A stretch of DNA of 64,000 bases from Sulfurovum sp. Lineage in GTDB: Bacteria > Campylobacterota > Campylobacteria > Campylobacterales > Sulfurovaceae. Below are positions 1 to 64,000 of this stretch, in pieces. The stretch's first letter is position 1. The number at the start of each line of letters is the position of its first letter. A program made the translations under genes and the position numbers. Below the pieces are notes generated by a model. It did not search any database and had not been told where the DNA came from. It saw nothing but the letters and a program-made list of their open reading frames with translations. The stretch is from the NCBI GenBank assembly GCA_030949725.1, contig JAUZSE010000003.1, positions 19,822-83,821 on the forward strand, written 5' to 3'.

Positions 1-615
1 CAAACTTATCACGTACAATGACAGCAAAAATGTCATGTTTTTTTGCCAATAATTTCAAGTCTATCTCCCCTACAAAATCAGAAACGATGAACAACAGTGC
101 TTTTTTCTTCAAGCGATTGACCAGATGTTTCTACCAACAGTACCATAATCTGCTTCTTTTCCCAGTGGATCAAAATTTACTATTTCATCTACTGCTTTAT
201 GTACAGCATGAAGTTTTTTACTGGGTTTTGAAAAACTATACATTTTCTCTGCAAAAATCATATGGGAAAAACGATCTGAATTTTTGATAGCAGAAAAACC
301 CAAAGTCGCAGCCACTTCAGCGATAATGTCAGACTTTTGTTTCACCGTACCAAAATACGTAGAACCCGAAAGCATAGAAACTACAACTACATTCAGCTCT
401 CTCTCCTCTTTGTAAATCTTCACAAAAGGTTTACCTAGTTTTGCTGTGGTTTTCCAGTCTATCTTACGAACATCATCCCCATACACATATTCACGAAGTT
501 CTGCGAATTCAAAGCCTTCACCTTGAAAAAGTGATGCATTGTTTCCAAGCATATCTCCGTAAACTTGCTTTTTGGTTTTAAGTACAATCTTTTTGACAGC
601 TTTGTTCATCATCAA
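1..615 (-). CDS. DUF58 domain protein (partial at window edge; frame break near 121-131)
   Basis: ORF 109..615 has the DUF58 pattern (GEGFEFAELREYVYGDDVRKIDWKTTAK). The minus-strand continuation LVNRLKKKALLFIVSDFVGEIDLKLLAKKHDIFAVIVRDKF lies in another frame down to position 1. Confidence 0.8.
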
Positions 616-618
616 ACC

Positions 619-1566
619 CTATGGAATCGGCACAGCCGCTAAAATCTTCTCTATGATCTCATCTGTTGTCACTTCTTCTGCCTGTGCTTCATAAGAAAGG
701 ATGATGCGATGACGCAATATCTCTTTAGCTATATAGGCTATCTCTATAGGAGAAACATAATCCTGCCCTTTTAAGTAAGCAATGGCACGTGCAGCCTTAT
801 ACATATCAATACTCGCACGAGGCGATGCACCAAACTCAATGTATGCTTCCAACGCTTCAAGTCCATACTCTTTAGGATTACGTGTCGCAGATACAAGTTC
901 TATGATATACTTTTCGATCTCTTCATCCATATGCACGGCTAAGGCTTCTTCTCTGATTTTATTGAGATCTTCTATAGTGGCTACTTGTTGTATCTCTCCA
1001 AAAGTATTGTTTGCTGCACGTCTTGCTATCTCAAGTTCTTCTTCTTTGGTGTTATAGCCTACGACTATCTTCATCATAAATCTGTCTAATTGTGCTTCAG
1101 GCAGCTCATAAGCACCCTCTTGTTCTACAGGATTTTGTGTTGCCATTACCAAGAAAGGAAGATCTATTTTAAACGTTTCATCCCCAATGGTCACTTGTCT
1201 TTCCTGCATCACTTCTAGCAAAGCAGACTGCACTTTTGCAGGCGCACGGTTGATCTCGTCTGCGAGTAAAAGGTTTGTAAATATAGGCCCTTGTTTAATC
1301 TTAAAGGCATTGTTTGAGGGGTCATAAATCTCTGTACCTATAATGTCTGAGGGTAAGAGATCTGGCGTAAACTGTACACGTTTAAAATCTAAACCCAAGG
1401 TCTTTGCAAGTGCATTGACCGCTGTGGTCTTAGCCAGTCCAGGTACACCTTCTAAAAGTATATGCCCACGACAAAGCAAACCTGCCAAAAGTCCTTCGAC
1501 CATTTTATCTTGTCCCACAAGCACTTTAGCTATTTCTGTTTTGATATTTTGTATAATTTGACTCAA
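619..1566 (-). CDS. MoxR-family AAA+ ATPase
   Basis: GVPGLAKTTAVNALAK Walker A, LLADEINRAPAKVQSALLEVMQERQVT; adjacent to a DUF58 gene as is typical. Confidence 0.93.
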   Translation of the reverse strand: MSQIIQNIKTEIAKVLVGQDKMVEGLLAGLLCRGHILLEGVPGLAKTTAVNALAKTLGLDFKRVQFTPDLLPSDIIGTEIYDPSNNAFKIKQGPIFTNLLLADEINRAPAKVQSALLEVMQERQVTIGDETFKIDLPFLVMATQNPVEQEGAYELPEAQLDRFMMKIVVGYNTKEEELEIARRAANNTFGEIQQVATIEDLNKIREEALAVHMDEEIEKYIIELVSATRNPKEYGLEALEAYIEFGASPRASIDMYKAARAIAYLKGQDYVSPIEIAYIAKEILRHRIILSYEAQAEEVTTDEIIEKILAAVPIP

Positions 1567-1621
1567 GATACACTCCTACATTTTTATAAAGGAAGTATAC
1601 TTTTGTGAGGTTAATTGAAAG

Positions 1622-2332
1622 TTAATAATTAGCTTCGAGGGAATACCCTACCTTACTATGAGAGACAATAGGCAAATCAGGAAGTAATTTACGTAGTGAA
1701 TACACCAAAGTACGTAAAGCAGAATCTGCTATCTTATCATCTCCCCAAAGGGTTGAAATAAGCGTGTCATATCCTACTGTAGCATTGATATTTTGACTTA
1801 AAATCTCTAAAAGCATTTTTTGCTTCTTATTCAACTTCACAGCTTCCCCATCAAAATACAATATAGACAAAGTACGTGAATAGGTATAATACGCATTGAT
1901 AATTATATCACTACTTGATGCTTCTTTTCTTTTAAGTTGTGATACTTCCATATGTGTCAAGTAGCGTTTATACGCTATCTTCACTGTCGTGAGTACTTCT
2001 TTACTTGAAAAAGGCTTCCCTATAAATCCATAAGGTGCCAGTTCTAAAAGTTCTTCCAGTGTGGCATCATCATTGTGTGCTGTAATAAAGACAATGGGCA
2101 GTGTATAGCGTTCTAATATTTTCCTAGCTAATTGTATACCATCCACTGAACCCTTAATGTTAATATCCATTAAAATCATATCGCAGTTTATATGATTAAG
2201 TGCTGCCATTGTATCTGAAGCCTTATCAAAACAACCCGATACCATCACATCATACTGAGCTAAAACATCTTGTAAATAACGTTGTGTGATGACTTCATCT
2301 TCAACTATGACTATGTTTTTAGGTAACAGCAT
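1622..2332 (-). CDS. Response regulator, REC + winged-helix (OmpR-like) output
   Basis: N-terminal IVIVEDEVITQRYL, MDINIKGSVDG, K in GFIGKPFS; C-terminal LNKKQKMLLEIL...LRTLVYSLRKLLP. Confidence 0.88.
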   Translation of the reverse strand: MLLPKNIVIVEDEVITQRYLQDVLAQYDVMVSGCFDKASDTMAALNHINCDMILMDINIKGSVDGIQLARKILERYTLPIVFITAHNDDATLEELLELAPYGFIGKPFSSKEVLTTVKIAYKRYLTHMEVSQLKRKEASSSDIIINAYYTYSRTLSILYFDGEAVKLNKKQKMLLEILSQNINATVGYDTLISTLWGDDKIADSALRTLVYSLRKLLPDLPIVSHSKVGYSLEANY

Positions 2333-3519
2333 TATAGCTCTTTGTCTCGATCAAAAGAAATCTTAATCTGAACACCCTGTGTGCCATCTATACTTATATT
2401 ATGGTTGGGTAATGTAGCAGACAAATCTTTTATAAGAGTCAAACCTAAAGAGTTGTATGTTCTTGACGTATCATAGCCTTTTCCATTATCTGATATATAC
2501 AAACAATAGCCTTCATTCACTTGCTTAAACGAAATATCAATATTTCCTACCTTATCCTCTTCTTTATCATCAAAAGCATGCTCAATGGAATTGCTTACCC
2601 CTTCATTAAAAATAAGCCCAAGACTCATCGCTGTTTTCATATCTACCACGACAGCATCTATATCAGTATTGATACTATGTTGCGTATAGGTTTGTAAACT
2701 TTGGGCTATCTCTTCAAGGTAATCCTTAATATTCACTTCCTCATAACTTTGATTACTGTAAAGATTTTTATGCATGAGACTCATCGCTTTTAAACGATCG
2801 ACATGGGTTTCAAACATTTTTTTATATTTGGGATCAGTTATCTTAAAAGATTGACTTTCAAGTAAACCCATAATCACCTGCATGTTATTTTTGGTACGGT
2901 GATGTACTTCTTTAAGAAGTATTTGATTTTCTTCAAGGGCTATATTTAGCTTTTTTTCATAAGAACTTCGTTCACTTTCAATAATATATAACATATAAGA
3001 GACAACCAAATACCCTAAAACAATTTGCGAAAGAAGTTCCCATTCATAGACAAACTTTATCCCTGTAAGAAAAGAAAATAAGGGAATAAAGAGTAAAATA
3101 ATAAACATATTTGTACTCCATCTTATCCCCTTGTCTACCCCTAAAAAAAAGAAAACAAATATCGGTAGAGATGCCAGCCAAAACAGTGAAAGTTCAGGGT
3201 CTTGTCCTGGTATTATCAGTGACATTGCAAGCAAAAAAGTAAGTGTTCCTAGGATGATATAAGAGGTATGAAGGATCGTCACATAATGAGGAAAAACAAG
3301 ATATGCAACCATAAGGATAAAGACTATAAACAATTCAATCATCAACATCACATAATAGCCATGAGTCAAATTCTCATAAGCATAAAGAAGCATAATAAAG
3401 ACACCCACCAAAATAAACAGATTGACCATTGTTGCTCTTAACCTGTCACGACTTTGAGGTATAAAATATTTGCCTTTTAATACTTCTGCTTCAAAAAAAT
3501 TCAACGCTATATCCCTCAT
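2332..3519 (-). CDS. Membrane sensor histidine kinase (HisKA_2-type)
   Basis: Multiple N-terminal TM helices, EVHHRTKNNMQVIMGLLESQS H-box, NEGVSNSIEHAF and SDNGKGYD; overlaps the response regulator gene start. Confidence 0.88.
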   Translation of the reverse strand: MRDIALNFFEAEVLKGKYFIPQSRDRLRATMVNLFILVGVFIMLLYAYENLTHGYYVMLMIELFIVFILMVAYLVFPHYVTILHTSYIILGTLTFLLAMSLIIPGQDPELSLFWLASLPIFVFFFLGVDKGIRWSTNMFIILLFIPLFSFLTGIKFVYEWELLSQIVLGYLVVSYMLYIIESERSSYEKKLNIALEENQILLKEVHHRTKNNMQVIMGLLESQSFKITDPKYKKMFETHVDRLKAMSLMHKNLYSNQSYEEVNIKDYLEEIAQSLQTYTQHSINTDIDAVVVDMKTAMSLGLIFNEGVSNSIEHAFDDKEEDKVGNIDISFKQVNEGYCLYISDNGKGYDTSRTYNSLGLTLIKDLSATLPNHNISIDGTQGVQIKISFDRDKEL

Positions 3520-3570
3520 ATTCTATCTAGTAAAGTATAGTAGGAGATTGATTAGTGTAGACTGAGACTA

Positions 3571-6545
3571 TTATTTTTTCAAATATCCCATAGCCGTAGC
3601 GATAATGTCATCATCATCTTTACTACTTGACTTCAACACCACTCTGTCTTTATTCTCTTCTATAAACTCCATATACACATTTTCACCATAAGAAGAGACT
3701 TTTGAAATGCCCTTTTCCCTTGCCAGTACTTTCATCACAATGACATCTATAAACTGTCTGGTCACTGTATCTAGTTTACCAAAACGATCCGCTATTTCAG
3801 ACTCTATCTCATACACTTCTCCTGTACTTTCACAAAGAGATAAACGCCGATAAAGTTCTAAACGTAGTCTGTCTTCTTCTATAAGTTCTTCATTTAAGTA
3901 GGCATCCACGGAGAGTTTCATATCTATGTTTTGTGCCACTTCTTTGTCTTGTCCCGAAAGTTCTTTGATAGCATCTTCAAGCATACGCAAATACAGTGAA
4001 TATCCTATCTGTTTAATGTGTCCCGACTGTGCTTCTCCGATGATGTTTCCTCCCCCACGTATCTCAAGGTCATGAAATGCCAATACCGCTCCAGAACCTA
4101 AATCAGAATGTGACTCTAATGCAAGCAAACGACGTTTTGCATTTTCAGTCAAACGCTCTTTGTCTGCAACCATAAAGTAACAGTAACCTTCTTTAGTTCC
4201 ACGTCCTACACGCCCACGAAGTTGATGCAAGTCTGCTATACCAAAGTTGTCTGATCCATCTACTATCATAGTGTTGGCATGGGGCATGTGTATACCTGAT
4301 TCTACGATGGAAGTAGAGAGAAGCACATCATACTCACCATCTTCAAAAAGCATCATTTCATCTTCTGTTTCTTTGGCTGAAATCTTAGAATGCAGTACGG
4401 CTATGCGAAGTTTGGGAAGTATCTGAAGCAAAACTTTTTTCTTTGCTTCTATCCCTGCGATGGAGTTAAAGACATAAAATGTCTGTCCTCCACGTCGCAT
4501 TTCACGTAGTATGGCTTCTTTGATCACCTTATCATCATAAGACTTCACAAACGTTCTTACTCCCTGACGTTCTGTCGGAGGGGTAAGGATTTCAGAAAAT
4601 GACTTTACATCTGACATAGCAAGATTCAAAGACCTAGGAATTGGCGTAGCAGACATGGAGAGCAGATGCACATCAATGGCTATCTCTTTCAGTGCTTCTT
4701 TTTGTTTCACCCCAAATTTATGCTCTTCATCTATGATCACCAGTGCTAGGTTTTTGAACTTGGCTTTAAGCAAGGCATGTGTTCCTACCACCACATCCAT
4801 TCTTCCATCCGCAAGTGCTTCTAAAGTATTCTTTTTCTCTTTGGCAGTTGAAAACCTATCTAGCTTTCCTATTTTGATACCATGGGAATAAAAACGCTCT
4901 TTCAAAGATTTGAAATGCTGTGATGAAAGTAAGCGTTGTGGGTGCTATCATCATAGCCTGATAGCCGTTTTTCACTGCGATAAACATACCATTCATCGCC
5001 ACTTCTGTTTTACCAAAACCAACATCAGCAGAAAGAAGCCTATCCATAATCTTGCCCGAAGACATATCTTCTAACATCTCCTTGATAGCACGTTCTTGAT
5101 CTTCTGTATGTACAAATCCTGCTTCAGACATAAAGATGGCATGTTCTTCCATATTTTTCTTAAGTCTAATCCCTTTTTTCAAATGACGTTGTGCAGAAAG
5201 ATTGATGATCTGAGAAGCAATAGCAAAGAGCTTTTCTCTCACTTTTGCTTTGAGCTTTTTAAAACTGGCTTTACCTAGTCTGTCCAAGATGGGCAAAGAT
5301 CCCCCCTCTGCCACATAACGGTCTATGACTTCAAGGGAAGAGACAGGGATAAGTAAAGCATCTTCATTTTGGTAATGCATCACTACAAACTCAGATAGTG
5401 AACCCAATATCTCGCGTTTTTCTATGCCTTTAAAAAGACCCACCCCATAATTTTCATGCACCACATAATCCCCAGGTTTCAGTGCATCAAGCACAATACC
5501 TGCTTTCTTGACACGTTTGCGTTTGAGTGGTTTATTGAGTGAAAGTATCAGTCTATCCCCACCGATGATATTGACGATACCCTCTTGGTAGACAAACTCA
5601 ATATTGGCAAAAGAATCAAGCTCCGAACCTCTTACAATACTCTCATTTTTTGCAAGTATGGTAATCTTCTTATCTTTATGTGATTCCAAAAGTTTATTGG
5701 GGTTGACTGCTTCCAAATCACGATATTTATGCCCCTCTGGTATAGAAGGCAGTAAAAATGCTTTGCGTTCTACCAAAGGAGTAGTCAAGTCATAGATCTC
5801 TTTGAGTTCTTCATCTATGCCAGATGCCCATACCCCTGAAAATTCTTCCAAAGCAGACACACCCAAATCATCCAAATGCCATAAACCAAGTGAATTTATG
5901 TCTTTCACAAAAGTATCATATTTACTACGTTCTACCCTACTTTTGAGTGTTTCATATTGGCTTTTATCTAGTGCTAAAAAGGCAGGGGTAAACGTAAAAG
6001 ACTCTAACTCATCAGGATCACGTTTTTGCGTATTTTCATCATAATACTGTATGGTTTCCACTTCTTCATCAAACATCGATATACGGTAAGGTTTATCCGC
6101 ATCTATAGGAAAAATATCTATAATATCTCCACGAAAAGAAACCTCTCCACGCCCAGCAGCAATATCTGTAAAATGATAGCCCCAATGATACAAAGTATCT
6201 TTAAGCTCTTTCAAATTTAAAGTATCACCAAATTCTATAGTTTTGGTAGCAAATAATTCACTTTTAGGAAAAGGCAGTAAGTAAGGTTCTCAAAGGAGAA
6301 ATAAGTACTTTTTTCGTTTGACTGGCATAATACTTTGCCAACGTGATAAAAAATGCCTGCACATCTTCATCATAAGCACGCAAGTCTTCACCTAAAGAAA
6401 CACGAAGGTCAGGCAAGACAAAAGTATCAAAATTTAGAAGTACAGCAACATCACGAATCTGCACTGCTTCTTTATCGTCTTTACAAATAAGTAGCTTTGT
6501 CTCTTTTAACGCTTCTAGGTATTGGTAGGTATTACTTTGGTACAT
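3571..6545 (-). CDS. mfd: Transcription-repair coupling factor Mfd, split by two frame breaks (near 4926-4928 and 6269-6272)
   Basis: Three consecutive ORFs (6264..6545, 4856..6214, 3571..4905) are collinear parts of Mfd: PGDYVVHENYGVGLFKGIEK, SADVGFGKTEVAMNG, IDEEHKFGVKQKE, LHQLRGRVGRG. Frame continuations AFPKSELFATKTIEFGDTLNLKELKD and APTTLTSSQHFKSLKERFYSHG bridge the gaps. Confidence 0.93.
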
Positions 6546-6549
6546 ATAT

Positions 6550-7692
6550 TTATTTTTTCCTATTTTTTAAAAATGCTTCTACAACATAAAATGATCCAAA
6601 AACTAAATACTTCTCATCTTTGTTCACTTTATTCTCAAAATTACTATATTCTAACCCTACTTTTTCTAAAGCTTTTTCTATTTCTTCAAGTGTACTGGCT
6701 CTTTGTGAGTCCATAGCTATGATTTCCACACGTTTTACTTTAGGCTTTAAGACTACGTAAAACCTCTTCATAGTCCTTATCATCAAGACTATTATAAATG
6801 AGTACTACCTTTTCATCTAAGGCTTTTTCTATGGCAGATGCAGCCAAAGGATTATGCCCTACATCTATACGTATATTTGGCGTTAAAGCATAAAATCGTC
6901 CAAAGAGTTCTAAAGATTTTAAATCATCTATAGCATATTTTAGTTCTAATATATCTAAGGCTTCTAGTGCCACACTAGCATTCTCTATGAGGTAATCGGG
7001 CCAGCCTTTTTCTTTGGCAATACACATAAGTATCCTAGGTCGGGGTGTCCCCTCCCCGACAATAATATTTGCACCCTTTTCTAAAACAATCTCTCTCGCG
7101 ACTTCAATCACTTCATCATACACCTGAGGTGCTAACAAAACCTGTTTTTGAATACTACGTATCTTCGTACCTGCTATCTCTTCTATAGTCTCACCCAAAA
7201 ATGCCTGATGGTCTATGCCAATAGGCGTAATAATAGAAAGCTCTTTATCACAGACATTGGTCGCATCAAATTCCCCACCTAGACCTGCTTCTAAGACCAT
7301 TAAATCACAATTTTGAAAGACGACAAAAGCCAAAAGTGTGGTATATTCAAAATAGCTCAACGCATCACGCATCTCTTGACCCAATAGCCTAAAAAGTCTC
7401 TGATGTGCTGTTTCCAATACCTCATCAGAAATATTTTTTCCATCTAGCCAGATACGCTCATTAAATTTCAAAATATGTGGAGAAGTATAATGCCCTACAT
7501 TCAGTCCGCTTTTATATGCCAAATGTGCAAGTATACGTCCTGTTGAACCTTTACCATTTGTTCCCACAAGATGCACAGTTCGAGGCTGTTTGATATGTGG
7601 TTTTAACTACAGGCATAGGCTTCATGTATCCGCTCATGGTCTATCTCTTTATAATAAAGTGGTTTATTTTCTAAAAATGTATTAAAATTCAT
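6550..7692 (-). CDS. folC: Folylpolyglutamate/dihydrofolate synthase FolC, split by two frame breaks (near 6741-6750 and 7601-7606)
   Basis: HLVGTNGKGSTGRILAHL, GHYTSPHILKFNERI, EAGLGGEFDATN, DVGHNPLA. N-terminus MNFNTFLENKPLYYKEIDHERIHEAYA starts at 7692 and overlaps the lptE stop (ATGA). Confidence 0.9.
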
Positions 7693-8207
7693 CGCTCACT
7701 TTTCAACATCCCTTTAGCACTCACATACGCTAAAAATTCATCCAAAGCCTTAGCCAAACCCTTACGAATAGCTTCTGTTCTAAGTGCTGAAGAAGTCAAT
7801 GAACTAGCCTGTATATCTGCTTCAACCATACTTGAAATTGTTTTTTTAAACTTCCCCTCTTTTGTGAGCATATTAAAATGTACCCTAATATTTGCCCGAT
7901 ACCGTGTCACATACCCATTTTCATAAGCCAGTGGTAAGAAACTACTCCCTGCATAAGAAATGCGTATTTGGCTTTGCGCTTTTTCTTTTGAAGTCACACG
8001 ACCTTTAAAACGTGTATAAATCAAGCGGTTTATTTCATCTTTTACAAAAGATGCATTTTCGGGTTCTGCTCTATCGACTAGCACCTCTACATAAATATTT
8101 TCAGAAAAGACATGCTTGACTAGATGAGAAGAAGGTTTATACCCACAAGAAACCAATAGTAGTGCCATGATAGTAAATAATGCCGTGTACATAATTCTTT
8201 GTTTCAT
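7689..8207 (-). CDS. lptE: LPS-assembly lipoprotein LptE-like
   Basis: Lipoprotein signal (MALLLVSCGYKPSSH), between leuS and folC. Confidence 0.75.
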   Translation of the reverse strand: MKQRIMYTALFTIMALLLVSCGYKPSSHLVKHVFSENIYVEVLVDRAEPENASFVKDEINRLIYTRFKGRVTSKEKAQSQIRISYAGSSFLPLAYENGYVTRYRANIRVHFNMLTKEGKFKKTISSMVEADIQASSLTSSALRTEAIRKGLAKALDEFLAYVSAKGMLKSER

Positions 8208-8245
8208 ATTAACTCCCTAGGGTCGATTCACCGACCACTAAACAT

Positions 8246-10688
8246 TTACGCTGGTTTCACCGCAAGGTTTACCAATTTTCCTGGCACTACGATTTCTTTA
8301 ACAATTGTCATACCCTCAAGCCATTTAGCCCCTGCTTCTTTTGCCGCAGCCAAAATTTCATCTTTTGAAGCCGAAGTATTCATTTCTACTTCTGTACGTT
8401 TTTTGCCACCTATCATCACCATATAATTGATACTATCTTGCACAAATACTTCTTCTTTTACTTCAAGTATAGCACCTAGATTTTCTCTTGCAAATAACAT
8501 TTCAGAAAGTTCTGTTGTCACATGAGGAATGATAGGTTCAAGTAAGTTCAGCATAATATACATGCCCTCCGTCCAGACATCGCCATTGTCTTGTTTATCA
8601 AGTGCATTAAGGGCTTCCATACATGCAGCGATAAGTGTATTAAACGCAAATGTTTTTTCATACACATCTGAAGATTTTTGTAAGGCTTCATAGACTTTTA
8701 CACGTGCTAGTTTAGATGCTTTACTTAATGATGCTTGGTCTACGTTTGCTAAAGTATTGCCTGTTACTCTCTCTTTTCTGTCATAAAGTTTTTTGATAAA
8801 CCTATACGCACCCTCAACAGCAGAATCATTCCACTCCAATTCTTTGGTAGGAGGTGCAGCAAAAAGTGTAAAGAGTCTTGCCGTATCTGCTCCATACTTC
8901 TCTATCAAGGCATCGGGATCAATAGTATTTCCTTTTGACTTAGACATCTTTGTACCATCCATAAGTACCATCCCTTGTGTAAGCAAGTTTTCAAAAGGTT
9001 CATCTATGTCATGGTAGCCTAGATCACGAAGTACTTTGGTGAAAAAGCGTGCATAAAGCAAGTGCAAGATAGCATGTTCTATCCCACCTATATACTGGTC
9101 TACACCCAACCAATAGTTCGCATCTTCTTTGTCTATACCTACATCATTCCACTTCTTAGGATTGGTTGCATAACGAAACTGATACCAGCTTGACTGTACA
9201 AAAGTATCAAGTGTATCTGTTTCACGCTTGGCATCTTTCCCACAGATAGGACAAGCACAGTGTGACCAAGTTGGGTGGTTTGCAAGTGGGTTACCCTCAC
9301 CTGTTATCTCCACATCATCAGGCAATGCTATAGGTAGATTTTCTACTTTTTCAGGCACAAGCCCACAATCCTCACAATGCACAAAAGGAATCGGCGCACC
9401 CCAATAACGCTGACGAGAAATTCCCCAGTTTCTCAATTTGTAGTTGGTAGTACCCTTCCCCAAAGACTGCTCTTCAAAATAGCTTATGATCTGTGCTTTG
9501 GCTTCTGTATTTTTCACACCCGTAAATGACCCTGAGTTTTCTAAGTTACCCTCAAAAGTATAAGGCAAGTCATCCCCACCCATTATCACTCTTTTTATAG
9601 GTAAATCATATTTCGTAGCAAATTCAAAATCTCTTTCATCATGTGCAGGTACAGCCATCACAGCACCCCCACCATAAGAGGCAAGTACAAAGTTTGCTGT
9701 CCATACAGGTATCTCTTCAAGGGTCAGTGGGTGTATGACGGTTAAACCTAAGTCATATCCCTCTTTACCCTCTTTGGCACGTTCTATCTCTGTCATATTG
9801 GTGATAGTCAGAATTTTTTCTGCTACTTTTGCATCCAACAAATTATTTTTCAAGAGATACTTCGTGATAGGATGTTCAGCCGCCAAAGCTGAATATGTCA
9901 CACCATAAATCGTGTCTGGACGTGTAGTAAATACAGTGTATGTGTCAAAATTTCCACCAAGTTTAGCTTTCGATGCAGGAGAAAGTTCAAAATCAAATTC
10001 AAGCCCTTGAGACTTCCCTATCCAGTTTTTCTGCATGGTAATCACTTGATTTGGCCATTTACCTTCAAGCTGGTCTAAATCATCTAGCAAATCATCTGCA
10101 TACTTTTTGATGTCGAGGTAATACCCTGGCATTTCTTTAAGTTCCACAGGATTGTCACAACGCCAACAACAGCCTTCTTCTACTTGCTCATTGGCAAGTA
10201 CAGTATGACAGTCCTCACACCAGTTTACCGTCGTAGACTCACGGTAAAGCAGTTTCTCTTCAAACATTTTGATAATAAACTCTTGTTCCCACTTTGTATA
10301 TAAAGGGTCACAAGTCGCAAATTCACGTGTTTTAGAAAATGAAAGACCAAGTGTGTTCAGCTCTTTTTTCATGTAATCTATGTTTGAGTACGTCCAGTCT
10401 TTTGGATGTCGTCCATGTTTAATGGCAGCATTCTCAGCAGGCATTCCAAAAGCATCCCAACCTATGGGATGGAGTACATTAAAATCTTGTTTTCTATAAT
10501 ACCTTGCAAACGCATCACCAATGGCATAATTTCGTACATGCCCCATATGCAAACGCCCAGAAGGAAAAGGAAACATACTCAAAATATATTTTTTTCTTTC
10601 GTGTTAAAGTATCATCAGGCTCAAAAGCCTTCTCATCATCCCATTTCTTCTGCCATTTGGCTTCAATCTCATTTGGATTGTAACTCAT
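8246..10688 (-). CDS. leuS: Leucyl-tRNA synthetase, N-terminus separated by a frame break in a T7 run (10589-10595)
   Basis: [33 protein letters not shown]. The true N-terminus [33 protein letters not shown] is encoded at 10688..10590 in another frame. Confidence 0.95.
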
Positions 10689-10759
10689 ATTTTCTCGCTT
10701 ATATTGTGATTATTTTATAACAATGATTATAGCCAAGATGGGGTTAGGGGGGGAGTTGT

Positions 10760-10782
10760 GATGTATTGTTTAACAATACATC
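10760..10782. repeat. Perfect inverted repeat GATGTATTGTT-T-AACAATACATC
   Basis: 11-bp perfect arms with a single central base. Confidence 0.7.
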
Positions 10783-10845
10783 ATAAATAACCTCGTCCCC
10801 TTAGTTAGCAAGATGACAAATATAGCATTACTAGACACCTGATTT

Positions 10846-11010
10846 CTATTTAGGAATCTCTTTGCCATTGTCTATGGCATCAAGTCTATTTTGGATTTCT
10901 ACTTGAACTTTGTCTTGTTTAAGTAAAACTTTTCCAGAAGGAAAAGCATCAAGTACATGTTTAAATTTATCTATAAAATCATCTTCTATTTCTAAAGTAA
11001 CAACTTGCAT
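10846..11010 (-). CDS. Small antitoxin-like protein (54 aa), orphan
   Basis: My translation: MQVVTLEIEDDFIDKFKHVLDAFPSGKVLLKQDKVQVEIQNRLDAIDNGKEIPK, resembling short type II antitoxins. No toxin ORF found downstream. Confidence 0.5.
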   Translation of the reverse strand: MQVVTLEIEDDFIDKFKHVLDAFPSGKVLLKQDKVQVEIQNRLDAIDNGKEIPK

Positions 11011-11299
11011 ATTTTTCCTTTTTTCTAAATCTTACATTATTATATCATATTTAAATACTTAGCAGTTATTGATTATACCCAATAAGTATCCCCTCCAAAC
11101 CTATCACAAACCCTCATATCAGCAGACTTTACCCCACTCCATTCGTTACTTGGAAGAACATTGGAGCTTTTTCGTCCACCTTTCCATTTCATACTTTCTC
11201 CTTTAGTAATTGGTAAAATTATACCAACCAAAAGTAAAAATCTACTACAATGAGACCAACAAATATGTATACACTTCATACATACAAAGGAATCTCTCT

Positions 11300-12919
11300 G
11301 TGTCTTTAGCCCTAGCAAGAAAATACCGTCCTGCCACCTTTGATGACCTTATAGGTCAAGAGGCAGTTTCACAAACACTCTCCCTTGCACTTGATGGAAA
11401 CAGACTCTCTCATGCCTACCTTTTTTCTGGACTTAGAGGAAGTGGTAAAACCTCGACAGCCCGTATTTTCGCAAAAGCATTACTCTGTGAAAAAGGTGAA
11501 ACTTCCCACCCTTGTGGTACATGTACGCACTGTCTGATGGCAAGTGAAGGTAGCCATATGGATATTATCGAAATGGATGCGGCTTCTAACCGTGGTATTG
11601 ACGATATTAAAGACCTTATAGAACATACCAAATACAAACCTTCTTCTGCACGCTACAAGATCTTTATCATTGATGAAGTCCATATGCTCACCCCACAAGC
11701 CTTTAATGCACTGCTTAAAACCCTTGAAGAACCTCCTGCTTTTGTTAAGTTTATTTTGGCGACGACTGATCCTCTGAAACTTCCTGCAACCATCCTTTCG
11801 CGTACACAACATTTTAGGTTTAAGAAAATACCTCAAAACCTCACACTGAAACATTTGGAACACATCTTAGATCTTGAGAAGGTAGGGTATGAAAAAGAAG
11901 CCCTCGATATCATCGCACGTTCTGGAGCAGGAAGCCTAAGGGACTCTCTTACCTTGTTAGATCAGGCTATTGTCTATTCTAAAAACTTTGTTGATCTCAG
12001 TACGGTGACAGGTATGCTAGGTATCATAGAGCCTAGCCATCTTGAAACCTTACTCCATGACATCATGCATAAAGACAGCACAAAGATATTAGCTTTCATA
12101 AGAATGGCAACAGATTATGAAGCCGAAATGATCCTCGATGAGCTGACACTCTACCTTAAAGATCTATTACTCAACGGCAATGGTACATTTTCACCTATGA
12201 TCATAGAACGTTTCTTTAGAGTGATTGCAGACTCAAAATCTTTACTCGCTTTGGGTTCAGATGGTGAGTTTGTACTCTCATTGTCGTTATTTAAAATGAT
12301 GGAATCCTTAGAGATCAAAGACATAGACAGCATGATACGTGGACTAGAACAAGAACTTAAAGGCGTAGAAGTTTCAAAAATCAGAGAAGAAAAAGAAAAT
12401 ACGGTTGAACCCAAAGTTGAGGCTATAGTAGAACCTACCATTACGAAAACACCCTTAGTTAAAACTAACTCTCATCAAAAAACATTTGATATTCTTATCA
12501 AAAAACTTTATGACAGAAACTATGATCTCGGTGTTTGCTTTGAGCATAATATCACTTTTGAGAACTTTGAAGATAACAAACTCACATGGGGTTCCACAGT
12601 AGAAGGTGACGATAAGAAAACATTGGTCACACACTGGGGTCTCATCAATATGTTTGTCAAAGACACCTTTGGTTTTGAAACAAAAATCGTCAATATTTCT
12701 AAAAAAGTAATTGATCGCGAGAATATCCCTCATTCTGATGCAGATGTAAGTTCAATGATAGAAGACATTGAGATGAAAAGTTCTTGTATCTCTCCAGAAG
12801 CAGGAGATACAGAAGCAGCAAAAGAAAAAGACCCTTCTACACTCTTGCAAGAACCTATGATCAAAGAAGCAATCGCACTTTTTGACCCTAAAAAAGTAAG
12901 AATTAAAAGAAATACCTAA
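11300..12919 (+). CDS. dnaX: DNA polymerase III subunit gamma/tau
   Basis: SLALARKYRPATFDDLIGQEAVSQTL, GLRGSGKTSTARIFAKAL, FIIDEVHMLTPQAFNALLKTLEEPP. Start taken as GTG at 11300 with upstream AAAGGA; the supplied ORF extends upstream to 11210. Confidence 0.93.
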   Translation: MSLALARKYRPATFDDLIGQEAVSQTLSLALDGNRLSHAYLFSGLRGSGKTSTARIFAKALLCEKGETSHPCGTCTHCLMASEGSHMDIIEMDAASNRGIDDIKDLIEHTKYKPSSARYKIFIIDEVHMLTPQAFNALLKTLEEPPAFVKFILATTDPLKLPATILSRTQHFRFKKIPQNLTLKHLEHILDLEKVGYEKEALDIIARSGAGSLRDSLTLLDQAIVYSKNFVDLSTVTGMLGIIEPSHLETLLHDIMHKDSTKILAFIRMATDYEAEMILDELTLYLKDLLLNGNGTFSPMIIERFFRVIADSKSLLALGSDGEFVLSLSLFKMMESLEIKDIDSMIRGLEQELKGVEVSKIREEKENTVEPKVEAIVEPTITKTPLVKTNSHQKTFDILIKKLYDRNYDLGVCFEHNITFENFEDNKLTWGSTVEGDDKKTLVTHWGLINMFVKDTFGFETKIVNISKKVIDRENIPHSDADVSSMIEDIEMKSSCISPEAGDTEAAKEKDPSTLLQEPMIKEAIALFDPKKVRIKRNT

Positions 12920-12938
12920 TAGATATTTCTATTAAATA

Positions 12939-13508
12939 TCACTTAAAATGTTTTGAAAAATATGCCTCAACCAAACCATCAAAGTATTGCATACGTGCTT
13001 TGCCTTTGGGCATAGTCGTACGCAATGCTTTCATCTTTTGTAAAAATGTTCCTACAGAATCAGGGATGACATTTTCAAAATGACGGCGTATTTGTTTTGC
13101 AAAAGCAGGTGATGCTCCCCCTGTAGAAAAAGCTATGGTCAAATCTCCTTTTTGTACATAAGAAGGGAAGATAAAATCACAGTATGCTGTGTCATCCACC
13201 GAATTTACCAATGTTCTGCTTCCTCTGGATTCTTCATAGATAGTTTTATGCAAGTCCACTGTATCTGTCGCAACGATGACTATATCAAACCTTTCACTAT
13301 CCCCTTGTTTATAGGCACGTTGATACAAGGTTAATCCATTATCTTCTATGAGCCTATGCACTTCACTGTTTACTTCCCTTGCAATCACTGTGATCTCTTT
13401 CGTAAAATCCAACAATTTTTCAAGTTTCTCCCTAGCAATGCTTCCTGCACCTACCACTAACACTTTCAGGTTCTGCATATCTATATAAAGTGGAAAAAAA
13501 GACATCAC
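12939..13508 (-). CDS. Precorrin-2 dehydrogenase / siroheme synthase N-terminal domain protein
   Basis: FPLYIDMQNLKVLVVGAGSIAREKLEKLLDF, CDFIFPSYVQKGDLTIAFSTGGASPAFAKQIR; overlaps cobA. Confidence 0.88.
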   Translation of the reverse strand: MMSFFPLYIDMQNLKVLVVGAGSIAREKLEKLLDFTKEITVIAREVNSEVHRLIEDNGLTLYQRAYKQGDSERFDIVIVATDTVDLHKTIYEESRGSRTLVNSVDDTAYCDFIFPSYVQKGDLTIAFSTGGASPAFAKQIRRHFENVIPDSVGTFLQKMKALRTTMPKGKARMQYFDGLVEAYFSKHFK

Positions 13509-14236
13509 CTCTCCCCCAAAAGCATTGCTCTTACGCTAACTACCTCACCTACAACTATAAGTGCAGGTGTTGGAAGATCTTTTGCTTTTTCATAGATGTC
13601 TGCCAAAGTACCGACAATCACCTTTTCGTCTTTAAGCGTGCCACGACTTATCACGGCAACGGGGTAGTCTGAAGGTTTACCAACCCCCATGAGTTGCTGA
13701 CAAATATTTTTAAGTTGATGTAAACCCATAAGAAAAATGATGGTTTCATCCTGTTTAAAACTATTCCAATCAAGTTGTGCATAGCCTTTCTCTGGTGCTT
13801 CATATCCTGTCACCACACGAAAAGATACAGATTTACCCCTGTGTGTTATGGGTATATTTGCCATTTCAGGTACGGCGATAGCAGAAGTAATCCCAGGTAT
13901 AAACTCAAAGTCTATCCCCTTACTTGCTAAAAAAAGTGCCTCTTCCCCACCCCGTCCAAACACCACAGAGTCTCCCCCTTTTAAACGTACCACACGCTCA
14001 TGTTTTAAGGCTTTGGTATAGAGTAATGTATTGATCTCATTTTGGGGTAAGATATGATGTTTATTTTCTTTACCCACATAGATACATTCACAACCCAATT
14101 TCGCTTCTTTGAGTACCTCAGGATTTACAAGCCTATCATATATAATCACATCTGCCTGCTGTATAACACGTAAAGCCTTAAGTGTCAACAGTTCTATATC
14201 ACCAGGACCAGCACCTGTTAAATACACTTTAGCCAT
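13505..14236 (-). CDS. cobA: Uroporphyrinogen-III C-methyltransferase
   Basis: VYLTGAGPGDIELLTLKALR, VRLKGGDSVVFGRGGEEALFL. Confidence 0.93.
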   Translation of the reverse strand: MAKVYLTGAGPGDIELLTLKALRVIQQADVIIYDRLVNPEVLKEAKLGCECIYVGKENKHHILPQNEINTLLYTKALKHERVVRLKGGDSVVFGRGGEEALFLASKGIDFEFIPGITSAIAVPEMANIPITHRGKSVSFRVVTGYEAPEKGYAQLDWNSFKQDETIIFLMGLHQLKNICQQLMGVGKPSDYPVAVISRGTLKDEKVIVGTLADIYEKAKDLPTPALIVVGEVVSVRAMLLGER

Positions 14237-14290
14237 AGGTTGATTCTCCTTTATTTTTTTGGATACGTTAGCCCTTTTTATGGTCTAAGT

Positions 14291-14575
14291 TTATTTATAG
14301 ACTTCATCATGTGTACCTATTTGTACAGGTATTATCTTGTTATCTTCTATATAAAACTCTATACTAATTCTATATTGCATATCGATAGAGACCGAATATA
14401 GTTTATCTAGTTTTCCGAAAAGTTTATGTAAACGCAAGGAGGGATGAAAAGGATCCACTTCTAATAATCGTATAACCTTCCCATACTTACTTGTGATATC
14501 CCTATGCTTCTTTAAAAACTTTACTAGTCTTTTCTCATAACTCTGTGTAATCTCAATCGCGTAAGGCATCATCAA
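14291..14575 (-). CDS. RelE/YafQ-like toxin
   Basis: YEKRLVKFLKKHRDITSKYGKVIRLLEVDPFHPSLRLHKL...YRISIEFYIEDNKIIPVQIGTHDEVY, overlapping an upstream antitoxin gene. Confidence 0.8.
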   Translation of the reverse strand: MMMPYAIEITQSYEKRLVKFLKKHRDITSKYGKVIRLLEVDPFHPSLRLHKLFGKLDKLYSVSIDMQYRISIEFYIEDNKIIPVQIGTHDEVYK

Positions 14576-14813
14576 GTCTATCTAAGTGTTCTTGTGCCGT
14601 CATAACTTCAGACTTACCTTCTTTTATGCTCTTTTGTGCTTCTGTGTATGCTTGTTCTAGTTCACACTCACGTAAATACTCATAACGTGCTATATCTACA
14701 ACCACATACTTGTGTTTACCTCTCACTGAAATAAGCACTTCATCCAATGTACCGAGTACTTTATCGAGCAAAGTGACACCCTTTGTTTTAAGTTCATTTG
14801 CACTTATTACCAT
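14553..14813 (-). CDS. Phd/YefM-like antitoxin
   Basis: MVISANELKTKGVTLLDKVLGTLDEVLISVRGKHKYVVVDIARYEYLRE. Confidence 0.8.
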   Translation of the reverse strand: MVISANELKTKGVTLLDKVLGTLDEVLISVRGKHKYVVVDIARYEYLRECELEQAYTEAQKSIKEGKSEVMTAQEHLDRLDDALRD

Positions 14814-14950
14814 ATCATATCCTTTATCATACTATTTAGAGTATTATATATAATATTGTTTAGAATGTCAATGGGTTTGTGCTTGTATTATGTCCCGTTG
14901 ACTCATATCATATTCCTTACTATTTTATGTATCTAAAAATTGACAAAAAC

Positions 14951-15406
14951 CTAAGCATTCAAATCTTCAGACCAAAAAAACTCTATCCAGCCTTTTGGTT
15001 CTTTCACATACCAATCTGGCATTATTTGCGCAGTAGGTTTATAAAAAAGTGAAGCCGTCAAAAAAGTTACCTTTGGATATGCCTCCCCTAAGACTTTTAA
15101 AACTTCCACTAAAGTATCACCACTATCTACAATGTCATCGACGATAAGCACTTGTTTGGCAGACCTTAAATTAGGTATATTAAAAACCTCAACTGAGTCA
15201 TTTTTCTGCGTATCATCATACCCTATAGTGTTAAGAGCATACACCTCACGTAAATCATAATACTCCCCCAACATCTGAGCCATAGACAAGCCACCTCTTG
15301 CTATACCTAGTATGGCATCAAAAGATTGGTCTATCTTTTGTATGAGGGTTTTTAAGTCTTGTTTGTATTCTTGGTAAGGGTAGTAATATCTAGTTATAGG
15401 ATTCAT
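14951..15406 (-). CDS. Phosphoribosyltransferase family protein
   Basis: PRPP motif VLIVDDIVDSGDTLVEV; AILGIARGGLSMAQMLGEYYD. Confidence 0.85.
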   Translation of the reverse strand: MNPITRYYYPYQEYKQDLKTLIQKIDQSFDAILGIARGGLSMAQMLGEYYDLREVYALNTIGYDDTQKNDSVEVFNIPNLRSAKQVLIVDDIVDSGDTLVEVLKVLGEAYPKVTFLTASLFYKPTAQIMPDWYVKEPKGWIEFFWSEDLNA

Positions 15407-15500
15407 GTTGTCTTCTCCTGAAAACGCTTAATAATTTTACAAATCTTTTTATTGTTATAATTTACTTTTGTTTTTTTAATTGGAAATGTATTACCTCATT

Positions 15501-16058
15501 TTATACTTCCTTAAATAGATTGCTTAACTTACCTATCAACTCTCTAAAATATGGATGCTCTAAATCATAAGGTTTTTTAGGAGAGGTAATTTTATGTAGT
15601 TGTTCCATGATATACTTATGATGATTTTTTTCTTCAAATTCTATACAATCTAAAAACTCATCATAACAAACTTTTAAATTTTCATCAACGGTTGAGAGTA
15701 AGAGGCTTTCTAAATAGCCATCTTTTGAAAGTGGATTGCAAGATATATAAAAACTACTCATACTTTTAATATTAAGCTTTTCTATCAAAATATCTAAAGC
15801 ATTTTCTGTATTATAATATCCTCCATAAATACTATTGTCTTTTTGATAATCAGCATCTACAATAAAAAGTATTTTCTCTATTTTCTGAGCTTTAATTAGA
15901 GTAGTTAAAGTTTTATATCTATCATCATTTTCTTTAAAAATAGTACTTTTATTTCCCATGACAATAAAGTTATCATCAGAACAATCTATATCTAAAAAAA
16001 CCAATATCTCTTTGAGTTTATTTTTATCTGATTTACCCTCACAAACAATCTTTACCAT
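15501..16058 (-). CDS. TOPRIM-like (DUF3226/DUF4435-type) protein
   Basis: VKIVCEGKSDKNKLKEIL N-terminal Glu motif and KILFIVDADYQKD acidic motif; coupled to the upstream AAA ATPase. Confidence 0.65.
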   Translation of the reverse strand: MVKIVCEGKSDKNKLKEILVFLDIDCSDDNFIVMGNKSTIFKENDDRYKTLTTLIKAQKIEKILFIVDADYQKDNSIYGGYYNTENALDILIEKLNIKSMSSFYISCNPLSKDGYLESLLLSTVDENLKVCYDEFLDCIEFEEKNHHKYIMEQLHKITSPKKPYDLEHPYFRELIGKLSNLFKEV

Positions 16059-17024
16059 GCCCGTACCTCATGATTTTGAGCTATTTCACTTCTAAACATT
16101 CCTGCATCAAGTGTAATAGCTATAATATCGTCATCCTTATTTGTAGAAAGATTAATAAATGCTATATCATCATCTTCAAGTTTTTTAGAGACACGACTAT
16201 AAGACTCTATCGCCTCTTTTGAGTGTGTTGTAGCAAAAACTTGTACATTATTTTCTTTAGATATTTTCAAGATTATTTCCCACATTTTATCAAATAAACT
16301 ATAGTGAATACCATTTTCTATCTCATCTATAAAAAGTGTATTATTTTCTAAGCTAAGTAGTGAAATCATAATATTAATAAAGGTCTTTACACCTTGACCA
16401 TAAAAAGAGAGTTTCTCCCATCCTCTTTTATAAAGTTGTGCTTCGTTATTGATATAATCAAGCTTTTCAATGCCAAAAAGTTCTTTTAGATACTTTTCTA
16501 AAACAGAAAGGCTATTACTAAGTTTTAGTGAACTAATCCCTCTATTATACATCTCATTAAAGTCTGAAAAAGCAGAAATATAATGCAAAGAAAAGTGCAT
16601 ATAAGAATATTCAATTTGAGTATCCAAAAGTGTATATAAAGCCTGATAATCAAATCTCAGTTCACTTTGTCAAAGGTGTTTTTAGCATAAATGTATTCTC
16701 AATATTTTCAATATATAAAGCTTCATCTTCATTCAAAGTCATAGAGATATTTTGATGGTTTAAAATAAGCTTCTTTAACGCCACTTGCCTATCTTCTCTA
16801 AGTAACACACTATTAACCAAATTCCTATGCGTCTGTATCTCCAAAAGTTTCTGATACAGCAAAGTATTTTCCGTAGTAGAACACAATAAACAAGCTTCCA
16901 AAAGAGTCGTTTTACCCACATTATTACGCCCACCAATAAGATTAACTCTCTTAAATTTTTCTACTTCAAAGTTTTTAAGACATTTGTAGTTTTTTATTTT
17001 TAGGGTTTTTAGTTTGTTTTGCAT
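16052..17024 (-). CDS. AAA_15/OLD-like ABC-type ATPase, split by a frame break (about 16664-16675)
   Basis: IKNYKCLKNFEVEKFKRVNLIGGRNNVGKTTLLEACLL Walker A; NTLFIDEIENGIHYSLFDKMWEII Walker B; VFATTHSKE. Bridging peptide QSELRFDYQALYTLLDTQIEYSYMH is in another frame. Confidence 0.85.
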
Positions 17025-17400
17025 GGGCTATTTTTCTTTCTCACATAGGTGAATGGATTGATGTGTTTTTTGTATGTTCGCATTTTATATTATTTTCTAT
17101 AATCAGCTATTCTAAAATTAGGTGGAGTCAATTTAAAGTTAGATTTTTCATATCTATACTATCAACAACAAAAAGCTCTTAATTTATTACCGACATTAAA
17201 ATCCTATATTGTGTATTTACAATACCAATAGAATAGCAATTTTTATCTTTTTTACATGTCATCTTTTTATATTGAAGTTTAGCATTTTCTTTTCTAGGGC
17301 TTCTAAAGATACAGAGATAAAGTCCGAATAATTAATAAAGTCGTTGTTCATTCTTACTGTCATAATTACATTCCTTTCTTTCTATTATAACTTTCTAAAA

Positions 17401-18501
17401 TTAACCCTCATAAACCTTTAGCTCATTATAAAGACTATCCCTCTCCACAGGTGTAAATCCTGCGTTTTTAATGAGTGCTACAAAGTCATCTAAGTTCATG
17501 CCCTTTGCACCTTCTGAACCTGCGGCTGATTGTATGGACTCTTTTTCTATCGTACCATCTAAGTCATCACAACCAAACTCTTGGGCGATGAGTGCTAGAT
17601 TTATGGATGCCGTTACCCAGTAGGCTTTGATATGTGGGATGTTATCTAAGATAATACGGCTAATGGCATAGGTTTTTAAGACTTCTTGTCCTGAAGGGTA
17701 GTTACAGTTTTTCATGTAATTGTTTTCTTTTTGATACACAAGAGGAATAAAAGCATTAAACCCCCCAGTTTTGTCTTGTAAAGTACGTAAACGTATCATG
17801 TGGTCTATGCGGTGAGCTCTTGTCTCTACATGTCCAAAAAGCATAGTTGCATTAGATTCTCTGCCTTTGTTGTGCCACTTTTCATGGATGTCTAGCCATT
17901 GTGCTGAAGTCACTTTGCCTTTACAAAGGTACTCACGTACACCTTCATCAAAAATTTCTGCTCCCCCACCAGGCATAGAGTCTACGCCATTTTCTATCAT
18001 CATATCTATGAGTTCATCATAGGAGTGTCCATACTCCCGTGCGAGGAAGTCTACCTCAGCAGCCGTCATAGCTTTGACGTGAACTTCAGGATATTTGGCT
18101 TTTATTTTCCTAAATGCACCCATATACCACTCCACACCATCTTTAGGGTTGTGTGCAGAGACGATATGCATCTCTTTTGCCCCAATACTTACAGAGTGGT
18201 CTACGATTTTGAGTATCTCTTCATGTGTCATTGTATATTGTAGTGGGTTTTTACGTGTGGCTGAATAGGCACAAAACTTACATACATCTGCACATACATT
18301 CGTAGGATTGATGTGACGATTGATGTTAAAGTAAGATTTCTTTCCATACTTTTCTTTACGTATATTATCCGCTAACTCACCTAAGGTATAAAGGTCAAGC
18401 TCATAGAGGGCTTCACCTTCTTCTTGAGTGAGTCTTACTTTATTACGTACTTTTTCGATTAATGCTTTTTCAACTAATACTTCTTCTTGTGCTAAATCCA
18501 T
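17401..18501 (-). CDS. mqnE: Aminofutalosine synthase MqnE (radical SAM)
   Basis: CADVCKFCAYSATRKNP radical SAM Cys motif, MPGGGAEIFDEGVRE, LFGHVETRAHRIDHMIRLRTLQDKTGGFNAFIPLVYQ. Confidence 0.93.
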   Translation of the reverse strand: MDLAQEEVLVEKALIEKVRNKVRLTQEEGEALYELDLYTLGELADNIRKEKYGKKSYFNINRHINPTNVCADVCKFCAYSATRKNPLQYTMTHEEILKIVDHSVSIGAKEMHIVSAHNPKDGVEWYMGAFRKIKAKYPEVHVKAMTAAEVDFLAREYGHSYDELIDMMIENGVDSMPGGGAEIFDEGVREYLCKGKVTSAQWLDIHEKWHNKGRESNATMLFGHVETRAHRIDHMIRLRTLQDKTGGFNAFIPLVYQKENNYMKNCNYPSGQEVLKTYAISRIILDNIPHIKAYWVTASINLALIAQEFGCDDLDGTIEKESIQSAAGSEGAKGMNLDDFVALIKNAGFTPVERDSLYNELKVYEG

Positions 18502-18556
18502 TTTCTACCCTTAGCTATTTTGGGTATTATAACAGTTATAGATTAGGAGTTACTAA

Positions 18557-21028
18557 GTGGATAAAGTAAAAGCACAAATAGAAGAACTACTATACGAAAA
18601 TGCAGCAGATTTTGAGATAGCAAAAGTACTCAAAAAAGACATCAAACGCTATTTTGATACACTGGAAGATACCTTTGCCACTTCAGGAGGGAAAGATTTC
18701 CTTCTCAAACATACCAAAAAAATAGACACTGTTTTACAAATGATCTACAAAATAGCACTTAGAACCATGTTTGCTGACTATGCTCCTATGAAAAACTCCA
18801 TTCCTTTAGCACTTGTAGCCCTTGGTTCTTATGGAAGAGAACAACTTTGTGTTTATTCTGACATAGACCTCATGATAGTCTACAAAGAAATCCCTGGCTA
18901 CAATACCAAAGAGATGATCGAAAAGATACTGTATATTCTCTGGGACACGGGATTAAAACTGGGACACAGAGTACACACCGTAGAAGAACTTTTTGAAGTG
19001 TCCAAAACTGACATCACCATAAAAACTGCCCTTATTGAGTCTCGTTTTATAGAAGGTTCACATTTTATCTGGACTGACACACAAAATGCTCTCACGCAAA
19101 TACGCCATGATGATAGAGAAGGCTTCATACGCCTAAAACTTGAAGAACAAGAGAAAAAACATCATAGGTTTCCCATCACTATGGAGCCAAACCTTAAAGA
19201 CGGTGCAGGAGGATTTCGTGATGCAAACCTTGTCTACTGGGTAGGAAAAGTACTCTACAATACGAACAACATTAAGTCCTTACCCTCAGAAGTAGTCAAC
19301 GAAAAAGACTACAAAAGCTTTCGTATCGCTTTGGAGTTCTTGTTTCGTGTTCGTTCTGCCTTGCACCTCGTTGCTAAGAAGAAAGAAGACAAACTTCGCC
19401 TTGATCTCATCCCTGCTACAGCTACACTTTTGGGCTACGATATGAGCCAAAAAGACCATATGCGTTTTGCTTCCAAGGTCATCGGTAGCCTCAAAATCAT
19501 CAGACTCTACAGTATGATATGGCTTGAGACACTCATACACGAATATATAAAAGAAGATAGTAGCAAAAACTATGTCTATCCACAAAAAGGTACAAATGAT
19601 TTAAATACTGTACTCTTACAACTTAGCAAGCAAGCTAGCAAACCTTTTTATGCCCATCCTACACTCTTACAACAACTCATCAACATTAAAAAACCTGAAC
19701 GCTTAGATGATTCACTCTACAAAACGATTGCCAAATTATTTTATATGCCTCACACCCATTCAGTACTCTCTACCTTGTCTTACGCAAAACTTCTCAAATA
19801 CACCATCCCACCTATCAAAAAAGTGGTAGATTTACCCCAGTTTGATGGCTACCATCAGTATGCCGTCGATACGCATTCTCTTCGTTGTGTTTACCATTTG
19901 GAACATATAGAAGACGACTTTATCTTAAATCTTTGGCACGCTTTGAGTGCCGATGAAAAAGCCATGCTAAAAGTGGTTGTACTTTTACATGATGCTGGGA
20001 AAGGAAGACGCAGAGACCATCACTATGTAGGCGTATCTTTATTTAAAATATTTGCCAGTAAACTACATGTAGATACTACACTCATAGCTATGGGAGAGAC
20101 GCTCATACAGTACCATACACTTATGTCAAAAGTTGCCCAAAGAGAAGATTTGTACTCTGAGACGGTTATATTGGCTTTTGCTTCTCACTTTAAAACGCAA
20201 AAACTCTTAGATTTGATATACATCTTGACCTATGCCGATATGTCTGGGGTGGGTCATGACATCTACAACTCTTTTTCTGCAAAACTCATACGTACACTCT
20301 ACAAACAATCTATTGAGGTACTAGGACAAACCAAAAGGCTAGATGAAGCAGAAAAACGTAGCAAAAAAGTAGCCTCACTCAAACGCACCAAAGCCTTTAC
20401 TCTACTCACACGAACAAAACAAAACAAAATCTTATCCATCCCCTCAAACTTAATCTTTTTACGTTATACACCTAAGCGTATACTCGCTATTGCACAAGAA
20501 GCATTTAAAACAACCTCTTATACCTATACAATTAGCAATACCACGCACTTAACCATAGAAATCATCCGAAAAGAGTCTTTTAATCTTGGTTATTTGTTAG
20601 GAAAACTTTCCAATATGGATGTGGTAAATATGGATATATGTAAACTCTTCAATGGACTAAAATACTTCAAGATAGACTTATCAGAAACGATTACAGCAGA
20701 TGAAGTAGGTTTTGTAGAAGTATACATCAACAAATCTTTTACGCATACTCTTAATACTATCTCACTTCATCCCTACATTCAAGAAGATGAAGTGAATATA
20801 GACTGTGAACATTCAAAAACCTATGCCATTATGCATGTCAATGCCAAAAACCAAAAAGGTTTACTTGCCTACATCATAGACCTGTTTGATCAACTAGGCA
20901 TAGACATCGTCACTGCAAAAGTACATACACTTAAGAACCGTGCTAGAGATATGTTTCTCATCGAAAAGAATGGAAACTTTTGTCATAATGTTGATACGAT
21001 AATAGAAAAACTAATGGGTGGGAAATAA
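18557..21028 (+). CDS. glnD: [Protein-PII] uridylyltransferase / HD domain protein
   Basis: LVALGSYGREQLCVYSDIDLMIVY nucleotidyltransferase, MEPNLKDGAGGFRD, VVLLHDAGKGRRRDHHYVG HD domain, C-terminal ACT-like. Confidence 0.93.
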   Translation: MDKVKAQIEELLYENAADFEIAKVLKKDIKRYFDTLEDTFATSGGKDFLLKHTKKIDTVLQMIYKIALRTMFADYAPMKNSIPLALVALGSYGREQLCVYSDIDLMIVYKEIPGYNTKEMIEKILYILWDTGLKLGHRVHTVEELFEVSKTDITIKTALIESRFIEGSHFIWTDTQNALTQIRHDDREGFIRLKLEEQEKKHHRFPITMEPNLKDGAGGFRDANLVYWVGKVLYNTNNIKSLPSEVVNEKDYKSFRIALEFLFRVRSALHLVAKKKEDKLRLDLIPATATLLGYDMSQKDHMRFASKVIGSLKIIRLYSMIWLETLIHEYIKEDSSKNYVYPQKGTNDLNTVLLQLSKQASKPFYAHPTLLQQLINIKKPERLDDSLYKTIAKLFYMPHTHSVLSTLSYAKLLKYTIPPIKKVVDLPQFDGYHQYAVDTHSLRCVYHLEHIEDDFILNLWHALSADEKAMLKVVVLLHDAGKGRRRDHHYVGVSLFKIFASKLHVDTTLIAMGETLIQYHTLMSKVAQREDLYSETVILAFASHFKTQKLLDLIYILTYADMSGVGHDIYNSFSAKLIRTLYKQSIEVLGQTKRLDEAEKRSKKVASLKRTKAFTLLTRTKQNKILSIPSNLIFLRYTPKRILAIAQEAFKTTSYTYTISNTTHLTIEIIRKESFNLGYLLGKLSNMDVVNMDICKLFNGLKYFKIDLSETITADEVGFVEVYINKSFTHTLNTISLHPYIQEDEVNIDCEHSKTYAIMHVNAKNQKGLLAYIIDLFDQLGIDIVTAKVHTLKNRARDMFLIEKNGNFCHNVDTIIEKLMGGK

Positions 21029-22838
21029 TATGTGTGGAATCGTAGGCTATTTAGGAAAAAATGAAAAAAAAGAGATACTTTTAGATGGTTTGCAAGAACT
21101 CGAATACCGTGGGTATGATTCAGCAGGTATCGCAGTCATAGAAGGTAAAAACCTTAACCAATTTAAAGCCATCGGTAAACTAGAAAATCTTAGAGAAAAG
21201 ACTAAGAATTACCAGACTAAAGGTTTTGGTATCTCCATAGGGCATACACGTTGGGCAACCCATGGTAAACCCACAGAACTCAATGCCCACCCTCACCTAG
21301 GGGATTACTCTTATGTAGTACATAACGGTATCATCGAAAATTATCAGGCACTCAAAGCAGAGTTACAGGCTGAGGGTGTCAAATTTTTATCTCAAACCGA
21401 TACAGAAACCATAGTACACCTTTTTGAAAAAGAAAATAAAACTTCTAAGTCTGTTTTCCAAGCATTTAAAAACACCATAGAAAGACTTGATGGTGCCTAT
21501 GCGACACTACTCATCACGCAAGCAGATACTGATACTATCTACTTTGCAAAACACGGTTCTCCGATGCTTGTTGGATTTAATGGGGATGATGTTTACTTTG
21601 CTTCATCCGATACACCCATCATAGGAAAAGCCACTGAAGTTTACTACTTAGAAGATGGTGAATATGGCTATGCCAAAGAGGGAGTATTCAAACTTTTTGA
21701 TGCCAATGGAGAAAAAACCTTTAAAAAACAAGCACTCACCGCAGATAAAGTCTTGGCACAAAAAGACGGCTATAGATTCTTTATGGAAAAAGAGATTTAT
21801 GAGCAAAGCCGTGTGATTTCTGAGACGATGATGGGTCGTGTTCTTGATGATACTATTGCACTTGATGAACTAGGTAGTGACTTCTTTGAAGGTATCAATT
21901 CTGTCAAGATATGTGCTTGTGGTACTTCTTATCATTCTGCTCTCACTGCTGCTTATCTTTTAGAACGCCTAGCAAAAGTACGTTGTGACATAGAGATCGC
22001 TTCTGAGTTCAGATACAAAGATCCTCTTCTTACTCCTGACACACTGTTCATCACCATCTCTCAAAGTGGTGAGACCGCAGATACCCTAGAAGCACTCAAA
22101 ATGGCAAAAAGAGCAGGACTCAAAAGTCTGAGCATTTGTAACGTAGACAATTCTTCTATCGTGCGTGAGAGTGATGCAGCCATATTGACTAGAGCAGGTA
22201 TAGAAAAAGGGGTTGCTAGTACCAAAGCATTTGCAACACAAACGATGGTGCTATGGATACTCGCACTCTACATTGGTCAAGAGAAAAAAACTATCTCAAA
22301 AGACGTACTCAAAACTGAAATAGATGCCATGCTACATACACCTAAAGCCCTTGTGGTCACAGATACCTTACACGAAAAACTTCATAGACTTTCAAAGCGT
22401 TACTTACATGGTCACGGTTTCTTCTTCATAGGTAGAGATATTTTCTTCCCTCTTGCACTAGAGGGTGCTTTAAAACTCAAAGAAATATCATATATGCATG
22501 CAGAAGGTTACCCCGCAGGTGAAATGAAACATGGGCCCATCGCTTTGGCAGACAGTGAACTCTTTACCATAGCACTCATGCCAAAGTCCATGCACTACGA
22601 CAAGATGAAATCAAACGTAGAAGAACTCTCTGCACGAGATGCCACCATCTGTGCCATCTCCCCTCTACCCTTTGAGTTGGCAGATGACTTTATCCAAACC
22701 AAATACGATTCTCACCCTATGTTAGAATTTTTTGAAATGATGGTAGTGACCCAATTACTAGCACTTGAAATTTCAGTAAGACTGGGGAATGATGTAGATA
22801 TGCCAAGAAATTTGGCTAAGTCTGTGACGGTGGAGTAG
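21018..22838 (+). CDS. glmS: Glutamine-fructose-6-phosphate aminotransferase
   Basis: MCGIVGYLGKNEKKEILLDGLQELEYRGYDSAGIAV; SIS domains; C-terminal MPRNLAKSVTVE. Confidence 0.97.
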   Translation: MGNNMCGIVGYLGKNEKKEILLDGLQELEYRGYDSAGIAVIEGKNLNQFKAIGKLENLREKTKNYQTKGFGISIGHTRWATHGKPTELNAHPHLGDYSYVVHNGIIENYQALKAELQAEGVKFLSQTDTETIVHLFEKENKTSKSVFQAFKNTIERLDGAYATLLITQADTDTIYFAKHGSPMLVGFNGDDVYFASSDTPIIGKATEVYYLEDGEYGYAKEGVFKLFDANGEKTFKKQALTADKVLAQKDGYRFFMEKEIYEQSRVISETMMGRVLDDTIALDELGSDFFEGINSVKICACGTSYHSALTAAYLLERLAKVRCDIEIASEFRYKDPLLTPDTLFITISQSGETADTLEALKMAKRAGLKSLSICNVDNSSIVRESDAAILTRAGIEKGVASTKAFATQTMVLWILALYIGQEKKTISKDVLKTEIDAMLHTPKALVVTDTLHEKLHRLSKRYLHGHGFFFIGRDIFFPLALEGALKLKEISYMHAEGYPAGEMKHGPIALADSELFTIALMPKSMHYDKMKSNVEELSARDATICAISPLPFELADDFIQTKYDSHPMLEFFEMMVVTQLLALEISVRLGNDVDMPRNLAKSVTVE

Positions 22839-22939
22839 GGTTTTGTCCTACTCTTAATTGTTAATTTGACGTATTGAGATTTACATTAGATAGTAAAAAC
22901 TAAAAATCCTAAAAAAATCACCCTAAACATCCCATCTCC

Positions 22940-24168
22940 TTAATACAAAAATCCAAATAACCATAACGGTATTTTATGTCCAAAACCCACTTCTATGTCG
23001 TCTGCTACTACATAAGAGTTTTCTATATCTTTTATCTGCTTGTAGCTTTTATTTTTGCCACCTATTTCAAAGGTATATTTACCATCTATCAAAAAATCAC
23101 CCTCTTTAGAAGCTAAAATTTGTTCATCTAAAAAAGCTTAAGTTTTTATGTAAAGCAAAATAGTTTTTAAGCTGATTTGTAAAAAAACCCTCTCTTATCG
23201 TCCCTATTTCTATAGTATTACAATACGCATAATTCAGATTGGTATTGGCAAGATATATCTTTGCTGGTTTGGAAAAAATGTTGTCACCTTTTGCTTTATG
23301 GTGTAGTATATTAAATACCTTTCCACGCTCAAGATAATAGATGTACTGATAGAGCGTATTTCTATTTATACCTATTTTAGTGGCTAACTTTGAGATATTA
23401 AGTTCATACGGCTTTGAAGAGCAGATGAGAACTACGAGTTGTTTAAGCTTTATGGTAAACTTAGGTTCTATGTTAAAAATGTATGCTAAATCATGCTCTA
23501 TGGTGGTACTGATAGTCTCATTCACACGTATCAAAAAACTCTCTTTTTTTTGTCTCAAAATAAAAAGGATAATACCCATACTCCAAATACTCTTTCCAAA
23601 ATGCAAAAGGTTTAAATGTACCCGTAAGCTCAGAAGCTATTTGGGTATGGTTGTTTATAATCTCTTCTAAATTAAAACTTTTTAACTTCTGCCCAGTTTT
23701 TAACTCCAAAAACTCCCTAAAGCTAAGCCCACCAAACCTATACATCAACGCTCTTCTACTCAGGTCTGCTTTTGCATGTTCTAGCTTTATGGCATTGCTC
23801 CCAGAAAAGATGACTTGAAGTCCAAACATATCATATATCATCTTCAAATGTCTCTCAAAATTAGGGATTTGATGTATCTCATCTATCACAAGTACTTTAC
23901 CACCTACTTTTTCAAACTCTTTTGCAAGCTCAAAAAGCTCCAGAGACCCCACAAGCAAAAACTCTGCACTCACATAAAGTTTTTGTTCTAGTGGTAACGC
24001 CAACGCATTAAGGTACTGTAACAAAAAGGTAGTCTTTCCTATGCCTCTATCGCCTATGATACCTATAAGTTTATTGTCAAAGTCTACCTCATTAAAAAAA
24101 TATCTTTTATTTTCTATACTTAGATTTTTGAGCAACATTAAAGAGTATTGCTGTATTTGTTCAAGCAT
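22940..24168 (-). CDS. AAA_14/DUF4143 ATPase, split by two homopolymer frame breaks (23544-23551 and 23130-23135)
   Basis: LIGIIGDRGIGKTTFLLQYL, KVLVIDEIHQIPNFERHLKMIYD, FSGSNAIKLE. C-terminal ORF continues as DEQILASKEGDFLIDGKYTFEIGGKNKSYKQIKDIENSYVVADD to the stop at 22940. Confidence 0.85.
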
Positions 24169-24234
24169 TTATATACCTTTTTGCTTATTTAGTTAAGCAT
24201 ATTGTATCATAAGTCTCATTATCTAGTGTCTCTT

Positions 24235-25206
24235 CTACATTGTCCCATTTTCATACATCGCACGCATTTTTTCTTTCTCTTTGTCTCTTTTAAGTTTTAT
24301 AGCTTCTTTTTCTCTAAAGCCACTTACTGAGAAACCAAGCCACATCAAGATAGGTGATGCCACAAAGATAGAAGAATATGTACCCACTACGATACCCACA
24401 AGTAGTGTAAATGCAAAGCCATGTATAATCTCACCACCGAAGATGAAAAGTGTTAACACCACAAAGAATGTGGTTAAAGATGTCAATGTTGTACGTGAAA
24501 GTGTACGTGTTACAGACTCATCAATGATCGCTGAGAGATCTGGATTTTTAATGGTTCTTATCCCCTCACGTATACGGTCAAATACAATAATCGTATCGTT
24601 CAGAGAGTACCCAAGTATGGTAAGTAAAGCTGCCAATATATCAAGGTTTACTTCCACTGAAAAAAGAACAATCATCCCCATCGCAATGGTGATATCGTGG
24701 ATAAGTGCCAACACAGAAGCAACAGCAAAACGCCACTCAAATCTAAAAGACACATAAAGTAAAATACCTATGATCGCGATAAGCATCGCATCAAACCCTT
24801 TGGTACGTAACTCTGAACCTACTTTTGCGCCTATCATATCTACACGTCTTATTTCGAGTGTACCGGTGTCTTTCAGTAATACACTTACTTTTGCACCTAC
24901 ATCTTCACCTAATACACCTGAAGACATTTTAGTACGTATCACTACTTCTTCTTGTGATCCAAAGAAAGTTACGGAAGCACCTTTATACGTTTTATCAGTA
25001 TTGAGTGCATCCCTAATCTTTTCGATAGGTGCTTCACCTGCATATTTGACTTGTATCAGTGTACCACCCGCAAAATCAACACCAAGGTTAAAACCTTTGG
25101 TGAGTATGAGTCCCACAGACAAAAGTAGTACCACAATAGAAAGCAATCCAAAACGTTTACTTTTAGCCATTAACGAGAGTGGTTTTTTATATTTAAAAAC
25201 TTCCAT
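24235..25206 (-). CDS. secF: Protein translocase subunit SecF
   Basis: GFNLGVDFAGGTLIQVKY, LTILGYSLNDTIIVFDRIREGIR. Confidence 0.95.
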   Translation of the reverse strand: MEVFKYKKPLSLMAKSKRFGLLSIVVLLLSVGLILTKGFNLGVDFAGGTLIQVKYAGEAPIEKIRDALNTDKTYKGASVTFFGSQEEVVIRTKMSSGVLGEDVGAKVSVLLKDTGTLEIRRVDMIGAKVGSELRTKGFDAMLIAIIGILLYVSFRFEWRFAVASVLALIHDITIAMGMIVLFSVEVNLDILAALLTILGYSLNDTIIVFDRIREGIRTIKNPDLSAIIDESVTRTLSRTTLTSLTTFFVVLTLFIFGGEIIHGFAFTLLVGIVVGTYSSIFVASPILMWLGFSVSGFREKEAIKLKRDKEKEKMRAMYENGTM

Positions 25207-26681
25207 TACTTCGTCTCCTCTTGTTTAATACCAAACCAAAAGTTTAGTTTCTTTTTATCTATCTTAGGCAGTATCCACTGGTAAATACCATGCGTTCCGA
25301 CTATAGCCGTAAGCATAGAAGCCGCAATACCGATACCCATAGTAATCGCAAACCCTTTAATAGCTCCCGTCCCATATACCACAAGCACAATAGCTGCGAT
25401 AAGTGTGGTCACATTTGCATCAAAAATAGCCGTAAAGGCATTGTTGTATCCATCTTCTATAGACTTTCCTATAGACTTTCCTTGATGCAATAATTCACGT
25501 ATACGCTCATTGATAATAACATTGGCATCGACTGCCATACCCACGGTTAGTACGATACCTGCCATACCAGGAAGCGTCAAGGTAGCACCTACCAATGACA
25601 TAATTGCCAAAATAAGGAAAAGGTTTCCTATGAGTGCCACATTGGCAATTACTCCTGCCATCCCATAGTAAATCACCATGAAAATAACAACCAAAAGGAA
25701 ACCAAGTGCCAAAGCAAGTGAACTAGCTTTTATACTGTCTGCCCCAAGGCTAGGACCTATGAAACGCTCAGACTCTATAATCACAGGAGCGAGTAAAGCA
25801 CCTGAACGTAAAGCTATAGCCAAATCTTGTGCTTCTCCAAAGGTGAAGTTCCCTGAAATTTGAACATGCCCACCACCAATACGCTCATTAATGTTTGGTG
25901 CAGAGTAAACCAAGTTGTCTAAAACAACAGCCATACGTTTACCTACATATTTTCCTGTAAAGTCACCAAATATCTTTGCACCTTGTCCATTGAGTGCAAA
26001 GTTTATTACGGGCTGATTATTTTCATCAAAACCTACTTTAGCATCGGTAAGCATAGAACCATCTAGCACAGGAATAGCACGAACCAAATACTTTTCAGGG
26101 GTTTTCACATCTGTAAGTATCACATCCCCAAAACTTTTAGCTTCATTTGCACTCATCGTATTGACTCTTGCGATACGGTCTTCATCTACAGCCATAAGTT
26201 GCAAATGTGCCGCACGTTCAATGAGTTTTTTGAGGCGTTCAATATCCGCTCTGTTTTTGATACCTGGTACTTCTACCAAGATTTTATCTGTACCTTGTTT
26301 TGCCACAGTTGGTTCTGCAAGTCCAAACTCATTGAGTCTGTTACGTATGGTATCTACTGCCTGCCCGATGGCATTTTGTTTGGTACGTATTTGTTCTTCT
26401 TCTGTCATTTCAAGAGAAAAGTTCAAAGACTTTTGACTAAGCACTGTACCTTCTATCTCTTTTTTCAAAAGAGCGATTGCTTTAGTCACATCATCCGCAT
26501 CTAAAAGTTCAAAAGTAATCGTACCATCTTCATTCATACGAAGATCATCAAAAATAATTTCTTCGTCATCAAACAAATACTTTACCGTAGCAGCCATAGA
26601 TTTGATGCGTGATTCAATAGCAACCTCACTTTTGATCCCAAGAAGCATATGCAATCCACCTTGAAGATCAAGCCCCAAAGT
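24835..26681. repeat. Tandem duplication unit, copy 1 (1847 bp)
   Basis: Offset of 1847 bp between matching sites (e.g. 24835 and 26682; 25206 and 27053). Junction CCCAAAGT|CATATCTACACG. Confidence 0.93.
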
Positions 26682-27053
26682 CATATCTACACGTCTTATT
26701 TCGAGTGTACCGGTGTCTTTCAGTAATACACTTACTTTTGCACCTACATCTTCACCTAATACACCTGAAGACATTTTAGTACGTATCACTACTTCTTCTT
26801 GTGATCCAAAGAAAGTTACGGAAGCACCTTTATACGTTTTATCAGTATTGAGTGCATCCCTAATCTTTTCGATAGGTGCTTCACCTGCATATTTGACTTG
26901 TATCAGTGTACCACCCGCAAAATCAACACCAAGGTTAAAACCTTTGGTGAGTATGAGTCCCACAGACAAAAGTAGTACCACAATAGAAAGCAATCCAAAA
27001 CGTTTACTTTTAGCCATTAACGAGAGTGGTTTTTTATATTTAAAAACTTCCAT
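25206..27053 (-). CDS. Chimeric SecF(N-term)-SecD(C-term) fusion protein arising from tandem duplication
   Basis: First ~124 aa are identical to SecF. The rest is SecD from TLGLDLQGGLHMLLG onward, joined as RRVDM|TLGLDLQ. Confidence 0.9.
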   Translation of the reverse strand: MEVFKYKKPLSLMAKSKRFGLLSIVVLLLSVGLILTKGFNLGVDFAGGTLIQVKYAGEAPIEKIRDALNTDKTYKGASVTFFGSQEEVVIRTKMSSGVLGEDVGAKVSVLLKDTGTLEIRRVDMTLGLDLQGGLHMLLGIKSEVAIESRIKSMAATVKYLFDDEEIIFDDLRMNEDGTITFELLDADDVTKAIALLKKEIEGTVLSQKSLNFSLEMTEEEQIRTKQNAIGQAVDTIRNRLNEFGLAEPTVAKQGTDKILVEVPGIKNRADIERLKKLIERAAHLQLMAVDEDRIARVNTMSANEAKSFGDVILTDVKTPEKYLVRAIPVLDGSMLTDAKVGFDENNQPVINFALNGQGAKIFGDFTGKYVGKRMAVVLDNLVYSAPNINERIGGGHVQISGNFTFGEAQDLAIALRSGALLAPVIIESERFIGPSLGADSIKASSLALALGFLLVVIFMVIYYGMAGVIANVALIGNLFLILAIMSLVGATLTLPGMAGIVLTVGMAVDANVIINERIRELLHQGKSIGKSIEDGYNNAFTAIFDANVTTLIAAIVLVVYGTGAIKGFAITMGIGIAASMLTAIVGTHGIYQWILPKIDKKKLNFWFGIKQEETK

Positions 27054-28528
27054 TACTTCGTCTCCTCTTGTTTAATACCAAACCAAAAGTTTAGTTTCTT
27101 TTTATCTATCTTAGGCAGTATCCACTGGTAAATACCATGCGTTCCGACTATAGCCGTAAGCATAGAAGCCGCAATACCGATACCCATAGTAATCGCAAAC
27201 CCTTTAATAGCTCCCGTCCCATATACCACAAGCACAATAGCTGCGATAAGTGTGGTCACATTTGCATCAAAAATAGCCGTAAAGGCATTGTTGTATCCAT
27301 CTTCTATAGACTTTCCTATAGACTTTCCTTGATGCAATAATTCACGTATACGCTCATTGATAATAACATTGGCATCGACTGCCATACCCACGGTTAGTAC
27401 GATACCTGCCATACCAGGAAGTGTCAAGGTAGCACCTACCAATGACATAATCGCCAAAATAAGGAAAAGGTTTCCTATGAGTGCCACATTGGCAATTACT
27501 CCTGCCATCCCATAGTAAATCACCATGAAAATAACAACCAAAAGGAAGCCAAGTGCTAAAGCAAGTGAACTAGCTTTTATACTGTCTGCCCCAAGGCTAG
27601 GACCTATGAAACGCTCAGACTCTATGATGACAGGGGCCAAAAGGGCACCTGAACGTAAAGCTATAGCTAAATCTTGTGCTTCTCCAAAAGTAAAGTTTCC
27701 TGAGATTTGAACATGTCCACCACCGATACGCTCATTAATGTTTGGTGCAGAGTAAACCATATTGTCTAAAACAACCGCCATACGTTTACCTACATATTTC
27801 CCTGTAAAGTCACCAAATATCTTTGCACCTTGTCCATTGAGTGCAAAGTTTATTACGGGCTGATTATTTTCATCAAAACCTACTTTAGCATCGGTAAGCA
27901 TAGAACCATCTAGCACAGGAATAGCACGAACCAAATACTTTTCAGGGGTTTTCACATCTGTAAGTATCACATCCCCAAAACTTTTAGCTTCATTTGCACT
28001 CATCGTATTGACTCTTGCGATACGGTCTTCATCTACAGCCATAAGTTGCAAATGTGCCGCACGTTCAATGAGTTTTTTGAGGCGTTCAATATCCGCTCTG
28101 TTTTTGATACCTGGTACTTCTACCAAGATTTTATCTGTACCTTGTTTTGCCACAGTTGGTTCTGCAAGTCCAAACTCATTGAGTCTGTTACGTATGGTAT
28201 CTACTGCCTGCCCGATGGCATTTTGTTTGGTACGTATTTGTTCTTCTTCTGTCATTTCAAGAGAAAAGTTCAAAGACTTTTGACTAAGCACTGTACCTTC
28301 TATCTCTTTTTTCAAAAGAGCGATTGCTTTAGTCACATCATCCGCATCTAAAAGTTCAAAAGTAATCGTACCATCTTCATTCATACGAAGATCATCAAAA
28401 ATAATTTCTTCGTCATCAAACAAATACTTTACCGTAGCAGCCATAGATTTGATGCGTGATTCAATAGCAACCTCACTTTTGATCCCAAGAAGCATATGCA
28501 ATCCACCTTGAAGATCAAGCCCCAAAGT
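26682..28528. repeat. Tandem duplication unit, copy 2 (1847 bp)
   Basis: As copy 1. Near identity except a patch of substitutions in the equivalent of about 25.57-25.96 kb. Confidence 0.93.
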
Positions 28529-28636
28529 GATCTTTTTACCACTTTCACTTTGCGTAAGAGAAGGAATTGAAAAAACAATTCCAAAAATCAATGCAAAAGC
28601 GAAAAGAATAACCCTATAATTAAGCGTTTTCACCAA
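27053..28636 (-). CDS. secD: Protein translocase subunit SecD
   Basis: Full-length with N-terminal TM (MVKTLNYRVILFAFALIFGIVFSIP), GLDLQGGLHMLL, GMAVDANVIINERIREL. Confidence 0.95.
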   Translation of the reverse strand: MVKTLNYRVILFAFALIFGIVFSIPSLTQSESGKKITLGLDLQGGLHMLLGIKSEVAIESRIKSMAATVKYLFDDEEIIFDDLRMNEDGTITFELLDADDVTKAIALLKKEIEGTVLSQKSLNFSLEMTEEEQIRTKQNAIGQAVDTIRNRLNEFGLAEPTVAKQGTDKILVEVPGIKNRADIERLKKLIERAAHLQLMAVDEDRIARVNTMSANEAKSFGDVILTDVKTPEKYLVRAIPVLDGSMLTDAKVGFDENNQPVINFALNGQGAKIFGDFTGKYVGKRMAVVLDNMVYSAPNINERIGGGHVQISGNFTFGEAQDLAIALRSGALLAPVIIESERFIGPSLGADSIKASSLALALGFLLVVIFMVIYYGMAGVIANVALIGNLFLILAIMSLVGATLTLPGMAGIVLTVGMAVDANVIINERIRELLHQGKSIGKSIEDGYNNAFTAIFDANVTTLIAAIVLVVYGTGAIKGFAITMGIGIAASMLTAIVGTHGIYQWILPKIDKKKLNFWFGIKQEETK

Positions 28637-28892
28637 GTTCTACCTTTTTTGCAACATATCCTCTATCTAATTTAACAATCGTGTCATCATTTAGTTTGAT
28701 TTTGATAAAATCTTCTTCAGTTTTAACAATAGAAGCCATCAATCCGCCAGTTGTGATGATATTATCACCTTTAGACAAACTTTCGAGCATTGCTTTATGA
28801 GCTTTTTGATGCTGTTGTTGTGGTCTGATGATCAAAAAATAAAAAATCGCGAATAAGATAATAAGGGGTAAAAATGAGCCAAGTTGTTCCAT
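28620..28892 (-). CDS. yajC: Preprotein translocase subunit YajC
   Basis: LIILFAIFYFLIIRPQQQHQKAHKAMLESLSKGDNIITTGGL; upstream of secD. Confidence 0.93.
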   Translation of the reverse strand: MEQLGSFLPLIILFAIFYFLIIRPQQQHQKAHKAMLESLSKGDNIITTGGLMASIVKTEEDFIKIKLNDDTIVKLDRGYVAKKVELGENA

Positions 28893-30192
28893 GGAAAGCC
28901 TTTGTGTATAAAATTAGCCATTATTTTAGCACTTTAGAGATAACAAGAGGCTTTTTTATTGCTGTTTTAGGCTCTGCCTTTATTTACTTCAACCACTGGG
29001 GCTTTTCATATCTTTTCCTAAATACATTTTTAGGACTTCTATTTCTCTATTTACTCTTACAGTCGAACACTAAAACTTGGTTCATTACTGGAGCTTTTAC
29101 AGGTCTCTTCTGGTTTTGGTGGATTGCACTGAGCCTCATCCATTATGAGATGCTCTGGGCTGTGCCTATAGAATTATTTATCATCATGTTTAGTTATGGT
29201 GTTCTTTTTGCAGGTATCTCTATGGTTGGGCTATAAACTTACCACACTATTCACTTTTCACTTTTCACTTTTCACTTTAATGCTAAAAGCCCTAGGGCTT
29301 TTGAGCTTAAGCTATATTCATCCTTTCGGTTTTGACTGGCTAAAACCCGAACTCATTTTTGTTGAAAGCTATCTAGGTATAGAGAAATGGCAGTTTGCTA
29401 TCGTGCTGTTTTCCATTATTATGACGCTTTGGAAAAAACAGTTTTTTTATCTTCTACTGGTTGTTTTTGCATACCAAACTACCCCTCTAACAGAAAGTAA
29501 AATACCAAAAAAACATCGCCATTATCACAACCCATACTACAGTTCAAGACAAATGGAACGAAACACTGCACCCCAAACAATTTAAAGATGTTTTCAAACA
29601 TATTGATCAAGCCATAAAAGATAAAAAGACACTTATTATCTTTCCTGAATCCGTTTTCCCTATCTTCCTCAACCGCTCCCAAGAAGTTCTTGACAAGCTA
29701 GGTCAAAAAGCCAAACAGATCTCCATCGTTACAGGTGGACTCTACTGGGATGGAAAAACACCCCGAAATTCAACCTATATTTTTACAGAAGGCAAAATCA
29801 CTGTAGCAAACAAAGTCTTACTTGTCCCTTTTGGAGAAAGTAACCCCCTACCCGATTTTTTGAGTGACTGGGTCAATGAGGTGTTTTATGATGGTGCAGT
29901 AGACTACAAGGCAAGCTCGGATGTTGTAGACTATGACATAGATGGTATCACTTACAGAAATGCCATCTGTTTTGAAGCCACTTCAGAAAAACTCTATAAA
30001 AAAGGAAAAGATGGAATGCACCCACAAAATATGATAATCCTCAGCAACAACGGCTGGTTCACCCCATCCATAGAACCAACTTTACAGAAGTTACTTTTAC
30101 AGTACTACAGTAAAAAGTATGGAACGACTATGTATCATTCTGTGAATATGTCGGAGGCTTATGTGCTAAAAGATGGAGGAGTTATCAAATAG
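28874..30192 (+). CDS. lnt: Apolipoprotein N-acyltransferase, split by two frame breaks (about 29213-29232; A7 run 29507-29513)
   Basis: Collinear ORFs: TM N-terminus; SYIHPFGFDWLKPELIFVESYLG; continuation KNIAIITTHTTVQDKWNE...TLIIFPESVFP and NAICFEATSEKLY, MIILSNNGWF. Confidence 0.88.
29250..29278 (+). repeat. Heptanucleotide tandem repeat (TTCACTT unit, about 4 copies) inside lnt
   Basis: TTCACTTTTCACTTTTCACTTTTCACTTT. Confidence 0.85.
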
Positions 30193-30225
30193 GAAACTCC
30201 ATTTACTAAAATCAATTCAAATACC

Positions 30226-31167
30226 CTAAAAGGTCTTTGCTATTTTCTTTTTTAAAGACTGTGGTTGTATCACTTTGATATAAGGTATCCACTTTTTAAT
30301 AAGCTCTTCCATCTCCATATTTTGTGTAACTTGAAAAGAAAGTATTAAATTTCCATTTTCTTTTTCTTCTTCAATATTTTGTGAAACTAAATGTTTTTTA
30401 CTCTTAAAATGTTCAGCCTTACTCACATCTACTTCAAGTATAACCTTGATAAGTTTCTTCTCATACCCCTCAGAATAAATAGCCAAAGGTGTTTGCATCT
30501 GCGTAATAAACTTATCTATTTCTGCATGATGATAGAAACTATCACTTTGCATAGTAATGGCTTTTATTTTAGAAATACGAGATATTTTAACTCTAAACTT
30601 TTGACCTTCAACTTCGGAGATAAGATAAAAGTTTTCATTCATAAAGAGGATTTTATAGGGCTTTACCTCAAAGAGTCTCTCTTTCCCTTTTACTTCATAC
30701 GCCATAGTCAGTTTTCGTTTACGATAAATAGCCTTTTCTAAAGTACTATATATCTCTTTATTATTAAGTTTTTTCTCAAAAGGTTTACTTTTAAACGCAT
30801 AAATATTTTTAAATTCGTTTATCTTATTTTCTATCAATTTTTTATCTACACTATCTATCTCTAAACTATCAAAGAGTTCATTATATTGAGCGATACTAAA
30901 AGCCCTCACCATCAAAGAAAGTGTATCTTTATTCATAAAGTTATCAAAAGCTTCTTTGGTTATCGCCTTATAACATCCCTTATCTCCCCCTCGAATAAGC
31001 TCAAAAGACTGAGGAAATACTTCTTTTATCACATCCAAATCACGCCGTATCGTCTTCACAGACTTCCCCTCCCAAAGCATATCATTTTGCAAAGCTTCTA
31101 TGCAAACCTTTTGCCCATCATTAAAGCGTTTGAGGAGTTCTAGGACTCTTGTGGTTTGGTTTGTCAT
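30226..31167 (-). CDS. HTH + WYL domain transcriptional regulator (called in one frame with the upstream REC protein)
   Basis: MTNQTTRVLELLKRFNDGQKVCIEALQND...KTIRRDLDVIKEVF helix-turn-helix; WYL-type core AIYRKRKLTMAYEVKGKERLFEVKPYKILFMNENFYLISEVEGQ. ATG at 31167. Confidence 0.82.
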   Translation of the reverse strand: MTNQTTRVLELLKRFNDGQKVCIEALQNDMLWEGKSVKTIRRDLDVIKEVFPQSFELIRGGDKGCYKAITKEAFDNFMNKDTLSLMVRAFSIAQYNELFDSLEIDSVDKKLIENKINEFKNIYAFKSKPFEKKLNNKEIYSTLEKAIYRKRKLTMAYEVKGKERLFEVKPYKILFMNENFYLISEVEGQKFRVKISRISKIKAITMQSDSFYHHAEIDKFITQMQTPLAIYSEGYEKKLIKVILEVDVSKAEHFKSKKHLVSQNIEEEKENGNLILSFQVTQNMEMEELIKKWIPYIKVIQPQSLKKKIAKTF

Positions 31168-32682
31168 TTTTTTATTTATCTTTTCTAGGATAGTTTTGAG
31201 CATTTTGAACCATGTTAGGATATTTTCTTTTGTTGGTTTTTTAACAACACTATTTTTACAACTTGCTCTAAAATCTCCTGCATGAGCTAAAAAGTTTCTA
31301 GTGCAAACTAATTGACTAATCTCATGATTATATTTGTTTAAATTAAACTTTTGAAAAAGAGATACAAATTTGTCATAAGTAGCTTGATTATTAATTGAAT
31401 ATTCCTCAATAAGTATCTCTATAACTTTAAATATTGTCAATATTGTAAACTTCATTTTATTTTCCAAATTAGAATCTAATATTTCAAAAACTGTATCTAT
31501 TTCATCTTTTATATTTTTATAGTTTTCATTACTACTTTGTAGTATCTCTAATTCTAAAATCTTCTTTTGAATATCCCAAATCTCTTTTAGATAACTCTTC
31601 GTTAAACCTTTTTTTATCAAAGTATCCAATTTCTTAAAACTACTTTTTGAAGCTTCATACCTATCTGTAGGAGCATCTTTTTTGACATATCCCAATATTC
31701 CTTTATCATGTAGAGTGTCAATGATTAAGCTATCACTAGAAGCTGTAAACATGATTATTTGAATACTTTTATTCAAGCTTTTGATAAAGTTCAAAATTTG
31801 AAGACCACTTATTTTATTTATATTAATATCTTCCTTTTTTAATAATCGTAAATCCAAAAGAATAATATGTGGGTCAAATTTTTTGATACTCTCTTCTACA
31901 CAATTTTTTATAGCATTTAAATCTGAATAGTTAATATCCTCTTCAAGTGTTTCAATCTTTACATTTTCATAATGTTGAGATACATAGTTTCTCATTATCT
32001 CATTCCAACCATCTACACCTCTATCATCAATAAATAATACTTTACCTTCTACTTCTTGATTTTGTGTTATCTTTTTCTTTTTTGCTTCGTTCCTATATTT
32101 CTCGTTAAGATACTTAAAATACAACATAGAAGAAATTTTAGTTTTATTCTTTTTGATAATATCTTTATCTTCAATCCCAAGAAAAACTCCCCACCTATCA
32201 ATAGCCCACTCATTCGCAATACTATGATTAGAAGAGTTTTCAGGAGGTTCAACCTCTATAAGATTTAAAAAGTTATTTTGATACTCATCTGCTGTAAGTA
32301 GCTGTATGTTTTTTTGATTATATTTTTCAAGTGTTGTTTTATTATTTTCTTCCAAAAATATATTTTTAGTAAAAAGTATCTTAGCCATCGGTTCAAATCT
32401 ATTAAGCGTAAAACCATCTAAATCACTCAAAATCACAATAGGCACATATTTAAACTTCTCTTCAAAGCGAAGATGATACGCCAACCTCAATCCATAAAGT
32501 TCTAAGTAGTTTGAGGATAGGTTATCTTTGATGAAAATGATATTAGGTTTTTTAGTTTGAATTTCTGGCATGATAGTAGTAGCAATATACTCATCTATAT
32601 CATTAGAAGCATCAAATTTGATAGACGATTCAAAGCTTTTTAAAATAGGGGTATTATCATGATGTATTAGTAAACAATTCAT
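31164..32682 (-). CDS. Pseudo-receiver + REC + HEPN-like helical domain protein
   Basis: REC: KVLFIDDRG, IILLDLRLL, IMFTASSDS, GYVKKDAP. Helical region with LVCTRNFLAHAGDF (RNxxxH, HEPN-like). In the supplied ORF it is fused to the WYL protein. Confidence 0.7.
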
Positions 32683-32685
32683 TTT

Positions 32686-33012
32686 TTATCCTCTCTGTCC
32701 AAGGCTCTTATAAAAGTTTTCTCTTTTGGCTATCAGGCAATAAAATACAATACTGTTGTCATCAATTATTTTGTATGCTATACGATAATTAACCTTATTC
32801 TGAGTGAAGTGATAAGAGTAAAAACTCGATAGTTTCCCTTTTAATTTTTCATGTATCAATGGATCTTCTAAAATAATACCTAAGTGTGTTGATTTTATCT
32901 TCTCAACAACACTTTTGTCAATCTTTTTGAAATCTGATTTAATGTTAGAGTGAAACCCCTCTTTATAAATCATTGAAAACTTCATCTCTAGTAAGTATTT
33001 TTGCTCTACCAC
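32686..33012 (-). CDS. RelE/ParE-superfamily toxin-like protein
   Basis: MKFSMIYKEGF...LEDPLIHEKLKGKLSSFYSYHFTQNKVNYRIAYKIIDDNSIVFYCLIAKRENFYKSL. Confidence 0.75.
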   Translation of the reverse strand: MVEQKYLLEMKFSMIYKEGFHSNIKSDFKKIDKSVVEKIKSTHLGIILEDPLIHEKLKGKLSSFYSYHFTQNKVNYRIAYKIIDDNSIVFYCLIAKRENFYKSLGQRG

Positions 33013-33181
33013 TTTCTATATCTTCCACTCTTGACAATAATTCTTCTGTTAAAACATCATCTTCATTGTAGTTCAAAATCACCTCATCTTTTATGACCTC
33101 TATATCATCTTTCAAATTAGATAAGATATATATAAGATGTTCATACGCATTATTACTAACATTTAAAGCTATATTATGCAT
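32963..33181 (-). CDS. Cognate antitoxin-like protein
   Basis: Small acidic protein MHNIALNVSNNAYEHLIYILSNLKDDIEVIKDEVI...SGRAKILTRDEVFNDL, overlapping the toxin gene. Confidence 0.7.
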   Translation of the reverse strand: MHNIALNVSNNAYEHLIYILSNLKDDIEVIKDEVILNYNEDDVLTEELLSRVEDIESGRAKILTRDEVFNDL

Positions 33182-33256
33182 TTTAATTCTCCTTTTAAGT
33201 CTATTGAATAGTATATACTAATAGGTGCTGAATGTCAAAGCTAAGAGTATTTGACA

Positions 33257-35194
33257 TTATGAAGAGGCTTTAGTTTGGATAAGAGTCTTAAAATTATCAG
33301 ATAAAATTCTCATCTCGTCAATACTTACCTCATCTGCAAAATCAAGATTCTTATAAAGTGATTGATACTCTTCATCTTTTAGTATCTTTTTAAATGTAAG
33401 TAAATCAAAATCATCTTCAAATTCATCAAAGTTAATTTCTTCATCTTCATCAAAATTTTCAATAAAAATATTTAGTTCTTCAAGCGTATTCAGTAAAGGG
33501 TTTAAATCCCAATTTTTACCATAAGCCAACATAAGAATATTTGAATGCTCCCTCTCATACTCTTTTAAAAAAGTTTCTAAATTTTCATAAAGTTTTTTTG
33601 GAGTAAGGACTAAAACATAAATAAAACCAAATTACTAGTACTTTTTAGGAATAGCAACATAATTCCAAAGTGGTAAATGTATATCAAAGATAATTTTCAT
33701 ATTCTCTTTAAAGCCCTCTGCATATTTTCTTTTTGTATGAAATACCTTATCAAGAATAGAACTAAAAACTTTCAATCCTGTAGTCGTTTTAGTTTGTGCA
33801 ATAAGGGTATTTACTAACTCTACACTTGTAAAAATGACTCCTTGTAAAGCTCTTGTGATATGAGGGAATAGGCGATGTTCTATAGGATTATACTTTGATG
33901 TATAAGGAGGATAATGAGCAATACGAATTTCAATTTGTAATTCCTCTGATAACTTCTGTAAATCTTCTTTAAAAATATAGTGACGAGAGCTATTACTGCC
34001 CCCACCATCGCACAGTAGTAGCAGTTTATCATGTCCTTGATATTCAATATATCCATAATTTAACCACCAATTTTTGATAGATTCACAAGCAAATTCACTG
34101 GTATCAGCACTTGTCCCTATGGTAATATAACCAATATTTAGGTTTATATCATACAGCCCATAGGGACAATTTTTCCCTCTGCGTAAGAAGGAAAATCATG
34201 GTCTTTAACTTTAATTATCTCTTGAGTATACAGTTTACCTTCTCGGTATAAATTTCCTAAAAACTCTTTTTTACATCCATACTCAAAACAGGATTCCCCT
34301 CTTTCTTATATTCTTCTTTTAGTTTTTCAATATTTTTAAATTGCTCATCTCTATTTGCAACATCTACTTTTCCTGAAAGTGTTTTAAATGCTTGTCGCTT
34401 ACGAAAATGATGTTTTTTAAGAGTTGTTTCACTATATCCACATCAACTACAAAACCTTTCTCTGACAATCTAGTTTGTAGCTCTTTCCGTGATAAATTTG
34501 TCCACTTTATCGTCTCATCCATCGGTGAACCTGCTGTACTCTCTGCGATAACCTCTAGGAATGCTTCGTCTAAGCCTTCTCTTGTGAGCAATATAGACTT
34601 TCTTCCTCCTCCCTCTTCTCTTTGTCTTTTATTATCTTTATCTAATTCTGTTCTTAACTCTTTTTGTCCTCTTGACACACCACTATAGTCACATTCAAAG
34701 ATTTCGCATATATAGCTTATCCCTCCATGACTTAATTTGGTTGCTTCTATTCCTGCGTAGCGTCTTCTGTCTTTCTCTGATAAACTTTTATATAGATTTA
34801 GCATTTGCTCTTCTATTTCTTTTGGGTACTTTTTCATAAATAGTATTTTAGCTTATTTTGGGTTTGTTTATCTTGTTGTCCTAAGTGTTAAAGTATTCTT
34901 AGACAAAGAAGATTGTGAGTGATCACTTGAAAATACAATTAGTTTTTTATCTGAACAAAATTCTTTTAAAACTTTAAAAAGTTTATCTCGTCTATTTTGA
35001 TGATAAATAGTTTCATGAATAATGATAGTATCATACTTATCAAATTGATAATTATCTTCTACAAAATTATCCAATATATCATTACATTTATCATCATATA
35101 AAATCACTTTAATATGAGGATATTTTGTAAAATTTATACCACTCTTTTCAATTCCACCTATTCTGTCTCGCTTATTTTCAAGTAATAATATCAT
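33257..35194 (-). pseudogene. Pseudo-receiver-like protein interrupted by an IS element (33607..34881)
   Basis: MILLLENKRDRIGGIEKSGINF...YDTIIIHETIYHQNRRDKLFKVLKEFCSDKKLIVFSSDHSQSSLSKNTLTL continues in frame as TPKKLYENLETFLKEYEREHSNILMLAYGKNWDLNP once the IS and one TAA/TTA duplicate are removed. Confidence 0.85.
33607..34881 (-). mobile_element. ISAzo13-like insertion sequence, copy 1 (1275 bp)
   Basis: Transposase fragments KRQREEGGGRKSILL, SMDVKKEFLGNLY, LLLLCDGGGSNSSRHYIF, YPPYTSKYNPIEHRLFPHITRALQG. Related terminal repeats GGACAACAAGATAAACAAACC / GGACTAAAACATAAATAAAACC, flanked by TAA repeats. Confidence 0.88.
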
Positions 35195-36359
35195 TTATAA
35201 AACCTTAATATATGTGTAAAACTTCTAATCGTATCTTCTATAGGATTACAATGAGGTTTATTATTATCTATTTGAGGATAGAGATATTCTATACGATACC
35301 TACCATCACTACAAACTGTATCAATACTCCAATCACAAACAGAAAGAAGATTATTATAAATAGATTTAAAGTTACCACCATTTTTACTAATAGTATCTTT
35401 TAAATCTTCTGAATTTTGAGAAGAATGAGAATCTATATGTATAATTCGAATCTCTATCATATTCACTTTATCTATACTAATTTCACTTGCTTCTACAATT
35501 ACCTCTTTAGTATCATCTTTACTATTTTCATTTATATCTTGAAATATCGTTTCAATCGCTTGTTCAAATCGTTTTGTATCTGTAAAAAATTTATCAATAG
35601 TAATCTCTTTTAGGGAATTTAAATCAATATTGAGTTCAAAATCCTCTTCTTTTTTAAGTGATTTTCTTATCTCTATAAATCGTTTGAGTAAACTTATTTT
35701 TTTATCATTTGGCTTGACTACAATCAATTTTTTAACTTTGTCTTGTAACTCAGTTATTAGGTTACTACTTAAGCTACCTTGTTCAATTTCATTTTTAATA
35801 ATTTCAGATGACCACCCTTGAATAGTTTCATCTTCTGAAAAAAGTAAATCACTAATTGATTGATGCAAACTGTCAGATAAACTTTCTAAATCAGCACTTA
35901 TTTCTTCAAAGCCAATTTCTAAATCTTTTCTAAAAATATCATAATTTAGTTTTTCATCTAATGGATGATTAGTATATCTTATCTTTTCATCTGAACTAAA
36001 CTTGTTTAAGATTTTTGATAATTTTTGTAGTTCATGTTTATTTTTTTGCTCTGTTAACCATTCATCTAACTTATTTTTATCTATTCCATGATTTGTATCA
36101 ATTGTCAAAATCTTGTCTTCTAATTGCTTACTTAAACCCTTGTTTTTAAAAACTTCTAAAATATTTTTATTATTTTTAATAGAGATATAATCAAATGCAC
36201 TAAATCCATCGTTGTCTATTTCTTTTAAACTTGCTCCATGCTCAATAAGAAGTTTTATCATCTCAATATTATTTTCCCAACTTGCTAACATTAAAGGACT
36301 CATACCATTGTTATCTGATATTTTTGTATCTGCTCCATTTTCAAGTAATAATTGACTTA

Positions 36360-37966
36360 GGACTAAAACATAAATAAAACCAAATTACTAGTACTTTTTA
36401 GGAATAGCAACATAATTCCAAAGTGGTAAATGTATATCAAAGATAATTTTCATATTCTCTTTAAAGCCCTCTGCATATTTTCTTTTTGTATGAAATACCT
36501 TATCAAGAATAGAACTAAAAACTTTCAATCCTGTAGTCGTTTTAGTTTGTGCAATAAGGGTATTTACTAACTCTACACTTGTGAAAATGACTCCTTGTAA
36601 AGCTCTTGTGATATGAGGGAATAGGCGATGTTCTATAGGATTATACTTTGATGTATAAGGAGGATAATGAGCAATACGAATTTCAATTTGTAATTCCTCT
36701 GATAACTTCTGTAAATCTTCTTTAAAAATATAGTGACGAGAGCTATTACTGCCCCCACCATCGCACAGTAGTAGCAGTTTATCATGTCCTTGATATTCAA
36801 TATATCCATAATTTAACCACCAATTTTTGATAGATTCACAAGCAAATTCACTGGTATCAGCACTTGTCCCTATGGTAATATAACCAATATTTAGGTTTAT
36901 ATCATACAGCCCATAGGGACAATTTTTCCCTCTGCGTAAGAAGGAAAATCATGGTCTTTAACTTTAATTATCTCTTGAGTATACAGTTTACCTTCTCGGT
37001 ATAAATTTCCTAAAAACTCTTTTTTTTACATCCATACTCAAAACAGGATTCCCCTCTTTCTTATATTCTTCTTTTAGTTTTTCAATATTTTTAAATTGCT
37101 CATCTCTATTTGCAACATCTACTTTTCCTGAAAGTGTTTTAAATGCTTGTCGCTTACGAAAATGATGTTTTTTAAGAGTTGTTTCACTATATCCACATCA
37201 ACTACAAAACCTTTCTCTGACAATCTAGTTTGTAGCTCTTTCCGTGATAAATTTGTCCACTTTATCGTCTCATCCATCGGTGAACCTGCTGTACTCTCTG
37301 CGATAACCTCTAGGAATGCTTCGTCTAAGCCTTCTCTTGTGAGCAATATAGACTTTCTTCCTCCTCCCTCTTCTCTTTGTCTTTTATTATCTTTATCTAA
37401 TTCTGTTCTTAACTCTTTTTGTCCTCTTGACACACCACTATAGTCACATTCAAAGATTTCGCATATATAGCTTATCCCTCCATGACTTAATTTGGTTGCT
37501 TCTATTCCTGCGTAGCGTCTTCTGTCTTTCTCTGATAAACTTTTATATAGATTTAGCATTTGCTCTTCTATTTCTTTTGGGTACTTTTTCATAAATAGTA
37601 TTTTAGCTTATTTTGGGTTTGTTTATCTTGTTGTCCTTATCCCTCCATGACTTAATTTGGTTGCTTCTATTCCTGCGTAGCGTCTTCTGTCTTTCTCTGA
37701 TAAACTTTTATATAGATTTAGCATTTGCTCTTCTATTTCTTTTGGGTACTTTTTCATAAATAGTATTTTAGCTTATTTTGGGTTTGTTTATCTTGTTGTC
37801 CTTATCCCTCCATGACTTAATTTGGTTGCTTCTATTCCTGCGTAGCGTCTTCTGTCTTTCTCTGATAAACTTTTATATAGATTTAGCATTTGCTCTTCTA
37901 TTTCTTTTGGGTACTTTTTCATAAATAGTATTTTAGCTTATTTTGGGTTTGTTTATCTTGTTGTCC
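36360..37966 (-). mobile_element. ISAzo13-like insertion sequence, copy 2, with two extra tandem copies of its terminal 165 bp
   Basis: Near-identical to copy 1 (36360..37636), followed by two further 165-bp copies of the end (37637..37801, 37802..37966). Flanked by TTA repeats. Confidence 0.9.
37472..37966. repeat. 3 x 165-bp tandem repeat of an IS terminus
   Basis: TTATCCCTCCATGACTTAATTTGG...CTTGTTGTCC begins at 37472, 37637 and 37802. Confidence 0.95.
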
Positions 37967-39148
37967 TTACAGGATAATTATTTTCTTTTACTGCACACAT
38001 TAAAGCTGTCAAAGCATTTTTATTTTTATAATTAATATCTGCCTTATTCTCAATCAATAATTTTATAGTACTTGTCGCATACTTATCTTTACACGCTATC
38101 ATTAAAGAAGTAAAGCCTTTATCATTTTCTGCATTTATATTAATTTTATTAATTATTAAAAGTTTTGTAATTTCATCATTATGTACTTTTTTGTCTAACA
38201 TATAATTTAGGGATAACATCAAAGCATTAACACCATCACCAAAAACCTGATTTACATCTATCTTACTTTCAAGTAGTAATTTAACAATATCATAAGAGTT
38301 CTCTATTGTAGCAATCAATAATAAAGATTTTTTCCATTTGAAATGTAAATAATTCACATCCGATATTTTATATGTTTTTATCAATTTTTCTAGTAAGTCA
38401 AAGTTGTTCTTACCAACAGCATAAAATAAAGAACTACTACTCATATCCAATTTATCACCATAGGTGACTTGACATCTATGAATGAAGAAGTTTATAAACC
38501 TCTTTATCATCATTTAAAATAGCCATTTTCAATGCATTCCATCCAATATAATTATATTCTTTAACATCAGCTCCTTTTTTTATAAGTAATTCAATAATAT
38601 TCCAGTCTTTCTGTAATAAAGCATATTTCAAGGGTGTATAAACTCCTATCAAAGGTTTTAAATTAACTTCATAATTTATATTAGCACCATATTTCAAAAG
38701 TTCTTCAATTATTTTAATATTACCTTTCTGTATAGCTAAAAATAAAGGTGTCCAATTTTCATTATTTTCAATATTAATATTCTTATAGTTATGTTCTATT
38801 AACAAAATAATAATGTCAGTATTTAAATGAAAAACTGCATTAAGGTTAATATTAGATATATCATATCCTTGACGAATTAACTTTTTTATCTTTGAATTAT
38901 CCTTGTAAAGTAGAGCTTGTTCAAGTTTAGTTAACATTGATATAAATCCTTTATATTTAAGTTTTACTATTATAACCCAAATTATACCCATATTTTGTCC
39001 ATAAAACAATAGTATAAAAATAAAAGTATTTTCATAAAGACATAATATGTCCATCTAACATATTATAATTGCACCATCAAAACACGAGGATTTGATTTGA
39101 CTCTCTGTCTATCATTAAACTAATATATTTTCTATGAAAGGAAAAACA

Positions 39149-39469
39149 ATGTCTAAAAAATCTAAAATTATTGGAGCAGGTACTGGACTTGCTTCTGCAA
39201 CTGTCGCAGGAACAACTGCCTCTTCTGTAGTAGGTGCTTCTGCTGCTGGTATTATGTCTGCTACGGCAGGAACGGCAGGGGCTTCTCTTGCTGGTGTGGC
39301 TGGTGCATCAGGACTTGCAGGTGGTGCAGCCACTGCTTCTGGTATGGCAGCTATTGGTTCAGCTGTGGGTGGAGGTATGGCAACGGGTGCCATCATCACG
39401 GCTGCTGCACCTATAGCTATTATTGGAGCGGTAGGCTATGGTCTCGTGAGTCTATGGGATGAGTGGTAG
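39149..39469 (+). CDS. Small Gly/Ala-rich hydrophobic protein (putative membrane/bacteriocin-like)
   Basis: MSKKSKIIGAGTGLASATVAGTTASSVVGASAAGIMSATAGTAGASLAGVAG...GYGLVSLWDEW, with AAAGGA 5' of ATG 39149. Confidence 0.65.
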   Translation: MSKKSKIIGAGTGLASATVAGTTASSVVGASAAGIMSATAGTAGASLAGVAGASGLAGGAATASGMAAIGSAVGGGMATGAIITAAAPIAIIGAVGYGLVSLWDEW

Positions 39470-39614
39470 CAATACTATTCTTTCTTTTCGCTAATGACAA
39501 TAAAGGGGTAGTTAAGTACCCAAATGGAATAAAACAATAACATATTTATTGGAATTGAACTCTATATCTGTAAATACTTTATAGGTGTATAGTTCCCTGA
39601 TAATATCTCTATCA

Positions 39615-40253
39615 TCATCCACCCTGCAACCAAGTAAAAAAATCTCCTAATGGGTCGAAATATGGAGATTCCGTATGTATATATCCTTGATACTCTTTGT
39701 TTGGAAACTGTCTGTTTGAAGATTGTCTCTTAGGTGATAGTTCTTTTTTTTCAGATCCTCCAGCTTCTTTCCATTCAAACAGTTGCCGAAGTTCTCCACC
39801 ATCTAGCCATACTCCATGCCTAAGACATCTATCAACTATCACCCCACTTACTGCTCTGTAATTGATCCGTTGCATCAGATTTTCGCAGATGGGGCATTTT
39901 CTATATCTGATGACCGTTTCTCTCTTTTGTCTCGGATTTTCTTGTATAAAACGAAGCACTTTATAATCTATTTTGGCTCTTTCATTTTTTTCTCTTTTAA
40001 TAAGCTGTTCTAAGATATCTTCCGTTATAAATACGCCATCACAATCGTTACATCGTTTGACAAGTACTCTTTCTTTGAGTCCTATATTTATAGTGTCAAA
40101 TGCTGTATCACATACGGGACAGTCATGATCCGCACTTTTTTCTTCAATCTCAATAGGGGAAAGAACCCTAAGATTAAATGGGTTTCGTTGACCACAGTAG
40201 TTGCAAATAGGACCTTTTATCGGTAAAGGAGCTGAACAAAAATTGCACTTCAC
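39615..40253 (-). CDS. Zinc-ribbon (zf-TFIIB-type) protein
   Basis: MKCNFCSAPLPIKGPICNYCGQRN; CPVCDTAF...RCNDCDGVFI; CPICENLM...DRCLRHGVWLDGGEL. Confidence 0.8.
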   Translation of the reverse strand: MKCNFCSAPLPIKGPICNYCGQRNPFNLRVLSPIEIEEKSADHDCPVCDTAFDTINIGLKERVLVKRCNDCDGVFITEDILEQLIKREKNERAKIDYKVLRFIQENPRQKRETVIRYRKCPICENLMQRINYRAVSGVIVDRCLRHGVWLDGGELRQLFEWKEAGGSEKKELSPKRQSSNRQFPNKEYQGYIHTESPYFDPLGDFFTWLQGG

Positions 40254-41252
40254 CTATACTTCTTTAAGAATCGATTTCTTTTTATTTTCGTATTCTTCAT
40301 CTGTGATAAGTTCAGCTTCAAATAGTTCTTTTAAGTGCTGTAATCTTTGAGCGACGTTTTTTTGTTCAGGTTCAGGAGTAACAAACGGTTTATTTAGCCC
40401 GGGAGATAAGACATCACCTGCATTCGCACCAAGTAAAACTCCTGCTGCTCCACCTTCATTATTTGCGGCATCTTCAAGAGCATCTAGTTGTCTCATATCT
40501 TTATAGCTTACGCCAACCTTTTTGGCAGCAAAATGTGTTGCCTGTGTGTCTGATATTTTATCTATACGCCTTTTTGTGTTTTCATCAAATTCTGTTCCCT
40601 CTATCCTAAAATCAAACAGAGTGAAACCAAATGTATGAAACTCTTTATCAATCTTATCCCTCAAAGCATTTCCCAACTCTTCTCTTTGCGCATCTATATG
40701 ATTGTATGATACTTTTGACTCTGCGAACATATCACTCATGGGATGAACCAATCGGGCATTAACGATCTTTCTAAATTCTTCTATACCAAAATACTCTTGT
40801 TCACCGACAATAGAGACAAAGAATGTCTTAGCATCTTTAATCTGCATACTGTAATTTCCAAAAGCGAACAATTCGACAGGAAACTCATAGATAGGGTCAA
40901 TATATTTGATAGGTGCTATGGTTCCCCATTTTTGATCAGTGATAAGATTCTTCTTGTAAAAATAAAATTCAGCTTTATGCTCACTCTCAAAGAATTGCAT
41001 CACTTTTTTAAGTGTTGTAATAAATGGGATATTGTCGGTCTTTATATTAAAAAGCCCTTCACTATCGAAAACAGCTTTTATCTTTCCTTCATATACAAGT
41101 ATACACCCTTGCGTGGGACCTACTATCAGTTTGGATGCATTTTTAATTTCATCACCATTACTACTCCATCGATAGAACAGTGTATCGTTGTTATCATTAT
41201 CCCATTGGATGACTGAACGCAGTTGTCTTTTGAGTGGATCAAAAAATGCCAT
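40254..41252 (-). CDS. SPFH/virion-core-like protein (YdjI-like) with C-terminal SHOCT-like tail
   Basis: MAFFDPLKRQLRSVIQWDNDNNDTLFYRW...LIVGPTQGCILVYEGKI; C-terminal LKELFEAELITDEEYENKKKSIL. Confidence 0.8.
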   Translation of the reverse strand: MAFFDPLKRQLRSVIQWDNDNNDTLFYRWSSNGDEIKNASKLIVGPTQGCILVYEGKIKAVFDSEGLFNIKTDNIPFITTLKKVMQFFESEHKAEFYFYKKNLITDQKWGTIAPIKYIDPIYEFPVELFAFGNYSMQIKDAKTFFVSIVGEQEYFGIEEFRKIVNARLVHPMSDMFAESKVSYNHIDAQREELGNALRDKIDKEFHTFGFTLFDFRIEGTEFDENTKRRIDKISDTQATHFAAKKVGVSYKDMRQLDALEDAANNEGGAAGVLLGANAGDVLSPGLNKPFVTPEPEQKNVAQRLQHLKELFEAELITDEEYENKKKSILKEV

Positions 41253-41376
41253 AATGTCTCCTGTTTTTTATGTATTTATTATACCAATATAGTTTTGAAT
41301 ATAAAAGTTTTATCGGACTAAAAAAGCTTCCCGTAGGCTTATTGAACAAGCTCAGTATATTTTTGAACACAAACTT

Positions 41377-42741
41377 CTAAACATAAAACCTAGAAGTCCT
41401 CAACAACTTCAAAGCATAGGCTATCTTCTCTTTAAGTTCCACTTCTTTTTCACATAAGAGTGGATTGGTATCTAACCTTGTGTTGTCTGCCTGTTCTTTT
41501 ATGTATGTTAGAATGATTGCACGTTCTTTACAGTTACGGTATTCTCGTAGAGGCTTAAAAAGGATATTGAGTTCTTCAATCAGTCTTTGGGTCTCTTTTT
41601 CTCCTATGATATGATAGAAATCTTCTAAAAGTGTCTGAAGAGAATCCATAAATGTATAAAATTCTTCAAGCATCTCTTCATCATAGCCCTCTTTTGTTTG
41701 GGCAAGTAAGGCTTCCAGTTGATGCAACTTATTTCTAACTATTTTTTTGACTTCTTTACTTAAAGAACGATATTGCTGATGTTGTTGATCATAAAGTTCT
41801 CGTGTAAGTATCTGTATGAGATGCCCAAAAGGTTGTGACAAAAGCATCTGAGTCACTTCTTTTTCTTCTTCGGAAGTGAGGGTTTTGAGTTCACTGTGAA
41901 GACTTAACTTTGCATTTTTACGTGTAGCACTCAATTCTTCCAAAAAATACAAAGTGCGTAATAATTTTGTTTCTTCATAATAACGTAGCAGTAAAGCTTT
42001 GGCAAAATTCTGTACTCCGGGGGTAAAAAATTCTGAAAAAGTATCTAAGATGGTAGCAATACGACGCATAAGCACACGTAAACGGTGCAGTGTAGCACTC
42101 AAATGTTTACGCTGATAATTTACTTTATAATAATGTAAAAGACGCAAATTTTTGTAAAGTAGTAACGCCACGCCATCACGTATATAAAGTCGCCGTGGAA
42201 CTTGCCAGAAAAAGAGATTTGCAGATTCAAATGCATCTATTTTGTCAAACAATTTGTTAAGATCATACTCTCTTGGTTTCACATATATAGATAGAGCCTT
42301 ATCATTATATTTTTCATCATGATCAATCTCTTTAAGGATAAAAGGTTGCAAGGTCTCCAAAGTGTAAGATTCTCTCATGCTCTTTGCATCTTTAAAGTAG
42401 GCAAGCAAAATATACAGTCCTTTACGTTTTTTTAAATATTTGGAGACCACAAAAATTTCATCGTCTACAACAACGCTATAAGACTGCTTGAGTATTTTTT
42501 TACCCCTATGATTTTCACGTTGTGACAGGTATTCTTTTTGTGTCACCCCTACATATTCGTCATCTTCCTTTCCCATCGTTACTTTTGTATAAATATTAGG
42601 GAAAGTTCTAAGATAGTAACACTCTATATTATTTGCTGATTTAATATAAAATTGCTCTGTCTTCTCAAGGCTTGATTTCTGTTCTTTGAGCCAGCGTAAG
42701 ATGTCAGCTGATATCAAAAATTTGCATTGTATTTTATTCAT
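41377..42741 (-). CDS. CYTH-like/CHAD domain protein
   Basis: CHAD pattern NYQRKHLSATLHRLRVLMRRIATILDTFSEFF, LRYYEETKLLRTLYFLEEL. Confidence 0.75.
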   Translation of the reverse strand: MNKIQCKFLISADILRWLKEQKSSLEKTEQFYIKSANNIECYYLRTFPNIYTKVTMGKEDDEYVGVTQKEYLSQRENHRGKKILKQSYSVVVDDEIFVVSKYLKKRKGLYILLAYFKDAKSMRESYTLETLQPFILKEIDHDEKYNDKALSIYVKPREYDLNKLFDKIDAFESANLFFWQVPRRLYIRDGVALLLYKNLRLLHYYKVNYQRKHLSATLHRLRVLMRRIATILDTFSEFFTPGVQNFAKALLLRYYEETKLLRTLYFLEELSATRKNAKLSLHSELKTLTSEEEKEVTQMLLSQPFGHLIQILTRELYDQQHQQYRSLSKEVKKIVRNKLHQLEALLAQTKEGYDEEMLEEFYTFMDSLQTLLEDFYHIIGEKETQRLIEELNILFKPLREYRNCKERAIILTYIKEQADNTRLDTNPLLCEKEVELKEKIAYALKLLRTSRFYV

Positions 42742-42879
42742 AATTTCGATTATAGCAAAGAATACTGTGATATAGAATTGACATAAAACCCATTTTAAAC
42801 TATAATTGGCTAAAAGAGGTTTTATGCAATCTACTCAGTATTTTTATAACAAAAATAATTTAAAATCTCCTCTACACCT

Positions 42880-43248
42880 ATGAATAAAACTGACTTTTTC
42901 TTAGCACCCATCAAAGGCTATCAATACATTTCCAAAATGCTACCTGCATCTTGTCGTTACTATCCCTCTTGTTCGGAGTATGCTTCTTGGCAGTTTGAAT
43001 TTACTACACCCCATAAGGCACTCACCCAAAGCACTTTGCGTATACTACGCTGTAACCCATTTTTTAAAGGTGGTATAGACTATCCTTTGGTTGATTATAG
43101 CCCTCGCAAACATCTTTCTATTCTCAAATTTAATATATTTTGTGGCAAAATAGATGTACTCTATTGGCTCATACCCCAAAGTATGTCTGCTGATAATTCA
43201 AAATATTATATTTTAAAGGACTTCGATGCAATTAACCGCTCCACTTGA
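42880..43248 (+). CDS. yidD: Membrane protein insertion efficiency factor YidD
   Basis: IKGYQYISKMLPASCRYYPSCSEYASW...RILRCNPFFKGGIDYPL. Confidence 0.9.
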   Translation: MNKTDFFLAPIKGYQYISKMLPASCRYYPSCSEYASWQFEFTTPHKALTQSTLRILRCNPFFKGGIDYPLVDYSPRKHLSILKFNIFCGKIDVLYWLIPQSMSADNSKYYILKDFDAINRST

Positions 43249-44248
43249 CATGCACCTACACCTCAGAGATGGTGAAATGTTGGAAAATATCGCAAAATCT
43301 AGTGCCTGTACATTTTCAGGTGCCATTATCATGCCCAATCTTGTACCTCCTGTGAGTACCAAAGAAGATGTCATTGCCTATAAACAGCGTATTATGGCAG
43401 CCGTGGGAGAAGAGAATTTCACACCTTATATGACCATTTTTTTTAAACCTTCTTATGACAAAGCATTTTTAGAATCTATCAAAGATGAAATAACCGCTAT
43501 CAAACTCTACCCCGCAGGTATCACTACCAATTCAGAAGGTGGCGTAAGTGGTTTTGATGTAGAAGAGTTACGTCCCGCACTTACTGCAATGTCCCAACTC
43601 AATATACCACTGTGTGTACACGGTGAGACCAATGGTTTTGTGATGGACAGAGAAGCTGAATTTGTGAGTATCTATGAAAGATTGGCTACGGCTTTTCCCA
43701 AACTCAAAATCATCATGGAGCATATCACTACAAAAGAAAGTGTAGCAGTACTTGATAGGTTTGAAAACCTTTATGCAACTATCACCCTGCACCATCTACT
43801 TATCACCCTAGATGATGTCGCGGGTGGTATGCTCAAACCTCATCTTTTTTGTAAACCCATAGCCAAACGCCCAGAAGACAGATCTGCACTGCTCAAAGTG
43901 GCACTAGAAGCGCATCCAAAAGTGATGTTTGGTTCAGACTCTGCACCACATCCACGACATGCCAAAGAAGCTTGTGGTTGTGCCGCAGGTGTATTTACTG
44001 CACCTATTGCTCTACAAGTTTTAGCTGAACTTTTTGCGAAAGAAAATGCTTCTATAGAAAATCTTCAAGCTTTTATTTCTGGTAATGCTCAGAGTATTTA
44101 TGCTGTCACACCCCCAAACAAAACCGTTATTTTAGAAAAGAAACCCTTTACAGTACCTTCTGATTATAATGGTGTTGTACCCATGTTTGCAGATGAAGAA
44201 ATAGCCTATAGCATTAAAAAAACAAGGATAACAAATGATTGCAAATAA
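43226..44248 (+). CDS. pyrC: Dihydroorotase
   Basis: APLDMHLHLRDGEML, MPNLVPPV, GSDSAPHPRHAKE. Confidence 0.93.
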   Translation: MQLTAPLDMHLHLRDGEMLENIAKSSACTFSGAIIMPNLVPPVSTKEDVIAYKQRIMAAVGEENFTPYMTIFFKPSYDKAFLESIKDEITAIKLYPAGITTNSEGGVSGFDVEELRPALTAMSQLNIPLCVHGETNGFVMDREAEFVSIYERLATAFPKLKIIMEHITTKESVAVLDRFENLYATITLHHLLITLDDVAGGMLKPHLFCKPIAKRPEDRSALLKVALEAHPKVMFGSDSAPHPRHAKEACGCAAGVFTAPIALQVLAELFAKENASIENLQAFISGNAQSIYAVTPPNKTVILEKKPFTVPSDYNGVVPMFADEEIAYSIKKTRITNDCK

Positions 44249-45152
44249 TATCGAAGAACTCATTGGGAATACACCTTTAGTAAGAATCAATACCCTTTCT
44301 AAAGAAACAGGTACAACCATCTTGGGAAAATGTGAATTTATGAACCCCACTTCTTCAGTAAAAGATAGGATTGCTGCTAATATGATTAATGCCGCTCTAA
44401 AATCAGGTATCATAGATAAAAATACAACAATAATTGAACCTACAAGTGGGAATACAGGCATAGGTCTAGCTGCCATTTGTGCGGCAAAAGGACTTAAACT
44501 CATTCTCACTATGCCAGAATCTATGAGTATAGAACGTCGTAAGATACTCTTACATTTAGGGGCGAAACTTGTACTAACACCCGCATCTGAAGGTATGTCT
44601 GGAGCCATTACAAAAGCAGATGCTTTAGAAAAAGAACTACGAAATGCTAAAGTATTACAACAATTTAATAATCCTGACAATCCTGATATTCACCGAAAAA
44701 CCACTGCTATAGAGATACTTAGAGACACAAAAGACATAGACATTTTTGTAGCCTCTGTAGGTACAGGAGGTACTCTTACGGGTACATCTGAAGTACTCAG
44801 AGATCATATATCTGGTCTAAATGTGGTAGCAGTAGAACCTGCTGATTCAGATGTATTGTCTGGAGGAAGTGCAGGTCCTCACAAGATTCAAGGTATCGGT
44901 GCAGGGTTTATCCCAAACAATCTAAATACAGAGATTTATAATGAAGTACTTACAGTGAGTAATGAAGAATCTTTTACTATGGCAAAGAAAATTGCCAGAG
45001 AAGAAGGTTTACTTATTGGTATTTCTTCAGGAGCAAATCTACGCGCTGCACAAATACTTGCATCCAGACCTGAGAACAAAGGCAAAACGATTGTTACAAT
45101 ACTTTGCGATTCGGCTGAACGTTATCTTTCTACAGAGTTATTTGATTCATAA
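44235..45152 (+). CDS. Cysteine synthase family protein
   Basis: EELIGNTPLVRIN, NPTSSVKDRIAANMI, EPTSGNTGIGLA. Confidence 0.92.
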   Translation: MIANNIEELIGNTPLVRINTLSKETGTTILGKCEFMNPTSSVKDRIAANMINAALKSGIIDKNTTIIEPTSGNTGIGLAAICAAKGLKLILTMPESMSIERRKILLHLGAKLVLTPASEGMSGAITKADALEKELRNAKVLQQFNNPDNPDIHRKTTAIEILRDTKDIDIFVASVGTGGTLTGTSEVLRDHISGLNVVAVEPADSDVLSGGSAGPHKIQGIGAGFIPNNLNTEIYNEVLTVSNEESFTMAKKIAREEGLLIGISSGANLRAAQILASRPENKGKTIVTILCDSAERYLSTELFDS

Positions 45153-45745
45153 TGTCTCAAGACTCATTAGCACTTCTTCTCGAAACTATAAGAATTGAAG
45201 ACGGTAAAGTATACAATCTTTCTTATCATCAACAAAGATGCAACCAAAGCCGTCAAATACTTTTTGGATCTACAAATATTTTAGAATTATCTTCTAAAAT
45301 AAAAGCACCCAAAGAAGGTCTCTATCGTTGTCGTATTCTTTATGGGGAATGTCTAAATTCTATAGAGTACATCCCTTATGTTCCCAAAAAGATACATTCT
45401 CTAAAAATAGTCTCATCTGATCTTCAATATGCGTATAAATATGCCAATAGAGATGGATTAAATGCCTTGCTCAACTCTCATTGCAATGTAGATGAAGTCA
45501 TTATAGAACAAGAAGGATTTTTAACCGATACCACTATAGCAAATATTGCTTTTTATGATGGTAAACGTTGGATTACGCCTAAAAATCCTTTATTGCGAGG
45601 TACAATGAGAGAGAAATTGATCAATGAGGGCTTACTTGAGGCTAAAAATATTCGAAAAGACGAACTAAACAAATATACACATGTAGCTTTAATGAATGCT
45701 ATGATAGGATTTACAATCTTAAATCATTTTAATATACACCAATAG
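45152..45745 (+). CDS. Aminotransferase class IV family protein
   Basis: DEVIIEQEGFLTDTTIANIAFYDGKRWITPKNPLLRGTMREKLINEG. Confidence 0.85.
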   Translation: MSQDSLALLLETIRIEDGKVYNLSYHQQRCNQSRQILFGSTNILELSSKIKAPKEGLYRCRILYGECLNSIEYIPYVPKKIHSLKIVSSDLQYAYKYANRDGLNALLNSHCNVDEVIIEQEGFLTDTTIANIAFYDGKRWITPKNPLLRGTMREKLINEGLLEAKNIRKDELNKYTHVALMNAMIGFTILNHFNIHQ

Positions 45746-45759
45746 GTAAGGTAAGCATC

Positions 45760-46233
45760 ATGACTATCAATATATTTCAAACACCTGAGTATCGTACACT
45801 CATGCAAACACATATCTCTCACACCATTGACTACTTCTTTCAAAAGAATCAGGAATTTGCCCTTGCCTGTGAGATAAAGCATGTCACGTTTAGCCCAGAA
45901 TTACCCTCAAGTATTCAAGAATCATTTGACGATACAGTCTTATTTATATTGAGTGGGTATACATTTGAAAGTGCACAACTAGAAGATGATTATTTTTCAT
46001 TTGAAGCTGGATTTGGAAGTGAGAACTTTGGTTCGACAGTATCCATACCTTTGCTTGCGATTAAACAGCTCTTTGTAAATGACAATCCTATCATCATTAA
46101 TCATGCAAAACTTCCACTCCAAAGGGAGGAGATGAAAGCAGTAAGTTCTTCCAAGGAATCTTCTAAAAAATCTTCCATGGAAGCCTTACTAAACAACCCT
46201 GAGAATAAAAAACTTCTTAAAAAAAAGAAGTAA
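45760..46233 (+). CDS. Hypothetical protein
   Basis: Complete ORF with Lys-rich C-terminus; no family recognised. Confidence 0.6.
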   Translation: MTINIFQTPEYRTLMQTHISHTIDYFFQKNQEFALACEIKHVTFSPELPSSIQESFDDTVLFILSGYTFESAQLEDDYFSFEAGFGSENFGSTVSIPLLAIKQLFVNDNPIIINHAKLPLQREEMKAVSSSKESSKKSSMEALLNNPENKKLLKKKK

Positions 46234-46249
46234 TTAGTCAGACAGGATT

Positions 46250-47152
46250 CTAACAGTGTCCAGCTAAAATGTAATTGACTACTTTAGCCACATAGGCATT
46301 ATGTTTATTCTCTTTAGAATACACAATGTAAAACTTACGGGTCATAGTAAAGCCTCTGAGTTTTGATTCAAAAAGGTCCCCGCTAGCTACTTCATCCATA
46401 ATCGCATGTCTGGACAAGATAGAAACCACTGGTCTTTCTGGGTTTCTCTCACTTTTTTTAAGTGTTTGAAGTACAGTCGTTGTATTGCTCACTTCAGAAA
46501 GTACATTAAAACTTTTACAAGAGACACCTAGTTCATCAAATACTTCAGTGACAACTCTTCTCGTATGTGAGCCTTCATCACGACAAATCCAGTCAAAGTC
46601 ATAAAGCTCTTCTGTTTTCAGTATCTTAGGAATGGGTACATTGCTTACTACCACAAGTTCATCTTCTAACCACTCTCTATAAATAAGTTCATTGTCCATA
46701 ACGGGGGATTCAATAAGCCCCACATCTAATTTTCTATCTTTGAGTTTCTGTACGATTGTATCACTCTTATCTATATCTAGTTTTACAGAGTTATTGATCG
46801 CTTCAGCTACAGTATTTAGACATTGTCCAGGGATAACATAGGTGCCAATCGTATAAGAAGCACCCAATCTAAAGGTAATCTCTTTATTGATAATCTTAAG
46901 GATGTCCTTTTCTGACGAATGTATTTCTTTTTCAAGTCTCATGGCTATCTTATAGAGTTCTTCACCCTCATTGGTAAGCTTAATACCATTCTTTTTACGC
47001 TCAATCACCTTGCAAGCAAGATATTTTTCAATAAATTTAATCTGCTGTGTCACTGCAGGTTGAGAAATTCCTAATTTGGCAGAAGCTTTAGAAAAACTTC
47101 TTTCACGTGATACTGTTAAAAATGTTTCTAGTTTTACGAAATCTTTTAGCAT
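46250..47152 (-). CDS. LysR-family transcriptional regulator
   Basis: LKDFVKLETFLTVSRERSFSKASAKLGISQPAVTQQIKFIEKYLACKVIER. Confidence 0.95.
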   Translation of the reverse strand: MLKDFVKLETFLTVSRERSFSKASAKLGISQPAVTQQIKFIEKYLACKVIERKKNGIKLTNEGEELYKIAMRLEKEIHSSEKDILKIINKEITFRLGASYTIGTYVIPGQCLNTVAEAINNSVKLDIDKSDTIVQKLKDRKLDVGLIESPVMDNELIYREWLEDELVVVSNVPIPKILKTEELYDFDWICRDEGSHTRRVVTEVFDELGVSCKSFNVLSEVSNTTTVLQTLKKSERNPERPVVSILSRHAIMDEVASGDLFESKLRGFTMTRKFYIVYSKENKHNAYVAKVVNYILAGHC

Positions 47153-47336
47153 ATTATATGTCCTTGTTTAAATATATAAGTTAATAGAATGATTATATCA
47201 GATTATACTTAGAGATACATAAGTTATTCTTATTAGAGTAATTTTATTTTCTAATTCTGCAAGATGTCTATTAATTATCTCACCTCTAATCAATTAAAAG
47301 GTATAATTAATATACTATAGAGGAGCATAAAAACGT

Positions 47337-49403
47337 ATGGAAATAATTTTAAATGCACTAAACCCTTCCCAAAGAGAAGCGGTTGAACATATTGATGGTG
47401 CGATGCTTATTCTAGCTGGTGCAGGTAGTGGAAAAACCAAAACACTGACCACTAGACTTGCCTATCTTGTCGGAGAAGTAGGCATTGACCCTGCCAATAC
47501 ACTCACACTTACTTTTACCAACAAAGCAGCGGCCGAGATGCGTGAACGCGCACTTAGTCTGATGCCCCCAACAGTCTCTTATCCTCCACTTTTATGTACC
47601 TTTCACAAATTTGGTCTACTTTTTTTAAAATTTCATATCGAAAAGCTAGGTAGAAGTAATGCCTTTGTCATCATAGATAGTGATGATAAAAAACGTCTTT
47701 TACGCTCTATCGCAAAAGAGTTAAAAATCAACCTCAATATCGCTTTTGTTGCTTCAGAGATTTCAAAATATAAGAACTCCATACTCTCACCTGAAGTAGT
47801 TTCCCAAAAAGCTGAACTCTCTGACTACAAAAAGATTGCTTCTATCTATACAAAATATCAGAAAAATATAGAAGAAAATAATCTTGTAGATTTTGATGAT
47901 CTGCTCATGCTTACCTACAAAATACTCGCTCAAGATGAAACCTTGCGTAAGGAAACCAGCAATCGTTACAAATACATCATGGTAGACGAATACCAAGATA
48001 CCAATGAACTACAGTTTCAACTGCTTGAGCTTCTCTCTTCAGAACATAACAATCTTTGTGTAGTCGGAGATGATGATCAAAGTATTTATGGGTGGAGAGG
48101 TGCAAACATTCGTAATATCTTAGAGTTTGCAGACAACTTTGAAACCTGTAAAACGGTAAAACTTGAAACCAATTACCGTTCCACAGACCCCATAATCAAA
48201 GCAGCCAATACACTCATAGAACACAATTCAACACGTCTAGGCAAAAAGCTAACTTCACACAAAGGTAAAGTCCCAGAGGTTAAACTCCTACATTCACTAG
48301 ATGAATCTATGGAAGCCAAAGCCATCGCAAATGAAGTGAAAGAACTCTTAGATAAAGGCGTAAACCCTGAAGAAATCGCAGTGCTATACCGCATCAATGC
48401 CCTTTCACGTTCATTAGAAGAGGGATTTACAAAAGAAGGTGTAGGCTTTAAACTCATCGGAGGTATGCGATTTTATGAACGTGCAGAAATAAAAGACATT
48501 ATCTCTTACTTTAGAGTTCTATCCAATCCCCATGATGATTTTTCACTCATACGCATCATCAACAAACCCAAAAGAGGCATAGGTAAAGTATCTATAGAAA
48601 AATTACAAAAAGCTGCCTTTGACGCACAAATGACCCTATACGAGTATATAGAAAGATCCTCAGCTGGTGATTTACCTACGGTTATCAGTAAAAAAGTATC
48701 TACTTCACTTACAAAACTTGTTGAAGATATTTCGCTTTTACAAGATGAGATTAAAAATACTCTTGGAAATTTTATGACTCTATTTGAAGAACACATCAAA
48801 CTTAAAGATCATTATGGAGACATGGTAGATGGATTTGATCGTATTTTGAATATTGATGAATTTTATGGGTTCTTTAGAGATGCAGTCATCAAAAATCATG
48901 AGCTAACACTCGATGGATTCCTCAATGATATTTCACTACAAAGTGATCAAGATCAGCTAGAAGCTGATACCATTACTATTATGAGTATCCATGCTTCCAA
49001 AGGACTTGAATTTGAGCATCTCTTCGTCATAGGATGGGAAGAAGAATTTTTTCCTTTACTTGGTGAAGGATGTAACATGGAAGAAGAACGTCGCTTAGGC
49101 TACGTAGCTATCACCAGAGCAAAATCTGACCTGACACTCTGTTATGTGAATAGCCGTTTCTATAAAGGTCGTCGTAAGATGATAGACAAAAGCCGTTTCC
49201 TAGGAGAAGCAGGACTCATTCAAGATACCAGTCTCAAAATAACCAAAAGCTCTGCCTTTAAAAAAGGAGACCTTGTCAAGCACAAGATCTTTGGCATCGG
49301 TCGGGTACAAGCTGTCAATAAATCTGGGAATGGGTATAAACTTCTCATAAATTTTGGTGGGAACAAAAAAGAGATATTAAGCTCTTTTGTCCAAAGTATA
49401 TAA
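47337..49403 (+). CDS. UvrD/Rep/PcrA-family DNA helicase
   Basis: LNPSQREAVEHIDGAMLILAGAGSGKTKTLTTR, VDEYQDTNELQFQLL, GDDDQSIYGWRGA, VAITRAKSDLTLCY. Confidence 0.96.
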   Translation: MEIILNALNPSQREAVEHIDGAMLILAGAGSGKTKTLTTRLAYLVGEVGIDPANTLTLTFTNKAAAEMRERALSLMPPTVSYPPLLCTFHKFGLLFLKFHIEKLGRSNAFVIIDSDDKKRLLRSIAKELKINLNIAFVASEISKYKNSILSPEVVSQKAELSDYKKIASIYTKYQKNIEENNLVDFDDLLMLTYKILAQDETLRKETSNRYKYIMVDEYQDTNELQFQLLELLSSEHNNLCVVGDDDQSIYGWRGANIRNILEFADNFETCKTVKLETNYRSTDPIIKAANTLIEHNSTRLGKKLTSHKGKVPEVKLLHSLDESMEAKAIANEVKELLDKGVNPEEIAVLYRINALSRSLEEGFTKEGVGFKLIGGMRFYERAEIKDIISYFRVLSNPHDDFSLIRIINKPKRGIGKVSIEKLQKAAFDAQMTLYEYIERSSAGDLPTVISKKVSTSLTKLVEDISLLQDEIKNTLGNFMTLFEEHIKLKDHYGDMVDGFDRILNIDEFYGFFRDAVIKNHELTLDGFLNDISLQSDQDQLEADTITIMSIHASKGLEFEHLFVIGWEEEFFPLLGEGCNMEEERRLGYVAITRAKSDLTLCYVNSRFYKGRRKMIDKSRFLGEAGLIQDTSLKITKSSAFKKGDLVKHKIFGIGRVQAVNKSGNGYKLLINFGGNKKEILSSFVQSI

Positions 49404-49406
49404 AAT

Positions 49407-50240
49407 ATGAACCGATTATTTGTCGTCAATAAACCCATTTTTAGAACATCTAATGGCTATATGAATTATATAAAACATAAATACAACAGCAAAAAAGTAG
49501 GTTTTTCTGGTACCTTAGATCCTTTTGCTACTGGCTGTCTCATAGTGGCTACAGGACAATACACAAAACTATTCCAGTACCTCAACAAAACACCAAAATC
49601 TTACAAGGCTACCCTATGGTTGGGTGCGAACTCTCCAGGTCTTGATATAGAGAAGGTGGACAGTATTGAAGAAGTCGAAGCTTTTGATGAAAAGTACATC
49701 AAAGAAGTCTTAGCCTCACTGCAAGGTGAACTCACCTATTACCCTCCTAAATTTTGTGCCAAGAAGATCAATGGAAAACGTGCCTATGAACTTGCACGAG
49801 AAGGAAAAGAAGTGCTACTCAAAACCATTACTTCAACCATCTATGATATTCATTTGCTAAACTACTCTCACCCCTTTGTACACTTTGAAGTCAAGGTAAG
49901 TGAAGGTACATACATTAGAAGTCTTGCTGCTCTAGTGGCGGACAAACTAGGTGTAGATGGCACACTTTCAAGCCTGCACCGTATCAATGAGGGGCAGTTT
50001 TATTATGACAAGGAAAAAGCACTTAATCCATTTATTCATTTAGCATTATCATCCAATACCTATACAGGAGATGATTCATTTATAGAATTAGGAAAAAAAT
50101 TGGATATTGCGTATTTTGCTATACAAGAGGATGGGGTTTATCTTATAGAGACCGCTAACTTTTTTTCTATCATTCAGATAATGAGTAAAGCAATTACATA
50201 CAGATTTAACCGTATAGCTAAATTTAGTGAAAATGGTTGA
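49407..50240 (+). CDS. truB: tRNA pseudouridine(55) synthase TruB
   Basis: NRLFVVNKPIFRTSN, KVGFSGTLDPFATGCLIVATGQYTK, YPPKFCAKKINGKRAYELAREG, VSEGTYIRSLAA. Confidence 0.94.
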   Translation: MNRLFVVNKPIFRTSNGYMNYIKHKYNSKKVGFSGTLDPFATGCLIVATGQYTKLFQYLNKTPKSYKATLWLGANSPGLDIEKVDSIEEVEAFDEKYIKEVLASLQGELTYYPPKFCAKKINGKRAYELAREGKEVLLKTITSTIYDIHLLNYSHPFVHFEVKVSEGTYIRSLAALVADKLGVDGTLSSLHRINEGQFYYDKEKALNPFIHLALSSNTYTGDDSFIELGKKLDIAYFAIQEDGVYLIETANFFSIIQIMSKAITYRFNRIAKFSENG

Positions 50241-50278
50241 GATATTAAGTGTATAAAGCGTATAATACCTAAACTAAA

Positions 50279-50680
50279 ATGAATAATTTTAGTTTAAAAA
50301 ATACCAAGGACACAAATATGAATATGAACAAAATAGAAGATGGTTTAAAAGATATACTTAGCTTAAATGGCGCTTTGGGTGCATCGTTGGTTGATTGGGG
50401 AAGTGGTATGGTACTAGGAATGGATACGAATGGTAATTTTCCTATTGAACTTGCATCAGCTGGTAATTCAGAGGTAGTAAAAGCCAAGATGACTACCATG
50501 AAAAGTCTTGAATTAGAGGGGAATATTAAGGATATAATGATTAGCTTAAGTGACCAACTTCATATTATTCATATTTTAGAGGATAATCCAGAATTGTTTC
50601 TCTATGTAGCCCTTGATTCTTCTAAATCAAATTTGGCATTGGCTAGACATAAACTCTCAACAGTAGCAAAAGAAAAATAA
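50279..50680 (+). CDS. Roadblock/LC7-like protein
   Basis: LGASLVDWGSGMVLGMDTNGNFPIELASAGNSEVVKAKMTTM...LHIIHILEDNPELFLYVALDSSKSNLALARHKLSTV. Confidence 0.75.
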   Translation: MNNFSLKNTKDTNMNMNKIEDGLKDILSLNGALGASLVDWGSGMVLGMDTNGNFPIELASAGNSEVVKAKMTTMKSLELEGNIKDIMISLSDQLHIIHILEDNPELFLYVALDSSKSNLALARHKLSTVAKEK

Positions 50681-50699
50681 AATTTTTGCTGTCTATCTA

Positions 50700-50734
50700 G
50701 AGTTTCTAAACTTCATACATTTAGAAACTCTTTT
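50700..50734 (+). terminator. Rho-independent terminator-like hairpin between convergent genes
   Basis: GAGTTTCTAAA-cttcataca-TTTAGAAACTC (11-bp perfect stem), then TTTTC. Confidence 0.7.
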
Positions 50735-53322
50735 CGCACACTTTATGAAATGTAATAACTGCATCATTTAATTGGCTTCGCTGTGTCTGATTAATAGCAA
50801 CAATAGGTTCCAAAGACTGAGATAAAAAACAAGCTCCAATTTCTTTAGCTTCCTCTTTTATCTGGTAAGAAAGTTGTGTCGCCTCTTCCAACTGTAATAC
50901 TTCTACTTTTTTTGTTATGACTGCAGAAGAATCTCTAAATTTATCACAAAATAGTTTAAGAATAATACGATATTCTTCTTCATCTTTCTTGAGCCTTACT
51001 AAAGTATCGTCTAGTGTTAGAATTTTTGATATTTCTTTTTTCTCTTTAGATGATATATCTTTATTTTTTATAAAAACTTCTGCAAAAGATAAAAAATGCT
51101 CAAATGCTTTATTGTAGTTTTTTATTAGGACAAGAAATATTTTTTGATGTTTATAGATGTTTTTACTGATTTTAGAGAGAGCATTAAATACATTCTTCTT
51201 TTCTACTAACTGAACGTCATCTTGAAGTAATTTAGATATCTTTATAACCTCAGAATAATCTCCTATACCTATAAGTGTCTGTATCTCTTCTGCTCCCTCT
51301 TTTAATCTTAAAACAAAACTTTTTTAGGTTTGACATATTTTAAAATATATTGATAAAAAAGGTTTACATCTATAGGTTTAGTAAGATAATTGTCCATCCC
51401 CGCCTTCATCGCTTCTTCTTTATCTTCTTTTCTAGCACTTCCCGAGAAAGCTATAATCGGAATATGACTATATATAGGGTTTTCTTTCAAGTGTTCAACT
51501 GTCTCATATCCACCCATAAGGGGCATTTTAATATCCATAAATATCAAATCTATAGGTTCAATATTTTCTATCATATCTAAGACCTCTTGACCATTATTTG
51601 CAATGGTGATTTTAATACCTGTATCTTCTAGTAGTGCTAGTAAAATCGATTGATTAATTTCATTGTCTTCTGCTATCAAGATATGTGAACCACTCAATAT
51701 ATTTAGAGATGTTTTACTCATAAAAGTATTTGATTCTATTTGGGAGATACGTTTATCTCCATACAATTCTTGCATAGTATTAAAAATTGATTGGTGATTG
51801 AATGGCTTTATGATTTTGGCATCGATATCAATATATTCTAAAATATTATCATCTAAATGATCTTCATGATGATGCATCAAAACTATCTTTGCCTTACATT
51901 TATCTTTATCTTTAGTAAGCTTATTTTTAGATGCCTCAACTAGTGCTTTATCTAAAAATAATATATTAAAATCATCTTTTGATATATGTTCAAATAACTC
52001 TTCCATGTTTGAAACGTTCAAAACATCATAACCAAAATTGTGCAACATTTTTTCTAGTGCTTTTCTACTAGAATTATTCTCATCAAAGATTAAAATTTTG
52101 TGATTATTTATCTTTTTCAATGATAGAGGATAAGTATTTTCTTTTAGCACTTCTATCTCTATAGTAAAGATAAAATCACTTCCTTCTCCATACACACTCT
52201 CTACTCGTATATTTCCACCCATAAGTTCAACCAGTTGTTTTGCTATGGTAAGTCCCAGACCTGTACCACCAAATTGACGACTAGTTGAGATATCTGCTTG
52301 TGAAAAAGTCTGAAAAAGATTGGCTATTTGATCATCTTTCAGACCAATACCTGTATCTGAAATCTTAAACTCCAATAGTTTCTTTCCAGAAGGAGGAAGA
52401 AGAAGTTTAGCAGATAAAACAACTTCACCTTGATCTGTAAATTTTACAGCATTGCTCATAAGATTTATCAGTATTTGTGTTAAACGTAGAGGATCTCCAT
52501 ATATACGCGTTGGCATAGTGCTATCTAGGTCAAAAATTAAATCTATTTTTTTTTTCATAGGCTTTAAAATCAATCATCGTAGAAATATTTTCCAATATGC
52601 CATTCATATCAAATTCAATTTTCTCAATGGAGAACTTGCCTGCTTCCATTTTAGAAAAATCCAATATATCATTGACAATATTTAATATTAAATTAGCTGA
52701 AGTTTCTATCTTGGAGACATAGTCACGATGCTTGGAATCTAAATCATAATCAAGTAAAATATGACTCAGTCCAATCACTGCATTCATAGGTGTGCGAATT
52801 TCATGTGATATATTGGCAAAAAAAAGATTCTTAGTCTCCCTCGCATATTCTATTGACTGTATTCTTTTATCTAATTCTACAACTCTTTCTTCTGACATTA
52901 TAAAGTTTTGTAACTTCATTTTATCTTCATATATCTCTTTACTCGCTTCAAAACAAATACTATAGAGTTCATCATGTTTTAGAGGTCTGTGAAGACAATA
53001 ATATATTTTTTTTTGTCATTAAGGAAAGGAGTTGATCTTTCGCATATTTTGTACGAATGATGATAATTATCTGCTTTGGATTAATACTGCGTATCTCTTC
53101 TAAAATATCCATGCAGCTATCCCATTTTTGTGCATCTATCATGATGACATCTGGATATACATTTAAAATATCATGGCTGTAAACATATTCTACAAGATCA
53201 TTAAGGATAGTCACATCTTGGAAAAGAAGTTTCAATCTACTATAATCTTCTGCATAAATACTGGTATCGTTTTCAACATAATACAAGTTTAACAATCCAC
53301 TGTAGGCTAAAATTTTTTCCAT
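50721..53322 (-). CDS. Hybrid histidine kinase (REC-HisKA-HATPase-REC-Hpt-like), split by three homopolymer frame breaks (T9 53006-53014; T10 52546-52555; T6 51320-51325)
   Basis: Collinear: REC-like N-terminus; bridge KKIYYCLHRPLKHDELYSICFEASKEIYEDKMKLQNF; FFANISHEIRTPMNAVIGLSHILL; GTGLGLTIAKQLVELMGGNI; HILIAEDNEINQSILLALLE...IDLIFMDIKMPLMGG. The C-terminal tail after the break (SFVLRLKEGAEEIQTLIG...FHKVCEKSF) is absent from the supplied ORF list. Confidence 0.88.
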
Positions 53323-53335
53323 AAATCTACCTTTA

Positions 53336-53785
53336 TTATTTAATCTCTCTGTATTTAATACTCAACTCTTCAGCTACGAGTTTCACTTTTGTTCGCATAA
53401 GTGCTACATTTGATTTATGTGAATCCAGCACAATATACAAACATAGTTCAGGATGCTTTGGTAAAACATGTATAAAATGGATTTGTGTGGGTAAGGTCAT
53501 TAAAATATCCTCAAGAGAACTATTAGTATCTATATCTTTTAGCATCTTTTTGTTGGCTTTTAGAACATTTATAGCTCCTTTTGAGGCTACATCTATATCA
53601 AATTCACCCTCTATTTTTGTCCCCAAAATAATATTATTTTCCCAATCTATCAGGGAAACTGCCAATACATCATTTAAATCCAAAAGCTGAATTAGTGTAT
53701 TTTCTATATCATTATGTTCTATAAAAGTATTTCCAAAAATATTCTTTACTATTTTTTTACAAAAAAGATTCATTTTATCTAGCAT
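53336..53785 (-). CDS. Roadblock/LC7-like protein
   Basis: VLAVSLIDWENNIILGTKIEGEFDIDVASKGAINVLKANKKML...IHFIHVLPKHPELCLYIVLDSHKSNVALMRTKVKLV, paralogous to 50279..50680. Confidence 0.75.
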   Translation of the reverse strand: MLDKMNLFCKKIVKNIFGNTFIEHNDIENTLIQLLDLNDVLAVSLIDWENNIILGTKIEGEFDIDVASKGAINVLKANKKMLKDIDTNSSLEDILMTLPTQIHFIHVLPKHPELCLYIVLDSHKSNVALMRTKVKLVAEELSIKYREIK

Positions 53786-53794
53786 TCTTAATCC

Positions 53795-54241
53795 TTATAA
53801 TTCAATATTCATATCTATTGATTCAAGTTGGCTGTGAATCAATGCTAGATTTGTTTTTTGAGCATCCGCAACAAGATATAAGAAAAAATCTCTACTTTTT
53901 GTTACGCTAAGATGATAAATGATCAAGATATTATCCGAGCAGGTAAAAGTTATATTTTTAAGATTCTTTTTCTTATCTATACTTTCTATCATTAGTATAG
54001 TCTTTCTTGTAATTTCATTATTGGAAGCTGATATTAAAAGCATATTCTTATTTTCATCACTCATCGACCCCAAAATCATTCCACTCTTTAGGTCTATTAA
54101 TACACTTTCAATAACACCCGTTAGTTTAAAAGAATTCTGCAAGAGGCATGCTATTTTTTCTCTATCTATCTTGGTTTGAATGATAAATTTTTCCAATAAC
54201 CTATCCTGAAAAGATTGAAAAGAACTGCTCTCTTTTGGCAT
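53795..54241 (-). CDS. Divergent Roadblock/LC7-like protein
   Basis: GVIESVLIDLKSGMILGSMSDENKNMLLISASNNEITRKTILMIES...FFLYLVADAQKTNLALIHSQLESI. Confidence 0.65.
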   Translation of the reverse strand: MPKESSSFQSFQDRLLEKFIIQTKIDREKIACLLQNSFKLTGVIESVLIDLKSGMILGSMSDENKNMLLISASNNEITRKTILMIESIDKKKNLKNITFTCSDNILIIYHLSVTKSRDFFLYLVADAQKTNLALIHSQLESIDMNIEL

Positions 54242-54385
54242 ATATCAGATCCTTTTAGTTAAAAATTTATAGATTAAGGAAGAATATCTAAATTCTTTCT
54301 TGTTATAGCTAAATTTTTAGGAAAGTTAATATTCCAATTTTCTTATAGTATAATACGCATCAAATTTATATAAAAAGGTTTAGTA

Positions 54386-55309
54386 ATGGGTGGTTTTGAA
54401 GGTGGTGATGAGGGTGGATTTTGGGATGATGATACGCTTCCTAAATCGATGAAAAGAGGAAAAGTAGATATATCTAATAGAGAAAAACCAAGTATAGAAA
54501 AAAATGATTTAGGCTACAGTATAAAAGCCCATGCAAAAGTAAATATCTTTTTGAAAATTACAGGACACAAAGAAGGTTACCATACCCTACTCTCACGCGT
54601 TATCAGAGTAGAAGAACTCTATGACACCCTCACCTTTGTACCCTGCGAGTGTAATACCTTTACCATAGAAGGCTGTGATGGTATACCCTTAGAATCAAAC
54701 ACTATCTACAAAGCATACAAGGCACTCAATGATCATACTGGTGACCTTGACATCTTAAACTTCTTTTACGCACATAAAGTGCTTGTCACCAAACGTATAC
54801 CAAGTCAAGCTGGTTTAGGTGGTGGTAGCTCTGATGCTGCTGCGTTTATGCTACTTGTCAAAGAGGTGTGTAATTTGATGATAGGTACAGAAGAATTGGC
54901 TAGAGTAGGCAGTACCATAGGTGCTGATTTACCTTTTTTTATCTATAACTATCCTTCTGCAAATGTCTCTGGTTTTGGAGATACGGTTGAATCCTTTGAT
55001 GAAGTGCCATTGACAGTAGAGCTTTATACACCAAACATAGGCTGTGATACTAGCCTAGTTTATCAAACATTTAAAAAAGAGTTACTCAAAAACATCCGTG
55101 TATCTTCTTTTTTTGGATGGGACAGTATAGATTCTAAAACACTTTTAGAAATGACCGCAGACCCCCTAAAACTCAACGACCTCTACGCCGCAGCATGCAT
55201 AGCCTATCCAGACTTAAAGACCCTAGCACCCAAAGGATGGTTTTTTTCTGGAAGTGGCAGTACATTCTTTAGATTAAAAGAAAGTACTAAAGAGATAGAT
55301 AGAGGTTGA
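54386..55309 (+). CDS. ispE: 4-diphosphocytidyl-2-C-methyl-D-erythritol kinase with N-terminal extension
   Basis: YSIKAHAKVNIFLKITGHKEGYHTLLSRV, KRIPSQAGLGGGSSDAAAFM, GADLPFF; ~45-aa Gly/Asp-rich extension. Confidence 0.93.
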   Translation: MGGFEGGDEGGFWDDDTLPKSMKRGKVDISNREKPSIEKNDLGYSIKAHAKVNIFLKITGHKEGYHTLLSRVIRVEELYDTLTFVPCECNTFTIEGCDGIPLESNTIYKAYKALNDHTGDLDILNFFYAHKVLVTKRIPSQAGLGGGSSDAAAFMLLVKEVCNLMIGTEELARVGSTIGADLPFFIYNYPSANVSGFGDTVESFDEVPLTVELYTPNIGCDTSLVYQTFKKELLKNIRVSSFFGWDSIDSKTLLEMTADPLKLNDLYAAACIAYPDLKTLAPKGWFFSGSGSTFFRLKESTKEIDRG

Positions 55310-56192
55310 TTGATTGGACAAGTTCATCTAATTTTGTTTTATAAAGAGTGGTATAACTATGCAAAAGTTCAGGTTTTTTATACATTATGTGTTGCTGCAC
55401 TTCATTGATAACCGTATACATCTTTTTGGCACCTATAGTACTAGTAAGTCCTCTCATCTCTAAACACAATGCTTTAATCTGTCCATAACGCTGTTCTTTA
55501 ACTAAATTTTCAAATATAGAGCTACTTTGGGCATAAGTATCTAAAAATTCTTGTAACATCTGTTTATAAAAAATGATATTCCCATTGAGGTTTCCAATAC
55601 CAACCTCTACATTCAGTCCCTCAAAAACCAAAGGGGCAGGATCAAGTTTATTTGAAATATTATGAATATTCTCACCCATTATTGAGAGTGCTTCATTCTG
55701 CCTAAGTACAAGATTATCATGTTTTAATTTCATTTTCTGATACTCTAACTTCATTCGTTTCATCTGTATAGACGATAGAAACATAAAAAATATACTCAAA
55801 AAAGCCAAGGAGAACATGCCCACCCATAAAGAGTCATAGATTTTTTTATCAATAGTTTGAATAACAGGTTCAACTTTCAATTCAAAACTTTTCTTTTCTA
55901 GCATAAAGGCATTGGGAAAATATTTTTTTGCCTTAAAATACGCCAATGCAAGAAAGTCATTATTTTCAAATGGTCCCACTCTCAAGATATAAGATTGATT
56001 TACTTTTTTGATAGTAGCCTTTACTTTAGAACCATCTGTCAAAATTTGAACCGTTTTCTCTTCATAGTATTTCATTTTTTCGACGATCTTTTCTTTATCA
56101 TCCCCACTATCTAAGACAATAAAATTATCTCCTGCCATTGAAACCTGCACCACTAAAGATACCCACAGTAAAAATCTATATATTTCAAACAT
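55287..56192 (-). CDS. Membrane protein with periplasmic domain, TM, and cytoplasmic Hpt-like domain lacking the His
   Basis: Signal/TM N-terminus, TM SLWVGMFSLAFLSIFFMFLSS, C-terminal FYKQMLQEFLDTYAQSSSIFENLVKEQRYGQIKALCLEMRGLTSTIGAKKMY. Confidence 0.65.
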   Translation of the reverse strand: MFEIYRFLLWVSLVVQVSMAGDNFIVLDSGDDKEKIVEKMKYYEEKTVQILTDGSKVKATIKKVNQSYILRVGPFENNDFLALAYFKAKKYFPNAFMLEKKSFELKVEPVIQTIDKKIYDSLWVGMFSLAFLSIFFMFLSSIQMKRMKLEYQKMKLKHDNLVLRQNEALSIMGENIHNISNKLDPAPLVFEGLNVEVGIGNLNGNIIFYKQMLQEFLDTYAQSSSIFENLVKEQRYGQIKALCLEMRGLTSTIGAKKMYTVINEVQQHIMYKKPELLHSYTTLYKTKLDELVQSINLYLSL

Positions 56193-56329
56193 ATTTTGCT
56201 CCTAGATTCTTAATCTCTATCGTGTAAAAGAAAATAATATTCCTGATATTAATCACATGGATAAAGTATAGTATAACCACCTTATAGTGACTATGCTATA
56301 ATACAAAAAATAAATCTAAAGAGGCCAAA

Positions 56330-57292
56330 ATGTCCACCTTAATCACATATTCAGATAAGTTTGATGAGCTTAAAGCACAGGTTCGTGAAGCTGGCTTGCT
56401 GGAACGTGCGCCTATTAGAGGTACCGTAGAGATGCTTGCTGTTCTTATTTGTATCATCACCGCACTTGTTACTGCACCTTCATGGAACCCACTATTGCTC
56501 GGTCTATTTTTAACCCTGCTCTTTACACGTTCTGTTTTTGTTTCCCATGATCTTCTTCATACACAATATTTCAAAAGCAAGTCCTTAGCCAAAAAACTTT
56601 CTTACCCTTTTTCAGCCCTCATACTTTCAAATTCATCTTCTTGGTGGGACAATAAACACAATATCAACCACCACACCTACTGCAATATAGTAGAGAAAGA
56701 TGAAGATATTCTTGCGCTTGATGGTGCATTTACCCCAAACAAAGGCAACAGTCCATTCATCAAAAAGTATAAATATTTTATATTTTGGGGGGCTATGTTT
56801 TTCATGTTCCCTGCTTTTATCGCCCAATCCTACCATTTTGTAATCAAAAAGAAACTCTGGGGTGAACTTACGCTCATGCTCTTACATTGGCCCCTTATAT
56901 GGGGTACACTATTCTATCAAATAGGTGCAGGAGATACACTCATTGTTGCATTAACATTAAGTTTTGTAGTCTCTCCTTGGTTAGCTTTTGGTTTTATCAC
57001 CAATCACCTTGGATGTGAAACGTTTACAGAGGAACAATCAAAAGATTTCTCTTGGATGGAATTACAAATGAGAGGAAGCCGTTCTTTAAAAGGTGGCTTT
57101 TTAGTACATTGGTTCTATGGTGGACTCAATACACAAATAGAACACCATCTTTTCCCCAAAGCACCCCGTTTCCATCTTTTAAAGGTACAAAAGATTACAA
57201 GGGATTTTGCAAAAAAGCATAATATCCCTTACTTTGAAACCACACCCATAGGAGCCTATATACAAATCAATGATGCCATTAAGGAGTATTAG
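56330..57292 (+). CDS. Fatty acid desaturase family protein
   Basis: His boxes: HDLLHTQYF, HNINHHTYCN, TQIEHHLFP. Confidence 0.9.
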   Translation: MSTLITYSDKFDELKAQVREAGLLERAPIRGTVEMLAVLICIITALVTAPSWNPLLLGLFLTLLFTRSVFVSHDLLHTQYFKSKSLAKKLSYPFSALILSNSSSWWDNKHNINHHTYCNIVEKDEDILALDGAFTPNKGNSPFIKKYKYFIFWGAMFFMFPAFIAQSYHFVIKKKLWGELTLMLLHWPLIWGTLFYQIGAGDTLIVALTLSFVVSPWLAFGFITNHLGCETFTEEQSKDFSWMELQMRGSRSLKGGFLVHWFYGGLNTQIEHHLFPKAPRFHLLKVQKITRDFAKKHNIPYFETTPIGAYIQINDAIKEY

Positions 57293-57530
57293 ACTCTTCG
57301 TCATTTTGCTTCGTAATCATCGCAATATACAAAGCCTCTACCTTGGTTCTAGCCCAAGGTGTCTTTCGTAAAAACTTCAAACAAGAATTGATACTAGGAT
57401 CATAGTTAAAACAATTTATATGTACCAACTGTCCTAAAAGTTCCCAACCGTAACGTGCCTCTAAAGCTTCAAGTAATTCTTTCAGTTTAACCCCATGCAT
57501 GGGATTATTTTTATGTTCATCATTTGTCAT
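57279..57530 (-). CDS. VF530-family small DNA-binding protein
   Basis: NPMHGVKLKELLEALEARYGWELLGQLVHINCFNYDPSINSCLKFLRKTPWAR. Confidence 0.88.
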   Translation of the reverse strand: MTNDEHKNNPMHGVKLKELLEALEARYGWELLGQLVHINCFNYDPSINSCLKFLRKTPWARTKVEALYIAMITKQNDEESNTP

Positions 57531-57579
57531 GTGACATCATAGCATCTTATATGATATAATTCTATAAAAAAGGACTTCT

Positions 57580-58044
57580 ATGGCTATCAATATCGTTGCC
57601 CAAAACAAAAAAGCCCGACATGATTATGAAATACTTGAAAAGTTTGAAGCAGGTATTGTACTTGCTGGTTCTGAAGTCAAAGCACTACGTGCCAAACGTG
57701 CCAACCTAGCAGATGCGTTTTGTCGCTTCATACAAGGTGAGTTACACATCATGAACGCCCACATAGCACATCTAGAAACCACCAACATAAACTATACTCC
57801 AGACACAAGAACGCCTAGAAAACTTCTCCTACATAAGAAACAGCTCGAAAAACTTCATGTAAAAGTACACAAAGACGGCTTAACCATCGTTCCACTCATG
57901 ATCTACTTCAATGAACGTAACTTTGCAAAAGTAAGTATCGCCCTTGCAAAAGGAAAACAACTCCATGACAAACGTGCAGACATGAAAGCAAAAACACTTG
58001 ACCGCGAAGCACGCACGGCTATGAAAAATAGGAGTTATGAGTAA
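57580..58044 (+). CDS. smpB: SsrA-binding protein SmpB
   Basis: NKKARHDYEILEKFEAGIVLAGSEVKALRAKRANLADAF. Confidence 0.96.
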   Translation: MAINIVAQNKKARHDYEILEKFEAGIVLAGSEVKALRAKRANLADAFCRFIQGELHIMNAHIAHLETTNINYTPDTRTPRKLLLHKKQLEKLHVKVHKDGLTIVPLMIYFNERNFAKVSIALAKGKQLHDKRADMKAKTLDREARTAMKNRSYE

Positions 58045-58090
58045 AAGGGAGAGAGAAAGTGTCAAAAGATTTCATTAGGCTACTCCTCTA

Positions 58091-58205
58091 AGACCGTGAA
58101 AGAACTTATATATTTTTTGTAGGGTGCATTTTAATGCACCTTAATTATAATAAATATTGTTTTTAAGGTGCAATAAATTGACACCCTACAGTTCTTTCAC
58201 AGTCT
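58091..58205. repeat. Long imperfect inverted repeat (MITE/REP-like)
   Basis: AGACCGTGAAAGAACT...TGTAGGGTGCATTTTAATGCACCTT and AAGGTGCAATAAATTGACACCCTACAGTTCTTTCACAGTCT are imperfect reverse complements around an AT-rich loop. Confidence 0.8.
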
Positions 58206-58282
58206 CCTCTGCATAAGAACGAAAAAAATAACCTTATGCTATAATCACCCCACTAAACATCATAAAACAAAAAAGGTCAAAT

Positions 58283-59179
58283 ATGTGCCAAGTATCAAAA
58301 TACATCAACCCATTTACAGACTTTGGATTCAAAAAGATATTTGGAGATCCTAATAGTACCGAATTACTCAAAAGTCTTCTTAACGATATTTTGAAGTTTG
58401 AGGGAAAAGATAAGATCAAAAAGATTACCTTTAAAAATGGTGAACTACTTCCTGAAGCTCCTGAAGAAAGAAAAGCCATTATAGACATGATGTGTGAAGA
58501 TGAAAAAGGCAATCAATTTATAGTAGAACTACAAAAAGTATCTCAAGAACATTTTCAAAGTAGAGCCTTATATTATACTTCCTTTCCCATACAACAACAA
58601 GGCATTAAAGGAGGATGGAACTTTGAGCTTACCCCTGTGTATTTTGTAGGACTGCTTAATTTTGAGATAGATAGATTTAAAGATAGTCCAGAATACTTAC
58701 ACCACGGTATGATAATAGATAAATATACCAAAAAAACAATGTACGATAAACTCAATATGGTTTACCTAGAGATACCAAAACTCAAAAAGACCAAAGAAGA
58801 GCTATCTAGTCACTTAGAGTGGTGGATGTATGTTTTTCAAAATCTTAATCTCATGACAGACATACCCAAAGAACTTCAAAACGATGTCATCAAAAATGCC
58901 TTTAGTAAAGCAGAGTTTGCTTCTATGCCTAAAAACCAACAAGAGAATTATCATAAGAATTTAAAGACGTATAGGGATTTGGTCAATAGTTTTGATTTTG
59001 CTGTGAAGAGTGGGCATGAGGATGGGATGGTACAAGGTATGAAGGCAGGTGCAAATGAAGAGAGGACAAAAATAGCCAAAAATCTTTTGGATGCCAATAT
59101 GGACTTAGATTTTATTTCCAAAACTACAGGTTTGAGTTTGAAAGAGATAGCGAGTCTACAACGTAAACCTATGCTATAA
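58283..59179 (+). CDS. Rpn/PD-(D/E)XK nuclease family (transposase-like), copy 1
   Basis: YINPFTDFGFKKIFGDPNSTELLKSLLNDIL, IIDMMCEDEKGNQFIVELQKVSQEHFQSRALYYTS. Confidence 0.9.
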   Translation: MCQVSKYINPFTDFGFKKIFGDPNSTELLKSLLNDILKFEGKDKIKKITFKNGELLPEAPEERKAIIDMMCEDEKGNQFIVELQKVSQEHFQSRALYYTSFPIQQQGIKGGWNFELTPVYFVGLLNFEIDRFKDSPEYLHHGMIIDKYTKKTMYDKLNMVYLEIPKLKKTKEELSSHLEWWMYVFQNLNLMTDIPKELQNDVIKNAFSKAEFASMPKNQQENYHKNLKTYRDLVNSFDFAVKSGHEDGMVQGMKAGANEERTKIAKNLLDANMDLDFISKTTGLSLKEIASLQRKPML

Positions 59180-59217
59180 TCACCCCACTAAACATCATAA
59201 AACAAAAAAGGTCAAAT

Positions 59218-60132
59218 ATGTGCCAAGTATCAAAATACATCAACCCATTTACAGACTTTGGATTCAAAAAGATATTTGGAGATCCTAATAGTACCGAGTT
59301 ACTCAAAAGTCTTCTTAACGATATTTTGAAGTTTGAGGGAAAAGATAAGATCAAAAAGATTACCTTTAAAAATGGTGAACTACTTCCTGAAGCTCCTGAA
59401 GAAAGAAAAGCCATTATAGACATGATGTGTGAAGATGAAAAAGGCAATCAATTTATAGTAGAACTACAAAAAGTATCTCAAGAACATTTTCAAAGTAGAG
59501 CCTTATATTATACTTCTTTCCCTATCCAACAACAAGGCATTAAAGGAGGATGGAACTTTGAGCTTACCCCTGTGTATTTTGTAGGACTGCTTAATTTTGA
59601 GATAGATAGATTTAAAGATAGTCCAGAATACTTACACCACGGTATGATAATAGATAAATATACCAAAAAAACAATGTACGATAAACTCAATATGGTTTAC
59701 CTAGAGATACCAAAACTCAAAAAGACCAAAGAAGAGCTATCTAGTCACTTAGAGTGGTGGATGTATGTTTTTCAAAATCTTAATCTCATGACAGACATAC
59801 CCAAAGAACTTCAAAACGATGTCATCAAAAATGCCTTTAGTAAAGCAGAGTTTGCCTCTATGCCTAAAAATCAACAAGAGAATTATCATAAGAATTTAAA
59901 GACGTATAGGGATTTGGTCAATAGTTTTGATTTTGCTGTGAAGAGTGGGCATGAGGATGGGATGAAAGTTGGGATGAAAGTTGGGATGCGAGATGGAAGG
60001 ATACAGGGTAAACGAGAGGGAATCAAAGAAGGGACAATAAAAATTGCCAAAAACCTTTTAGATGTTCTGGATAATGAGACTATATCATTAAAAACAGGAT
60101 TATCCGTAGATGAGATTGAATCGTTTAGGTGA
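59218..60132 (+). CDS. Rpn/PD-(D/E)XK nuclease family (transposase-like), copy 2
   Basis: Near-identical to copy 1 through codon 249 (offset 935 bp), then a different C-terminus MKVGMKVGMRDGRIQGKREGIKEG. Confidence 0.9.
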   Translation: MCQVSKYINPFTDFGFKKIFGDPNSTELLKSLLNDILKFEGKDKIKKITFKNGELLPEAPEERKAIIDMMCEDEKGNQFIVELQKVSQEHFQSRALYYTSFPIQQQGIKGGWNFELTPVYFVGLLNFEIDRFKDSPEYLHHGMIIDKYTKKTMYDKLNMVYLEIPKLKKTKEELSSHLEWWMYVFQNLNLMTDIPKELQNDVIKNAFSKAEFASMPKNQQENYHKNLKTYRDLVNSFDFAVKSGHEDGMKVGMKVGMRDGRIQGKREGIKEGTIKIAKNLLDVLDNETISLKTGLSVDEIESFR

Positions 60133-60152
60133 TAGCTCACGTGGAAGTTAGA

Positions 60153-61070
60153 TTATATTCGCTTCTTCCTCTTTGCTTTTAATTTCTCTCGTGAAGAAAT
60201 ATAGGTTTTTATTTTTATGCCTTTCTTTTCACGTTTTTTCAAAAGTTTTATATGGCTATTTGGATTAAATGCTCTTTCTTCTCGAAGTCGTTTCCATTTA
60301 GACACTTTTTTGTACCCTGTAAATTTATAGATTGCTCTTTGTATTCCTTTACGTAACCATTGTAAAAAACTTTTGACAGGAATATGAAATACTTTTTCCA
60401 GAAAAAACTCTATCCATCTAAAAAATGTACTAAAGAAGGTAGAAATTTTAGCTAAAGTTTTTGCCAATAAAGGTATCTTTTCCATCCATGACAACAACCA
60501 TGTAAAAATAACAACTTCAACAATAGGGGCAATCCAACTTCCCCATAGATAATCTGTGAAAAAATAAACAATCGCAGTACCTGCTTTTAAAAATATAGCC
60601 AATAAAAAAGACCAAAATTTCGCAATAAATACCTTCATAGCAAGCATGCCACCCATAAATTTTCCCACAAAACCTAAAGAGCCTAAAAATATAAATACAG
60701 CTATAATTTGTTTAACAATAGGAAAATTCTTAAAATTCTTTTTGATATAGACAACCAAATGTTTAATATCATCAGAAATATGATCCAAGAGATGCAACTT
60801 AAAATTACGTGTGATAACTTTTTCTATAAGGTAACGTTTCCCTAAACCCGCAGCAGAAAGAAAAGCAATTTTTTTGATAAAAAGTATCAAAACAAATTTA
60901 CCTTTTACAAGAAAAAAAGCTGTCAAAAGCACTAAAATATTTTCTTTTAAAAAATAAAAGAGATTATGTGCTGGTTCTAGTATAAAATTACGACTCTCTT
61001 CTATAGTAAAAAGAACAATAAGAGCCAAAACAATCAAAGGTAAGACCCAAATAAGGATTCTATTTTTCAT
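60153..61070 (-). CDS. Hypothetical multi-pass membrane protein
   Basis: Several hydrophobic helices, highly basic C-terminus. Confidence 0.65.
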   Translation of the reverse strand: MKNRILIWVLPLIVLALIVLFTIEESRNFILEPAHNLFYFLKENILVLLTAFFLVKGKFVLILFIKKIAFLSAAGLGKRYLIEKVITRNFKLHLLDHISDDIKHLVVYIKKNFKNFPIVKQIIAVFIFLGSLGFVGKFMGGMLAMKVFIAKFWSFLLAIFLKAGTAIVYFFTDYLWGSWIAPIVEVVIFTWLLSWMEKIPLLAKTLAKISTFFSTFFRWIEFFLEKVFHIPVKSFLQWLRKGIQRAIYKFTGYKKVSKWKRLREERAFNPNSHIKLLKKREKKGIKIKTYISSREKLKAKRKKRI

Positions 61071-61077
61071 CGTGTAT

Positions 61078-61653
61078 CTATGATTTTAAGGAACGTTTTA
61101 GTACGGTATAAAGATGTTTAATTTTGTCCATAAAAGGACTTTCTCCCGAAAAGTACTTTGTTTTAAACGCTAGCACATAGGCTTTTACACTTGTCTTTAT
61201 CTTATTTACACCTTCCATCGTCTTGACATACATGTCACGAGACTTCAACCAATCAATGCCTTTCATAATCCAATCATAGATCCATTTAAACCACCCAAAC
61301 TGCATAAGCTTATCTTCTGTAACTCTAAACAACCAAAAGGTAAATGCTGCTATAGGTATCTTGGAGATATATAAAGTCAAACCTAACACAGCTTGCCCCG
61401 AAACAAATAACATCCCTGCATATATACCAAAGGCTTCCACAATCACGAGTAAGACAACAAAGATCACCAAAATTATAAAAGGATTCACATCTTGCAACTT
61501 AGCCTCTAACTTTTGAAGCATCTTCAAAGAATGAATAAACGTATAAACAGGCTTTGCGATACCTTCCCAAATCAATTCTTCAAAGATGATATAGAGTATC
61601 ACAAGGATAAGTTGAAAGAGCAAGATGATTTTGTTTTTAATCGTAGTAAGCAT
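61078..61653 (-). CDS. Hypothetical membrane protein
   Basis: Hydrophobic helices LFQLILVILYIIFEELIW, PFIILVIFVVLLVIVEAFGIYAGMLFV. Confidence 0.65.
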   Translation of the reverse strand: MLTTIKNKIILLFQLILVILYIIFEELIWEGIAKPVYTFIHSLKMLQKLEAKLQDVNPFIILVIFVVLLVIVEAFGIYAGMLFVSGQAVLGLTLYISKIPIAAFTFWLFRVTEDKLMQFGWFKWIYDWIMKGIDWLKSRDMYVKTMEGVNKIKTSVKAYVLAFKTKYFSGESPFMDKIKHLYTVLKRSLKS

Positions 61654-61819
61654 AGTAATATCCTAAATAAATGTTAAAATAAGAATCTCTAATAGTAAAT
61701 TTAGAAAATAGATTATTCCGTTTTAGTTTGCTTTAGATTTGGAGGGAGTGAGGAAGGAGCTTACGTCAGTAAGTGACTGAGTTGCCCCTTCAAAGATGAA
61801 GTAAAATAAGACGAAAGAA

Positions 61820-62179
61820 CTATTTTCTACGGAGTTCTTTGATACGTGCTGCTTTACCTTTGAGTTCTCTAAGATAGAACAATTTAGCTCTTCTAATTCT
61901 ACCACGTCTAAGTACTTCAATGCTTTCGATTGAGTCTGAGTAAAGTGGGAAAATTCTTTCAACACCCACAGAGTTAGCACCCATTTTTCTTACCATAAAT
62001 GTTCTGCCAGTTCCCTGACCTCTAATAGCAATACAAAGACCTTCAAAGTTTTGTACTCTGATTTTTTCACCTTCTTTAATGCTTACCGCTACTCTTAAAG
62101 TATCGCCTGCTCTAAATGTTGGTACATTTCTGTTTTCTAACTGTGCTTCTTCGAAGCTTTCAATATATTTATTTCTCAT
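61820..62179 (-). CDS. rplS: 50S ribosomal protein L19
   Basis: [60 protein letters not shown]. Confidence 0.97.
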
Positions 62180-62874
62180 TGTGTTATACCTTTTTTGTAT
62201 AAGTCTGGACGAAAATACTTTGTTTTACACAAAGCCATCCCTCTTTTTAAGTCCGTGATTTTACTATGATTACCCTTTAAAAACTCTGAAACTACTTCAT
62301 TATTCTCATAATTTGTTGGTTTCGTAAAAGAAGGTGCTTCCAACAATGACTCTTCAAAGCTCTCTATGCTTAAAGAATCACTGTTACCGAGTACTGCTTC
62401 AACATTACGGGAGACGGCATCACAGACCACCATACTTGCCAATTCACCACCTGTGAGTATAAAATCTCCTATAGAAAACAATTCATTGGCATGTTTTTCT
62501 ATCACACGTTCATCTATGCCTTCATATCGACCCGATACAAAGACTATATGCTCTTTTTGGGCTAAACGTTTTGCATCATTTTGCGTAAAAGGTTTCCCAA
62601 CAGGAGATAAAAATACCACATGTGCATTTTTTGATGTTTCTTTAATCTTCTGGAGTGTATCCATTAAAGGTTGGGGTGTCATCAGCATTCCTGCTCCACC
62701 ACCTATCATGGGTGCATCCACCTTATTGTGCCTATCTCTAGTGAAATCACGCGGATTATAAAAATCTATAAAGATCTTCTCATCTTCAATCGCACGTTTT
62801 AAAATACTTTCTGAAAAGTATCCTTTGATAAGATTAGGAAAAAGGGTAACAAAAGTGAATTTCATAAAACTCAA
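62176..62874 (-). CDS. trmD: tRNA (guanine-N1)-methyltransferase TrmD
   Basis: [61 protein letters not shown]. Confidence 0.96.
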
Positions 62875-63398
62875 CTGGCTTCTAAAATGTCTTTTGCATC
62901 TTGGGTATACACTATTTTTTCTTTCGTATCTACTTTAACTACGTAACGGTCTATGTAAGGAAGTAAAAAGTTTTTAGGAAGTCCAGATTCAACCAAATTA
63001 CTATTAGTAATCACTGAGAGGTAATCTGTATCACCCATACGGTGAATATCGTCTACTACACCAAGTACTTCATCATCCTGCTTAACCATACAAGTAATGA
63101 CATCAAACCAAAAGTGTTGCCCCTCTTTGAGGTCGCAATTTTCTTTTGTTTGTGATTCATTTGCAAAGAGTTTAGTATTGGTCAGTTTTTTTGCTGAATC
63201 AATACTTTCGTATCCTCTAAATTTTACAATACTACGTGTAAAATTAATATCCGCGATGGTTAAATCACCACGATTACTTTTATAGGTATTGCCAATTTTA
63301 AACTGTTCTGGGAAATCTGTGTGAAAATGAAATTTAAGGTCGCCCCAAAGTCCAATAGTTCGCCCTATTTGAGCGATGAGTGCGTCATCATTAGCCAT
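62871..63398 (-). CDS. rimM: Ribosome maturation factor RimM
   Basis: [26 protein letters not shown]; position in operon. Confidence 0.92.
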
Positions 63399-63404
63399 AA
63401 AGTA

Positions 63405-63647
63405 TTACTCAGAAGCTTTTACGTTAACACGGTAGTTTTTACCACCTTTGGCTTTACAGCCAGAAATGACTGTTTTGATAGAATTTATCATTCTGCCTTC
63501 TTTACCGATAAGCTTACCTATATCTTCACTGTTTGCAAAGATAATAATCTCATCGAAGTTCTCATCAACCTCTGATATCTCTATAGAAATATCTTCAGGA
63601 TTGTTTACCAAAAGCTTGGTATATGAGAGTAAGAAGTCTTTAACCAT
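63405..63647 (-). CDS. KH-domain RNA-binding protein (KhpA-like)
   Basis: [83 protein letters not shown] at 63647 overlaps the restored rpsP stop. Confidence 0.88.
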
Positions 63648-63884
63648 TACGCGTTTTTCTTGCCTGCAAGTCTTGTAACTGTTGAGAACCATTTGCGCAC
63701 CAACACTTAACCAGTAGTTCAGTCTTTCCATGTCAAGTGTAAGCTCTTTGTTTACAGATACTGGGTTATAATGACCAATTGCTTCAATCCAACCACCATC
63801 TCTTCTTTTTCTGCTGTCTGTTACTACGATTCTATAAAATGGTTTCTTTTTTCTACCCATTCTTGTCATTCTGATCATTGTCAT
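63647..63884 (-). CDS. rpsP: 30S ribosomal protein S16 (frame break near 63687-63688)
   Basis: [39 protein letters not shown]; after removing one base the C-terminus reads [12 protein letters not shown] with TAA at 63647-63649. Confidence 0.93.
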
Positions 63885-64000
63885 ATTGTATCCTTGTGTT
63901 TTTCATTTAGTGCAATGCTAACCCGAGGAAGAGCTATACATTCTGAAATAAAGTACTGACAACTGCTTTTTAATGACTAAAACACTCATCAACACTTCAT

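Follow-up and report, generated by a model that had tools for sequence, protein, structure and literature searches.

Rpn proteins form a recently described toxin-antitoxin and anti-phage family, and the mechanism of their diversification and the source of their antitoxins outside Escherichia coli are at issue. The closest described systems are the E. coli RpnL/RpnS proteins (RpnA-E and RpnP2; Zhong et al. 2023, PMC10327210; PDB 7TH0). According to that paper, the tail of E. coli Rpn is a dimerisation domain that is also produced on its own, as RpnS, by internal initiation; these C-terminal proteins act as intragenic antitoxins, and the number of repeats in the tail sets partner specificity. 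The same paper already describes Rpn arrays formed by tandem duplication, hypervariable tails and changes in repeat number. Rpn nucleases, their arrays, the hypervariability of their tails and intragenic antitoxins are known; the useful additions made here are the recurrent exchange of tails and the absence of internal starts from part of the family.

The window analyzed here is a 64,000-nucleotide stretch of a 1.77 Mb genome whose nearest named relatives are Sulfurovum/Sulfurovaceae. It carries two adjacent rpn genes. The locus is probably a tandem Rpn pair that arose from a duplicated unit of promoter and nuclease core, the two copies bearing different tail classes that would place them under separate control.

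The duplicated unit and its setting

The two genes are co-directional on the + strand, with copy 1 at 58283-59179 (298 aa, tail class A) and copy 2 at 59218-60132 (304 aa, tail class B), and both are full length. They match PF12784 (PDDEXK_2; E=1.8e-58 and 2e-58; 198 bits against a cut-off of 27.4) and TIGR01784, the 'Rpn family recombination-promoting nuclease/putative transposase' (118.8 and 109 bits against a curated cut-off of 52.1), well above the cut-offs and with no difference in membership. The TIGR01784 model itself covers core and tail. The catalytic residues D68, E82 and Q84 (D...E-x-Q) of the PD-(D/E)XK nuclease are present in both copies and invariant in all 98 of 98 relatives, and E82 and Q84 also align in E. 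coli RpnA, RpnB, RpnC and RpnE. Judged by these matches, both genes are assigned to the PDDEXK_2 branch of the Rpn-family nucleases, in agreement with the first-pass annotation, which had called them tandem Rpn nuclease genes. A Foldseek search with the AlphaFold2 model returned only weak matches, none below E=0.04 and several to restriction-type nucleases, and was not used; plain phmmer searches of tail or core against single PDB chains gave nothing useful.

The copies are direct repeats offset by 935 bp, and the duplicated block includes the promoter. Identity between them begins at about 58229 and 59164, at a putative extended -10 type promoter box, TATGCTATAAT, which lies at 58235-58245 in copy 1 and at 59170-59180 in copy 2 (both +). 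Copy 1 ends (TAA, 59177-59179) within the putative -10 box of copy 2; the duplicated block therefore extends from the start of a minimal promoter through the nuclease core to the end of codon 249, at 58229-59029 for the first copy and 59164-59964 for the second (both +). The first 249 codons (747 coding bases) contain seven nucleotide differences, all synonymous; at the protein level the copies do not differ before codon 250, where they diverge. Four of the seven differences fall in codons 100-103, a cluster that may reflect one conversion event. Finding all seven synonymous has a probability of about 7e-6 for independent random changes or 4e-4 if only transitions are considered, and would count for less if the cluster is one conversion event. 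The duplication itself is beyond chance: an exact 0.8-kb repeat with an abrupt break needs no statistics. The 935-bp offset with promoter, and the handful of base differences up to codon 249, had been reported correctly at first pass.

Assemblers fail at 800-bp near-perfect repeats, and the source assembly is fragmentary (25 contigs, 70% complete), which could mean that single rpn genes of two strains were falsely joined as a tandem. Such a join is improbable given its specific junction, where the tail of copy 1 runs straight into the -10 box of copy 2, and the seven differences that separate the two cores; moreover, the same architecture occurs in the single-contig genome G127 and in the finished Flavobacterium covae chromosome CP067379.

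The pair is flanked by smpB (57580-58044) on one side and by two convergent membrane-protein genes on the other. The membrane-protein gene pair (60153-61653, - strand) adjoins smpB across most of the genus sample. The rpn genes appear to be a lineage-specific insertion or replacement, because many genus members have smpB and both membrane-protein genes adjacent, with no rpn between them. In the nearest of these (L126, L127 and L128) a small gene fills the gap between smpB and the first membrane-protein gene where the window has the rpn pair (L126:1005-1480); we take it to resemble HugZ-type heme/FMN proteins. This gene was not found in the window's own genome, the assembly of which is incomplete. 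The neighbours are smpB, conserved membrane-protein genes and ribosomal-region genes, and those scanned include no other recognised defence gene; co-location with defence genes is a tendency of the Rpn family and no strict requirement. PADLOC returned one weak match, of copy 2 to a 'putative invertase' (E=0.003, 16 bits), and nothing for copy 1 or either flanking membrane protein. No plain intrinsic terminators were found at the locus. Upstream of copy 1, at 58085-58218, lies a palindromic, MITE-like element (GTGAAAGAACT...TGTAGGGTGCA / TGCACC...CACCCTACAGTTCTTTCAC), present in one copy only in the searched genome sequence.

The family is often annotated as transposase, is patchily distributed (21 of 150 relatives) and occurs in fragments, such as a core-deleted copy in the same genome, all of which would suit 'putative transposase' copies that are selfish or non-functional and lack regulated toxicity. 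We give this reading little weight, as the catalytic D-E-Q is intact and every one of the seven core differences is synonymous (with the reservation about conversion made above). In addition, a test for an autonomous transposon found no terminal inverted repeats or target-site duplication around the coding unit, the palindrome lying upstream only.

The two tails and the break between them

The first tail difference is at 59030 (59965 in copy 2), directly after an in-frame ATG at 59027-59029 (59962-59964). Copy 1 continues into a class A tail module (59030-59176, +), a repeat helix followed by KIAKNLLDANMDLDFISKTTGLS..., with its nearest tails in L007, L039, L043 and the own-genome paralogue L003. 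Copy 2 continues into a class B module (59965-60129, +), a repeat helix followed by KIAKNLLDVLDNETISLKTGLS..., with its nearest tails in L047, L040, L041, L046, L018 and L164, on cores of as little as 25-34% identity. Both tails consist of a glycine-spaced tetrapeptide helix and then a shared end module, KIAKNLLD...TGLSxxEI, that is 60% identical over 30 aligned residues between the copies; the parts that differ are the tetrapeptide-repeat helix and the three-helix module. The tails had been described as becoming unrelated at the ATG. The abrupt break is real, but the tails are homologous, being about 60% identical at the end and both inside TIGR01784. The accompanying description, a duplicated toxin core with two different C-terminal modules, matches the locus.

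A tail profile matched PDB 7TH0 (E. coli RpnA_S) with E=0.0013 over its residues 9-44, the three-helix region, and by this match the tails are homologous to the three-helix dimerisation domain of RpnA_S. The AlphaFold2 model (25-sequence alignment, mean pLDDT 77) has an uninterrupted helix at residues 217-280 followed by two short helices, a pattern like that described for RpnA_S. Because the predicted helix runs through codon 249, the junction would lie in mid-helix and not in a domain linker. In the model, the break falls at the start of the repeats, within a predicted continuous helix, and does not appear to be set by the start codon. An exact tandem dodecamer (two units of TGGGATGAAAGT, 59958-59981, +), which encodes an Rpn-type tetrapeptide repeat, spans the junction in copy 2. 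Three in-frame ATGs occur there at 12-nt intervals (59962, 59974 and 59986), the first two in the exact dodecamer repeat, and the junction ATG is one of three in step because the dodecamer is duplicated across the junction. Copy 1 has two in-frame ATGs, at codons 249 and 253.

The candidate internal start

The first-pass annotation noted an in-frame ATG with GAGG upstream and peptides of about 50-56 aa, and at the sequence level this is accurate. The candidate internal starts are at 59018-59029 in copy 1 (GAGG 59018-59021, ATG 59027) and at 59953-59964 in copy 2 (GAGG 59953-59956, ATG 59962), both on the + strand; each has a GAGG-ATG spacing of 5 nt and a duplex energy of -6.1 kcal/mol, compared with -3.4 for the main start, and the predicted peptides are 50 aa and 56 aa, respectively. 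M249 aligns with M244, the start of E. coli RpnS. These features, the positional homology with proven E. coli RpnS starts and the internal RpnS expression reported for E. coli and a C. difficile gene in PMC10327210 favour an explanation in which an intragenic antitoxin is translated from ATG 59027 and 59962 and the start codon sets the module boundary.

The comparison with relatives makes this explanation a rather doubtful one. In the closest homologue, L007/L035 (core 92% identical in amino acids), the junction codon is CTA and GAAGATGGA replaces GAGGATGGG; start codon and Shine-Dalgarno site are both gone, the latter by a synonymous change. Between core and tail, 5 of the 16 homologues whose core identity reaches 65% lack an ATG, and 27 of 98 lack any in-frame ATG, GTG or TTG. 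Bacteroidota depend little on Shine-Dalgarno sites and make up most of the 98 homologues, so the count of absent codons is the firmer number. No conserved internal start with a Shine-Dalgarno site was found elsewhere in the core across the family; internal starts at M153, M159 and M215 are frequent among relatives, yet show no Shine-Dalgarno enrichment and were rejected. Other swapped pairs lack an ATG at the break, which lies at the equivalent structural position or deeper in the tail and varies in its exact place around the repeats.

All of E. coli rpnA, rpnB, rpnC and rpnE have an ATG with strong AAGGAG/GGAGG-like sites. Synonymous shuffles placed the Shine-Dalgarno strength of the window genes within expectation (p = 0.11 for copy 1 and 0.43 for copy 2), a test that is weak for single genes because the E. 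coli positives themselves reach only 0.03-0.31. Glycine- and glutamate-rich repeats easily create Shine-Dalgarno-like sites. A scan for internal promoters found 9 sites against 8.5 expected, none of them on the + strand between 58580 and 59027; the scan used a sigma-70-like model, which may not fit organism-specific promoters. Genes consisting of the tail alone (RpnS-only) were sought in relatives, but the candidates were mostly contig-end fragments, frame-broken or startless and were not accepted as antitoxin genes. Contig C3 of the window's own genome contains a 100-aa Rpn gene (L004:1486-1788, - strand) from which the nuclease core has been deleted in frame, about 33 N-terminal residues being fused directly to the repeat helix and tail. 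It is either a natural tail-only protein or a relic.

From these alignments, an internal start does not appear to be a conserved property of the PDDEXK_2 Rpn branch, while initiation at 59027 and 59962 themselves is conceivable, though less likely than not. The claim that the internal ATG marks the module boundary fails on the swapped pairs that break without it and on the CTA of L007/L035. The claim of intragenic antitoxins stands in part: such antitoxins are published for Rpn in PMC10327210, the tails are homologous to RpnA_S and the ATG is at the RpnS position, but the start is not conserved and its Shine-Dalgarno site does not exceed what shuffling gives. With a junction ATG, GTG or TTG absent from about a quarter of the sampled relatives, the generality of the gene-within-gene antitoxin is called into question.

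Tail exchange and comparison with known systems

The pattern of tail exchange was found in related genes of several phyla. A tandem pair in another Sulfurovum assembly (L042) is 95% identical in core DNA and 58% in the tail. The cores of the paralogues L039, L040 and L041 are 92% identical in DNA to one another; the tails of L040 and L041 are 93% identical, that of L039 only 53-57% identical to both. Adjacent copies in G127 are about 98-100% identical save for a short inner tail segment, and those of F. covae CP067379 (L083) have core bins of 93-100% identity and different tail classes. The two overlapping rpn genes at L156:519-2280, in G127, are the cleanest example of patch replacement that we have seen. 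Tail identity is below 0.65 in 83 of 193 pairs with a core amino acid identity of at least 0.90, a count made over non-independent pairs. The reverse also holds: cores with just 25-31% identity to those of the window bear class B tails (LLD[VI]LD.E.I..KTGL), and in DNA tail 1 matches that of the own-genome gene L003 despite a core identity of only 24%. Tails of one class shared across divergent cores are 57-73% identical; no tails at least 80% identical were found on cores at most 60% identical. Because near-identical cores carry different tails and similar tails sit on cores of 25-31% identity, the tail appears from these comparisons to behave as an exchangeable module.

Trees of the tails agree in direction with exchange but are short (39 columns). 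Forcing the tails of copies 1 and 2 into one clade gave a borderline p = 0.063 in the AU test on these 39 columns, and forcing those of L039, L040 and L041 a similarly borderline 0.057; three further AU tests for tail incongruence gave p of 0.17-0.42. As the AU tests are borderline at best, the case for swapping is based mainly on the identity contrasts. The tails might instead have diverged after the duplication by point mutation and repeat slippage, with no exchange: Rpn tails are hypervariable, and changes in repeat number are documented in PMC10327210 and seen in F. columnare/covae copies. This is very hard to reconcile with the adjacent 747 coding bases, which carry seven synonymous differences next to tails about 60% identical in the bundle, and with tail 2, which is closer to class B tails on cores of 25-81% identity than to tail 1. 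In a Chlorobiaceae array of three adjacent Rpn genes (L077:1069-4534), the cores of copies 2 and 3 have drifted apart (about 40-60% in DNA), yet their 3' ends are 90-100% identical (GMSAEQAAEMAGVPVALLRLP), the reverse of the window pattern.

What is directly seen is that the cores are identical and the tails different but homologous, that the copies part where the repeat helix begins, and that such exchange recurs in other arrays. We propose that duplication of a unit of promoter and nuclease core gave the tandem pair, and that each unit was joined to a different allele class of a C-terminal module made up of a tetrapeptide-repeat helix and a small three-helix HTH-like bundle. The exchange probably proceeded by homologous recombination or gene conversion, with the conserved core and the repetitive dodecamers serving as ends. 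As in E. coli RpnA and RpnC, the tails would be the part through which the nucleases dimerise and are recognised by inhibitory tail peptides. By extrapolation from the experiments on E. coli RpnA, RpnB and RpnC in PMC10327210, two nucleases of the same activity would each be shielded from the partner or antitoxin of the other, and would therefore be two separately controlled defence nucleases, not one redundant gene; the toxicity and phage defence of the pair are likewise presumed by analogy. The internal ATG would owe its presence mainly to the G-[MIL]-x-x repeat code; translation from it, if it occurs, would give an RpnS-like peptide of 50 or 56 aa that is particular to the copy encoding it. 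More tentatively, the C-terminal module may be a recombining cassette throughout the PDDEXK_2 branch, with arrays that keep one core and collect tails and with the dodecamer-repeat helix determining the break points; across a large part of the branch no antitoxin would come from a junction ATG, GTG or TTG, and inhibition would come from another source or from a full-length partner. Pairs of this kind, alike in the nuclease and unlike in the tail, offer natural experiments on whether the tail alone sets partner and antitoxin specificity.

As described in PMC10327210, the E. coli RpnL/RpnS systems share with the window genes a PD-(D/E)XK core, a tetrapeptide-repeat helix and a three-helix bundle, together with tandem arrays, a hypervariable tail and a candidate internal start at the homologous place, at an overall identity of about 14-20% to RpnA, RpnB, RpnC and RpnE. 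The type I restriction systems EcoR124I/II, whose specificity changes with repeat number, offer a parallel in the use of short helical tetrapeptide repeats to tune specificity, an analogy only, taken from the same paper. Unlike the E. coli genes described there, the window genes belong to the PDDEXK_2 branch, in which the internal start is not conserved. The window pair also differs from them in a way that the main text of that paper does not describe: it exchanges the whole bundle between near-identical cores, and not the repeat number alone.
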